From positions 47,401 to 111,400 of the forward strand of contig JABLTG010000047.1 of NCBI GenBank assembly GCA_016618085.1: a DNA stretch of 64,000 nt, in the 5' to 3' direction. Each line of letters starts with the position of its first letter. Position 1 is the stretch's first letter. The DNA comes from Neovahlkampfia damariscottae (taxonomy: Eukaryota; Heterolobosea; Selenaionea; Neovahlkampfiida; Neovahlkampfiidae). The notes below the pieces were generated by a model. That model was not told the DNA's origin and did not search any database. It saw only the letters and a list, made by a program, of their open reading frames with translations. Positions 1-64,000 of this stretch are shown here, piece after piece. The position numbers and the translations under genes were made by a program.

Positions 1-584
1 AGTTTCATTGAATATTGGTGAAAAACTATATGAGTCTAAAAATATGAATACAACAACTTATTACATTTTGGTGGTAAAGGTGGACAAAAATTTGGTATTT
101 TTGGAACGTCTTCATCTTCGTTTATATTTCCTGAAGAATTGCTTGTTGGTGGTTGTAATGGTGTTCTATTTTTTATTAAAGGTAATCTAGACCTTTTCTT
201 TTTTGGAAAGTTTGGAATATCTACCATTTTTTAATTCTCTTTTTTTTTTTACCAATATCAAATGTGGTCAAATTATCATGATGATTGAATTGAGAACAAT
301 AGTCAAACAAATCATTAAAGTTAAAATCATAATCTTTCAGAGCTCCTACTACATCATGAAAATTACATTCATTTCTACCACACAAATTGGAATATTCTGC
401 GCTTCTTTCTCCAATTTTTTGTAAGACTATTTTTTCAGTAAATATAAATTAATATACATTTTTGTAGAAGTTCAACCAGAATACTCATAGCATTCTTTCT
501 AATTCCATGATAACCAAGTAAATTACATACATCCGCAATTACTTTTTTAGATGTTTCATTTGCAAATTCTTCTTCTGAGTTCAT
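1..584 (-). CDS. TAF8: TFIID subunit TAF8 (histone-fold), 3' end outside the window
   Basis: Likely subunit 8 of general transcription factor TFIID. Reading leftward from ATG 584-582, exon 1 encodes a bromodomain-associated histone fold (EEFANETSKKVIADV, then LLGYHGIRKNAMSILVELLQ). It continues after a 31-nt intron with KFLQKIGERSAEYS and FHDVVGALKDYDFNFNDL. A second 31-nt intron leads to DIPNFPKKKRS and a PPLPPKYSYSFSPIF segment, which resembles the conserved proline-rich TAF8 motif after the fold. A third intron of about 29 nt (near 36-65) carries the reading frame to the window edge, so the C-terminus is missing. An ATTGG box lies just upstream of the start. The fold and the proline motif in this order favour TAF8 over TAF3. 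Confidence 0.72.
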
Positions 585-640
585 TTGACCAATAATATCA
601 TTCCAAAAAAAAAAAAAATTATTTTATTTCATTGAAAGAA

Positions 641-1278
641 TTAAGTTGAGTGCCTAGATTTCCTTGACATTCTATTCAATTGTTTGTTTACAAAAAAACT
701 TGAGTCATTTAAATCTTGTCTTATTTTTTCCAATTCCTCAATACTTTCAATTGAACTTGAGTTGACTTTACATGATAAATTAAAAATAAATATTCAATTA
801 CTTAAGTTGATATAATAAGGATGAATCAAAATTGTGAATTTGTTCATCAACATTGACTGTATTTTTAAAATATCTATTCCATAGGTTTTTAAAACTGGTA
901 TCATGATTGCTGATATCAAATTTGAAGAAGACTCTGGATTTGTACAAAATGCTATGAGAAAGAGTATTTTCATTTCAGGAAAGAAAGGGATAAATCCATG
1001 AATAACGTAATGAAAAATACTCTCCATTAATAAAAATATTCCTATGAAACTCCTATGAATAAAAGTGAAATATATTTGATTTACCAATATTTCAACCTAA
1101 AGTATGAACATAATATCTAAAAAATCAAACCATTGTTTTGAATAAACCATATTTTCATGTTGAATAGATTTATAAGAATGAAATACAGAATATACAGTGC
1201 AATGAAACCTAATTGTAAAAATAAAAGAAATTCTTACATCACAAAGGATGAGACGAAGCATCTGGTTGCGTAAAACAT
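641..1278 (-). CDS. REEP/DP1/Yop1/HVA22 family ER-shaping protein
   Basis: Predicted reticulon-like membrane protein that shapes ER tubules. The model uses five exons with introns 1209-1237, 1117-1147, 1053-1084 and 766-801, giving 169 residues in one frame. The spliced protein has the TB2/DP1 signature: a short N-terminus, TVYSVFHSYKSIQHEN (family pattern YPaYaSyKAi), then LKYWSFIGIFLLMESIFHYV, FIPFFPEMKILFLIAFC and AIMIPVLKTYGI. A charged tail ends in RKSRHST. The fourth intron ends in AAG rather than TAG and is the least certain junction. ACCAAT sits 6 nt upstream of the ATG. The gene shares strand with TAF8 and lies about 56 nt upstream of it. Family assignment rests on the order of hydrophobic segments and motif spacing. 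Confidence 0.72.
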
Positions 1279-1412
1279 TTTTATTGGTTGGAGATGTAAC
1301 GAAAAAATTCTGTTTTGAAGTTTTTCTAAAATTATTTTAATATTTTCACATAGCAGAGATCAAATTTAAATCCCAGAAAATTGGTCCAATCAAATACCAC
1401 GAACAAATCAAA

Positions 1413-1856
1413 ATGAGTGGAGGTGAGAAAGAAAATTGTTGAATTTAATTTGTCTCTTAGTTTTTAAAAGATTTAGTGTTTTAAATAAAAGGTTAACTAA
1501 AATGAAAACAAATGCGAACAAAGCAGTCTCCTCAATTCCAGAAAAAAGTAAAAGACCAAATAGCACAAAATTAACTTTTTCAAGTGACAAAAGAAGGTGT
1601 TTCAAATTTAAAAGATATGATAATCCTTGAACAAAAATTTGTTCAAGAATATATCAAAGAAAAAATTGGAGGTGTTTCTTATCAATACAAAAAAGCACTT
1701 TTTGATTATGTAAATATATTTAATTATTTTTAACAGTTATTCAAGGTTAAACCAAATTCTCATCCACAACTTTTATTCCTTTTCAATTTTATTTCAGTAG
1801 TTTTTGTGTTCAGCTTTTTCATCAATGGTTTGACACCAAGCATTGAATTAGTTTAG
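1413..1856 (+). CDS. Small protein with one C-terminal membrane segment, function unknown
   Basis: Not recognised. Four exons (introns 1423-1460, 1548-1584 and 1710-1736, the last 27 nt) give 113 residues. The N-terminal half is basic (MSGVFKRFSVLNKRL). A middle part KDMIILEQKFVQEYIKEKIGG looks amphipathic. The C-terminus LLFLFNFISVVFVFSFFING is a single membrane-spanning segment followed by about eight residues, so it could be a tail-anchored or mitochondrial inner-membrane protein. The upstream region has GGTCCAATCAAAT about 25 nt before the ATG, the same box seen at other genes here. The exon lengths restore one frame, which supports the model, but the second intron acceptor (CAAG) is not the usual TAG. 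Confidence 0.5.
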
Positions 1857-2047
1857 AAAAATTCAAAATAAATACTTTATTTCAAATAAATCTCAGAACA
1901 GAAATCTTAAAACAAAATTGAATAATTACTGAGAAAACTCAAAAGAAAATTGAAAAAAAAAAAACTTCAGGTTGATTGGCTAACTATAAATCACTTTTGA
2001 TTGATGTGTGACCAATCAATTTTCTTCAATTTGTTAAACAAACAAAC

Positions 2048-5000
2048 ATGAAAGTAATTACACTTTGCGTCTTGGCTTTACTCATTGTGTATTCTTTTGC
2101 GTTGTCACCAATTCAATATGGTACCTATGGTCCTAACAAAATATTTTGTTCCGTAACTTGTGGTTCAGATGGCCAACACAAAACAAACAAAAAATACATG
2201 TTCGATTCTCCTGAATACAAAGTAACATTTTATCTTCTAAAAATTATTTAGAGTTTATACAAAGAAGTTTGTAAGGGAAATTCTTGCAAAACTTGTGAAG
2301 AAGTTCTTAAAAGATCAAAAGGCAGAGTACCACAAAATGATTTGGATAAACTTGCTTCAGAAATATCAAGAGTCTGTGGTTCTAAGCCTCAAAAACCTCA
2401 AAAACCTCAAAAACCGCAAAAACCTCAAAAACCTCCTGTGTTTAACAAAAAAAAATATTTCAAGAGGAGATACTCAACTAATACTTTATCGGTTCACAAA
2501 ACAAGAGTACCTGACCATAGATGTGTTTGTGGTTCAAGTTATTCTCCTGTTTGTTCTATTTCAGGAAGAACCTATTCAAATGCTTGTTTTGCAAATTGTT
2601 TCAAAGATCCAATCAAAAAAAATGGAATATGTTTCAAAGTAAAACAAAACAAAAAAACAGCTTGTCAAATGAAAGCTTTTGGAAAATTTGGACAAAGAAA
2701 ACATTGTTGTACATGGATTCAAGAAGGAAAATCAAAATTGAATCTTAGATGTAAATGGTCTGGAGTTGCAAAATTCAAATTTATGATGAATCGTTGTCAT
2801 TGGAAAAGAATAGACAAACACACTCATCAAAAATATTGTTGTTCATGGATTAGACACCAAAAAGGAGACAAAAAAGTTGATCAACCAAAAAAATGTCAAT
2901 TTATTGGTAAACCACTTCAAAAATCTTCAAAACAAGGTTGTATTTTCAAAAAATATGGAAAATATGGAAAAAGAAGATACTGTTGCAAAAATACAAAATC
3001 TTGTAAAAGTGGAAAATGCTCAATGAGACCATTTTGTTCTTATAAAGGAAAAGTTTATTTATCAAAAGTTATCTCTGCATGTAGATGGTTACAACAAGGA
3101 AATACAAAAAGAAGACAATGTTGTCAGTATCTTTTGAAGTATACACATCCATACAAAAAATCTTTGACAAACAAAAAATTATTGAAGTGTAAATTTGTTG
3201 GAAAAAGAATCTTAAAAGTTGCAAAAAGAAATTGTTCATGGAAAAGATTTGGAAAGAATGCAAAAAGAAAACATTGCTGTCAATGGAAGAAAGTTTGTAA
3301 TCATTCAACTTGTTATCTTAAAAATGTCAACTGTAAATGGGTTGGTTGTGTAAAACACAGAAAAGTTCATAAAAGGTGTTCAAGATCAAATCATGGAACT
3401 GTGTGTTGCACAATTAAAAAATCATGTTTGTGTAACAGATGTAAAGTTGTTCATAGATCTTGTTCAATTAAAAGAGTAGGAAGAAGAAGAACAACCAAAT
3501 CACCAGTCAAAACAAAGACACATGTCAAATGTCATTGGAAGTTATACAACAAAAATCTCAAAAGAAGAATGTGTTGCACTTATAAACAAAAATGTTTTGG
3601 AAAACGTTGTAGTAAAAGAAAACTTGTATCATGTCGTTTCCATGGTGATGTAATGTTGAATCCAACATTAAAATGCAAATGGAAAAAACTTTCACCACAA
3701 CATTATAGAAAATTATGTTGCTCAAAAAAATGCTCAAATTGTCGAACAAAATGCCAATACAGAGGACCATTTGTCATCAGAAAAACAAAGACTACTTGTC
3801 ATAAAAGAAAATATTTTTCAAAAACAGCCACAAGACAAAGATGTTGTTCATGGACAGATGTTTGTGTTGGAAAGAAAAAATGTATTCCAGTAAACATTAA
3901 ATGTAAATGGAGTGGAAAAGTTACAAGAAAATTTGCACAAAAACAATGCAAATGGTCAAAGAATGGATTTGGAAAATTACAAGTTCAATGTTGTCATTGG
4001 AAAAATGTTTGTGTTGGAAAAGTTTGCAAACGTGAAAATAAAAAATGCAATTTTGTTGGTAAAATGTTAAGAGTTACAAGAGGTGCTTCATGCAAATTAA
4101 GAAGAATAGGAAAATATACTTTAAGAAGACAATGTTGTGTTCATAAAAGAGCTTGTCATGGAAAACATTGCACAACAAAACATTTAAAATGTGTCAACAA
4201 AGGACCAATAATTGCTTTTAAACATATTCGTAAATGCAAAAAATCAGCAAAAGGAAATAAAGTCTGCAATTCAATTGTTCAAAGATGTACAAATAACAAA
4301 TGTAAAGTTGACAACAAAATCAAAACAATTTATAACAAATCATGCAAAAAATTGAAATCAGGAAAAAGAAGATGTTGTAGATCAATTAGAAAATGTGTCA
4401 ACAAAAAATGTGGAAAAAAAGTTACAAAATGCAAAACATCAAAAGCATACTTTAGACAAGTTGGAGGTGAAAAATGCAAATTCAAATATTTTGGAAAAGG
4501 AAAGAAAAGACAACATTGTTGCAAAACTGTTCAATTTTGTTCACCAAATTCATCAGCTACTTCATGTAACAAAAAGAAACAATGTAGATGGGTTGGTAAA
4601 TCAAAGATTGTTGGAAAGATTTATTTAAGAAAAAAAAGAAAATGTTCAACAAGTGGAAACAAAAATATTTGTTGTACCGAACTTTTAAAATGTAACAAAT
4701 TCAGATGTATTTCACTCAAAAGTTCATGTCATGTTTCAAGAACAAAAAAAAGAGTATTCCTCAAAAACTTAAAATGTTCAGTTAAGAAAGGAATTACTAT
4801 CAAATCATTCAAAAACTCAAAATTTGTACATCCATTTGAAGATGCTTGGTTATTATTCTCCACAAAATTAGGTTCAGTGGCAATTAAAAATAAAAGAGTT
4901 GGAAAAACTGTCAAAGCAGTGGGTTTTTCAATTAAATCTGGAAAAACAACAATTGAAATACTTTCATCAAAATATGCTTTGATAAACAAAAGACACATTA

Positions 5001-5299
5001 TTTCAACAAAGAAATTCAAAATTCACAATGTTTCTGTTATAAAACATGGATCAACTGTACATGTTGCATTCAAAGGAGAAGCTACAATGAGAGTTAAATT
5101 TGGAAAACAATCAATTAAAAGAATGAACATTGCTGTTTCAAAAGTAATACCACAAAATATTAGAGGTTTATGTTCAGCTGAAGAAAAAATGAAAAAATCA
5201 AATAATTTATTTGTTGATTCAAAATGTTCACCTTCAACAATTGACCAATTTATTAAAGTTTGTCACAAAAATATTGCGTGTGTTTTAAGAAGATGCTAA
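2048..5299 (+). CDS. Secreted Kazal-type, lysine/cysteine-rich repeat protein
   Basis: A 1,073-residue predicted secreted protein. Exon 1 encodes a clear signal peptide (hydrophobic core LCVLALLIVYSFA). A 30-nt intron (2222-2251) follows codon 58. Order of parts: a Cys-containing N-terminal module, a KPQ repeat linker near residues 101-117, one Kazal-like domain (CVCGSSYSPVCS, then GRTYSNAC), and about 15 degenerate modules of about 50 residues built on the pattern CKW.GK, C.WKR.GK, (K/R)..CC.WK.VC.GK.C, with 14 CC pairs. The last about 190 residues are different: few cysteines, beta-rich, ending with an IRGLCS motif and four more Cys, faintly like a von Willebrand D domain. The repeats are strongly basic. 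I know no named family for them. Extracellular, wall or cyst, or antimicrobial roles are guesses. AATAAA follows the stop; ACCAATCAAT lies about 30 nt upstream of the ATG. Confidence 0.8.
2388..2438 (+). repeat. 9-bp tandem repeat coding for the KPQ linker
   Basis: About five tandem copies of CCTCAAAAA (one with CCG) in phase with the reading frame encode Lys-Pro-Gln repeats between the N-terminal module and the Kazal-like domain of the secreted protein. Length variation would change the linker only. Confidence 0.85.
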
Positions 5300-5316
5300 A
5301 GAAAAACTCTTTGAAC

Positions 5317-5322
5317 AATAAA
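5317..5322 (+). terminator. AATAAA polyadenylation signal of the secreted protein gene
   Basis: AATAAA begins 18 nt after the TAA stop (5297-5299) and about 75 nt before the next start codon, in the only non-coding gap between these two same-strand genes. Canonical position for a eukaryotic poly(A) signal. Confidence 0.6.
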
Positions 5323-5395
5323 AGTTATTTTTAAAATACCTTCATTTTATTTATCCAATCATCGTTCTAACACTCTAAACCAAACAAAAACAGAA

Positions 5396-7268
5396 ATGAG
5401 TAATCAAGAATATTTGAATGTACCAAACTTTGATGAAGATGAATCACCTTTGTCACCAACAAGAGAACATTCAAATGCACAACTATTAGCAGAGTTTAAA
5501 AAAAGTTCACAAAGAAAAAGGAGTTATGAAAATTTAGATTTATTTTTTCAAAGAGTATATCAATACTTTATTGAAAAAGGGTTTTTATGTGTTGTATCTT
5601 TGAGAATAACCAAATTATTGTATTTTTTTTTTTTTTTTTTAATGTCATCCTAGGAGAACAGTTGTGATTTTAATTTTATTTAATTTTATATTTTTAATTA
5701 TAAATTGGAGTAATATAAGAGAATGTAAATCAAATGAATGTTTTAATTCAATTTCAAATATATTTTTACCTTCACTTTCATTATATAAATGGTTCATACA
5801 AATTTGTTCTCTATTTTTAATTGGATATTTTATTTATCAAATTATTAAATATTTTAAAGAAATTAAGAACTTTTATTCAATAAAAAAGTTTTATAATGAA
5901 GATTTAAAAATAGATGAAGATGAAATGAGAACAATTGAATGGAGTGAAATTATTGATAAAATTGTAAAAATACAAGATGTTATGAAATTATCAACACATA
6001 AAAAGTTAACATCTTTAGACATTTTAAATAGAATAATGAGAAAAGAGAATTATTTAATTGGTTTATTTGATAAAAATGTATTGAATTTATTTTCATCAAA
6101 TGATGAAATGGGTGTTGATGATGTTGGTATTGGTATTGGTGACACATCAAACCCAAACTCAAACTCAAACTCAAATTCATCCAATCAATTCTTATCTAAA
6201 TCATTATTATATAATTTAAAATTAATTTTAAATTTTACATTAGAAGAAGATGAATTTTTAATTAAAAAGGATTTAAAAGTTGAGAATTTGAAATATTTTA
6301 TTTTTAAATTAATCATTTTAAATTTAATATTATCACCATTCATATTTTTATATATTTTATTTGAAAACTTTTTAAAATATTTTATTGAATATAAGAATTC
6401 CAATTTATTTACTCAAAGTATATTATTTAATAGAAAATGGACAAGATTATCAAAATGGAAATTAAGACAATATAACGAATTAGATCATTATTTTAGATTT
6501 CGTTTAAATACATCACATAAATTATCAATTGAATATTTAAATCAATTTCCAAATCAATTTCTTTCAATTATTTTCAAATTTTTGAGTTTCTTTTTTTCGT
6601 CAATTTCAACTTTAATTTTATTATTTTCCCTTTTTCAAAATAATTTATTTAATTTTACCATTTTTGGAAATAATTTATTTTATTATTTGACTTTATTTTT
6701 AATATTTTCAAACATTTCAAAGAATTCAATTATTGAAAAAAATGAAAATTTTGATCCAAATAAAAAATTAAATGAAATTATGAAAATAATTGAATTTGAA
6801 CCAAATCATTGGAAAAATAAAGCACATAAATCAATAGTAAAAAATGAATTTGAATCAATGTTTCAATTTCATTGGAAGATTTTCTTTTATGAAATTTTTT
6901 CAATATTTTTGACTCCTTATATTTTATACACTTCAATTTTACCTTCAACTCAGAATATTTTAAAATTTTTAAAAGAATCAACTATTGAAATTAAAGGTGT
7001 TGGACATGTATGCATTTACTCTGCTTTTAATGTAAAAAATAAAATTGATGAAAAATTAGATGAAAAATTAGAAAATTCAATTCATAATTTTAATTCTCAT
7101 TATAGTCAAATGAATCAAACAGAACAACAAGAAGAAGAAGAAGAAGAAGAAAATGAACCATCAACTCCTGAGAATTTAGATGATACAAATTTAAATTTTG
7201 TAAAACTTAAAGATATGGAAAAGACAAATGAAATATTCATTGATTTAGATGAAAAAAATGATGAATAA
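5396..7268 (+). CDS. ATG9: Autophagy-related protein 9 (ATG9) lipid scramblase
   Basis: Multi-spanning membrane protein of autophagosome formation, 612 residues, one 34-nt intron (5620-5653). The N-terminus has the family start of the core, NLDLFFQRVYQYFIEKGF. Membrane segments and the ATG9 core motifs follow: WTRLSKWKLRQYNELDHYF, YLNQFPNQFLS, HWKNKAHKSIVKNEF, MFQFHWKIFFYEIFSIFLTP and the highly conserved end EIKGVGHVCIYSAF. The C-terminal tail is acidic with a GAA-coded Glu tract. In known ATG9 the trimer scrambles phospholipids delivered by ATG2; here function is inferred from the core only. ATCCAATCA lies about 40 nt upstream of the ATG. ATG101, another autophagy gene, lies at 23360. Confidence 0.92.
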
Positions 7269-7297
7269 AAATGTATAAAAATAAAACAAGTTTTTTT

Positions 7298-7897
7298 TTA
7301 ATTTTCAAAATTTTGAAGTTCTACTTGAAGAAGTTCATGAACTTTTGCCAAGGAATTTCTTTGAAGGTCAGGTAACAATTCATTAAATGTTTGATCATAA
7401 TCAGTTGGTTTTTCACCATAACTATGCTTTTTTATTTTTTTAAAAAAAAAAAAATATAAACTTCTTACCATCATCATGTAGATCAAACCAAATCCTACAA
7501 AGTGTTGCAATACTTTTGAGTATTTCTTTTTTTTATCTTCTTGTTTCAGTTCTCTTCTGAACAATCTTGAAATTGGATTTTCAAACACTACGTTGTATAA
7601 AAATTCCATGAATATTCCTGCAACACTATTGGTTGATTTTGTTCAATAATTAAATTACAGTTCAAAGGTTACCTTGGATTCAAGAAAAAAAATTTGAATA
7701 GTAAGCTGAAAAAGCGAAAAGAAAAACCTGTTCTCCCTCCAAAAAGAATTCTAACTCACAAAATATTGATTTAAACTATGGTGTTCGTGAAATATTGAAC
7801 TAGAATCTGAAAAGTATGATGAATTTTCTTTTAAATTATAGAATCTTGGAAGTATTTCTTTTGTTTCTAAATTTTGTAACTTATATTTGTTATGCAT
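7298..7897 (-). CDS. Probable membrane protein, unknown function, with an apparent frame break
   Basis: Not recognised. The 3' part is clear: exon 7445-7609 and an exon ending at 7298, separated by an intron starting GTAAGAAG, encode a C-terminus ending ELLQVELQNFEN. Upstream, an exon after a GTAACC...CCAATAG intron reads ILFGGRTGFSFRFF, then SLLFKFFFLNPS, then VAGIFMEFLYNVVFENP: hydrophobic and coherent. A 5' open frame from ATG 7897 ends SIFHEHHSLNQYFVS at TAG 7753-7751. This frame and the ILFGG frame are offset by one base around 7750, and I found no intron that joins them. Either one base is wrong in the sequence or the gene starts at 7609. GGATTGGTTTTC lies upstream of ATG 7897. No family could be named. 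Confidence 0.4.
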
Positions 7898-8148
7898 TTA
7901 TTTGAATTTGTGATTTTTTGTCATTTTTTGAAAACCAATCCAAAGCAGTGAAAAGGGAATTAGATTCGTCAAAAAGACTGTTGAGATTGGTCATATTTTT
8001 CAAAATAAATCATTCATAAATTGACTAAAGAATTTGTTTAAAATGAGACCAATCAATGATAGTTATACAATTACAATTTAATTGGTCTATTTCCAACAGT
8101 AAACAACTCAAAAGGACTTTTTGAGTTTTAGAAGTAACAAAAACGTAA

Positions 8149-9342
8149 ATGCTTTCAAAAACCAAAACCAATGGTACTCATCTGGAAAAAGAAAAACCTG
8201 AAATAAAAATAGAAACAGAAAGAAAAAGAGAGGAAGAAAAAAGAACAGAAAAAAAGAACGAAAAAAGGAAACAAGAAGATGAAAGAAAAAGTGAAAGAAA
8301 ATCCGAAAAAAAGAGAGAAGAAGAAAGAAAAAGGAAAAAAGAAAATATTGAGGGATGTTCTGAAAAAAAGAAAAAAGAAATATTAATTATTTCTTCATTA
8401 ACCAAAGAAGTTGTTTCACTTCTCAGGAGTATATTTATGATGAAAAAAGATGTATTTGAAATTGAAGAACCATATATATTTGATTATAATTCAGTTGAAT
8501 ATTGGATACATACCGTAAATACTTGTTATACTTAAATTAAAACAAATAGGTAAAAGTGATATAAATTAATTTATAAATAGGTTGATGGTAAAGATAGTGT
8601 AACAAAAAGACAAAATTTGATGAAACAATTTTTATTTAAAGAGAATGGAATCATTTATTTTTTATTTTCCTATACTGATTTTAATAGTTTAGAAAATATA
8701 ATGAAAATATATTTTAAAGAAGTAGATCAATTATCAAAAGAAGAAGAATTTCATAAAAAATTAAATTTCATGTTATTAGTTCATGTTGATTTAAATAAAA
8801 TAACAAAAACATTAATAAAAATGGCAAGAAGTCAATTAGAAGAATTTCCAAGTTTTAAAGATCGTACTTGTATTGAATACAATTCAAAATTACATTTGAA
8901 TATAAAAACTATTTTTGATCAATTAGAGTTTTATGAAGAAAATGGTTCAAATTTATTGGAAAATCAACAAAATCAATTGAAAATTAAAAAGTCAGTATTT
9001 CCAAAATTATTTTCAAAAAAGAAATCAAATATTAATTTTATTTATATTTCTGACAATTTCTTAAAAAAAAAGGGAGATATTAAAAAAGAAGAATCTACAA
9101 AAAAGAGTAATCATGATTTGATTGGTTCAGATAAAAAGGAAAATGAATTACAAATTGATGATCCGACAGAAAATGATTTGATTACAACATTTACTGCAGG
9201 ATTAACTGATTTAACAGATGATGTTACATCAGAGTATGATCATGAAGATGATCATGATCTAGATACAATGAGATCGGATATTAAAGGAATTGATGATGAT
9301 TATTCAATTGCAAGATCACCAGAAAATTCAGAATTAGCATAA
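8149..9342 (+). CDS. Degenerate Ras-like small GTPase (probable pseudo-GTPase)
   Basis: 375 residues after removal of 8515-8580. The N-terminal 75 residues are a Lys/Glu-rich coiled or disordered segment. A Ras-like fold seems to follow: KEILIISSLTKEVVSLLRS in place of the GxxxxGK(S/T) P-loop, YWIHTVDGKDSV in place of WDTAGQE, IIYFLFSYTDFNSLENI in place of the ILVFDVTDxxSFENI strand and helix, and FMLLVHVDLN in place of NKxD. None of the nucleotide-binding consensus residues is intact, so GTP binding is unlikely. The C-terminal about 110 residues are acidic and have no CaaX or Cys-Cys prenylation end. The assignment rests on the order of these relics and is moderate; the gene itself is secure. 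ATTGG occurs about 60 nt upstream. Confidence 0.5.
8515..8580 (+). other. Two back-to-back introns or a recursive splice site
   Basis: The segment between the two coding exons reads as GTAAATAC...ACAAATAG (8515-8549, 35 nt) directly followed by GTAAAAGT...ATAAATAG (8550-8580, 31 nt). Each half alone has the length and ends of a normal intron of this genome, and no coding base lies between them. Removal of all 66 nt keeps the frame. Confidence 0.6.
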
Positions 9343-9741
9343 ATTTACAAGAAGAGAAAAAATAATAAAATTTTGTGTACTTTATTTAACGAGCTAATGA
9401 ATCTCCTTTTTCAGGTTCATTTCAAATCCAAAATTGAACCAAAACTCAAAATTCAAATTCAATCAAAATCAAATCAAACAAATTGAAATACGATACATTA
9501 ATTCATCCTTAACACTCTTACAATTTTGCTAACCATTTCAATTTAAATTGATAGAAATTGAACCAAACCTAAACAAGCTCACTAGCCTATGACAAATCAT
9601 TCAATTTAAAAATATTATCAAAATCTTATTTCCTAAAAAAATGCAAAAAATCACAAGAATCAAAAGAATGTTCAGAAGAACCAACAAAAGCAAAAAAAAA
9701 AAATCTATTTTTTCATAGTTTATAGTACTTACACATAGTTA
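9343..9741. other. Gene-free interval between convergent genes
   Basis: AATAAA occurs near 9361-9366 shortly after the stop of the Ras-like gene. The rest is A/C-rich on the + strand with many CAAATC/CAAAATC runs and poly(A). I see no open frame with intron signals, RNA gene or repeat unit. Confidence 0.5.
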
Positions 9742-10830
9742 TCAATAATCTCCAAATGGAATATAATCATATGTTGAATTAAATGATGCATTCATGGATG
9801 AATGTAATGAATCAAAGGATGATGAAAAATTATCTAACAAATCATTTTCTTTTTTCTCTAAATTAAAAATTTCATTATCATCATCGGAATCAATTTCATC
9901 TTTTTTTACAATATCATTTACATCTTCAACTTTATCACTCTTTTCAAATGAAATTTGAATCTATTTTTTTTTGTTATTTTTTGTTCCAATGTTTTTCTTA
10001 CTTTTCTTAAATCTTCAAATTTACTGATTGAATAATCACCTTTTGAGAAATGGTTTCCATTCACTCTTGATGGTAATCTTAGGTTTAGAACAATATAATA
10101 AATTTTTACATCCTAAAAAATTAGTTAGTCAAAGTGTATCTTCTTACAAATCATTTCTTGTGAGTTAAAAATTAATAAAATGGAATGGTCTTACATCTCA
10201 CTTCTATTTAAAATGAATTTAAAAATATTATCTTACATGTCATCAATACTTCCAACTTTTACTTTTTCTTCTTTGCTATTGTAAAGTTAAACTATTTTTT
10301 TTTTGAATTTTACATTTCATCTTGGATCATTTCACTAAAAATCTTTTAAATATTAAATTTATCTTACTCTTCTTCTTCTTCATCTATTTTTTTTTCATAA
10401 ACTGTTTCATAAAGTTGTTTATAACTTCTAATTTGTCTGGTTGCTTTCTTCAACATACACTTTTCTAAATGAGGGGCATATCTACTTGAAGCTACTGACC
10501 TTTCACAATGGTCACATTGAACTCTTTCTTCTTCAACCATTTGAAAGTCTGTATCAAAAATGTCTTTGTACTGTACTTTTTTTTTCTTTTTGCTCAAACT
10601 ATTTTGATATTCTTCAATACAAACCTCAAAACAAATCTCATTAAAAATATCACCAAATAATTCAACACTCTGTATAAAATGAATTCAAAATTATTTCTTC
10701 TTACCATTTGAGGTTTGGTGTTGTTGGACAAAAAATTTATAAGTTCAATCAGTTTTCTTTTTTTGTCTAGTAACATTTTGATATCATTTGAACCCTTTTT
10801 ATTGATGTTTTGGCTATTACTATTCATCAA
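9742..10830 (-). CDS. SGF11: Sgf11/ATXN7L3-like SAGA deubiquitinase-module zinc-finger protein
   Basis: Exon 1 (from ATG 10830) encodes a Lys-rich start and KLIELINFLSNNTKPQM. After a short intron comes SVELFGDIFNEICFEVCIEEY, the N-terminal helix of Sgf11-type proteins, then the zinc finger VQCDHCERSVASSRYAPHLE followed by KCM (C-x2-C...H-x3-C). Family members anchor the SAGA H2B deubiquitinase module. Downstream, minus-strand GTAAG...TAG signals split the gene into many tiny exons (21 nt and two of about 9 nt). Larger exons then encode IYYIVLNLRLPSRVNGN and an acidic C-terminus ending FNSTYDYIPFGDY. The phase of the 9-nt exons does not reach the last open frame cleanly, so either the protein stops early near 10112 or one junction is misread. 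Confidence 0.55.
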
Positions 10831-10950
10831 ACAAAACTTGAATAATTGGTCGACTCAATTTGGTGAACGGTTTACCTTATTGGGAAAAAGATTAATTTCT
10901 CCGAAAAACTTTGATTAAAAGACGAGTTCAAGGAATTATTAAAGACAAAT

Positions 10951-13711
10951 TTATTTCAATTCTTTTTTTATTAAATTCAAGTTTGAATCTAAAATTTCAA
11001 TCAAATTCTTTTTATAAATTTGGTATTGTTTTAATCTTAAAGGTTTCTTTTCATTTTTATTATAATTTTCTTCCAAAACATTCTTTAAACTTTCAATTAA
11101 ATCTATTATAGTCAAATAAGATTTTAAATAAATTTCTTTTTTGAAATCGTTTCCAAAATCATTGTGATCATCACTTGAATATAAAATATTCAATGTTCTC
11201 AATAATTTTGAAGGAAAATGATTATATTTTAAAAAATGATCAAAATCTAAATTTAAATTATTCAAAACATCTCTTTTTTTATTTGACAAATCAAATTCAT
11301 TATTTTGAAATTGAAGAGAAATTGATAAAATTTCGTTTGGATTTTTATCAATCGCAAAACCAAAATATAACAATAAATCATGATTTGATTTTGTTAAATA
11401 ATGATTTGATGATATAATTTCATTCTTTTCAAAAGTTGAAATTGAATCCAAAGAATATGTGTTCTCTTTTTCATTGTAAAATTTTGAAATTAATTTTGAA
11501 GAATTAAAAATTGGAATGGAAGGTATTGGTATAATATATTTTGAATTCATTGAATAAATTGAATATATTGTAAATGACCATTTTAAATTATCAATAGTCA
11601 AATATGATTTAAATTCATTCTTATTGGTCATTCTAATACTATTTTTAATTTCATTCAAATATTCAATAATTTGAACAGTTTCAGAATATAAATCAGTACC
11701 AATTAACTCTGAATCTAATTCTTGTTCATTCAAAAATAATGAATTATTAAATGTTTTTGGTAAATTTAAAATGAAATTTGAATAATTTGAAATTAAAGTT
11801 GAATCAGATATGAATGAATCATTATTTTCAGAATTAATTTGTTCAATTTTAAAGTCATTACATGTTTCAATTAAATATTTTAAATAAATTAAAAATATAT
11901 AAAATATTTCTTCTTCTTCTTCTTCTTCTTGTTGTTGATCTAATAATATTAATTTATATAAATTAGTTCTTTTGATTAGATCAATGGATATTATATTTTG
12001 ATTTAGACATAATAAATTTTGAAAGGAATCAATTTTAATTTTAGATTCAAAACCAACATTTTTTGATAATTTTATAAAATTTAAATTATTATTTTTGGTA
12101 ATATTATTTAACCAATCATTTATATTTTCATTTTCTAATGGTTTTGATTTAATGTTGATATAAAAATCAATATCCTTTTGATATTTTAATGCATTTAATT
12201 TTAAATTATCAATTTGTTTTAAACAATTTTTTAAAATTTCTTTTTGACCAATTAAATAAATTAAAATTGATTTTGATTTATAATTCAATGATTGGTCAGT
12301 ATTTAATTTAATTAAATCATCTTTTAATTTTGATTTAAACTTATTTTCCTTTTCAACAATTAAACTTTGAAATGTCTCCAACATTTTTATTTCATTTGAA
12401 TAACTTTGTATTTCTTTATTTTCATTATAAAAATATATTTCTTCGTCATTCATAACACAAATTCTTAATAATTTTAACATTTCATTTGATATTTTATCTT
12501 TTCTCAAATAAAATCCAAATGAAAGATTTAATGATTTAATTAAATTTAATTTCTTTTTTGAAACTAATTTTTGATTATATTAAACATATTAGAGAGTGAC
12601 TTACAATTTTGATATCCAATTTGAAGAAAGAATGTATCTTCTGTATTATTTTCAATTACAAATCCATAACTAAATAAAAATGATTCATTACTTTTACCAC
12701 CATAATTATTAAATATTTGAACACCTTTTGAAATAGATGTTTCAGTTTTTAAACTAAATCTATCATTCATTTTATCAGTAAAATATATAATCTAATAATA
12801 GAATGAATTAATTATTTACTCTTACTTTTGATCCAAATTGATGATTTAATATCTCAATTACAGGTAATAATGTTGGTACTGTAATATTTTCATCTTTTAA
12901 ATAAGGTTAAGAAAAGAAAGAATTTACATGTGAATGGAAATACTCTTGACCAAACTGTTGAATATGCCCATTTCAATGATTCTAAAGTGAATATTGTTGT
13001 ATCAAAATATTTTGGATTTAATTTTGATAAAAATGGAAATAATGAATTATATAATGATTCAACTCTTTCTTTGATACCTAATGTACTATCTTATATTTTA
13101 AAATATGTTATAATCGACTTACTATATAGATTAGAACCTTCTAAACTATTTAAATCATCTTCGTCAAAAAATAAAGGAAATGTATCAAAATTTGAAGGTA
13201 ACATTTTGAACCATTCTTTGAAAAATGAATTTTGATTATTTTTCTCAAAAATTAAAAATAAGTATAAAGATATCATATCCAAACTAAAATTATCTGAATT
13301 ATTTAAAATACTTCCATCTTTTTCATCTTTTTGTATTTTTTCAATTTTTGATTTAATTTGTTTTGAATATTGTTTAAAAACTTGAACAAATTCATTATTT
13401 TGAATAGTTTTATAATTAATTGCTAATTTTAAGGGTATTGAAATTATTTCTTCTTCACTTTCTAAATCTTCAATTAACTCTCCACCTAATCCAAAATCAC
13501 CATAATTCTTAATTTTAATTTTTGGAAATATTGCTCCATTTTTAATAGCCCATTCATAAAACTCTTTTTCCTCTTTGTTTAATTCTTCTTTTTCTTTTGG
13601 TTTTTCTTTCATTTTAAAATAATAATATCCAACAACTGACAAAATTGAAATACTACTGACTGTGAAAATAACTTTTGGATTTTTGATTAATTCTTTGAAA
13701 GAAAAAGTCAT
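10951..13711 (-). CDS. Membrane-anchored tandem SET-domain (SETD3/RBCMT-type) methyltransferase
   Basis: 872 residues, five exons, introns of 33, 34, 34 and 41 nt. An N-terminal hydrophobic anchor (VIFTVSSISILSVVGYYYF) precedes a SET/RBCMT domain: FYEWAIKNGAIFPKI, LKWAYSTVWSRVFPF, LPVIEILNHQFGS (the NH motif), QIFNNYGGKSNESFLFSYGF. An RBCMT-type helical substrate-binding domain follows (MLKLLRICVMNDEEI). From about residue 480 the order repeats in degenerate form: NDWLNNITKNNNLNFIKL, LKWSFTIYSIYSMNSKYIIP, IPIFNSSK where NH is expected, and LTKSNHDLLLYFGFAID. The second copy lacks the NH and NYGG residues for AdoMet binding, so it is probably inactive. The substrate is unknown; family members methylate Lys or His. 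The gene is divergent from ENGase across a 79-bp promoter with two CCAAT boxes. Confidence 0.75.
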
Positions 13712-13790
13712 TCACTTCTTGAATCTTCTTTTTTTTGTTGAATGTATTGACCAATTAAATCAATCAACCAATAGAATCTAAATAAAATCA
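13712..13790. promoter_or_regulatory. Bidirectional promoter with two CCAAT boxes
   Basis: Only 79 nt separate the divergent start codons of the SET-domain gene (-) and ENGase (+). The interval holds TTGACCAATTAAATC and CAACCAATAG, copies of the box that recurs upstream of most genes in this window. Confidence 0.5.
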
Positions 13791-16684
13791 ATGAGCAACA
13801 AAAAGAGAATAGTGTTGATTGAAAACCCTATTTATTTCAATGAAAACAACTTGAATATACCAGATTTTGAATATCACTCCAATTATGATGAATTCACTAT
13901 ACATTTTTGGATATTTCTAGTTTGAAAAATAAAAACTGAAATTCAAGACAAAATATAATGAAGCAGAAAAATTAATTTTTAAAAAGAATGGATTGATATC
14001 AATACATTTGGATGATTATTCAGAAAGTCTAAAAATTAAAATCAAAGAACAAGAAATGAAAACAAATAAATTAAAAATATTCAACTGGAATTTTGTTTCA
14101 ATAAAAAAAAAGAAAGAAAAAATGGAACTATATTTAAATGATGAACTAGAAAATATATTGAGTTTTAATGACTTAAAATGGAATTTTTCAAAATATCAAT
14201 TCTTAAAATTTGATGGTCTTTTTTCAAATTTTTATATTTTTAATTTTATCAAAAATGATAGAGATAAAAAAGAACCAACATCATTTTCATCACAATATCC
14301 ACCAAATCCATTAGAATTCTATCCTTTAAGGAGTTTAAAAGAATTAGATGAATGGAAACCAAAATTAAATGAATCTATTTCAAATATAAAATTAAGAAAA
14401 AAGAAAGAAAGAAAATATAAATTTATTCATTGTCATGACATGGCAGGTGGTTATTTAGAAGATAGATTCATTCAAAATGGGAATTCATTTCATGTCTATA
14501 ATTTTTATGAATGGAAGGTAAATATATATTTTATCAATCTTATTTGTGATTAGAATATTGATATTTTTATTTATTTTTCACATTATAGACTTACAATTCC
14601 ACGTAATTTGTTCAATATTTAATATTCTATTTTTAGCACCTTCATGGATTAATGCATCACATAAAAATGGAGTAAAAATATTAGGTACTTTTATTACAGA
14701 ATGGGAGGGAGGTATTTCAGACAATATAAAATTATTGGATGAGATTGATAAATATGTTGAGTTATTTATAAAATTAGTAGAATATTATAATTTTGATGGA
14801 TGGTTTTTTAATCTTGAATCAAAATTACCAGATGAAAGTTATGTTAAAAAGATGATTGAATTTTTAGAAAAATTAACAAAAAAAATACATAAAAGAATTC
14901 CAGGGAGTTTAGTATTTTGGTATGATTCTGTTATTGAAAATGGTGAAGTTAAATGGCAAAATGAATTAAATAAAAAAAACAAAATAGTAAGAATTTCTAG
15001 AGGTAATTTTTAAATATTTTAGTTTTTTGATTCATGTGATGGAATATTTTTGAATTATGTTTGGTCTCCTGAAATAATAAAAAATAGTTCAATATTAGCT
15101 GAAAAAGATAGAAATATTGATATATTTACAGGGATAGATATATGGGCAAGAGGATGTTTAGGTAAATTTGAAACATATAAATCATTAGAAATTATAAAAA
15201 AATGTGAAACATCCACTGCATTATTTGCACCTGCTTGGACATTTGAGTCAAAAGGAAGTTTAGATAGATTTAATTTTGAATGTAGAGAGAATCAATTTTG
15301 GAATGGAATTGAAAGAATTGAATTATTAAAAAATCCAAATGGTGAAATGAATGAATTTGGAAATCCTTTTTGGGGTTGGAAATTAGAACATGGTGGATCA
15401 GGTTGGTTAATTGAAAATGAAAAAGGATATAATTCTGATAATGCATGGGTAACATCATATCAAATATGTAAAAAAAGTCAAATGATTGATCTTTCTAAAT
15501 TTGATGATTTATTAAAAACTAGACCTATAATTACAGTAATTCAATGGTATTGTGGTACAAGTCCTAATTTTAAAGATATTCACTATTTAAAAATTGAATT
15601 GAGAGATGAAAATCAAATTGTTATTGATTCATTTGATACAAATGAAATTATTTGTTCAGAAGAATGGAAGAAAATTGAATATTCTTTTATTAATTATTAC
15701 AAAAATGTAAAATATATTTATTGGGAAGATGGAGGAAAAGATATTGAAAATTGGTCTGGTAATTTTGGTTCAAAATCATCTGGATCATCATTATTTTTTG
15801 AATTAAAGACAAACAAATCTGTAAATTATTATTCATCTTCAAATATTTTAAATTCAATTTCTTCCTTTTTTACATCATTTAATCAAGGAATTGGTAAAAA
15901 ATATTTCAAAAATGGAAATTTACTTTTAGAACAAAATTATAATAATTTATCATATCAAGATATTCAACCAACTTATTTGAATAATGTGATTGAAGGTGAA
16001 TTGAATTCAATTAAAACATCTATTTCATATAATATTGGATATTTTGGATCATCAAGTTTTGAATTTAATGGTAATTTTAATCATAGAGAATTAAATTATT
16101 CAATATTCAAATTATTTGAATTTGAATTATTAATTAAAAATGATAGTTATTTTGAAGTATCTATTTTTGGTATGAATCAAATTGATTGTTATTTCATTTT
16201 GATTTTTAATGATGAATCAAAATTTAAAACCAAAAAATGTGAAATATTAATTAATAAATGGTCAATAGAAAAAATAAAGATACCAAATGAATTTAATGAT
16301 CATATTTTAAAAAGTGTATTATTTTTTATATCATCATCAACATTTAATACTTCAAATTATTTTAAATTGAATTTAGGTCATTTGAGAATTACCAATAAAA
16401 TAGAAGATAAAAAACCAAATAATATTTCAAATTTAAAATATTTTAAAACATTTAATTTAAATTCAATTGAAAATGGAATAGTGTTAAATAATTTGAATTT
16501 ATCTTGGAATAAAGATGATTCAATTGAGTTTATAGAAATATATTTGAACAAAAAATTTTTATCAAGATGTTATGGAAATGTTTATTGTATTGAAAATTTA
16601 GAAGAAAAGAAAGAATATGAAATTGATATAATTCCATTTTCTTCAATTTTAATTGAGGGTAATTCTTTTAAATTAGAAATATAG
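13791..16684 (+). CDS. ENGASE: Cytosolic endo-beta-N-acetylglucosaminidase (GH85) with lectin-like N-terminus
   Basis: Cleaves the chitobiose core of free or misfolded-protein N-glycans. Five exons, introns 13920-13947, 14518-14553, 14603-14636 and 14987-15022. GH85 motifs in order: FIHCHDMAGGYLEDRFIQ, NIDIFIYFSHYRLTIP, WINASHKNGVKILGTFITEW, FDGWFFNLESKLP (N-x-E with the catalytic Glu), FWYDSVIENGEVKWQNELN, FFDSCDGIFLNYVW, DIFTGIDIWARGCLGKFET and TALFAPAWTFES. The first about 190 residues are not GH85: EFTIHFWIF, WNFVSIKKKKEKMELYLND and similar strands suggest a laminin-G/concanavalin-like domain. The C-terminal about 400 residues look like further beta-sandwich modules. No signal peptide, matching a cytosolic enzyme. 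The stop codon is 3 nt from that of the convergent gene. Confidence 0.9.
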
Positions 16685-16687
16685 ATT

Positions 16688-16927
16688 TTATTCTTTTGAT
16701 AATTTATTAAATATTTTTAATTCTACATGATTTATATTTTGATTTAAATTTATTTCTTCTTTTTCTTTTTTAATTTGTTCTTTTAAATGATTAATCAAAT
16801 CACTATTCTCTTGTTCAATATTTAATAAATAATTCTCATGTTCTTTTAAATATTTCTCAACTCTTTGTTTTTCTTTCACTATTTCTCTCATTTTTTTTTC
16901 ATTTTCTTCTTTTCTCCTCTCCTCCAT
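16688..16927 (-). CDS. Small coiled-coil protein, unknown function
   Basis: 79 residues from ATG 16927: MEERRKEENEKKMREIVKEK and a nearly uninterrupted charged heptad-like helix to the end (KIFNKLSKE). No introns, no membrane segment. TTTGATTGGTAG lies about 35 nt upstream in the 58-bp interval shared with the divergent RRM gene. A longer in-frame reading without ATG extends to 16963. Function not recognisable from a bare coiled coil. Confidence 0.5.
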   Translation of the reverse strand: MEERRKEENEKKMREIVKEKQRVEKYLKEHENYLLNIEQENSDLINHLKEQIKKEKEEINLNQNINHVELKIFNKLSKE

Positions 16928-16985
16928 CACTTTGCAACTTACTTGTTGATACTTTTCTACCAATCAAATAAATTGATTGTATTCA
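16928..16985. promoter_or_regulatory. 58-bp bidirectional promoter
   Basis: Between divergent ATGs at 16927 (-) and 16986 (+). Contains CTACCAATCAAAT and a second, opposed ATTGATTG 10 nt further, i.e. a CCAAT-type box usable by both genes. Confidence 0.45.
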
Positions 16986-17702
16986 ATGTTTTCACATCAA
17001 AGCCAACATGATGATCAACTGAAAGAGAATATTATTTGGGTTGGAAATTTACCTTTCCATTTAGATCAAAGAGATATTCATAAAATATTTTCAAAGTTTG
17101 GAAACATTTTAGATATTGATTTACCCAGCTATAAAGAAGAAATATCAAATAATTCAAAAGGATACGCCTTCATTAAATTTGAGAAGTATTTTATCATTTT
17201 TAATTTAGTTTTAGATATTCCAGTTTGATAAGAGCAATTAGAGATATTGACCAAACAGAAATTGAAGGTAGAATTGTTAGAGTAAAGTTGAATGATAATC
17301 TGTATCGAAATAATAGCCATACAAATCATAATACTCTATATAGTTATCCAGACAGAAAAATACAATCTCCATATGATCAAAAAAATAAAAGAAAATCAAG
17401 AGAGTTCATAACAGAGGAAAGAAGAGAGAAAAGGTAAAATATCAATATTTGTCAAATACCTTCTAAAATAGAAAGTATAATGATGATAATTATATCAAGA
17501 ATTTAGATTCAAATATTAAAAAATTGATCATTTCTTGTCAAAATTCAAAGAGTAAAATAGAACAACAAAGAAATGAAATATTGGAATTAATGAAGAACTG
17601 AAAAGTTTAAAAGAAGAAAATTTAAAATTAAAATATCGTCAAACTATTTCATCAAAATTATTAAGTATATCAATCAAAATAAATCCAAGTTTCAAAAAAT
17701 AA
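16986..17702 (+). CDS. RRM RNA-binding protein with coiled-coil tail
   Basis: One RNA-recognition motif: RNP2 IIWVGNLP, RNP1 KGYAFIKFEK, then after a 29-nt intron (starting GTATTTTATC) SLIRAIRDIDQTEIEGRIVRV. A basic Arg/Lys/Ser linker follows (QKNKRKSREF), then after a second intron a helical segment NDDNYIKNLDSNIKKLIISC and QQRNEILEL. The frame then closes at TGA about 17600, whereas the +1 frame continues as NEELKSLKEENLKLKYRQ to TAA 17702, which is clearly the same coiled coil. One missing A in the A/T run near 17583 would explain it. Role probably mRNA processing or splicing; which factor cannot be told. Confidence 0.6.
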
Positions 17703-17707
17703 AAGTA

Positions 17708-18428
17708 TTATTCATTAAAATAATAACCCAACTCATTTAGTTTGTCTTTAATTTCATTTCTGACAAGAACATAACGAATAATAGGATCATCTTCATACAA
17801 TAAATCTTTGTATTTTGTTTGAACTTCAGTTTTTATTCTTTCTACAACTTCATTTGGGGGCATCTTCAATTCTATTTCTTCTTTTGGTTCACATTTGATT
17901 TTCATAATGAAAGATTTATCAACAAAATCATCTATGGTCAATAATAATTCCTCTGCTTCTTTCTTTGTCTCAAAAGCAACAAATATTACATTTGGTTCAT
18001 TGTTTTCAATAAATTTCGAAAAATCATCAACAGTTTCTTCTTCTTTTTCATCATACTCTTCTTCTTTCTCTCTTTCAGATTTATATTTTGTACGTGACAC
18101 TTTATGTATCTGTTGAGACTAATGGACTTTGAACAATCTTCAATGGTTGATATTTTTCTTTTTCCTTCAAATCATGATCTGTTTTCCCCCAATTTCCAAA
18201 ATCTTCATTATTTTTCCAACTTGAGGTGCTTATTTCATTCCGTTTTTGTGTTGAATCTTCAGAAATAGATTCGTCATATTTTGTTGGAATTTCGTTCAAT
18301 TTTTTATTCTTCTCATGTTTCCATACTTCTTTATCTGGGCTTACTGAATTATACCTCCTTTTTCTTCGGTAATCATTTATTTTACCATTGTTTTTTCCAC
18401 TTTCTTTTTGATGGTAGAAACGATTCAT
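17708..18428 (-). CDS. Putative RRM-like nuclear protein, frame break in the middle
   Basis: The open frame from ATG 18428 encodes a basic, disordered start (YRRKRRYNSVSPDKE) ending at TAA near 18102. The next frame, from 18100 to 17708, starts without ATG (SRTKYKSEREKEEEY) and encodes NVIFVAFETKKEAEELLLTI, typical of an RRM RNP1 strand and following helix, then a helical C-terminus KDKLNELGYYFNE. The two frames abut with a shift near 18110 and no intron consensus between them, so I treat them as one gene with an indel or unrecognised junction. The stop is 5 nt from the convergent RRM gene. Confidence 0.4.
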
Positions 18429-18597
18429 GATATACGAATGGTTTTTGGTTGGTCAGACTAATTTTCCGATCTCTTCTTTGAAAACAGTATAGATTCAGAA
18501 AATAGTCTCAATATTTTTTTTCCATTTTATTTTTAAATTTGTTATCCAATCGGATAATTTTTTCATCTGATTTTTTTTGTATTCATCAGACAGAATT

Positions 18598-19238
18598 ATG
18601 GACGTCCAAAATACAATTTCCTTCACAACATATTTGTTATATATCATTGTTTTAGTAGTCATTTTCTTTGTTTGGAAACTAGTTTGTCCAGCAGCTCCTC
18701 AAGTTGAAGAATCTGATAGTGAAAGTGACGAAGATAAAGTAGAAGAAAGAGAATATACAATCGAGGAATTAAAAAAATTTGATGGAAAAAATAATGATCA
18801 AAAGAAGGTCTACATTTCAGCAAGAGGAAAAGGTTTGTTTTAATGGATTAAAATAAAATTAGTATACGACGTTACAAAATCTGGATTTTATGGTCCAGGT
18901 GGTCCATACAGTATGTTCGCAGGACATGATGCTTCAATTTGTTTAGCTAAAAATTCTTTTGATACAAAATTATTGAATAATTTTGATTTATCGGGTAAAT
19001 TTTTTAAAAAAAATTCTTAATTGATTTTGAAGAATTGAGTTTCATGGAAAGGGATTCACTTGAAGGATTTGCTTCAAATTTTGAGTTCAAATATATTTGT
19101 TTAGGATGGTTAAAAGAATACAGAGAAGCTAACCCAGATGAAGAAAAAGAAGAGCAAGAAGAACAATTATTCAATGATGATGAATTAGAAGAACAACCAG
19201 ATGATGTTCTAGATGAAAATGAAAAAAAAAATCAATAA
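18598..19238 (+). CDS. Membrane-associated progesterone receptor (MAPR) family, cytochrome b5-like haem protein
   Basis: 190 residues, two introns (18833-18862, 18995-19032). A single N-terminal membrane segment (TYLLYIIVLVVIFFVWKLV) is followed by an acidic linker and the cytochrome b5-like haem-binding fold of the PGRMC/Dap1 family: REYTIEELKKFDGKN, VYISARGKVYDVTK, FYGPGGPYSMFAGHDAS and LKEYREANP. The Tyr residues in YDV and YGPGGPY are those that bind haem in PGRMC. Members bind haem and assist cytochrome P450 and sterol metabolism in the ER. The C-terminal tail is acidic. AATAAA overlaps the stop codon and recurs at 19256-19261. Confidence 0.88.
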
Positions 19239-19330
19239 AAAAGTTCATTTTCGCAAATAAAAGTAATTGGTCAATTTTTTTTGTCTTGACACATCAAGTG
19301 AAAAACAAAAATAACTAAATTTGTTTGATA

Positions 19331-22300
19331 ATGACTGATGTAAAGAATTTATTTGAAGAAAATGAATCTTGGATATCTATTTCACCATTTCAAATTTGTA
19401 AGACTTTTTAAAAATTAAAGATAAAAGACTCTGATTGTATTTTCACAAAAAAATTAGAAATTTTAGGAAATGAAAAAAAATTAATTAGACAGGAAATATT
19501 TGAAGAAGGAAAATATAAATTTTTGATTAAGAATTTAAGCAAACAAAATAATTTATTCCTAAAGAGTCAAATACAATTAGAATATGAATATAGTGATATA
19601 AAAGGAAAGATTGAATCAATTGAATCAAATGAAGAAGTATTTCTTTCTTTTTATTTAAATATATCTGAAATACCATGTAATTTTAATTTAAACTTTTTAA
19701 ATTTAAATTATTTTCAAAAACTACCATTTGAAATATCATTGTTTCAAGAATTTGAAATGATTTCTGAAATAAATGAAAATGATTTTGAAAAAGAAGAAGG
19801 TGAAAATATTATTTATAAATTAAAAAAAGAATTGAAATTTAATGGTATTTATAAAATATTTATAAAATGGAATGATAAAAATAACTTAAATCATTATCCA
19901 ATCATCATTCATTTAAATTCATTTTCTTATTCACAAGAAAATATAATATTTAAAAATAATTTTATTTCACCTTCATTCCCATTTTTAAAATCTGATCCAT
20001 CTTTAGAAATGGATATAAATTATTTAAAAATTAAAATTGAAAATAAACTTATTGGTCAAAAGAAAAATGAAAAATTAAAAAATATAAAAATATTAATTGT
20101 TAGATTAGTTGAAAGTAGTAATCTGATAAATTATATTTCTAGTCAACAAAAATTTCGAAAAGATTTTCAAAAAAGTTTAAACGAAAAAGATATTGATTTA
20201 ATTAATGAATTATTACAAAATGAAATATTAAAAGATTTAAACTTTTATGATTCAATTAAAGAAGAATTAAAAGAATCAAAAAATATATTAAGAGAAATGA
20301 ATGAATTATTAAATGAATTAAAAGAATCCAATGAATCATTATTTGAAATTAGAATTAAAAATTCATTAAATAAATTAAATTTAAAATTTAAAAATTATGA
20401 TAATTTTGGAAATTATTTATTAAAAGATTCAAATAATTTATTAAATATATTTAAAAAAAAAAAGGAATTAATTTTAGAAATATCAAAAATATTACAAGAC
20501 GAAACTGAAGATTTAAAAAATTTAAAAATATTAAGAAATTTAAAAAATGAATGTTTTGAAAAATTAAAGTTTTATAAAACTGATGATTTTGAAAATGAAA
20601 AAGATATTGAAGAATTAACCAATACAACTATTTTATTATTGGAGGAAATTGAACAATTAGAAATTGAAAAATATAATAGACAACAAAACTTATTATTAAA
20701 TTTAGAAAGAATATTATTAAATGAAAATGAATTTGAAATTGAATCTTTTTTAAAAAAAAACAAACATTATTTACCAAATGATATTTATCAATCTTCAAAA
20801 TTAATTTTACATAATTTGAAACATAAAGATGAAATACAATTACAAAATTATTTAAAAGAAACTATAAATAATTTAAATAAAAAGAAATTGAATGAAAAGA
20901 ATGATTCATCATCAAATCATATTGATTCATTTAATGATACCAAATTAGGAAATAGTTTAATGGAAAAACAAAATTTAGATGAAAAAGATAATATTGATGA
21001 TTTAAATCCAAATACTATTATTAATGATGATGTATCTAGTATTGAATTTATATTTCAAAATGGTAAAAAAAAAATAAATAGATTTTAATAACTTAAAGAA
21101 GAAGAATTTGAGAAAATAAAAGAAGGAGAAACATTACCAACTGTATTAAATATACTTCATAAAAGTGTTATTAAAATATTAAAATTAATAAATGATGAAA
21201 AAAAAAAAAGATTATTTATAGTTAAACCAATAGAACCATTTAAATTATATATTGAAAATATATTAAAATCATTATTCTATTTATTAAATTCAAATAGAAT
21301 GCCTAGTAATATTTTTAAAAAATCAAAATCTATTATTGAAATTGTAAAGAATTTTGAAAAGATTTTAGTTGAAGATTTTTATCAAGTAAGTGTTTAATGA
21401 TTAAATAAACCCTTTAAAAAGTTAAAATATGTTGAAGAAATTAAAAATGAAAATGATAAAATATTATATTTATTTATAATGTATTCTCTTGAAAAAGGAA
21501 GATTCGTTTCATTTTTAAAAGAAATTTTAAATGAAAAGAAATTATATTTTACAGAATCATCTCTATTTTTTAATAATTTATATTCAGATGAATTATATTT
21601 AATCTTTGATATGTTGAATCAAGTAAATATATTATTATTATTATTCACCTATTTTAAAGATTAGATTTGAATTCCCGGAATTTCAAAATGAAAGATTAAA
21701 TGATATTCTTTCAACCAATCAAAAGAAATTATCTTTAAAGAATGAAAAAATTAAAGTTTCAGATGAAAAAGAAGTCATCAAAGTAATTTCAAAAAAGAAG
21801 AAAATTAAATATTCAAAATTATTTATTCAACAATTAAAAGAATTTGAAGAAAAATTAATTGAATATTATTTAATTGAATCAAAATTGAGACCATCTGTAA
21901 GTGATATTATATTAACCAATCAGATTGAAATTGGAAGAGATACATTTGTTCATCATTTAATTCAAAAAGATATTATAAATCTATTTAAACAATTCTTTAA
22001 AGATGGTTTAATTGAAACTAATTATTCTAATTGGGAAATATTATCATTCATTTCAGAGAATGATCAATTCATTTTAAATTGTTTTAATAAAATTGAAGAA
22101 GAAGAAGAAGAAGAAGAAAGAGAAGGAGATAATGATATTAAATTTAATAACTTTTTTAAATTATTATTTAATTCATCCAAAGTATCAAAATTATTTGAAA
22201 TTATTTTAAATGAAAATGAAATATTTGAAGATATTTATGATCATAAATCATCATGTATTTTATCAAAGAATATTTTAAATAAAATAATAAAAATAACATC

Positions 22301-22359
22301 ACAAATGGTAAATAAATAATGAATTAATAGATTAGGATAAATTATCAATTACAATGTAA
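19331..22359 (+). CDS. Large helical protein with RUN-like C-terminal region
   Basis: Long gene of about 955-970 residues with introns 19398-19427, 21063-21098, 21386-21421, 21623-21659 and a last one beginning at 22308. The N-terminal about 160 residues look beta-rich, with a filamin-like strand pattern (FNGIYKIFIKWNDKNNLNHY). The centre is a long Asn/Lys/Glu-rich coiled coil. The C-terminal third has KGRFVSFLKEILNEKKLYFT and IRFEFPEFQNERL, which recall RUN domains (GRAWLRLAL...), found in effectors of Rab and Rap GTPases; this match is tentative. The last intron can end at 22330 (23 nt, stop at 22402) or at 22335 (28 nt, stop at 22359). I prefer the latter, which avoids overlap with the rhomboid gene. 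Confidence 0.5.
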
Positions 22360-22364
22360 TTTAT

Positions 22365-23285
22365 TTAAACTTCAAGATTTGGTTGTTGTTGATTTAAAAT
22401 AATTCCATTCTAATTGGATAAATAAAGTTAAATATAACATACTTGAATTATAATATTATTTGAATCATTATCACCATTACTTATAATTATTGGTATATAT
22501 TTTCTTAAACTAAATATTAATAAAATTAATATCCAAAATATTGAAGAAATGAATAAAAAATTAGAATACCAATTGAATAATCCAAAATGAATTGAATATC
22601 CAACAATAATACCACTTAAATGACCTAATAAAGATGCTTGTGGTACAATTAATTGTGTAATCATTAAACTTAAAAATGGCATATAACTCAATGGTAATCC
22701 TTTTTCAAAAAGTATTAAAGGAACACTCAAATATAAATCTTTACCTAATATTCCACTACCTTTAGTAATCATTGATGCAATAGTCATTAATCCAAATACA
22801 ACACCACTATATCCAATACAATTAACTGTTTTATAATAGACCATATCAAATTTATCAATCAATATTTTATAAAATATAATTTGAATTAAAAAACTCATTA
22901 TTATTAAAATGAATGTTATTTTTAAATAATGAATAGTATTATTATATTCTAAATATCCATAACTCCATAATGATCCCATATTAAATACTAAATGTAAAAA
23001 TGAGTAATGTGTAAAAGTTGAAGTTATTCCTTTTTTTTTTTGATTTTAAAAATAAATATTCAATACCTCTCCAATACTCTTCATTTTTAAATATCTAATA
23101 ATATATACCTCCATCAGTCACCATTTCTAAAATTTGAATCAAATTTATTTGATGTTACTTTCATAACAAAAACTAATTTTTTCGACTGGAATCAAATATT
23201 GATTCAAATAGAACCATATCAAACTCATTGATATAATTAATATACAAGTTATAGGTTGTATCAGTGCTTGTTCAAATATATTCAT
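22365..23285 (-). CDS. Rhomboid-family intramembrane protease
   Basis: 262 residues from ATG 23285, introns of 32, 30, 37 and 33 nt. After a first membrane helix (CILIISMSLIWFYL) come EYWRGITSTFTHYSFLHLVF and NMGSLWSYGYLE, the classic rhomboid L1/TM2 block. The catalytic serine motif is in IGYSGVVFGLM (family GxSG) and the catalytic histidine in LLGHLSGIIVGY. Both residues of the Ser-His dyad are present, so it is likely active. Seven hydrophobic segments can be counted, consistent with a one-plus-six or six-plus-one form. Closest subgroup (secretory RHBDL4-like or other) cannot be fixed. Its 3' end nearly touches the convergent RUN-like gene. Confidence 0.85.
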
Positions 23286-23359
23286 TCTAAACCTTTGAGA
23301 ATTTACAGTACGTTGATTTTAAAATGTAATTTGATTGGTTCATATTTCTAAAAATAAAA

Positions 23360-24009
23360 ATGAGCAACACTGAAAAGATTCAAGTCGAAAAAATAGTAAA
23401 ACGAAAAATAAATTAAAATATATATCAAAGGAAATATCTGAAACTCAGTTAAGATCAATTTTAAAATGTTTAATAAACACGTAAAACAATATTGAGACTA
23501 AAAAACCTAGAATTGTTTTTCAAAGAGCAATAGGAACACCAAAGGTGAAAGAAAATGATTCTGAAACATTAAATATAACATATGTATATAATTTTAATTC
23601 AACTGATTTTTATTAGCCATCTGTAAAAAGTCAAGTTATTTCGGAGAAAATAGAACAATCAATTTTAAAAATAATTGAAAACTCATTTGAAAAAGTCGAA
23701 GTTTCCATTTCATTTTATGAAACAAAAACGATTGATTCTTGGTTTTCAAAAAAAGTTGAAAAAAAAATTTGGGAAGCATGGAATTTAGAAATAACCAAAG
23801 GAAAGAAGAATGATAATATTGAAGAAGAAGTTGTCAAAAGAATGAATTATATTGTACAAAAATCATATGAAAAAACAAATCACTTACCTTCTTTACCAAA
23901 CTCTAAAGATCCAAATGCATCAATTGATGGTTCATATCTTTTTGATATTGATGTAAATTACTCAGGAAAACAAAACAACAAAGGATTGTTATCTGGATTC
24001 TTTTATTAA
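23360..24009 (+). CDS. ATG101: Autophagy-related protein 101 (HORMA domain)
   Basis: Subunit that stabilises ATG13 in the ATG1/ULK kinase complex. 183 residues, introns of 35, 30 and 33 nt. Spliced protein motifs: LRSILKCLINTIVFQRAIG, ETLNITYPSVKSQVI, EKVEVSISFYETK, DSWFSKKVEKKIWEAWNLEI (the WF-finger region and the IWExW block of ATG101), VKRMNYIVQKSYEKTNHLPS and a final GSYLFDIDVNY. Length and order match the small ATG101 family. TTGATTGG lies about 25 nt upstream of the ATG; the upstream rhomboid gene is divergent. No ATG13 gene is seen in this window. Confidence 0.85.
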
Positions 24010-24014
24010 AAAAT

Positions 24015-27000
24015 TTATTCTTTTGTAAAATAATCATCAACATTAATTTCTTCTTCTTTTGATTGTTTCTTCTTTTCTTCTTTTTGTTGATTGAAATATT
24101 GTTGAAATTCTAATAGACTATTTCCAGAAGATGAACTAGTTTCATTTCTATTTTGTTGATTATTTTTTGATTTATTTTGATATCTATCATTTTTGTATTT
24201 ATCATTAAAACCTTCCCTTTCTCTTGAATATGGTTGTTCTTTGTGTTGGAATACTCTATCTGATTCATCAATTGAATAAGGATTTGAATATGGATTAGTG
24301 GTAGAAGTACGATTATCATTTTTGTATGATCTTGTATCATCACTTTTGTAACTATTATCAGATCTTTGATTGTATCTTGTATCATCTTTTTTGTATCGAT
24401 CATCTGTGTATCTTTGATCTCTGTCAGAATATCTACGATCACCATAATTTGATGATTGATTATATCTTTGTTCATTTGATCCATATCTATCATTTGATGA
24501 TGAATATTGATTATATCTTTGTTCATTAGATCCATATTGTCTTTGATTTGAATATCCAGATGATTGATTTGAACTTGCATATTGTTGATTTGAATAATTG
24601 TGTGATATTGATTGATTCTTTGTATAATCTTGATTATATTGATTACTTGAAGAATAATAACTTCCAGGTTGATAATTATTATTATAACCACCTCCACTAT
24701 TACCACTATAGCCACCACTACCACTATAACCACCACTACCACGACCACTTCCTCTTTGATCTCTATCTGAATATCTTCTATCACTATAACTTGATGATTG
24801 ATATTTTGATTTTCCAAATTGAATTGGTAATTGTCTATTTATTAAATTTGATTCAACATTATTAAATTTATCTAATTCAACTTTTGAAGTATTATCATAT
24901 TCATTTTCAAATTTATCTAATAAATTCTTTTCAATTTTTGCTCCTTCTAATAATGAAGATGAAAATTTTGTTGAATTTGGTAAATGAAAGTTTGCAGATA
25001 AAACCATATTATCTGATACATTTTTTAATGGTTTAAAAGGTGCAATATAATCACCTGAAGGTGGACAACATTTATCATATTTTTCAATATAACCAACACA
25101 ACCAATTTCTTTAATTTCTAATAATTCTTCATCATCACTCAATTTCATTAATGAATCAAATATTTTCTTATTTGAATGATGTACAAATATTTGATTCTGA
25201 TTTAATTCATTTCTTTTGATTTCTTCTTGTGTTAATTTATCTTTTACATTTTCAATTGCATTTAATAATTCTTCTTCTTCAATGAATGGTAATAAAACTA
25301 CACCTAAATAATCTCTCTTTTTTCCATTCAAATCAATTTCAAAATCTTTTGGATAAAATTTTTTAATTGGTGAATCATTTGATGTCATTAAATTTGCATA
25401 TGGTTTTGGTAATGCATGTGCAGAAGCAGGAGGACTAAAATTGTTATTTATTTAAATCTTACAAAACAGCTAACAATTGTTCAAATGGATGAAATGGTTT
25501 TGATTTTTCAAATTTTATATTCATTTCATTCAATTTTATAAAATCAGATGAAAATGGTGAATAATGATATTTATAATACCATGACCAAGATGGACATCCT
25601 TCATAATAATATTTCATAATCCAAGATAATCCTTCAACATATGATTGAATAATTTCAAAATGTTCAGATGTATATTGTCCATTTAAAAATGGTTTCTTAA
25701 ATTTCTTTGTATAATATCTTTCTTTCCATCCTTTTTCACCTAATAAAACATCATCTGGATGTAAATCTTCATCAACAATTTGACTTTTTTCTTTTCTTTT
25801 TTTTAATTCATTTTTGAATTCATTTTTATTCAATTTTAATTTATTTTCTTCTTCTTCTTCTTCTTCAATAAGTATACTCTTATTTTCACTTGAATTTATT
25901 ATCTTTTCTTTTTCATCAATCATTTGTTGTTTATTCATTTTTTCATCACTCACTTTTTCTTCTTTTTTTGGTTCATCATTCACTTTTTGATTAATCATTT
26001 TATCTTTCTTTTCTTCTTTTTGAATAACTTCTTCATCTAATTTTATTTTTTTCAAATTTGTATTTTCTTCATTGTTTTGATCTAATTTTCTTTTTTTTGA
26101 TTCATCATCATCTAAATTTGATAAAAGAGATAATTTTAATTTATTTCCAGCTAATTTATTATTTGCATTTAATTTTGATTTTAATAATTCAATATTCTTT
26201 TTTCTTTGAATATCTTTTTCTGTTGTATCATTTCCCAATGGTATTAAAACTTCTTCTTTTTGAATTTTAATCTTATTTGTAATGATTGATTCTTTTGCAA
26301 TATTTTCTTGAACTCTTTCATTTCTTTTTCTTTTTTCTTTATAAAAATTTGATTTTCTTAATTGTTTTGAAAATATATCATCTTCCATATCACCTAATTG
26401 TTTTAAAATTATTTCAACTCTTTCAAATGATATATTTCCTCTATCCACTAAATATCCACCTAAATATGGTATATTTCTCTTATATAATCTAAATAATGTT
26501 TCAATAGCACCATTTCTAATCTATTAATAAAGTTAATTTAAATATTTCAATTTTACATCTAATGATGGTAAATGTGGTAAAAAATCATTTCCAATAAAAA
26601 AACAAAGAAATACAAAATCATCTATAATTCTTTCAAAATCATATCCAAAAGGTAAATCAAATAATGGAAATTCATTACATAAATGTTCTCTTAATAATTC
26701 AATATTGAAAAATTGAAATGGTTTATATTCATATTCAGAATATCCTAAATCTATTAAAACATAGTTATATATATTTAATATTTCAATTACCTCTTTTTTC
26801 TTCATTATAATTTTTACCACCACCAAATACTTGTTCTCTTATAATTGTAAAATGTACTTCATGTGTTGATAATGCCAACATTATTAAATCAGCATCTAAT
26901 CCATAAAGAACATGTTGAACATTTGGATCATATCCTTTCTTAAAAATTTGTTAAAATTTATATTTTATACTTGAACTCTTTCAACTCTAATAAATTCTGC

Positions 27001-27835
27001 TATTTTATGTTCTCCTTCTCCTGCAACATTTGAATCTGAAAAAATAACTTTAATCTAAATATATATTAGTATTTGTATTAGTATTACTCCTTTCCATCCT
27101 TCTTGTTTATTCATTCTATCATGAATATACCATCTTATTCCTTGTGATACTTTATCCATAAATGTAGTACCAGGTGTAATTACATTAATATCCCATTTCT
27201 TTTTATCTTCAAAATCATCACATTGATATTCTTGTTTTAATTTTGATTCAATATTTTCATTTTTTTCTCTTTCTTTTGCTGATTTGAATCTACGTGATCT
27301 AATAAAAAATAAAAAATATAAAAAACATGAAATATATTACCTCTGTTGATTCATTTTTGCACGAGGAGCTACACCATCAATTGCTATGTATAATAATTTT
27401 CGTGGTCTCACAATGGAAAATAAACGGTCAATATATGAAAAGATTTCTTCTATCATTTCTTCTTCTGTTTCAGGTGCCTCTTTATCATCAGGATGGCAAC
27501 ACTAATAATTTTAAAACAATTTTAATTTTTACTGGATGAATAACACCTAATTGTTGAATTTTTTATTAATTTTACCATCTTTGAAATGTTAATTGAAAAT
27601 ATTATTTACTTAAATCCAAGTACAAATTATCATACTCTTTGTCATTAGGATTTTCTTTTGATGTATCTACTGGAGTTGAACCAACAGGAATTTCTTCTTT
27701 GCATTGAGTTAACAAATGAGGATATCTAATAAATTCTTAAATCATTGAAATTAAAATACCTTTGATTGATCCATCGAAAGAAAGCTGGTACACCCTTTTT
27801 AAAAAAACGTTAAATTTTTGAACCTTCTTTACCAT
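24015..27835 (-). CDS. XRN2: Nuclear 5'-3' exoribonuclease XRN2/RAT1
   Basis: Degrades uncapped RNA and drives torpedo termination in known homologues. The first exon contributes only the ATG (27835-27833). A 38-nt intron (27795-27832) follows, then [17 protein letters not shown], the invariant XRN N-terminus, and [13 protein letters not shown]. Further small introns lead to [20 protein letters not shown] with [11 protein letters not shown] (catalytic Asp motif) and KLKYLN. Next comes [53 protein letters not shown], and [20 protein letters not shown]. The C-terminal about 250 residues are low complexity (Gly, Tyr, Ser, Asn, Arg and Asp), an RNA-binding-like tail. The FEIDLNGKK and tail organisation favour XRN2 over cytoplasmic XRN1. 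Confidence 0.92.
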
Positions 27836-28038
27836 TCGAAAATATTGATTGGATGATAAAAATTATTTTTAGAATTCTTTTTATCAATTTCGTTTTTGAA
27901 AAGCATTTTTGTTTGATTGGTTTATTTCATCAATAGTATCTGAAAAAAAAAAGGTGAGGAGTTTAGATTTTTGAAAATTAATAATTTAGTTTCAAGGTAA
28001 TAATAAATAAGTCAAAGAATTAATTGTATTCCATAGAA
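27836..28038. promoter_or_regulatory. Divergent XRN2/CUL3 promoter
   Basis: About 200 nt between divergent genes. ATTGATTGGATG (CCAATCAAT on the XRN2 strand) lies about 10 nt from the XRN2 ATG, and TTTGATTGGTTTA occurs about 75 nt from it. No other element seen. Confidence 0.4.
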
Positions 28039-30466
28039 ATGGATAAAAAAGCAGGAAAATTGGTTATTCCTGGGTACATTCAAAGAAAGGGAGCTTTAGG
28101 TTCAAACGATGCAAAAGAACGTTGGCAAAAAATTGGTACTATTATACTTTCATTTACCCTTTTCAAAAGAAAATGCCATTCATCAAATTTATAACCAAAA
28201 TGCATCAACACTTAGTTTTCAAGTTTTATACACGTACTTTTTAAAAAATATTAAAAACATCAATTTTTAGGAGTGGATATCAAATAGTTCTCCATAAACA
28301 TGGTGAATTATTATACGAAGGCGTAAAAAAAACCATCACCGAATATATAAAAGGAATTCGCGAAAAAATTATGGAACATTTAGATGAAGTTTTCTTAACA
28401 GAATTATTAGCACAATGGGAAAAACATCGTACAGCAATTGGAATGATAAGAGATATTCTCATGTATATGGATAGAAATTATGTACCACAAAATAAAAAAG
28501 TACCAGTTTATGAACTTGGTATTAAAATATTTGGTCAAGAAGTAAAAAATATTTAACATTAAAGTTATAAAAAGGTATTTCATCAAAATACACTCGTCAG
28601 AATTCAAAGACTTTTAATGGAAATTATTCAAAAAGACAGAGATGGTGAAAATATTGTTGACAGATTTTTATTAAAGAATTTATGTCAAATGATGATTGAA
28701 ATTTCAAAAAAAGATATTTATATTCCATTTTTTGAACAAACCTTTTTAGTTGAAAGTAGAAAATATTTTACAAAAGAAGCAAGTTTATTCTTTGAAAAAT
28801 CAACTGCAACAGATTATCTTGAAAGAGTTTTATTAAGATTAAAACAAGAAAAAGATAGAGCAAATCGTTGTTTAGACCCTGGCACAAAACAAAAAATTAT
28901 TGATGTTCTAAAATCCACAATGATTGAAGCATATAAAAATAGAATTATTGAAAAAGATGGTTCTGGATGTATTGTTATGTTAAATGATTGGAGAGTTTCA
29001 GATTTAAGAAAAGTTTATGATGTTCTTTCTTTAGTTCAAGGTGCTTTAAAACCATGTATTGATTTAGTAAAACAATTTTGTACAAATGAAGGATTACTTA
29101 TTGTAAAAGAACAAGATGATAAACCATTAGAATTAATTCAAAATACAATAAAATTAAAAGAAAGATATGAAGAATTATTAGTTAATGCATTTTCAACAAT
29201 TAAACAAGGTGTAACAACTCGTGATACAGAATTTGTTGCTGCTGTTAAAAAAGTTTGGTTTTTGTTTTTCTTAATGTAAACATTTTTAGTCTTTTGATGA
29301 AATTGTAAATGAAAATCAAAGATTTCATGAATACCTTTCACTTTATGTTGATAGTAAATTAAAAAAAGGAAAAACACAAATACCTGAAAGTGAATTTGAT
29401 AAATTATTTGATCAAGCTATTGGTTTATTCCGTCATTTGAAGGATAAAGATATTTTTGAAAAATATTATAAATCACATTTAGCAAAAAGATTATTAGCTG
29501 AAAGAAGTCAATCTGATGAAGCTGAAAAATCATTCATTACAAAATTAAAAACAGAATTTGGTTATCAATTCACATCAAAATTGGAAGGTATGTTCACAGA
29601 TATGAAAGTAAGCAAAGAAACAATGGAGTCTTATAAAAATTATATAAACATTTCAAAAGTAAGAAAAATAATATTTTTTGAAAAAAAAAAAAGAAAAAAC
29701 CACCGATTGATATTAATGTTCAAGTATTAACTACTGGTTATTGGCCAATATCACAAAGTGTGATGTGTACACTTCCACAAGATATTACAAAAACTTGTGA
29801 TTTCTTTAAAGATTTTTATATTGATAAACATACTGGACGTAAAGTTACATGGCAATATAATATGGGAACAGCAGATATTAAAGCAAATGGTTTCTCAAAA
29901 AAATATGAATTGAATGTTTCAACATTTCAAATGTTAATTCTATTATTATTCAATGAACAATCAACATTTACATTTAGTGAAATTGCGCAACAAACAAAAA
30001 TTCCAACACAAGATTTAAAAAAAAATGTTTTAGCTTTGACAGTTAAAAATATTCAACATGATAGAATTTTAATCAAAGATAAAGAAACAACTATGAGTCC
30101 AGAGACTAAATTTGAATTGAACACAGATTTTAAAGTAATTCCATTTCTTTTTTTAACTTTCAAGTCTAAATTAATCAAAGTTAAAATTTCACCAGTTGTT
30201 TTAAAAGAAACAAAAGAACAATTTCAAGAAACTCAACAAAAATTAGATGAAGAACGTAAATGGGCAATGGATGCAACTGTTGTCAGAATTATGAAAGCAA
30301 GAAAAGTAATGGAACATAGAGATTTAGTTCTTGAATGTACTCAACAACTTTCTGGTCGTTTCTTTCCTTCCCCTGAACAATTAAAAAAGAGAATTGAAAG
30401 TTTAATCGAAAGAGAATATCTTGAAAGATCAAAAGATAGTAGAACTAAATACAATTATTTGGCATA
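28039..30466 (+). CDS. CUL3: Cullin-3, scaffold of BTB-type cullin-RING ubiquitin ligases
   Basis: About 745 residues in seven or more exons. N-terminal repeat region: ERWQKIENAIHQIYNQNAST, YQIVLHKHGELLYEGV, MYMDRNYV and EIIQKDRDGENIVDRFLLK. Cullin homology domain: LFRHLKDKDIFEKYYKSHLA (KRLL next), DEAEKSFITKLKTEFGYQFT, LTTGYWPISQSVMCTLP and VTWQYNMGTADIKA. The C-terminal winged helix carries the neddylation consensus VRIMKARKVMEHRDLV, with the acceptor Lys, and ends TKYNYLA. The QKDRDGENIVDR and N-terminal blocks match CUL3 rather than CUL1 or CUL4. CUL3 uses BTB proteins as adaptors; a BTB-BACK gene lies at 54855. AATAAA overlaps the stop codon. Confidence 0.95.
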
Positions 30467-30604
30467 AATATTTTTAGACTTATACCCAAAAACCACCCTC
30501 TGAGTGATATTGTTATCCGTTCATGTTTTCTAACTGCTCCTTTTTTGACCAATAACAAGCAATCGGAATAATAATCCATCCAATTGGTTCAAAAAAATTC
30601 TGCA

Positions 30605-33600
30605 ATGAACGAAGTGGAGAAAAAGAAAGTGCAGGAGCGTTTTCTTTCATCCTTAGGAGAGTGTCAAACTTTACATGAACACTTTCATAATTTTACTCTT
30701 GACCCAAAATACACCAACAAAGAAATATTTACATTTATTAATTCAAATGGAAAAGAAGAAAAATATTCTTTATCAGCATCACAAATTGATTATGAAGCAC
30801 AGAAAATAGCAAAACATTTAAAATCAATTGGAAACAAAGTTGGTGATAGAATCTTACTATTGTTAAATCCAGGTAAAGATTTTATTTTGGGATTTTTTGG
30901 TTGTCTTTATGGTAAATATTCATTTTAAAATTAAAAACAAGGTGGTTTTATTGCTGTACCTGCTTATCCACCTATGACTGATAAACATATGGAAAAAGTA
31001 TTGATTATTGGAAAAGACTGTGAAATTAGTTCTATTTTACTTTCAGATGAATTTTATAATTTAGTTGAAAGAGATATTAAAGAAATGGAAAATATGATTG
31101 AATTAGGAAAATTAAATTGGGTTTCTTTAGGAAAAATAGAAGAATTAAAAAATGAAAAATGGGAATTACCTAATTTAACAAAGAATTCAATTGCATTACT
31201 TCAATATACATCAGGTTCAACTGGAAATCCAAAAGGGTAAAATTATTATATTTTTTTAAAAAATCAATATTTTAGAGTTATGGTTACACATTTAAATTTA
31301 ATGACACATTGTCAAATGTTTATTAAGAATTGGGATTATGATGAAGATAAACATAGTTCAGTTACATGGTTACCACCATATCATGATATGGGATTAATAG
31401 GTGGTATTATATTACCAATTGGTTGTTTAAATAAGACTATTATGATGTCACCTTTAACATTTATAAAAGAACCAATAATTTGGTTAAAAATGATTTCAAA
31501 ATATAAAGCAACAATGTCAGGTGGTCCAAACTTTGCATTTCAATATTGTATTCAAAAATTAAAAGATGAAGATTTAAAAGATATTGATTTATCAAGTTTA
31601 ATTATATTATTTACTGGTGCAGAACCTATTCAATCTTCAACTTTAAATTCATTTTTTGAAAAATTTAAAAATATTGGTTTTAAAAAACAAATGTTCTTTC
31701 CTTGTTATGGACTTGCAGAAGCAACTTTATATGTTTCAGGTGTTAATATTGAACAAGAACCAAAAATATTAAAAGTTAATAAAAATGAATTTTTGAATGG
31801 AATTATTAAACAACAACAAGAAGAAGAAGAAGAAGAAGGAAAAGAAACTAAAGATATAGTTTGTTGTGGTTATTGTTTTCAAAATGTTATTATTATGAAT
31901 GAAGAATTAGAAATTAAAAATAGTTTTGAAATTGGTGAAATATTAATTGAACAAAATAATAATACACCTTTAGGATATTGGAAAAAAGAAAAAGAAACCA
32001 ATGAATATTTTAAATTTAAAGTGAATGATAAATATTATTTTAAGACTGGTGATTTAGGTTTTCTATCCAATGAAAATGAAATTTATATTTGTGGTAGAAA
32101 AAAAGATTTAATTATTATTAATGGAAAGAATTATTATCCACAAGATATTGAATATACTGTTGAAAATTCACATATTGATTTAAGAAAAGGTTGTTGTTCT
32201 GCATTTTCAATTGAAAAAGAAGGTGAAACTGAAAAAGTGATCATTATTATTGAATCAAAATCAAAAAATGAAAATATTTTTAAATCAATCAGATTAAATG
32301 TTTTGAAATTACATCAAATTAATATTTATAAAATTATATTAATTAAACCAAAAACTATTGAAAAAACAACAAGTGGTAAAATTAGAAGATCAAAAATGAA
32401 ATCATTATTTATTGAAAATAATTTAAAATCAATCATATTAACTCAAGATGAATTCAATGGTAATAATGATGATAGTATTGGTAATAGTATTGGTAATGAT
32501 GGTTTAAAGAGTGATCCTGATGATTTAAAGGTTAACAGTGATGATGAAAATACAAAGAGTAATGATGATTCAAAACAAGATCAATTGAATCAAAATATTA
32601 AATCAAAACAAGAATTAAAAAATGAATATATTAATTTAATAAAATCAAAAATATCAAATTTATTAAATATTAAAATAGAAGATATTAGTTCAAAAAGACA
32701 ATTTTCAGAATTTGGATTAGATTCAATTCATTCGACATTATTAATTTCTGAATTAAGTAATATTTTAAAAAGAGAAATATCACCAACATTATTTTATGAA
32801 TTTACAAATATTGAATCATTATCAAATTATTTATCAGATATTAATGAACAAGAACAAGAACAAGAACAAGAACAAGAACAAGAATTAAAAGATAATGATG
32901 ATGATGATATTGCAGTGATTGGTATTTCTTTAAGATTTCCAAAGAGTCAAAATGAAAAAGAGTTTTGGGATTTATTATCCAATGGAAAAGATGGAATTAG
33001 TAAAAGTGAAGACTTTCCAAATATATCAGGAGGATATTTAAAAAAAGAATTAAAATTAAATTTTGATAATGAATTCTTTTCAATTTCAAATAGAGAGAAA
33101 ATGAAAATGGATCCACAACAAGGAATGATGTTAGAATTAACATGGGAATTATTAGAAAATAGTGGAATTAAACCAAGTTCATTAAATGGAAGTAATACAG
33201 GAGTATTTATTGGTGCAAGTTATAATGATTCAACATTAACATCATTAACCAATGAATCAACAATACATGAATTAACTGGAAATGCATTAAGTATAATTTC
33301 AAATAGAATATCATATTATTATAATTTTAAAGGACCTAGTTTTATTTTAGATTCAGCATGTTCATCATCATTATTATCAATTCATCAAGGTTGTTTAAAT
33401 TTAAATTCAAATGATTGTAATTTAGCTATTTGTGGTGGAATTAATTTAATATTTTCAAATGAAATTACAAATTCATTAAAAAATTCATCATTTTTATCTA
33501 ATGATTTTAAATGTAAAACCTTTGATAAAGATGCAAATGGTTATGTTAGATCAGAAGGTGGTGGTTTAGTTTTATTAAAAAAATTAAAAAATGCAATTAA

Positions 33601-36600
33601 AGATAAAAATCAAATTTATTCAATTATTAAATCATCTTCAATAAATCAAGATGGTAAATCAAATGGTTTAACTTCACCAAATCCAAAATCACAACAAATA
33701 TTAATTAAAAATGCTTTAAAAAAGAAAAATTTAAATTTAAATGATTATCAATATTTTGAATGTCATGGTACTGGTACAAAATTAGGTGATCCAATTGAAG
33801 TTAATACTATTCAAAATATATTAAAAATGGAATCTAATTCATTATCCAATCAAATCTTTATTGGTTCAGTAAAATCAAATATTGGTCATTTAGGTATTTT
33901 AAATCATTTTAATTTTTATTATTTTTAGAGTCTGCATCTGGTATTGCAGGATTTATTAAATCTTGTCTTTCTTTAAAATATAATAAAATACCACCAAATT
34001 TACATTTTAAAAATCCAAATCCATTAATTAATTTTGATAATTTAAAAGTACCATTAAAATTAGAAAATTTTAATGAAAATAAAAGTAATCATTTTTTTAT
34101 TATTAAATATTTAAAGGAAAATTAATTGGTATTAATTCATTTGGATTTGGTGGTACAAATGTTCATTTAATTTTAGAAAATTATTCAATAGATTATCAAT
34201 CAAATATTGATTTAAAAGAAGAAAAAGAATATTTAATTTTATTTTCATCAAAAACAAAGAAAGGATTAAATAATTTAATAAGAAAATATATTATAATATT
34301 AAATGATGAGAAAAATGAAATAAATATGAGAGATTTAAGTTATACTTTAATGAATCATAGAGATCATTTTGAAGAATATAGAATTAGTTTTATTGTTTCA
34401 AAAAAAGAAGATTTAATTTTAAAATTAAATAATTATATTTCAACTAACATAAGTAATAATACAATAGAAAAAAAAGAAATAAAAAAGAATATATTTATAT
34501 TTCCAGGTCAAGGTGATATTGAATTAATTACAAAATGTAAAGATTTAATTTTAAAAGATGATCATTTTAAGAATATATTTGAATCAAATTGTTTAAAAAT
34601 ATTTCCAAATTTGGTGAATGAAATATATTCATTAAATAATATTGAAAATAATGATTTAAAAATTATTCAACCTTTAATTTTTATTACACAAATTAGTTTA
34701 GTCTCTTGGTTAAAATTATTTAATATTGAACCAAATGGTGTAATTGGTCATAGTTTTGGTGAAATTACAGCATCTTATATTTCTGGTTTAATTTCATTGG
34801 AAGACGCAAAAATGATAATTATTGAGAGAAATAATTTAAATTTAAAAAAAAGAGTAAAACCAATGTTAATTTCAAGAATAAAAAAAGAAAATTTAAAAAC
34901 ATTAAAAACATTCAATTCTGATAATATTGAAATTGCATCAGAAAATGATTTAAATTCAATTACATTTACATCGACAAATGAAAATGATTTAATTTTATTC
35001 TCAAATGAATTAAAACAAAATGGTTATTCATTTAAATTCTTAGACTCAAATTATTCATTTCATTCAAAAGAAATGTTATCTTTTGAAAAAGAATTTAAAG
35101 AAAATTTAAAAAATTTAAAAAAAAATAAATTAAAAATTAAATTCTTTTCATCCACTTTGGGTAAAGAATTTATTGAAAAAGAACAAAATCAATTGAATGA
35201 TTTCTATTTTAAGAATTTAAGAGAACCTGTTTTATTCAAAGATTCAATTCAATCTATTAATGAAAATGAATATAATAATTATTTTATTATTTCACCAAAA
35301 GATTTTCTTTCATCCTCAATTAAATCTTTAAAAAGAAATTCAAATATTTTTATTTTAAATTCACATTTATTTTCAAATTTATTCAATTCAAATTTTAAAT
35401 TTGAATGGTTAAAATCAAATGGAAAATTCATTTCAAATTTACCAAATTATGATTGGAATAGAAAATTAATTAAAGAATTAACCAATCAAAAAGATGATAA
35501 AATGAATATTGATTTAAAACAATTAAATGAATTTAACATTTATTTAGAAGATTTATGTAAATATTATGTTAATAATTCATTTTTAAACATTATTAAAACT
35601 AAATTGAATGATTCAACATTTTATACTTTTAATGAACTTTTAAATATTTTTGAAATTAAAAGAATTGAAGAAAAGAATGTTAAATTATTTCTTCATTTAA
35701 TTAAAAAATTAAATTATTTTGAATATTATGAAAATGATAAATTAGTATCTATTGATGATCCAATTAAAAAGAAGAATGAAAATGATATTAAATTTAAATT
35801 AAAAAAGATTAAAGAACCTATTGAATTTTTAATAAATAATAAATTTGATGATATATTTTCAAATGAATTAAATTTAATTAAAATATGTGGTGAAAATCTA
35901 TTAAATGTTTTAAAAGGAAAGAAGAGTTCAATTGAATTATTATTTCCAAATGGATCATTAAATTTAGTTGAAAATATTTATGAAAAATCATTCTTTTCCA
36001 AAATTTATAATAAAAAGATTGAAAATTATTTTAAAAAAGAAATAAAAGAAAAAGAAATAAAAATATTAGAAATTGGTGGTGGTACAGGTGGATTAACATC
36101 ATTCATTTTACCAACATTAAAAAATAAGAAAGTAGAATATTATTTTACAGATATTTCAAATTTATTTTTAAAAAGATCAAAAGAAAAGTTTAAAGAATAT
36201 TCTTCAATTAAATATAAAATATTAGATATTGAAAAAGATGAATTAAATGAATTTAAAATGAATTCATTTGATTATATTATTGGTGCAAATGTAATTCATT
36301 CAACCAAAAATTTAAATCAATCTTTAAATAATATTTTTAAATTATTAAAAAATAATGGTAAATTAATTTTATTAGAAATTACAAATCAACATTTATTTTT
36401 TGATTTAACTTTTGGTTTAACTGATGGTTGGTGGAGATTTAATGATGAAAGAAATTATCCATTAATCAATTTTGAAAATTGGAAAATTAAATTAAATAAT
36501 TTAAATTTTAAAAATATTCAAAATTATAATCAAAATATAAATGATAAAATTGAATTACAAAATGTAATCATTGCTGAAAAGTTGATAGATTATGAAATAA

Positions 36601-38120
36601 AACAAGAAGAAGAAAATGATCCAATCATATTGGAAGAAGAAAAAGAAAATAAAATAAAATTAGAATTAAATGAAAATGAAATTAAAGAATTAATTTTAAA
36701 TGAAAATGATGAATCTAAATTTAAATTAAATTTAAAAACATTTATTAAATCATTATTAAAACAAATTTTGTTAATTGATCAAAATGAAGATTCTATTGAT
36801 GAAAATGTATCACTTCAAAATATTGGAATGGACTCATTATTATTCATGGAAATTAGAAATATTATAAAGAAAGAATTAAATTTAATCATTCCATTTGAAA
36901 ATATTAATGAAAATACATCCATTAATGATTTGATAAATATTTTATTTGATCAAAAATTCAATCAAAAAGAACAAGAAGAAGAAGAAATTAAAGAAGAAGA
37001 AGATTCATATAATATTACTAATTTAACAGAAGATACAACCTATGGATCACCATATATTCTTGGAATGGGAATTGGAAGACCTGATTATTGTCATCAACAA
37101 ATTGAATTAGAAAATGTTGCGATTGAATATTATAAGAAATATGTTAATATTAATAATCAAAATTATTCAGATAGAATACATAAAATATTTTCAAATAGTG
37201 AAATTCAACAAAGATATTCTGTATTTGATATTTATTCAGTTGATCAAAATAAATTTAAATCATTTCAATCTAGAAATGAAATATATGAAACAGAAGCAGT
37301 AAAATTAGCATTTAAATCATGTACCAATGCATTAAAAGAATGGGGTGGTGATAAAAAGAAAATTACACATTTGATATCTGTTTCAACAACAGGAACAAAA
37401 ATACCTGGAATTGAATTTGAATTGGTCAATTTATTAGGATTATCAAAATCAGTTCAAAGAATTGCAATTAATTTTATGGGTTGTTTTGGTGCTCTACCTG
37501 GTATTAAAACTGCATCAGCATTCGCAAAATTAAATAAGAAGAATAGAGTTTTATTAGTATCAACTGAAATTTGTTCAATTCATATTGAAGATGATCCTAA
37601 TGATGAAAATTTTGTTAGTTCTGCAATATTTGCAGATGGTTCAGGTGCTTCTGTTATTGGTTGTAAACCTGAAAAAAATGAAAAGGCTTATTGGGAAATT
37701 CAAAAAATTGCATCTTTGACAATGGAAAATAGTTTAGATAAAATGTTTTGGAAAATTACAGATAAAGGTTGGAAATTAGGATTATCAAAAGAAATTCCAA
37801 TTTTAATTCATGATCATATTAAATCATTTGTTCAAAATTTATTAGGTACAAATCAATTTGATGATTTTGATTTTGCACTACATCCAGGTGGAAAAGCTAT
37901 TTTATTGGCCATTGAAAATTCATTAGAATTGAAGAAAAGTCAAACAATTGAAAGTTGGAATGTGATGAAAAATAATGGAAATATGTCATCTGCATCAATA
38001 TTTTATGTTTTAAATGATTTAAGATTTTCAGCAAAAAAAGATTATTGTTCATGTCTTGTTTTTGGTCCTGGATTGGTTATTGAAGGAGCATTATTAAAAA
38101 GAGTTATTAGTGAAAAATAA
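30605..38120 (+). CDS. Hybrid polyketide synthase: FAAL-ACP-KS-AT-MT-ACP-type III PKS (Steely-like)
   Basis: 2,459 residues; introns 30912-30941, 31237-31275, 33894-33928 and 34085-34116. Domains in order: fatty acyl-AMP ligase (YTSGSTGNPKGVMVTH, WLPPYHDMGLIGG, CYGLAEATLYVSG); ACP1 (FGLDSIHS, Ser near 685); ketosynthase (DSACSSSLLS near 898, ECHGTGT near 1032, SNIGHLES); acyltransferase (GHSFGEITASYISG near 1339); methyltransferase (LEIGGGTGGLTS near 1779); ACP2 (IGMDSLLF near 2032); chalcone-synthase-type domain with its full triad (Cys in MGCFGALPG, His in LHPGGK, Asn in NNGNMSSAS) and FGPG loop. No ketoreductase, dehydratase or enoylreductase is visible. Inferred logic: a fatty acid is adenylated, loaded, extended and C-methylated by the type I module, then passed to the type III domain for cyclisation. 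The fused C-terminus is like dictyostelid Steely enzymes, but these lack a FAAL start and carry reducing domains. Confidence 0.92.
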
Positions 38121-38151
38121 AATTTATTTTAAAAAAGTATCATCTATTAAA

Positions 38152-39643
38152 TTATAATAAATTTAATTGATTTAAAATTTGAATTTCATTTTTTGATCTT
38201 AATTCATTTGGTTTTGATAAAATTAAAGAAGCAGAAATAATATTATAATTTAAAAATACACCATATTTTGATTGAAAAATAATTAAATCTCTTGAATGTT
38301 GAATAATTTTATCACAATATTCTTGTTCTTGCTTTGATTTATTTTTTTTTTCAAATAATATTTTCGAACATTTCAAAATTTCTAATTGAATTTGTTCATC
38401 ATAAATTCTATTTTTATCTTTCATTTTTTCAGAAAATAATTGATACATTTTTAAACAATACATTTTTTCTTCATCAGTTTTTTCATCTTCATTTAAAACA
38501 AAAACATGTGGAGATCTAAATATTTTCATTTTTCTATTTTTCATTTCATTTTTAATTTTTTTTGAATATTCTTTTAATGATAATAAATATGCTTCTTCTT
38601 CTTTTGTTTTATTCTTTTTAAATAATAATTCAATGGTTGATATTGATATTTCATCAATTTCTTCTTTTGAATCTTTTTTATTCCTTCTAAAACTTGTTGG
38701 TAAATTTTGTTTTGAACCAGCGTATAATAATAATGAACTTGATTGTAAAGGTGAATCATTCTTTTTTAAATCTTTATATGATGTTGTAACTGCTGTTACT
38801 TTTCTTTTTTCATTTTCTTTCATATAATTTAATGTTGGTAATGACATTGATTTATGTTCTTCTTTAGTTTCTTCTTCTTTATTTTTTGGATCAATCTCTT
38901 CTTCCATTATTTTTAATGATTTATACCAATCTAAAAATATATTATCATTATCACTATGAAAGTATACATCCTCTAATGCTGTTTTAATATGAATACAATT
39001 TGGTTTTCCATTCTTTATTAATTTTCTAATCTTTAATGATGTTCCAAATTCAATTTTAATTCCCTTTTCATCTTTCTAAAAAATATAAGTATATTTATTT
39101 ATGGGTTTAAACTTGATCAATATAATATATTATTCCTTCTTGTGATAATTGAACATGTTTATCAGACCAATATCTTTTTCCTAGTTTTTGTAGTGTTCCT
39201 TCTTTTAAAACTCTTGATTCAGTTGATACTGGTGTCAAAGTACCTCTTCTTAGTATTCTTCTTTGTGATTCTTTAGCTTTTATATTTTCGATTTTGTTTT
39301 CATCAAGTATTGGTGATGTTGATTCTCCACCACTACCACCACCCATTGATGAACCTAAACTATTTTCATTTTTGAATAAATCACCTAACGCTTGAGTTAT
39401 ACTTTTTCGTTTTTTGAAACTAGCTGAATTTATTGTTTTTCCAACAGTTTTTAAGTTACCAGTTGAACTGTGAATCGAAGTTCGACCTCCTTTTCCATAT
39501 CTAAAGTTTTAAAAAATAAGAGTTTACTCTTGTGGGTTTGAGATTGTTCTTCTGATTTCTTTTAAAGATATAGGACTATTTATAGTTGTACTTGTAATTG
39601 TAGTATTTGTTGTATTCGTTGACGAAGAAGAGGGTGATGACAT
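38152..39643 (-). CDS. PH-domain protein, otherwise unknown
   Basis: 475 residues from ATG 39643, two introns (27 and 37 nt). A Ser/Thr-rich N-terminus (SSPSSSSTNTTNTT) and a basic linker precede a pleckstrin-homology domain: VLKEGTLQKLGKRYWSDKHV, QLSQEGIIYYIDQ, IKIEFGTSLKIRKLI, NCIHIKTALEDVYFHSD and the C-terminal helix NIFLDWYKSLKIMEEE. PH domains often bind phosphoinositides; the basic residues in the first strand pair are compatible. The C-terminal about 240 residues are Lys/Glu-rich and helical, with repeated (K/S)KEE.EYxxxI units, no known domain. Likely a signalling or membrane-adaptor protein. Confidence 0.7.
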
Positions 39644-39702
39644 TCAATCAGAACGAAAAAAAATAATTAACCAATGATTTTTGTTCATAAAAAATTTATT
39701 TT

Positions 39703-40054
39703 TTATTCAATTTCCATTTTTTCAGTAGAAAGAGCAGGTAGTGGTTTCCATTCAAATTTTTTTGGTGCTGGTTTTTCAATCCATTCTACTTTTCTTGCTT
39801 TTTGTAAATTTGTAGTTTGTTTTACAGTCACTTTGATAAAAGAATTTTCATCAGCATTTTTGATTTCACAAGAAGGTCCATAATTATGTTTCACAAAATC
39901 AATTACATCTTCAACTGGAGGTGAACATTCTGAATTATATTTTAATTATTATTTTTTTATTAAACTTACCTAAATATAAAGCCAATCTGTGAGCATCTCT
40001 GTGACCTAATTCAAAAATTCTATTTTGATAAGTGATTGTTGTTGCTGTTTGCAT
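39703..40054 (-). CDS. Small protein, unknown function
   Basis: 103 residues, one 40-nt intron. Not recognised. Reads TYQNRIFELGHRDAHRLALY, then ECSPPVEDVIDFVKHNYGP, SFIKVTVKQTTNLQKARKVE and a Pro/Lys-rich C-terminus. No signal peptide or membrane segment; compact globular composition. Codon use is cleaner than in most neighbours, like RPL7 next to it, which suggests a well-expressed housekeeping gene. Confidence 0.55.
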
Positions 40055-40162
40055 TGTTTAAACAAAAAAAAAGACCAAGATATTTATAGAATAAAATTCC
40101 TTGATTGGTGGAAGAAATAAAAAAAAAAAATGCAACTTTTTTCTTGAACAAAATTATTTTAT

Positions 40163-40906
40163 TTAGAGCATTCTTTGAATTAAATCATTGATGTACTCTT
40201 CTCTATTTCCATTGTCACCACCTTCAATAAAATGTTTTTTCATTGTATTTAAACCACCTTTTGGAGTGTTGAGTTTGAATGGCCATAAAAAGTTATTAGC
40301 TTCTTTGAAGTTTTCTCCAACTGTAACAATTTCGTGAATTAAATCTTCAACACAAAGGATATCGTGTTTTCCAAGTGAAGCTTCAATAACAGCGTTACCA
40401 GTGATTGGAAGTCTTTGTCCTTTTACTTTAACGAAACCTCTTTTGTAGATAAGGTTTTTGACTGAATTTAAATTTGGATAACCCCAAGCAACATAAGGTT
40501 CAACAAGTCTCAACATGTTAACTGTAGCTTTGTTGATTCTTAAGAATACTCCATTGTAGATTTGACGGAGTCTTAATAATTGAAGAGCTTTTCTGACTTT
40601 AGGTTTCATTTCTTTAAGACCTCTAATTCTAACTACAAATGCTAATTTTGCTTCTGGTTCAACATAAAAGTTTCCTGACAATTTAGCTTGTCTTTTTAAA
40701 AAGAGAGTTCTGTTTTGTTCGTCTTTATATTCTTTTAAATATGATTGAGCTCTTTTCAAAATTTCTTTTCTTTGTTCTTGTCTTCTTTTTTGAACTTGTT
40801 TGACATTTGCAAGACGAGTTTCTTCAGCTTTTAAATTTCTTTTTCTTTTTTTGAGGATAGTTTCAGGAACTCTGAGAAATGGAATTTGGTTTGTTGATTT
40901 GACCAT
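40163..40906 (-). CDS. RPL7: 60S ribosomal protein L7 (uL30)
   Basis: 247 residues, no intron in the coding part. A basic N-terminal extension ([20 protein letters not shown]) is followed by the L30 fold: [80 protein letters not shown] and [16 protein letters not shown], ending in a C-terminal helix typical of eukaryotic L7. Structural component of the large cytosolic subunit. AATAAA directly overlaps the stop codon. A 5' untranslated intron sits 7 nt before the ATG. Confidence 0.96.
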
Positions 40907-40912
40907 AATGTA

Positions 40913-40952
40913 CTATTCGAATAAAGTTAAAAACGATGTGAGTGATTTGTAC
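40913..40952 (-). other. Intron in the 5' untranslated region of RPL7
   Basis: Minus-strand GTACAAATCA...TTCGAATAG, 40 nt, with exon sequence TACATT then ATG after it. Length and ends match coding introns of the window. Confidence 0.55.
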
Positions 40953-41152
40953 CTGCTGTGGAAATTGTCTTCAAATTATTTCAACAATGATTGGTTAAAT
41001 TTTCAGAGATTTTATTTTCATCCAATCAGTTTCCATGTGGAAACTTTTTTTAAAAATTAATTTATTTTTTGCTGAAAAATTTAAAAATTTAAAAAATTCT
41101 TCAAATAAAAAAGTTGTTTTTTTTTTACCCAATCAATTCTACACAAATTCTA

Positions 41153-41684
41153 ATGGAAGAAAACAAATACGTTGAGACAAATCTTGGTGAAAAGTTTGAA
41201 CCTTCAGAAAAGCATTCATTTTCTTTTTTATATCCATCAGAATTGAGAAAAAATAAAAATGCACCTCCTTGTCATCCACTTATCAATTGTTCAACACCAC
41301 AATCAACAGCTTTGTATCATGAATGGATGTCTAAAGAATGGGAAGTTTATTTAAGTGAAATTCAATTAGTGAGAAGAGAAATGAAACAATGTTTAATTGA
41401 TGATAAAGTTGTGGATGGTAAACACTTTTATTTTTTTTTAAATAGTCGATAATAGCAACAAGAGGATGTGGATTTTTGATGAGACATTATGTTGAATTAA
41501 GTTCAGATAAGAATTTAGAAAAAGCTAGAAACGAATTATATAAAACAGGAAAACCACTTGTTGATGAAAAAGGGTTTGAGTTTTATTTTATTTAAAAAAA
41601 AAAAGATATGTTTATAAATATACGGATAAAAAAGAATGTATTGATGCTGCATTAAAATCATTTTACAAAGATTTGAAAAAATAA
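41153..41684 (+). CDS. Small soluble protein, unknown function
   Basis: 153 residues, introns of 38 and 32 nt. Starts MEENKYVETNLGEKFEPSEK; PPCHPLINCSTPQSTALYHE carries two cysteines; a long helix WMSKEWEVYLSEIQLVRREM follows; then TRGCGFLMRHYVELSS and a Lys-rich end. The Cys spacing and helix recall small mitochondrial complex or assembly proteins, but I cannot name a family. CCCAATCAATT lies about 25 nt upstream of the ATG. Its stop codon is 3 nt from the stop of convergent UTP18. Confidence 0.5.
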
Positions 41685-41687
41685 AAT

Positions 41688-43144
41688 TTAATTTGAATTT
41701 ATTTGAAAGAGTTTAACTTTTTTGTCAGTTGCAATTCCATAAAATTCATCATTGAATGAAAAATCAGATAAAGTTGGTATAAAATCAATACCAATACCTT
41801 TATGAATAGAATCAATAATTTCAAAATTATTCATTTTCATCTTTTAAAATATTAAATTTCTTTCTTTTTTATAACTTACCAATCTATAAGCATTCTTTTT
41901 TTGATTTGAAATAATTGATAAAATAGAAGATTGATGATTAAATTTAAGTTGATTAATTGAAGTAGTTAAATTCATAAATGATTTAAATGGTTTAATCTCA
42001 TTATCATTTGAATTTAAAATTGAATTTGAATTATAAAAATTAACAACACCAGATGAACTACCTGTAACAAAATAATCATTTGAAATATCTAAAGATGTTG
42101 TATTAAAACTACCTTGATCATTAAATATATTTAATGGTCTTTGTTTTCTTAAATCAAAAATATAAACATTTCCTTCTTTTCCAGTTGAATATAAATAATT
42201 TGAATCATTAGAAATTAAAATATTATTTATATTTTCATTCATTCTTAATTCACCAATTTTAAATTTAGTTTTTGATGAAATTAATTGAATTGATTTTTCT
42301 ATTTTTTTTTATAAGGATCCTTTTTTTTTCTTACCTTCTGTTGAAAATGCAATAATATCATTTTGAATTGAAATATTCTTTAAATTCTTTGAATTTAATA
42401 TTTTTTGACCTTTCTTTTTTGTTCCTTTTGTTAAATCAATAATATAAAAATCAATTGAATTTTTAAGTGTTAAAATTAATTCTTTTCCATCATTTGAAAA
42501 ACATGTTGATTCAATAGTTTTTGGTAAATTATATTTTTCAATAACTGGATTATTTTCTTGATCAATTTTATTAAATTGTAATCTTTTATCAAATGTTAAT
42601 TCAAGTATATTTGAACTTGGATGAAATTTTAAATCTTCTATTTTCTAAATTTGGATTTTAATATTATTATTATTTACATTTCCTGCTGTAATATTTATCA
42701 TTTTTTTTAATGTAATTTCACTTTCTTTCATAAATCTTTCATTGGAACCAAAAATAAATTCTAAAAAAAATATTATTAAATATATTCTTTACCATTTTCA
42801 TTTATTTCTTTTTTATTCTTTTCAAAATGTTCTAACCATTTTGGTTTAGAATTATTCTTTAAAAATTTCTTTCTCATTTTTTCTTCATATTCATTTCCTT
42901 TTAATTCATTAATTTCTATTTCTTCAATGTATTCATCTTTCCAAACACATTGTAATTCTTCTTTTTCTTCTTCTTCTTTTTCTTCTTTTATTTCTTTTTC
43001 AAAAAATGTTTCACTTTCATCAAATAACAAATTAGTTAAATGTGAATCAAGTTCTTTCAATTCACTCAATTTCTTTTTTTTAATTTTATTATCTTCATTC
43101 TTTAATTTTTCATCATTTCCTGATAATTTTCTTTTTAAAAACAT
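41688..43144 (-). CDS. UTP18: U3 snoRNP protein UTP18 (WD-repeat)
   Basis: Component of the small-subunit processome for 18S rRNA maturation. From ATG 43144 the N-terminal region is Lys/Glu-rich with the UTP18 block CVWKDEYIEEIEINELKGNE and KPKWLEHFEK. A WD-repeat propeller follows over several exons: YLYSTGKEGNVYIFDLRKQR, GSFNTTSLDISNDYFVTGSS, SGVVNFYNSNS and MNLTTSINQLKFNHQSSILS, a signature stretch of this family. C-terminal repeat GIGIDFIPTLSDFSFNDEFY closes the propeller. Introns of about 30-45 nt interrupt it near 41870, 42310, 42660 and 42770. Confidence 0.88.
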
Positions 43145-43231
43145 CTTTAAGGGTTTGGTTACAAAAAAATTTGTTTTCAAAAAGTATTTTAATTGGTGGA
43201 ATTATATTTTTAAAAAATAGAAGAATTTATT

Positions 43232-46200
43232 TTAAAATTTTGAACACCATAAATGAATTTTACCAACTGACATATTTTGACCACCATAGTTGTTTAAAAA
43301 TTCGAATCTGACAATATTAATATTTTCATAAATTTTTTCATTGAAATCATAATAGAGAGTTGTACCTTGAGCTACTTTTGGAATTGTATAAATTCCAATA
43401 AGATTTGATTGATCATTTGATAAAAGAGTAATTCTAATTTCCCTAACTTGAGATACTAAACCTTCAATTTGATCATGTTTTATTGTTAATTGAAATCCTG
43501 AAACATATGGATCATTTAAAGATAAATCTAAAACATTTAAATCTGAAGTTTTTAATATTTCTGATTTTAATTGAACTTTTGATGTTTTTTGTTTAGATTG
43601 TAAAATAGATTGATATTTTTGATCTTCAATTTCATTCAATTTAAAATTATTTTCTTTTGGTATAAATGGTTTTCCAAAAATTAAAATTCTACCTAAATGA
43701 AGAAAAGATTGTTTTGAACAATTTAAATCAATTCTAATTAATCTAGATGGATTTAAATCATCATTTAAAATTAATTCATTTTTTTGTAATGGTTTTAAAT
43801 TTTTTAAATTCCAATTTAAATTTGAAGTTGTAAATTTTGGTAATCTATTTCCAATTGATATTTTAATTTGATTAATATTTTCATTTTCATATCCAATTTT
43901 ATCATTAATTAAAACTATTTTTGATAAAATAGAATCAGAAGGTAATGTAATGATAATTGAAACATCATTAATATTATTTGGCGCGAACCAATAAATATCA
44001 TTTGATAAAGATTTAAATAAAATTGATTCTATTGGATAAGAATCATGATGAGTTTCAACTGAACTTAAAATACCACCATTTGGAAATTCATTTAAACAAT
44101 ATTCATTTTGATTAAATTCATTTAAATTTTTTGAAAATGAATTAATGGATAATAAATCAGTTTTAAAATTACCATCTTGTATTTTTCTATTTTCTTCAAT
44201 GGATATTAATTTTTTAATTTCTTTAATCATTTCATTTTGATTTTTAATAATATTAAAACAAGTTTGACAAACAATTTGAGGTGAATTCCATTTAAATTCA
44301 GTTATTGATATTTTATCTTTTGAAATACAATTCTTACAAAAACTTAAAGAACAATAACGACATGAAACATATATTAATTTTATACTTGCACTACAAGAAT
44401 AACAATTATTTGTTTTACTTTTCTTTCTAATAAATGTTTCAATTTTATCATCTCTTTTATAAATAAATTGATTTGGATCAAAATTTGATACTTTAAATCC
44501 TTCTTGAACTAAAATATCATCTCTTTCTTCTGTTGTCATTTTTAATTTTAATCTTAATAATTCTAATTCTAATGAATTAGTAAATGTTAATTTCTTTTTA
44601 ATATTTAAAAGGTATTCTTTTTTTCTTTCTTTTTCTTTATTTTCTAATTCATTTTGAATTTGTGTTTGTGTTTGGGTTTGTGTTTGTGATTGGGTTTGTG
44701 ATTGTGTTTGAATTTGGGTTTGAATTTCTTTAATTTCTTTTCCTTGTTTAATTTCATCAATACCAAAATCTAATAAAACATCTTCTTTTTTAATTTCATC
44801 ATCATCAAAATTTAATAATATTTCTTCTTTAACATTTTCATTTTGATGAAAAGTTAAATGAAATGGTTTTAAATTTTCTTTTTGAATTCCAAATATTTGA
44901 ATTGGACCTAATGTCATTGAATTACCAGGTGATAAACCATAAAAAGTTAAACGAACTACTCTCATATTATAATTTTCAATTTTACCATTAAAATTATATA
45001 ATGTATTTGAATTATTTTGATTTAAAGAATTATCAGTTGAATATAATAATTTAGTTGAATCTTCACATCTTGGTAATTGTAATTCTTGAAAACCAACAGT
45101 ATTTTCATTTAAATATTTACCAAAAAATATATCTACTTTTCTTGGAGATGTTAATTCATTTAAACCATGACGTAAAGTTAAAGAGAATTCAGTTACTTTA
45201 CAATAAAAAGGTAAATAAATAAATACTTCAACAAAATCAAAATCTCTTGGACAAATCCAAAAATATTTTGAAGATGAATTTAATAAAATGAATTCTTGAG
45301 ATAAAGAATTAATTTCAGTTGGAATATCTTTTAAAATAAATGAAGGATAAGGTGAACAATATCTTAATCTCTTTTCAAAATCAATAGAAGAAAATAAATT
45401 ATTTTGATCAAAATATTGATCAAAGTTCATTCCTAAAAACATTTCATATTGTGCATTTCTTGATTTATCAAATATTGTATTTTGAATTCTTCTTTCAACA
45501 ATAATTTTAGTATTACTTTGTGCTTTTGGTAAATGTTCTGCAAATTCTCTTAAATGTTCTGTATGCATTGCAACTGTATTTGTAAATAATAAACTACAAA
45601 CGTCTCCATTATTTATAAACATTTCACTTAATTTCATTAATAAAAATGATGAAAATTCATTTTTAACTTTTGATAATTGTAATGCTTCTGATTCAATTGG
45701 ACATAATGATTCAACTCCAATATTCTTTAATAAATTTGGTATTGTTTTTAATGTTATAAAAAATATTGATAAATTTGTACGATCTAATGAATCTGCACAA
45801 TTTACACGAAATAATCCGTTTTGTTTCATTGATATTTTTGAATCTAATATCTTTCCACTTGAATTTAATCGAAATGTACCTGAATTAATTGAATTCTCTT
45901 CAACTACTCCATTTATAGTTTCCCATAACTTTTCAACTGCAAAATCAAATCCATTTAATTTCTTATTAGTTAACCAATCAAAATTTAACATTTGTATTTT
46001 ATCATTTTTAATTTCTTTTAATGATTCTTTAAAATAATTGGCTAAATTTCCTTCTTGTGGATGAACATCTTTAAATCTCAATAAATTTAATAATGTTAAT
46101 TTTTTAATATTTTTATATTTATCAAATATTTTATCATAATAAATTTGAACATTTTTAAAAGGTTCTTCTGAAATAATAATTTGTGCATCTTGAAATTGTG

Positions 46201-47108
46201 AATTAATTTCTGATTTCCAATGAATTGGTACAGTACCTCTTCTACCAATAAAAGATGACCAATTTATAATTTGTTTTTCTTGTTCATTCCAAACTATAAT
46301 TTCAAATTCATATTCATTTCCTGGTGAAATATTATAATTTAATCCTCTTGAAAAATATCTTGTTCCTGGATTTAAATTACTTCTTTTAGTTAACATTCCA
46401 ATTGATATTTTATCTTTTTTTGAACTAATTTGTTTTCCAACTGATAATCCTTGTAATAATATACAACATAAATCATTCATTCCAATTCTTCTAAATTCTT
46501 CTGATATAAATTCATTCCAACGAAATTCTTTATCATATCCAAAATAAACTGAATTACTATTTGGAAAAGGACAAGTTAAATCTAATGTTTCACAATAAAA
46601 ATGTAATCCATTTAATGGATAATCTAATAATAATTCCATATTCTTTGTTTCATTTTTATTTTGTTGAACTGGATATCCAAGTGATATTGTTATAAATCCA
46701 CTCTCTTTAACTGTATATACTTTATGTTCAGGTGGTAATGTTAAATCTAAACTAGTTTTAGTTATAACAACTAAATATCCAAATCCACCACAAATATAAT
46801 ATCCTACTATTGCTTGACATTTTCTTTTATTTCTTTTTAAAAATATATTAACTTCTTACGTAACTGTTTTTAATATTTTCTTTCCCATTGAAACTTTTTC
46901 TAATGCTTCTCTTGGTGTTGAAAATAAATCAATTCCTTTTTGACCTGTATATAATAACCTTCCTGTATATCTCTCAATAGTTATTAATTGAGTATCTTGT
47001 TTATTTGCAAGAGAACTTATCAAAAACTATTTATCTTTTTAGTGAATTTAATATTGATACCCATCTTCCACCAACTGTTTCAACAACAAGGTGACTCGTT
47101 TCTCTCAT
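43232..47108 (-). CDS. SAC9-like phosphoinositide phosphatase with a zinc-finger insertion
   Basis: 1,268 residues, two small introns near the 5' end. N-terminal SAC domain: QLITIERYTGRLLYTGQKG, AIVGYYICGGFGYLVVITKT, VYTVKESGFITISLGYPVQ and PGTRYFSRGLNYNISPGNEY. The catalytic CX5R motif lies in FRVNCADSLDRTNLS. The order and the RRGTVPIHWKSEI and VHPQEGNLANYF blocks match the SAC9 type known best from plants. The long C-terminal half contains beta-sandwich-like modules and a cysteine cluster (CYSCSASIKLIYVSCRYC, FCKNC, VCQTC) that resembles a FYVE/RING-type double zinc finger. Plant SAC9 controls PI(4,5)P2 at membranes; activity here is inferred from the intact CX5R. Confidence 0.8.
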
Positions 47109-47194
47109 TAAAATTGTGTTAACCAATGAAAATGTTGTTTTTTTTGTTTCCAATCTTTTTAAAACTCAAAAAAAAAAAAGTGAACAAAAAACGT

Positions 47195-49874
47195 TTATTT
47201 TCCAAATAATTTGTTAAGATATGCAACATAATCATAAGCATCATCTTTTTGTGGCATAACAGACATTAAAAATTCAGAATCTTCTTTATCCATTGCAGCA
47301 CCTAATTGACCAGCAGTGATTAAATCGTTTCCACCTGCTAATTCTTTATATGCACCAAGTACATCTTCGTAACCAGTTCCTTCTTTTGCCACTGAAACTA
47401 AGTAATCAATAAATTCAGAGAATGTAATTTTTCCATCACCATCAGTATCAAATGATTTAAAAACACTATCTAATTCATTATCTGGAATATCTTCACCAAT
47501 TGAAGCACATGCAGCTTTAAATTCATTCTTTGATAATGCACCTGATTTATCTAAAAAGAAATATATGTTAAAAATTTTGTATTTCTTTTTACCTTTATCA
47601 AAATATTGAAATGTTTCACGAAATTCATCTAATTGTTCTTGAGATACTGAAGTCATTTTTTTTGCAAAAATTTGATTTTCTAAACCTTTTGATCTTTGAA
47701 GAAAAGCACCTTGAATTTGTTCATTTAAACCTTGTAATTCACCAATTGTATATTCAGATTGTTCAACAATATCATTTGATTCTAATTGTGAACTTAATTC
47801 TGAATTCTTTTCTAATTCTTCTGATGATTTTTTAGTTGATTCTTGACCAATTTTTTGTAATTGAGCTAATTGATCTTCAAATTCACCATCTTGTTCTTTT
47901 TGAATTTCATCTAAAGTTGTTTTTCCCCAAGTTAAATAATTTGAAGCAGCTTCATTAAATTCATCTAATAATTTTTTGTTTTTTTCTTGTTTTTCTCTTT
48001 CTGGTCCTAAAGTTTCTTTTTTTTCATCCATTTTATTTTTTGTTAAATCACATTTTTCTTTAAGATCAGATAATTTAATTCTTGAATAAATTTCAGGATC
48101 AGCATTTGCGTCTGTAACTTTTTTATGAAGTTCTTCTAATTCAGAAAGAAAATGTAAAGAGTCTTCATATTGTTTAATATTATTTTCTAATGCTTCTTCT
48201 GCAACATCAACATCTTTAACATTAGAAGCAATAACAGGTTCAACTGCATCTGTTAAACAACCTTCTAAAACTAAATTTAAAGAATCTGATTTTGTTGAAA
48301 ATTCAACACACATTGCAGATATTTCTTCTCTTCTAACTAAAACTTCTTCTAATTGTTTTAATTTATCATTTGATGAATTTGAAACTGAATCATTTCCTTC
48401 TTTCATTTTAATATTTGTTTCCATAACTTCATCTGATTCTGAATGTTCTGCATCAATAACTTGTGTACCAACTTCAACAGCTGAATTTAAAGTATTCTTT
48501 ACATTTTCTAATTCATTTGAAAATGCTTTTAACATATTTACATTAGCACGTAAACTTTCTAATGGTACACTTTCTGGGTCTGACATTTCATTTCCACCTA
48601 ACCATTTTTCTTTTTCTTCTTGCCAATCTAATACTTTTTTAGATCTAGCTCTATATCTTCCTAATTGCATTTCAATATGTTTCATAAGATTTAATGCATC
48701 TCTTAAATTCTTTTCATATTCTTTTAATGCTCCTTCTAATACTGTCCATTTTTCATTAATTGCATTAGTTGTTAATTCTTCAGGTGGATAATAAACTGGG
48801 AATTTTTCTTGTTTTTGTTTTGATTGAAGATTAACTAATAAAATTGCTAAATCAGCTTTTTCTTTTGTATTTGTTGGTTTTTCTGATTTTTTAAATTCTT
48901 GAAATTGTTTTTGATGTTCTTGAACTTTTGAAAGATTATTTCCAAAACTTTTAACATCTGAATTTGACATTAAACCAGTTTTTTCGTCTGTCCATGAAAT
49001 TAATTTTTTTGCTCTTTCTTCATAATCTGTTGCCATTTTTGCATTATCTCTTGCATTTTGTGCAACTCTTGCAATCATTCTTGCTTGTTTTTCAGATTTA
49101 TTTGATGAAGCAAATTTCTTCCAATAATATGCAACATATGTCATGATTGATTTATCATCAGGTTTAACAGCATTAACAATATCATCAACATCTAATAATT
49201 GTGGAATATCTAATTGTTCTTCAGCAATAGTAAATGCTTTTGAAAGGTTTCCTGCATCATCATTAGCATCAAGTGAATCATAATCAATAAGATCAGGTCT
49301 ATGTTTATGAATTAAAGCACAGAATCCTAATCCATTCTTCCATGAAGTATTAAAATTTTGAATATTAACTCCATTATATCCTTTGGTTTTCTTTTTACAC
49401 CATAATAATAAACCTTCTTTTGCGTTCATTTGTTCTTCAGAAATGTCTTGAATTTCAAATTTGTGGATAAGACACCAAATCATACCAAGAATTTGCATTT
49501 TTTCTCCTTTGTTAATTGATTCAGCAGAATATTGAAGTTTAATTCCAACACTTCCAACAAATTTATTGATTTCTGTAACAACAGTTTTCAAGTTTTGAAT
49601 TTGTTGAATTTTTAATTTAGGTTTTTGAACATATTTTCCTAAACTTTCTTCAGAAATAATTTCATAAAGATTAATGAGATTAATTCCATCAGCTAAATCT
49701 GTAATTAAGTCTTCAACTTTTAAACTTCTTTTTTTTAAATGAGCATTTACCCATCTTGTGAAAGTCTAAATATTATTATTTAATTATTTATCCATGATGG
49801 TCTTACTCTTGTTTGGATTTCTTCCCATTCACCGCCCACTATTTGGATAAGTACTTGAAATTCTTTCTCTTACT
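47195..49874 (-). CDS. Alpha-actinin, F-actin crosslinker
   Basis: 853 residues; introns of 35, 41 and 42 nt. Tandem calponin-homology domains: WEEIQTRTFTRWVNAHLKK, then KMQILGMIWCLIHKFEIQDI, KEGLLLWCKKKTKGYNGV and NFNTSWKNGLGFCALIHKHR (PDLIDYDSL next). A spectrin-like helical rod of about 450 residues follows, then two EF-hands with intact calcium ligands (DKSGALSKNEF and DTDGDGKITFSEF), and the C-terminal EF-like module. Domain order and length are those of alpha-actinin; the rod is divergent, as in many protists. The start codon is assembled by splicing: A at 49874, TG at 49838-49837. Confidence 0.93.
49839..49873 (-). other. Intron splitting the alpha-actinin start codon
   Basis: Minus-strand GTAAGAGAAA...TCCAAATAG, 35 nt. 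Exon 1 ends in ...AACAA and exon 2 starts TGGGCGGTGAA, so the only ATG that opens the conserved CH-domain frame (Met-Gly-Gly-Glu-Trp-Glu-Glu) appears after splicing. Confidence 0.6.
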
Positions 49875-50086
49875 TGTTACTGATTTTTGTTTTGAGATAT
49901 TTTGTTAAACAGAAGTAATTTCATTGGTTAAATTATTTTCGGTATTGATTTTGATTGGATACTTGATTCTTGAAAAAACAAAAAAATAAAAATGAATTTT
50001 CTCACAAAAATACTTAAAAAATATTAGGGGATTTTTCTATAAAAGCACCAATTCAAAATAATTTTGATTGGACAGTGACAATTGGG
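49875..50086. promoter_or_regulatory. Divergent alpha-actinin/SPO11 promoter
   Basis: About 210 nt with three ATTGG boxes: TTCATTGGTTAAAT, TTTGATTGGATAC and TTTGATTGGACAG, the last about 20 nt before the SPO11 ATG. No TATA-type element stands out in the AT background. Confidence 0.45.
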
Positions 50087-51286
50087 ATGGTGGACGTGCC
50101 TTCTGAAATTGAATATGTCATCGTTGGTCTAATCGAAAAATTGATGAAGAAAGAACAAATTTTCATCGAACTTCGAAATCTAAAAACCAAAGAGAACGAC
50201 AAATTGAAAAAGATTCATTTTCGCAACTTGAAGTCCCTCAGAAAATTTGGTACGATTACAATTGTGATTATTTAATGTAAATAAGCATCTATATTGAAGA
50301 TATTGAATTTAATGTACGACTTGATTCATACCAATAAACATGCTACCAAAAGGTTAACGAAAAATATTTTTTGAAATTTTCAGGGATATCTATTATACAA
50401 ATCCTGATTTGTATCAGAACCAAAAAAATGTAGATGATATTGTTGATGATATTTCCTGTCTCTTCAAAATAGAAAGAAGAAAAACTCACATAGTAAAAAA
50501 ATAAACGATTGAAATTTAGATTGCTTCTCCCAAAGGAATGGTTTACGGTGATCTAAAATTGATGGAAAATGGAAAAAACGTAGATTGCTCAAAATTTAGG
50601 TGCGAATTTTCTATATTCCATTCACTTTTTAGTTTTGGAAAACATATCTCACCATTTGAATTGAGCTCATTCAAAACCAACTGTAAATTTATTTTAGTAG
50701 TAGAAAAATGTAAATGTTTTCATTGACTTAATATTATAGATACTTGTTTCATGAGGTTGATTCAAGATAAGTTTTGTGAAAAAAATGATTGTATTTTAGT
50801 CACTGGAAAAGGATATCCAGACTTGTCAACAAGAGATTTTTTGTATCAAATTGATGTTGAATTGAAATTACCTTGTTATGTTTTAGTTGGTAGAAATTTG
50901 TTGTTTTAAAACATAGATTATGATCCTTATGGAATTGAAATTATGATGACATACAAATATGGTTCAAAGTCTTTTGATTTCCAAAATGACAAGTTGAGAA
51001 TATCAAATTTGAAATGGTGCTTCATTATTTTTTTTGACACTTCAGGATTGGATTAAAAGAAAAAGATTTTGAAGAATATAACATAAAAAATGAATGTTTT
51101 CAATGTTTAAGTCAAGATGATTTCTTGAAAATCAATCAGTTGAAAAGTAATCAACATGTTGATGAAGAAATATTGAAAGAATTGAATCTCATGAAAAAGA
51201 ATGGAAAAAAAGCAGAAATTGAAAGTTTATCTTCAAAGTCCATTGATTTTTTGTCTGAAAAATTATCTTTAAAAGTCTTTCAATAA
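50087..51286 (+). CDS. SPO11: SPO11 meiotic DNA double-strand-break protein (topoisomerase VI A-type)
   Basis: 328 residues, seven introns of 27-36 nt. The 5Y-CAP part has HATKRDIYYTNPDLYQNQKN with the expected catalytic tyrosine of the RDIYY motif, then VDDIVDDISCLFKIERRKTH. The Toprim part has FILVVEKDTCFMRLIQDKFC (metal-binding Glu), CILVTGKGYPDLSTRDFLY and CYVLVDYDPYGIEIMMTYKY (DxD). It ends with LKWIGLKEKDFEEYNI. All residues of a catalytically competent SPO11 seem present. It makes the breaks that start meiotic recombination, so its presence points to a sexual cycle. Spliced length is an exact multiple of three. Confidence 0.93.
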
Positions 51287-51335
51287 AGCAACACCGTTAA
51301 CCTTTTCAGTTTATTAATTTTCTTTTGACTTACAC

Positions 51336-52278
51336 CTAAATGAGGTTATTTTTTTTTAAATAAATCAAACCTAACAAAGAGTATTTAATTCCTTTGAAAT
51401 ATTGTGCAGGAACATAATCTAAAAATTAAAATCAAATTAAATTTACAAATCCAAATTTTTTCATGTAATCCTAATTGAAGATACTAAATTGATTAAAAAT
51501 GAGAGAATGGTTTAATGATTACCATTATATAATAGTCTTCATTTCCTATGATTGGTTCTCCATCTACATCTATTTTTTTTTTTGAATATTTCATTATTCT
51601 TACCTCTAATTTGTAAATATGAATACTTTTCTGTTTTTTCATTCGAAGAAATCCACAATTCATCGTTCTGTAAAAATAGTTAATGTTTTCATTTTTTTTT
51701 AAACTTTAAAAGTTAATCGAATATTTTCACCCAATTTATTATATAACCCTTTTATTGATTTTGGTGCTGGTAACTAATATTTTTATGTGAGAAATCTACT
51801 TATTAGATTATTACTTGTTTATTTTTATCTCCTTTTTCTGCATCTAAAATATGTTAAACTACTTTTCAAAAAAAAATCAAACCTTTTGGAGTTCCTTTTT
51901 TTAAAATTTTTTCATGTTCTTTTTGTGAATTTACTTCAACCTTTTCAATTTTTGGTTCTGGTTTTGAAGTTTTTCTTTGAGAAGAAGGAGCAGATGCATC
52001 CAAGACCTGATAATATTATTTTAATATTTTTTTTATTTTCAAACATCATCCAAAGTTGATCCAACAACAGTCAATTTTGTTTTATTCAATAATTTAATTT
52101 CTTTCAAAGTTTTTTCATTTTCATTGAGTTTCACTTTGCCTAATATTTTTTGTAACGTTGGAGGAACATTAATAAGTTTTTGAATTTCTTCTTTTAATTC
52201 TTTAACCTTTGCATCTTCTTTGATTTGGAGATCATATACCTTTGAACGGTAGGATATTTTTAAATTCAACTCAGTCAT
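51336..52278 (-). CDS. UBFD1: Ubiquitin-like domain protein UBFD1
   Basis: Six or more exons. N-terminal ubiquitin-like fold: LNLKISYRSKVYDLQIKEDA, KELKEEIQKLINVPPTLQKI and ENEKTLKEIKLLNKTKLTVV. A Lys/Pro linker follows, then SIKGLYNKLGENIRLTFKND, ELWISSNEKTEKYSY, GEPIIGNEDYYIM and KIWIYYVPAQYFKGIKY, a C-terminal beta domain that matches UBFD1 of animals and plants. The family is poorly understood, linked to ubiquitin and NF-kB signalling in animals. The stop lies 50 nt from that of convergent SPO11. Confidence 0.8.
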
Positions 52279-52329
52279 TCTTTTGTGTTACAAAAAGAAA
52301 ATGAAAAAAAAAATAGCCAATAAAAAAGT

Positions 52330-52655
52330 TTATTCTTTTTTTTGTTTTGAAATTGAAGCAAAAATATCTTTCAAAACCTGAGGTTCAACAATTTGTAAGT
52401 ATATACCAAAAACAGCAGTGGATGCACCAACTTTTAAATTTAAAAAAAGAAAAAATAAAACTCACCTCCAAAAATTGAAAATCTCAAGACTTGAGCAGTA
52501 AAGGAATGCATAAATTTTCTTCTTTTTGGATATCCAATTGAAACACCTTTAAAGGTTAAAATATAGTTCAAACAAACCTTGTTTTTCCATTTCACAGTAT
52601 TTTTATTCGTTTTGGTAAATTGACGAATAAGATTATTTGACCAATAATATTTCAT
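52330..52655 (-). CDS. Small membrane protein, probably mitochondrial, unknown function
   Basis: 96 residues, one 35-nt intron. The N-terminus is basic and Asn/Ser/Lys-rich (KYYWSNNLIRQFTKTNKN), presequence-like. The middle has GVSIGYPKRRKFMHSFTAQV, then the membrane stretch FGVGASTAVFGIYLQIV and a short charged end. The size and layout fit a small inner-membrane or respiratory-complex subunit, but no family could be named. The ATG is only 17 nt from the ATG of the divergent glomulin gene; ACCAATAATATTTCAT overlaps its first codons. Confidence 0.5.
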
Positions 52656-52672
52656 TTTACTTCATAACCAAA
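52656..52672. promoter_or_regulatory. 17-nt gap between divergent start codons
   Basis: ATGs at 52655 (-) and 52673 (+) face away from each other with 17 nt between, so both promoters or 5' leaders must overlap the neighbouring coding sequence. A CCAAT box (GACCAATAAT) lies inside the minus-strand gene, about 30 nt upstream of the + strand ATG. Confidence 0.4.
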
Positions 52673-54761
52673 ATGATAAAACAAATAGTTATAAAATATT
52701 CACAATCAAATGATCATAGTGCTGAGAACTATAATAACATTTTAAATACATTAAAAGACAATGAAATTCAAACTAAAGAAGAATTAAAAATACTTTATGA
52801 TTTATTTTTAAAAGATAAAGAACTATTAGATTATATTTCATTTGATATATTTCATATATTTTTAAAATTAACAAATAATGAAGACTTGAAAGATTTATCC
52901 ACTCAAATATTGATTTTAATGTCAAAAGAAGTATCAGGAAAAGAAATATATTCTGTTGTATTTAAAGAATAAATTATATCTAACTTATTAAAAGGGAATG
53001 GAGAAATTTGTTTTAGGAAGTTTTAATGAAAAATTAATTTTAATACCAATATTATCAAATGGTAAATACTATTTTTAAATATTTTAATTAATCTAATTCA
53101 AAGCTATTAATAGAATTAAAAAGAATCAATGGAGATTTTTAGATACTATCATTAATACATTCTTTAATTTTATTGAAAAAAGAGATGAAGAAATGATTGA
53201 AGAAAAAGAAAAACTATTAAATATATTTATTATTAATTTCTTAAATGATCAACAAGATTTAAAAGAAAAAGAGAAAATGATAATATTAAAAGGATGTTTT
53301 CATTCATTACCTTTAATTATAAAAAATGAAGAATTAATCAATATTATTATGGTATGGATCATTGATTGGTTTTTATTAATCTATTATTAGAATATAATAT
53401 TTAAAATGAATTTATCATTTAAATTTATATTAAATTATTTTGAAAGGTTTAAAGAATTTAATAATGAAAAGAAATGGGAAGATTATTCATCAGATGAAGA
53501 AATTGAAATAGGTAATTATTAAATGTATTAAAAAAAAAAAAGATAAAAATTTTATAGAATGGAATTTCCTTGGTATTGGTATATTTGGATATTTTAATTT
53601 ATTTAAATTTAATTATTTTTCAACTACTATTTATTCTAATTCATATTTATTTAGATTATCTAAACCATATATTGAATGTTTATTTCAAAATTCAAATTTA
53701 TTTTTTATTGGAAAATTATATTTAAATCAATTATTAAAATCATTTAATATATCTTCTATTGAACTAAAAGATGATCAATTAGAAACATATTTTGAATTAT
53801 TACAAGTTAAGATCTTTTTTTAATTTAATATTTAGATTTTAATTAATTTCTTAGCATCACATCCAGATAATAATGAAAGAACAGAGGTATATCATTTAAT
53901 GAATGAATATATATCAAAATTTAATGATTATGGTAGATTTAAATTATTATGTCAAACTTTAAAAATATGTCCTTTTGAATCATTTGTAAGATTTATTTAT
54001 TTTTTATTTTAGACTGGATTAATGATACATCGATTAAAAGAAGAAATTAGAAGTGAATATGATGCATTATTAATAAAAATAAATAGAAAATTAAATGAAA
54101 ATAATCCATATCAACCAATTCAACCTTCAAATAAAGATATGAATAAAGATAATAAGAGTAATATTATTTATTTTATTAAAAATTAAAGATTTAAATACAA
54201 TAATACCAATTGTTTCAATGGATAAAGAAACAATTTTACAATTAAATTTAATGTCAAAAAATAGTGAATTTTTAAAAAAAGAATCCATTGAAATTTTAAA
54301 AGAAGTTTTAATAAAATATCAAGAAATAAATATAAATACAAGTGATCTATTATTACAAGGATTTAATTTTTATTATTGGTTATTATTAAGAGATTATAAT
54401 CCAAATTTAACAAAAATAAAAGATTATCATAATGAAATAAAAAATGATATCATATTACCTTTATTAAAGAAAATTGAAATTGAATTAAATCAAATTAAAA
54501 ATGTAAAAGAAAATAAAAAATTAAAAATAAAAGATTGAAATAAATCAAGAAATGAATAATGATGATGATGATGATGACGATGATATTACTGAAGAAGAAA
54601 TTCAAAAATATTTAGATTTAGATGATGATATTACTGATGAAGAACTTCAACAATTTTTGAGAGAAGAAGAAGAAATGAAAGAAAGAAAAAGTAATATGGA
54701 ATCAAGTAAATTGAATTATTGGATCCTACAAGATTTATTAAATACTTTATTAAAAATTTGA
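52673..54761 (+). CDS. Glomulin/ALF4-like inhibitor of cullin-RING ligases
   Basis: All-helical protein of roughly 600 residues in about nine exons. HEAT-like helices run throughout. Family-like segments: NNEDLKDLSTQILILMSKEV, GMEKFVLGSFNEKLILIPIL, KKNQWRFLDTIINTFFNFIE, ILINFLASHPDNNERTEVYH, LMNEYISKFNDYGRFKLLC, TGLMIHRLKEEI, and the end block QLNLMSKNSEFLKKESIEIL with LLLRDYNP. The order fits ALF4/glomulin, which binds RBX1 and blocks E2 access in cullin-RING ligases. A Glu/Asp-rich tail (DDDDDDDDITEEEIQKYL) is joined through an intron whose donor lies in the NVKENK codons. The match is by pattern only and other ARM/HEAT families are possible. CUL3 and BTB genes elsewhere in the window fit the theme. 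Confidence 0.55.
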
Positions 54762-54854
54762 TTTAGAATTATCAAATATGGATGGAGATCATATAATGTG
54801 GTTTTTTTGGTAGTTTTAGACTAAATACGGATTTGATGAACGAAAATGAAATAT

Positions 54855-56029
54855 TTATTTTCTTTTTCCTTCATTAATCAAACGTGAAGTGAATCTTTCA
54901 TGATTAGATTGTTGAGGTACTAATTGATTTTTGTATGCTTCCATCAATAAATATTGAGGTACAAATTTACTTGGTTCAATTACATTAGTCAAATGTGCTT
55001 TTGGCATTAATGGAAATCTAATATGAGGTAATATTTTCTCTGCAACCTTTGTTAAATTCATAACTTCTTGTGATTTTGAATTATTTTTTGCCCAATTTAG
55101 AACAGCATTAAAGATTTCAATTTCTTCATTGGTTGATATTTCAATTTCATCACGACTGATGACAAGAATGACCAATTCTTCAGATAAATCAGTGAATGAT
55201 TTACTTTTTAAAACAGATAAAATATTCTTATCAATAAACTTTAAACAATATTGATACAATCTTTGACATTGGTTATATTTCGATATGATTTCTAAGACCA
55301 ATGAAACATTGTTAAAATCTAAATTGATTTGAATAAAATCACAACATAATGCACTTAAACTACGAATATTGAATTTTTCTATCAAAAATAATTAAATATT
55401 TCCAATTCAAACCAGATAAATGTAATATTTCAAGTACATTTTCTAATTTTAATTCAATAATTCCACTGTACATATATTGAATAACTAATTGAAATATATT
55501 TGGTGAAAATTCAGGATAAGATAATTCTACAATTTTAGTTTGTGTTTTACTGAAAATCCCTTTAAAGTAAATTGAACGATTTCCAATGATCACTTTATGT
55601 CCATAGATCACTTTTTGTTGTGGACCAACTCGAAATAAAACATCATAAAATGTCTTGTATTCTTGTTAGTTACTATCTGATTAACTTACTTTATCATTAA
55701 ATCCAAACCCCAAGTGACATGATAATTCTTTTAAATCTTCATCTTTGTGTTCATTTCCATGTCCTAAAGTTGATGTTTGAAGTACTTTATTCTTCTTTTC
55801 TAAAACTAAATCTGGATTTATCCAACCTGTTGTGTTGGTGTTATCTTCATTTTCATCAAACAAATCTAAGTTGTCTAATTCTTCAAGTTCTTTCCTAATT
55901 TCACGTTGTTTTGTTGGTGAGGCAAGATAATCTTCCAACACTATATTTTGATTCAATAACAATTAATTCTTTACCTTCTGTTTGTTGTTTCTTTGATCGA
56001 GGTGAAATAATTTCAAGTACATCAGACAT
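54855..56029 (-). CDS. BTB-BACK domain protein (candidate CUL3 adaptor)
   Basis: 356 residues, introns of 34, 36 and 34 nt. The disordered N-terminus has LEIISPRSKKQQTEVLEDYL and SPTKQREIRKELEELD. BTB domain: TFYDVLFRVGPQQKVIYGHK, VIIGNRSIYFKGIFS, VELSYPEFSPNIFQLVIQYM (YSG next). BACK domain: EKFNIRSLSALCCDFIQINL, NVSLVLEIISKYNQC, EEIEIFNAVLNWAKNNSKSQ and ILPHIRFPLMPKAHLTNVIE. No Kelch repeats or other substrate domain follow. BTB-BACK proteins usually bind CUL3 through the BTB and the 3-box; CUL3 is encoded at 28039. The substrate is unknown. Confidence 0.82.
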
Positions 56030-56287
56030 TTTTGCTAAGAAAGAGTTTCTTTTTTGCATGGTTCGGTTTTGAATGTTGTTTTTTTGTAACTGTATTTCAT
56101 TTAACCAATTAGAATAATTTTAAAAAAAAGAAAAATTTAACGGACATCAATCAAATAAAAGTGGTGGTTTTCATTGGTAAATTGTTTGACCAATCATTAA
56201 TGATTTAAAGAACCAATGAAATAGGATTTATTTTATTGACGATAGAATGACTACAGTACAAGGAAATAAGAATGATAACTTTTTTAT
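56030..56287. promoter_or_regulatory. Region between BTB gene 5' end and HIBCH 3' end
   Basis: The BTB gene reads leftward from 56029, so this is its upstream region. It holds TTAACCAATTAG, a palindrome-like pair CATTGGTAAATTGTTTGACCAATC near 56173-56197 (two inverted CCAAT boxes) and AACCAATGAAATAGG. No open frame. Confidence 0.4.
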
Positions 56288-57699
56288 TTATGCAAAATAA
56301 AGATCAATATCTTCTTGTTTTACTTCTTCTAATGTTTCTGGGATCCACTAAAAATAATGAATTAAAGAAAGAATGAATTACTTTTGGATTTTGATCCTTA
56401 TCAATTAAAAGTGCTCTAACACCTTCAAAGAAATCATTTTGAGTCATCATATGTCTTGCTATTTTCAATTCCATGCTAAAACATTCTTTAAATTCAAGAT
56501 TCTTTCCATTTCTTATTTGTCTAAATACAACTAATAATATGAATTAATTTAATGGATATGAATTACCATTTAATGATGTTGGTGACATTGTTTTTAAAGT
56601 TGAAAGAATATTTTTTGACCATTCTGTATTTTGTGATTCTAAATCCATTATAATTTCATTTAATGATTCTTTTGAAAATGCTAATCATATTTTAGTCTTT
56701 TTTTTTAATTTACTTTGTTCAATTTGATCAATTGGAAAGTTATCATCTAATGTTTAATTATTATTTTAAAATTACTATTAATTAAATTAAGATTTTTTGT
56801 TTCAATATTTTCATTTTTATTTATTTCTTTTAAAATATCATCAATATTTTCATTTTGAATAATTCTTTCTTTTAAATTAGATATTTCATCTTTTGGACAA
56901 AAATGAGTTGCAACACCTCCAAACACATTTTGTTTACCTTTCAATCTCATACCAGTTAATCCTAAAAACATTCCAAAATCTAAACATATTTTTAAAATGA
57001 TATAAAAATAAGTTTACTTTTTGGTAATCTTTATGTTTCAACATATTAATTTTATCTTACCTACTCAAAAAATATGACCCACCAACATCACAAAAAAACT
57101 AATTTATATTTTTTTAATATAAAATATAATTTTAAATTTACTCCAATTTTAGTTTCAGGCATTGCAAATACTGTATTTTCCTATCATTTTTTAAATTATA
57201 TTTATTTTTTACAGTTGCTATTCTATATTTTCCATGAACACTTAAACCAACACCACCACCTCAAATGAAAGTTAAAAAAATAATAAAAAATACCCATAGT
57301 AATACCATCAATAATAGAAACATGTGGTATTTTTAAATTTCCAATTAATTGATTTAATTGATATTCTTTTTGAAAAAAACTTGGATCTTTTGTTTCATAT
57401 ACAGCTTTAATATCACCACCTGCACAAAAGGCTTTATCTCCTTCACCTTGTAAAATTATACCTTTTGTTTCATTATCATGATCCCAATGCTTATTTAATT
57501 TTTAAAATTCATTTAAATTTATTACTTCATATAAAGGTTTCATTTTTTCAACCATCGTCAAATTTAAAGAATTTAACTGTTTTGGTCTATTTAATGTAAC
57601 AACTTTCCAATTGTTTTTTGTTTCAAATTTAACTTCTGATGAATAAAACCTATTATTATTTTTGAGAGTGTTTATTCTTTTGATAAAACTTTTTTTCAT
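56288..57699 (-). CDS. HIBCH: 3-hydroxyisobutyryl-CoA hydrolase, mitochondrial (HIBCH)
   Basis: Valine-degradation hydrolase of the crotonase fold. N-terminus KKSFIKRINTLKNNNRFYSS is a plausible mitochondrial presequence. Motifs through about eight short exons: NWKVVTLNRPKQLNSLNLTM, GIILQGEGDKAFCAGGDIKA (with VYE next), QLNQLIGNLKIPHVSIIDGI, GGGVGLSVHGKYRIAT, then FLGLTGMRLKGKQNVFGGVA (with THFCP next). The C-terminal HIBCH extension ends WIPETLEEVKQEDIDLYFA. The CAGGD and KIPHVSIIDG-GGG blocks are diagnostic for HIBCH rather than a generic enoyl-CoA hydratase. Exon boundaries between 56370 and 57290 were not all fixed. Confidence 0.88.
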
Positions 57700-57770
57700 T
57701 TTTTATTGATGGATTTTATCCAATCAAATTTTAGCTCATTTCAAATCTTTTTTATTCGTTGAGTTCAAAA

Positions 57771-58303
57771 ATGTTTTTAAAACAAATTCAAAAATATACT
57801 AAAAATAATTTTAAATTAAATTATTCAAAGAATTTAAATGTTTCTTATTTAGAATGGAAAGGTATCATTAAAAAAATACACTTTTTTAATTTTTAGAGAG
57901 TTTTTTAAAAGATGGAAGTGCATATTATGAACATCCAACTATTGAAGAAGTATTTATAAATAATAAATAATAATAATTTTTCAAGATATTGAGTGTAAAA
58001 CAATCACGTTTAATTGAATTTGAAAATAATAAAAAATGGAATAATTTTTTAAAACCAGAAGAAATTGAAAAAGTAAAAGAATTAAGAAAAGAAAATCCAT
58101 GGAAATATGATTCAAAAGAATTATCTAAACAATTTAATGTTAAACCTTCTTTAATTAATATGGTTTCAATTGAACCTGAAATTAAATTTAAACAAGACTT
58201 AAAAATGTTAAAAGAACATAATGCAAGTAGACCAAAAAGAGGAAATGATCAAAGTAATAATAATGTTAAAATTGGTAGAAAGATTCATTCAAAAAAAAAA
58301 TAA
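57771..58303 (+). CDS. Mitochondrial ribosomal protein, MRP-L20/mL58-like
   Basis: 153 residues, introns of 35 and 36 nt. Starts MFLKQIQKYTKNNFKLNYSK, a basic presequence-like end, then YLEWKESFLKDGSAYYE. The C-terminal half has EKVKELRKENPWKYDSKELS and KQFNVKPSLINMVS, the helix-turn-helix-like pattern (R.lR..dP..w....LakkF.vs...v) of MRP-L20/mL58 and neugrin/Rrg9-type mitochondrial proteins. It ends with a basic tail IGRKIHSKKK. Fine identity uncertain. AATAAA overlaps the stop, which lies 5 nt from the stop of the convergent lipin gene. Confidence 0.45.
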
Positions 58304-58308
58304 ATATT

Positions 58309-59333
58309 TTATTCTTCTTTTTTTTCTTCTTCTTTTTTTAATAATGGAAATAAATCATTTAAATAATTATTTAAATCTGAATAAGATTGATATTCTTTAT
58401 TTTGATTTATTATTATACTTTTTGAATTTATAATAAATATTGAATCTTCTTTAATACCAACAGATTTATATGATAATACATCTGTTTGTCTATTACCAAA
58501 TCCAGAATAAAATGGTGTTTCTTTTGTAAATAAATATTGAATATGTTTTAATATTTCAATTTTATATGATTCAGGTGATTTTATAATTACTTCTCTAATT
58601 AATGCAATAGATGCAGAATTAGGTGCCATAATTAATGGTCCTTTTGGTATAGATATTTCATTTTGTTTCATTTTTGAAAGATATTCTTTTGTATGTGAAT
58701 TATTTGATATTGGTCTTGCTGTTAAATATAATATTTTATATCCATTTTTAAATATATTTGAAAATAATTCACAACTACCTTCATGACTATAATCATATCC
58801 AAGTCTACCAAATATATGTCCTCCAATATCATTCTTAGTTATAGTTCCATCAAAATCAACTATTATTAATTTATCATTATCATTCCAAATATAAAACTCA
58901 CAAATTATACTTTCTTTTTTACTTTGATATTTAATTATATTATGTTCCCCTCCTTTTATTTGATATTTTATTAAAAAATCATTCATCTTCTTTTCATTTG
59001 GTACAGTTCTTTCATAATTAATGGAATCAGAAATAGTATTCATAAAATTTGTTTTCCAACCACTACTTCCTTCTTCATTTTCTTCTTTTTTCATTTGATC
59101 AATTTTTAAATATTCATCTTCAAAATATCCCATTGATGTATCAGTATCTATTTTCATTCTCTTTTTAAAATATAAAATCAAAAACTATTTCTTTCCCATA
59201 CCAACTTTGTATCAATATCATTAATAAATATTTGAATTTCTTCTTCATCTTTATATTTGAATTTTACAGTAAATGGTGAACAATGACAAGTTCCATCTTC
59301 TCTAATTACTCCAATAACATCTCCACATGACAT
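58309..59333 (-). CDS. Minimal lipin, phosphatidate phosphatase
   Basis: 327 residues, one 41-nt intron. N-terminal lipin domain: MSCGDVIGVIREDGTCHCSP, FTVKFKYKDEE. The C-terminal LNS2/HAD domain has LIIVDFDGTITKNDIGGHIF (DxDGT catalytic motif), GYKILYLTARPISNNS, KGPLIMAPNSASIALIREVI and FYSGFGNRQTDVLSYKSVGI. Lipins convert phosphatidic acid to diacylglycerol for triacylglycerol and membrane synthesis. Typical lipins are 600-900 residues; here almost the entire middle region is absent while both conserved ends are kept. Likely active. The start is fixed by the conserved N-lipin motif. Confidence 0.9.
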
Positions 59334-59409
59334 TACAAAGAAAATGGAAAAATTCTATTTTGATTGGACGGAAAATAAAAAAAAAGAGAATAAAATATAA
59401 TTTCAATTT

Positions 59410-59741
59410 TTATAAACACCTCAAAAAACCACCAATGAATAATAAAGAACCAAATCCCATTCCACCTTTACCCACAAGTAATGGTAGTTCTCTAGTCAAA
59501 AAGTATCCTCTTTTTTTTTTATATTTTTTTTAAATCTTACCTTTTACCTGACATTGATGGTGTCATACTGATAATTAAACCACCACCACCAGCAAGTGAT
59601 GCAGCAGTCAGAAAGCCAATATAAAAACCGTAACGTGCTTGACCAACACATTCTTTATTATATTTAAATAATAGTATTCATACCTTTCCATTTTATATTT
59701 GTTTGTTTCTTTTTTCTGATTACACCATCTTCACCTTCCAT
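59410..59741 (-). CDS. ROMO1/Mgr2 family mitochondrial inner-membrane protein
   Basis: 89 residues, introns of 31 and 31 nt (the second at 59510-59540). After a charged start (MEGEDGVIRKKKQTNIKWKE) the protein has two membrane segments: CVGQARYGFYIGFLTAASLA plus GGGG, then TRELPLLVGKGGMGFGSLLF and IGGFLRCL. The Gly-rich pattern and the final GFLRC fit ROMO1/Mgr2, a lateral gatekeeper of the TIM23 import channel in yeast and a ROS modulator in animals. AACCAATTATTT lies about 50 nt upstream of the ATG. A + strand frame across the same DNA is a shadow. Confidence 0.8.
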
Positions 59742-59835
59742 TTTGTTTAAATTTATTTTTTTTTGAAGTGAAGATGAAAATAATTGGTTAAATTTTATTT
59801 GAAATGGAATTTCTTTATTCAAACTTTTTTTATGA

Positions 59836-60663
59836 TTATTGTTCAATTAAATCATGAGTTTTAATTGCTCTTTCATATTCTTCCTTTCCTTCATCATCAT
59901 TTGGTTCAATATCGTACTATGATAATAAAAATAACATTAATACAATAAAAAGATGACATACAGTTTTAACTTTTCCATATTTCTCTAAATCAGAAATTAC
60001 TTTTGACATACTATGCCATCTTGGATATTGAAATACTTTTTTATGTTTAAAAGGTGGTAAGACAATATGAAGGTGCTTATAAATAGTTTAATAGTTTTAA
60101 TATTTCATACCAAATGTTTAACAGAAACAGGATAATTATATCCTGCAGTTATAAATTCTTTCAAATCTTTTCCTTTATATTTTTCAATATTTCTACTTTC
60201 AAATTCTTTTAAACCTAGTTCATACAGTTTCTTTAAAAGTGGAATATCTTCTTTTGTTAAGAATGTAATATCTTCAATAACTTTGGTTGGAATAACATCT
60301 AAATGATTTTCACTAACACCAAATTTATCATTAAAAACAAGAAAATGATCATCTCTGTAAAGTGGGACAGTTGAATCTTTACCCAAAATAATATTCATAA
60401 AAACGTTATCAGGTAATTGTTGAATATCTTTTTTGGTTGTACCAAATGAACATCCAGTACAGAAATTAACAGATATACTGTTAGGTTTGGTACCTAGTTT
60501 AAAATAATAAGAAAGTTTGAAGTTTACAAGCAGGACATACAATTCCATATTGTTTTTTTGAGTCCATTTCAATGTCAGGTTTTTCATTTCTCTCTTTTTC
60601 AATAATTTCAAGTTCTTCTTTTGTGAAGTCTTTCCAACTGCTCTTCCCAAATCTCAAAGACAT
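59836..60663 (-). CDS. HIT-domain nucleotide hydrolase/transferase with zinc-ribbon cysteines
   Basis: 237 residues, introns of 34, 35 and 45 nt. The N-terminal 100 residues have a CPAC ... CTGC pair (KKQYGIVCPAC, then VNFCTGCSFGTTK), a probable zinc ribbon. The HIT domain follows: VFMNIILGKDSTVPLYRDDH, FLVFNDKFGVSENHLDVIPT, and the catalytic histidine triad in SVKHLHLHIVLPPF, split by an intron after HL. A C-terminal segment YPRWHSMSKVISDLEKYGKV follows. HIT enzymes hydrolyse or transfer nucleotidyl groups. The zinc-ribbon fusion is unlike simple HINT1; the closest subgroup is not clear to me. Confidence 0.8.
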
Positions 60664-60844
60664 TGCCGTACTTCTATTGGTTCATTTGTTGATAAAACTT
60701 ATTTATAGATTCTGCATTTTAATTTGAAATTAATTATAATGCATCTATTTTTTTTTTTAAAATAAATCCACTTTCCATTTCTTATCCAATAAAATTCAAT
60801 CAAATTTTACCCAAACCCAAACCCAAACAGAATTGTTTCACAAA

Positions 60845-61819
60845 ATGAACAATATAAAAGTTAAAAAAAGAATTCAACAATTATTTAATCAATTAAATTT
60901 TCAAGAAAAAGAACATAATTTTGAAATTAATAAAGAAAATAGTTCAATTTCTTATAACAAAATTATTTATTTAATTTCAATTTTATTATCACCAATAATT
61001 TTAAAAAATAAGAATCGAAGAACTATTCAATTAATATTTTTTTTATTTAAAATATCTAAAGATACCAGAAATGAACAAACTAATTTTTATAAATTTTTAA
61101 GAATATTGAGTTATAATTTAAATATGAATTCTAAATTTAATTTAATAATTAAATATTTACCAAATTTAATATCAATTTATCAATCAAAATTAAATTCAAT
61201 GAATAGAATACATTATTTTAATATGATTGAAATATTAATTAGTGTATCTATAATGGTATCATTTTCATCTTTAATATCAATTGTTTATTTTAAAAAATTA
61301 GAAGAAAGTAAAATTAATTTTTGTAAAATTGAAATGAATTTAATTACACAATCATTATTAATGTTTGAATCAAGAAATGAATACTTTCCATTAAAATTAG
61401 AAGAATTAATTGAAAGTGGTGATTTAAATAAATTAAAAAAAGATCCATGGGGTGATGAATATATTTATATTCCAAAAATAAATTGGATTTTAATTTTAGA
61501 AAGTTTAAAAAATAAAAAAGAGATTGAAAAAAGAATGATACAAAAAATAGAATTAATTTCAAATTTAATTTCCGAAAATAATTTTAATCTATCACCTTTA
61601 AAATTATTAACAATTTCTAATAAAATACCAATTATATTTTCATTAGGTGGAAATAAAAATATTATATTTTCTGATGAATCCAATGAAATGATTGAAAATT
61701 TAAATATTGATGAAATGAAATTTATATCCAATTTAATAAAGAATTGTAGAGAACAAGTAAAAGGTAATTTAATACTTCAAAATTCATTTGATATTTTATC
61801 AAATAAAATTATTTATTGA
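60845..61819 (+). CDS. GSPG: GspG-like major pseudopilin of a mitochondrial type II secretion system
   Basis: 324 residues, single exon. From about residue 125: RIHYFNMIEILISVSIMVSF continuing as a hydrophobic helix, the type IV pilin-like N-terminus with Glu at position 5 after the processing-site position. Then KLEESKINFCKIEMNLITQS, LLMFESRNEYFPLKLEEL, KKDPWGDEYIYIP and, about 80 residues on, KIPIIFSLGGNKN. This order (FTLIE helix, L..AL..Y....G.YP, L.KDPWG..Y.Y, iFSLG.DG) is the GspG signature of type II secretion systems. The first about 120 residues are a basic extension, possibly for mitochondrial import, with hydrophobic stretches. In published work, GspG, GspD, GspE and GspF homologues form a mitochondrial secretion system in some protists. 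No other Gsp gene is in this window. CCAAT boxes precede the start. Confidence 0.8.
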   Translation: MNNIKVKKRIQQLFNQLNFQEKEHNFEINKENSSISYNKIIYLISILLSPIILKNKNRRTIQLIFFLFKISKDTRNEQTNFYKFLRILSYNLNMNSKFNLIIKYLPNLISIYQSKLNSMNRIHYFNMIEILISVSIMVSFSSLISIVYFKKLEESKINFCKIEMNLITQSLLMFESRNEYFPLKLEELIESGDLNKLKKDPWGDEYIYIPKINWILILESLKNKKEIEKRMIQKIELISNLISENNFNLSPLKLLTISNKIPIIFSLGGNKNIIFSDESNEMIENLNIDEMKFISNLIKNCREQVKGNLILQNSFDILSNKIIY

Positions 61820-63109
61820 ACTGTAAACTTTTCACTTAATTTTTGTGATGGATTTAAATAAGATCCTTTATCTCTTGGATCACCAAATGGACAATTCTTA
61901 TTTGGTATTTTAAAATTAATTTCATCTAAATCTTCAAGTTTACATCTTGCTTTATAATGTCTTAACCAAAATGCTTCATCAATTCCTTTTAATAATTCCC
62001 AATCATTTGGAAATTCATTTTTAAAATTTGGATGTTCTTTTAAAATTTGTAATACAAATATATCTAATTCTTCATGACTTTGAAAGTATAATTTTCTTTT
62101 TTTTTCTTTTTTTAAAATATCATCTGGAATATAATAATTCATTTTTACTTTATCTTTATTGGATGCTTTAATTAAATATTCTAAATTAAAAAATAAATAA
62201 GTGTATTGTTTTATATACCTTTTAAACAACCATTAAAATTTGATATATTTAATTTAATATTTAATACTTTTAATAATTCTAAACAAAAGAAATATGAATT
62301 ATGTTCAGATGAATATTTCATTGAACAATTCCAAAGTTTAATAAATTCACAAATATCAATCAATGTCTTTTCATTTAATTCAATATTTCCTAATGTTAAC
62401 TTATTTAAAATGAATTATTTATAAAAATCATACACACATAATGGCATGTCTTGATCCTTTTTGTATTTTTGGTATACATAAACTATAATAATTCCAATAA
62501 AATATCCATGGACCTATACATAATCTAACTGGAAATTCACCTAAATTTAATTCATCTTTATATTTTTCTTTTGATTTGGAAAAATGAAATATACTCTTTT
62601 CTTCTTTATCATCTGATGAATTTTGAATTATTAATTTAACTGGTACACTTGGAAATTCTTTAATTGTCATTTCATCTCTAATATATCCACTTTTACATAA
62701 ATATTCATATCCACTCGAACTTAATAAATATGAAGCTAATATTTTATCAACATTGCAAAGGTATGATGATTCAGCTGTAGCATCTTTATTGAAATGTTTG
62801 GATGAATTTGGAAAATATTCACTCAATTTCTTTCTTAACTCCTCTCTTTCTAATAATTCTATTAAGGATAATAAGTTTGAGACTCAGTTAAATATTTACC
62901 TTCTTTGGTTGGTTCTTCTTCTGTTAAATCAAATGATAAAGGTGTTCCTATTGTTGTTGATTTACGGTTAGTAACTATTCAAAATATTAAAAACACAAAC
63001 CCAAAGTTGTAATACATATCTTTTCTTCAAATTGACTCATTCTATTGAAACTACCAGATTTGCGTCCAGTAATATTAGTACCAAACAAACTTTTTCTTCG
63101 AGAACTCAT
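61813..63109 (-). CDS. Most telomere-proximal gene, unknown protein
   Basis: Not recognised. From ATG 63109: SSRRKSLFGTNITGRKSGSF, then introns near 63000-63025 and 62900. Next come ELREKLS-type helix and EYFPNSSKHFNKDATAESSY, LCNVDKILASYLLSSSGYEY, FPVRLCIGPWIFYWNYYSLC, then after an intron LNEKTLIDICEFIKLWNCSM and YFFCLELLKVLNIKLNISNF. The last exons encode YYIPDDILKKEKKRKLYFQS, EAFWLRHYKARCKLEDLDEI and end QKLSEKFTVQ. It looks like a globular cytosolic protein of about 390 residues. The coding end overlaps the GspG gene by 7 nt. Codon use is like other genes here, with no sign of transfer or decay. Confidence 0.55.
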
Positions 63110-63806
63110 TTTGTCAGATTAACTTTTACTCTTCAAACAAAAAATCTCTTTTTTTTGTGGTTAGTTTCATTGGTCAATTCTCAAAACATAACAAATTTCT
63201 TGTTCTCCTTCTTTTTTAGGAGAATTCACTGAGATTGTCTTCATTTCCAACAAATTACTTCAAGAAACTAAAAACAACTCCTGTTGAATAGATGTGGATG
63301 AAAAGAATCATTTGTGGTTACTTTTTTCTCTTTTTTGATGATAAAGGGTGTTTCATTGCTCCAGTCAAGATCAGCTGTTTCGAATTTTTGAAACCAACTT
63401 CTTGAGAAAAAAAACTCAATTTATTACAGACACCTATTGTGAAACCCAACCTGAAGGTTATGTAAACCGTTTTAGTCAGAGTCGCTTTCTATCTTACCTG
63501 AAGGTCAAATTCAACAATCAAAACTCACATTTCCCATCAGCCAGCATTTCAATAGAAACATTTCACCATCAAAAAACTCTCACGAAAACTTCCATTTAAA
63601 TCAGATTCAATATTTTTAGCAAAATCTCATAAACCACATCCTGGTGATTTGGACTAATCAGCTCCGACTTAAATTATCCAATTGGTGCATTCAACCATAA
63701 TAGTTTGTGAAAAATGAAAAAAACATATTTAAAATTGTATAGACTTCATTACAGTTAAACCTTGAGTGTTGAAATATATTTATTATATTTAGAGCAGAAG
63801 ATATAC
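63110..63806. other. Subtelomeric spacer without a convincing gene
   Basis: About 700 nt between the last gene and the telomere array. Contains CATTGGTCAATT near 63170 (promoter box of the last gene) and TCCAATTGGTGC near 63677. One open + frame (63348-63599, 83 codons, no ATG) is rich in Phe, Ser and Gln and lacks intron signals or a recognisable fold. Base composition is less AT-rich than intergenic DNA elsewhere. I see no repeat family or transposon here. Confidence 0.45.
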
Positions 63807-64000
63807 TTTGGATTTTGGATTTTGGATTTTTTGGATTTTGGGTTTTGGATTTTGGGTTTTGGGTTTTGGATTTTGGATTTTGGGTTTTGGATTTTGGGTT
63901 TTGGGTTTGGATTTTGGGTTTGGGTTTGGGTTTGGGTTTGGGTTTGGGTTTGGGTTTGGGTTTGGGTTTGGGTTTGGGTTTGGGTTTGGGTTTGGGTTTG
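63807..64000 (+). repeat. Telomeric repeat array, TTTGGG with TTTTGGR variants
   Basis: The G-rich strand runs 5' to 3' to the window edge, as at a right-hand chromosome end. The inner about 105 nt mix TTTTGGA, TTTTGGG, TTTTTTGGA and TTTGGA units. The last about 88 nt (from about 63913) are uniform TTTGGG hexamers, about 14-15 copies. Degenerate units inside and homogeneous units outside is the pattern expected of a real telomere. Confidence 0.88.

Follow-up and report, generated by a model that had tools for sequence, protein, structure and literature searches.

Organization of the hybrid PKS gene

A hybrid PKS gene occupies positions 30605..38120 on the forward (+) strand of the window, that is, the whole stretch of 64 kb that was analysed. 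Read from stop to stop without splicing, the gene gives separate blocks; once four GT-AG introns were spliced out, a CDS of 7,380 nt was obtained, encoding a protein of 2,459 aa with a single terminal stop. These coordinates, this length and the domain order had been correctly given by the first-pass annotation, as splicing and Pfam searches confirmed. The single 2,459-residue frame that it described is indeed one gene and one protein, but the DNA is interrupted by the introns. According to splicing and translation, the five exons lie at 30605-30911, 30942-31236, 31276-33893 (872 codons), 33929-34084 and 34117-38120 (1,333 codons), all on the + strand, and introns 1 to 4 at 30912-30941 (30 bp), 31237-31275 (39 bp), 33894-33928 (35 bp) and 34085-34116 (32 bp). 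These introns have a G+C content of 8–13% and are 30-39 bp long, whereas those of D. discoideum and D. purpureum average 146 and 177, respectively. Roughly two thirds of the FAAL, ACP1 and the greater part of the KS are encoded by exon 3, and exon 5, of ~4 kb, contains AT-MT-ACP-type III. Since introns 3 (between GHLE and SASG) and 4 are both within the KS and the last four domains are on one 4-kb exon, the hybrid PKS was considered to be one gene.

A chimeric assembly, a pseudogene or mis-splicing could also unite unrelated genes, and the G+C content, which is 29% in exon 1, falls along the gene until it is 19% in exon 5, as would be compatible with such an artefact. However, the KS straddles two introns, the two longest exons are stop-free, the motifs are intact throughout and similar introns can be placed in several neighbouring genes, and we regard this explanation as very improbable. 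The long open exons, the domain set and the motifs are together far beyond chance. The neighbouring introns, of ~27-46 bp, were fitted to the cullin, XRN, SAC9-like, ATG9, LNS2 and DcpS genes by a scan restricted to 24-89 bp, GTA/GTT donors and GC <=20%; alternatives existed at many sites, where the shortest or lowest-GC option was chosen. No intron of the alpha-actinin and L7 genes passed this filter. The scan also listed three candidate introns inside exon 5 of the hybrid PKS, which were set aside because the unbroken frame there aligns with Steely1. Neither tRNA nor Rfam scans of the 64-kb window gave any match. In a single 187-residue alignment, the rod of the alpha-actinin encoded in the window was nearest (31% identity, 56/180) to an actinin that we take to be from Dictyostelium. 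The divergence of this actinin and the shortness of the introns may point to an amoebozoan other than a dictyostelid, and together with the PKS kinship they form the basis of the tentative host placement. The ribosomal protein L7 matched 78 PDB sequences, and the 60 that were listed gave no placement of the host.

The Pfam profile search gave the domain order FAAL-ACP-KS-AT-C-MT-ACP-type III PKS. The FAAL comprises an N-terminal adenylation domain (30719..31981, aa 39-436; AMP-binding, 4.3e-50), which holds introns 1 and 2, and a C-terminal subdomain (32105..32431, aa 478-586; AMP-dom_DIP2-like, 1.1e-13) with TTSGKIRR at 32366. It is followed by ACP1, the putative loading carrier (32639..32833, aa 656-720; PP-binding, 1.4e-10), whose serine is in FGLDS (32711-32734), and by the KS with its C-terminal extension (32903..34328, aa 744-1196; ketoacyl-synt, 1.7e-68, its C part, 2.8e-37, and KAsynt_C_assoc), with the Cys motif at 33350-33370 and the His motifs at 33764-33778 and 33875-33933. 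The AT (34647..35312, aa 1303-1524 by Pfam; Acyl_transf_1, 1.6e-23) carries GHSFGE (34746-34763) and YSFHS (35052-35066). Its specificity is likely malonyl, for which we assume that the F of this HAFH-type motif is the basis. The C-methyltransferase core (36066..36365, aa 1776-1875; Methyltransf_12, 5e-19) contains LEIGGGTGG, the SAM motif, and NVIHST. ACP2 (36744..36938, aa 2002-2066; PP-binding, 1.5e-9) has its serine in IGMDS (36822-36842), and the type III PKS domain (37038..38105; Chal_sti_synt N and C, 6e-34 and 4e-22) has Cys, His and Asn motifs at 37470-37490, 37872-37892 and 37974-37997, respectively. All these features are on the + strand, and the intact motifs announced by the first-pass annotation could thus be located in the KS, AT, MT, both ACPs and the type III domain, the catalytic roles of their residues being those that we presume.

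No Pfam model for KR, DH or ER was found at E <=1 over the whole protein, and none was named at E <=10 in the stretches 35319-36065 and 36366-36743, in agreement with the absence of these domains claimed previously. A DH, KR or ER concealed between AT and MT or beyond MT was therefore rejected, because there was no Pfam match and the spacing corresponds to the MT's own N-terminal part: the distance from the post-AT motif to MT motif I is 199 aa, the motif of CurJ is at 226 in chain numbering, and the N-terminal MT subdomain probably starts at about aa 1577. Likewise, Pfam revealed in the hybrid PKS no thioesterase or reductase that would unload ACP2.

Affinities of the loading and extending domains

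Comparison of the FAAL with the PDB gave 3kxw, which we take to be LpFAAL, as the top match (405 bits), and 7r7f, named polyketide synthase, scored 383 bits. The AMP ligases FadD32 and FadD23 gave 239 and 217 bits, and 152-226 bits were obtained for entries labelled "acyl-CoA synthase" or "fatty-acid-CoA ligase FadD28", which are presumably FAALs despite their names. The first row of the list that we assume to be a true CoA ligase, 3g7s, reached 84 bits. These scores (405 vs 84) led us to reject a plain acyl-CoA ligase, although NCBIfam was less clear: with exon 3 only, the AMP-ligase models scored 272 and 265 bits and were nearly equalled by PRK07768 (262), named long-chain-fatty-acid--CoA ligase, PRK06187 scored 82, and none was over its curated cut-off. 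As to the FAAL-specific insertion, the alignment with 3kxw covers aa 37-580 without any large gap. By sequence, the adenylation domain over its full length appears nearer to FAALs than to CoA ligases, and its solved relatives support the fatty-acid priming proposed initially.

In the FadD32-Pks13 system of mycolic acid condensation, an N-terminal ACP is fed by a FAAL and followed by KS-AT-ACP, without reduction. The best NCBIfam match of exon 3 was precisely the Pks13 model, with 401 bits, far under its cut-off of 2100. In contrast with that system, the FAAL is here fused, there is no thioesterase, a C-MT is inserted and the type III domain comes last. The best single contiguous PDB match of the KS-AT, the only part compared, was Pks16 (9nju, 441 bits), presumably a D. 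discoideum protein; this match and that of the alpha-actinin agree with the amoeba-like host suggested earlier. The C-MT matched best CurJ (5thy, 9e-49) and, with its SAM motif, has a PKS methyltransferase core homologous to that of CurJ.

Kinship of the type III domain with Steely enzymes

The best PDB match of the type III domain was Steely1 (2h84, E 1.2e-75), the runner-up having an E of 1.9e-44. Both proteins were reciprocal best matches among 84 rows with 260 bits, the next match of Steely1 reaching 188. In a phylogeny with Steely1 and bacterial enzymes, the check suggested with the first-pass annotation, the domain was sister to Steely1 with a support of 97/87; this position did not change when either amoebal row was left out, though both are long branches and Steely1 is the sole Steely in the tree. 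The predicted structure (pLDDT 93) had 2h84 as its first Foldseek match, with many CHS-fold enzymes scoring nearly level, and both the CHS fold and the Cys-His-Asn triad were recognized from the structure model and the motifs. Sequence, tree and model point to membership of the Steely clade.

It could be argued that the fusion happened a second time, independently of Steely, by attachment of a type III PKS of bacterial type to an amoebal FAAL-PKS. The best bacterial enzyme listed is 36% identical to the domain, Steely1 being 37% identical; in a structure alignment with 50 of the 80 bacterial loci, bacterial enzymes also agree with it at the E-C-H and Trp positions close to the active site, and the branches of the tree are long. 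Nevertheless, the reciprocal best match, the stable pairing and the first place of Steely1 among structures speak against it, as does the lack of a fused type III domain among the matches listed in 595 bacterial genomes (299 + 296): the frames that hold these matches all measure 191-569 aa, and a bacterial fusion was thus not seen among them. We give this independent fusion only a slight chance.

In addition, the flanks of the 80 bacterial type III loci, the best of at least 260, contained no relative of FAAL, ACP, KS, AT or MT at 1e-6, many flanks being shorter than 10 kb and the ACP queries of 90 aa being a weak probe. No relative was found among 15 pattern stretches in a scan of viral contigs. 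The introns, the KS-AT kinship and the Steely kinship led us to reject the idea that the gene as a whole came recently from bacteria.

Proposed product and comparison with known systems

Taken together, these results lead us to consider it reasonably probable that the gene encodes a Steely-like type I/III PKS in which a FAAL-ACP loader replaces the acyl-building DH/ER/KR part, the host being probably an amoebozoan and perhaps not a dictyostelid. The type I module of StlA is fully reducing, and StlA is not known to carry a FAAL. Steely enzymes are described across dictyostelids "but not elsewhere" (PMC12767764). StlB is reported to consist of KS, AT, DH, ER, KR, ACP and PKSIII, with an identical order in A. 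subglobosum and an architecture kept across dictyostelids (PMC4058090, PMC7259674), which for StlB agrees with the full reducing module without FAAL stated in the first-pass annotation. The hybrid PKS shares with Steely a type I half with KS-AT and ACP and a C-terminal type III PKS in one chain, but differs from StlB in lacking DH, ER and KR and in the N-terminal addition of FAAL-ACP. Among the literature matches listed, with preprints and most subscription journals outside the scope, neither a FAAL-Steely fusion nor a Steely outside dictyostelids was described.

A similar flow from free fatty acid through FAAL, ACP and type I extension to type III closure occurs in the biosynthesis of cylindrocyclophanes and (7.7)paracyclophanes, where CylA (FAAL), CylB (ACP), CylD/H (type I PKS) and CylI (type III PKS) are reported to give an alkylresorcinol (PMC11837247, PMC8086630). 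As in the FAAL-ACP of the hybrid PKS, an AMP-binding enzyme is fused to ACP in Microcystis mksC. However, those are separate bacterial proteins, whereas here all steps are combined in a single eukaryotic polypeptide, which has a C-MT in addition and whose type III domain is of the Steely type.

In the proposed route, the FAAL would adenylate a free fatty acid and load it onto ACP1, from which the KS would accept the acyl group and condense it with malonyl loaded by the AT on ACP2. As there is no ketoreductase, the beta-keto group would be kept, and the C-MT would methylate the alpha carbon of the beta-ketoacyl chain. The one non-reducing, C-methylating extension proposed previously agrees with the domains present and with the lack of any reducing profile or room for one, but its single use is inferred and the KS-AT-MT-ACP module could act for more than one round. 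The type III domain would then receive the resulting 2-methyl-3-oxoacyl chain from ACP2, a hand-over also anticipated by the first-pass annotation and consistent with the sequence, tree and structure match. Carrier domains have been described as able to supply type III starters (PMC3171403).

This in-cis transfer is not certain, because StlB is cut and its freed type III domain works alone: in late development, cleavage is reported to liberate its chalcone synthase domain in active form (PMC9489281). Accordingly, the type III domain might act on free acyl-CoAs or after proteolytic release, with the FAAL-type I half producing a methylated beta-keto acid or ketone of its own. Against this, which we find distinctly unlikely, there is no Pfam thioesterase or reductase for unloading ACP2, and the type III domain begins 75 aa past the ACP2 serine motif.

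In the preferred reading, with transfer from ACP2, the type III domain would add two malonyl units and, by aldol condensation and decarboxylation, yield a 4-methyl-5-alkylresorcinol, a methylated alkylpyrone being a side or alternative product formed by lactonisation. On chemical grounds, both products fit a methylated alpha carbon. The acylphloroglucinol also offered by the first-pass annotation is disfavoured, because Claisen closure of an alpha-methyl chain would leave the acyl and methyl groups sharing one ring carbon, which would prevent aromatisation. If the C-MT were silent or acted elsewhere, the same enzyme would give an unmethylated alkylresorcinol or, via Claisen closure, an acylphloroglucinol of the DIF/THPH type. 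Methyltransferase activity is unreadable from sequence, the StlB product is given as the acylphloroglucinol THPH (PMC9489281) and no MT appears among the StlB domains named in PMC4058090; nonetheless, the SAM motif and NVIHST are present and the catalytic core closely matches the CurJ methyltransferase, which makes this alternative unlikely, if less so than the others. We infer the starter chain, the methylation site, the cyclisation mode and the biological role of the methylated product, for which the development or encystation signalling suggested by the first-pass annotation is a candidate. The 4-methyl-5-alkylresorcinol skeleton is that of MPBD, a Dictyostelium signal, and with a hexanoate starter the product would be MPBD itself. 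MPBD is reported as a product of StlA (PMC5055082). The window has 78 stop-to-stop stretches of at least 90 aa, of which 40 were scanned with Pfam; four of the others belong to the hybrid PKS. Neither a halogenase nor an O-methyltransferase was hit in the 40, so no tailoring cluster was seen among these.

Finally, we put forward, more tentatively than the enzyme assignment, that a non-dictyostelid amoebozoan may produce an MPBD-type signal or defence lipid by means of a single-chain fatty-acid-primed Steely. If so, the Steely fusion would be older than dictyostelids, and the same type III back end could be served interchangeably by two front ends, one that loads fatty acids and one that makes the acyl chain de novo. 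This compact one-protein organization may serve as a template for converting fed fatty acids into methylated alkylresorcinols, as in olivetol and cannabinoid-precursor chemistry. A second Steely-like architecture would offer a handle on how the signal-making Steelys arose, and it raises the question of whether alkylresorcinol signalling predates the social amoebae.

Gene structure and domain order

The polyketide synthase gene at 30605-38120 (+) was resolved into five exons (30605-30911, 30942-31236, 31276-33893, 33929-34084 and 34117-38120), separated by four GT-AG introns of 30, 39, 35 and 32 bp with a G+C content of 8-13%. The first-pass annotation had described a single frame of 2,459 residues. 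This length is recovered after splicing, as 2,459 codons and one terminal stop, but the DNA itself is interrupted, and when it is read from stop to stop the open blocks stay separate. These introns gain credibility from the intron scan, in which introns of similar size fit a number of neighbouring genes: cullin (37, 33, 46 and 35 bp), XRN (42, 40, 36 and 28 bp), ATG9 (34 bp), DcpS (35 bp), LNS2 (41 bp) and a SAC9-like gene (27 or 36 bp). In the cullin gene, Pfam matches continue in order over the frame breaks. The scan covered 24-89 bp only, longer introns being invisible to it, and the introns of the neighbouring genes were picked from among several candidates that it listed; none passed for alpha-actinin or L7 within this range. 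Three candidates within exon 5 of the synthase gene were set aside, since that part of the frame, left unspliced, aligns with Steely1 (StlA), a dictyostelid type I/type III hybrid synthase. The coding sequence has a G+C content of 21% (8% at third positions), and the exon values step down from 5' to 3' (29, 26, 22, 19 and 19%). Introns as short (about 27-46 bp) and GC-poor as those that fit several window genes are unusual for an AT-rich Dictyostelium-like genome; the available portion of PMC3188802 gives mean introns of 146 nt in D. discoideum and 177 nt in D. purpureum.

Pfam profiles matched, in order, AMP-binding, DIP2-like C-terminal subdomain, PP-binding, KS, acyltransferase, methyltransferase, PP-binding and both chalcone/stilbene synthase domains, bearing out the order FAAL-ACP-KS-AT-MT-ACP-type III read from the sequence at first pass. 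The absence of KR, DH and ER claimed there also held, since no Pfam match to them was obtained in the protein at E up to 1, nor in its two main unannotated stretches, the AT-MT gap included, at E up to 10. In this gap 199 residues separate the post-AT motif and MT motif I, which lies at position 226 of the CurJ chain; as the spacing resembles that of CurJ, the gap would most simply be the N-terminal part of the MT itself. The KS is interrupted by introns 3 and 4; the FAAL and first ACP (ACP1) lie in the exons before it, and everything from the AT to the type III domain lies in the exon after intron 4. It is continuous over both introns, and the two halves are therefore fused in one gene.

Other genes of the window were also inspected. 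The alpha-actinin rod (gene at 47198-49765, -) matched best to alpha-actinin A constructs, presumably of Dictyostelium origin (77 bits; 31% identity, 56/180), with spectrin and other actinins at 49 bits or less. This distant match and the short introns tentatively point to a host among the amoebozoans but not the dictyostelids. In its EF-hand region the actinin alignment contains inserted in-frame sequence that resembles an unspliced short intron and is absent from the 24-89 bp scan list. At 14522-16681 (+), two same-frame stretches encode a GH85 endo-beta-N-acetylglucosaminidase, after which comes an F-box-associated (FBA) domain; the glucosaminidase frame is split by stops between 15010 and 15023, where an intron is likely. 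The SAC9-like phosphoinositide phosphatase at 43235-46855 (-) has a FYVE finger between two GBDL domains.

Relatives of the loading, extending and methylating domains

Judged by its solved relatives, the first domain is classed as a FAAL. Its PDB matches were 3kxw (405 bits), which we take to be an LpFAAL, 7r7f (383), FadD32 (239) and FadD23 (217), and what is presumably the first true CoA ligase of the list scored 84 bits. Rows labelled acyl-CoA synthase or FadD28 fall between (152-226 bits), and we assume that these are FAALs. The NCBIfam search, done on exon 3 only, was less clear than the PDB result: AMP-ligase models scored 272 and 265 bits against 262 for PRK07768, named a CoA ligase, and 82 for PRK06187, and no AMP-ligase or CoA-ligase model passed its cut-off. 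The top score, 401 bits against a cut-off of 2100, was that of the Pks13 model, a match that appears in keeping with a FAAL-fed ACP-KS.

Among PDB entries, the KS-AT aligned in one piece with Pks16 (9nju, 441 bits), followed by CurL (417) and Pks13 (366); 7zma ranks first at 568 bits but sums two KS regions (269 and 292). CurJ was the nearest match of the MT.

Kinship of the type III domain

The type III domain (37038-38105) matched Steely1 at 1.2e-75, the next PDB entry being at 1.9e-44. A phylogeny of this domain, suggested at first pass, was built with Steely1 as the only Steely, two plant enzymes and 80 bacterial relatives (the best 80 of at least 260), and placed the domain as sister to Steely1 with support of 97/87. 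The pair carries a long-branch warning; when either member was dropped, the remaining one kept its position next to the plant enzymes. Among the tree sequences the window domain is the best match of Steely1 (260 bits; next 188). Against this kinship counts the near-equal identity to Steely1 (37%) and to the best bacterial enzyme among those 80 (36%). The AlphaFold2 model (pLDDT 93) had Steely1 (2h84) as first Foldseek match, with many CHS-fold enzymes scoring near it. The exon-3 NCBIfam result, the limits of the intron scan and the G+C gradient weaken details and leave the domain order and the Steely kinship unaffected.

Searches of 299 and 296 bacterial genomes from two phyla gave no fusion of the type III part among the matches listed, all in frames of 191-569 aa; two ACP-only matches lay in frames of 3,344 and 2,506 aa (299-genome set). 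Free-standing type III synthases of Legionella and Tatlockia (loci L004, L007, L011, L025, L027, L029, L030, L034 and L039) are 34-37% identical to the window domain and group with other gammaproteobacteria within a mainly Bacteroidota clade.

Comparison with Steely enzymes and predicted product

Steely fusions are described across dictyostelids and not elsewhere in the consulted sections of PMC12767764 and PMC9489281, and the elaborate architecture of Steely2 (StlB) as conserved across them in an excerpt of PMC7259674. StlB contains DH, ER and KR, and its domain order is shared by the A. subglobosum enzyme (PMC4058090, in part). The protein studied here lacks this defining feature and has a FAAL added; by its domain content it is therefore named Steely-like, neither StlA nor StlB. 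Bacterial paracyclophane pathways follow the same logic, but with separate proteins, according to extracts of PMC11837247 and PMC8086630. An AMP-binding enzyme and an ACP are joined in one fusion in Microcystis mksC, as far as the excerpt goes.

A free fatty acid would be converted to acyl-AMP and loaded on ACP1, and the KS would condense this acyl chain with malonyl on the second ACP, where it would be C-methylated without reduction. The chain would then move to the type III Cys, receive two further malonyl units and be closed into a ring. Alternatively, the type III domain might be released by cleavage, which is a live alternative here because StlB can be cleaved, setting free its type III domain (PMC9489281, in part). 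Handover of the fatty-acid-loaded, once-extended and C-methylated chain to the type III domain is the most likely mode of action. Of the products listed at first pass, an alkylresorcinol formed by aldol closure is favoured over an acylphloroglucinol by chemical reasoning: if the first extension is methylated at its alpha carbon, closure of the Claisen type would give a quaternary ring carbon, whereas aldol closure would give a 4-methyl-5-alkylresorcinol, the skeleton of MPBD. MPBD, a product of StlA, has roles in spore maturation and in the expression of aggregation genes, according to the part of PMC5055082 consulted.
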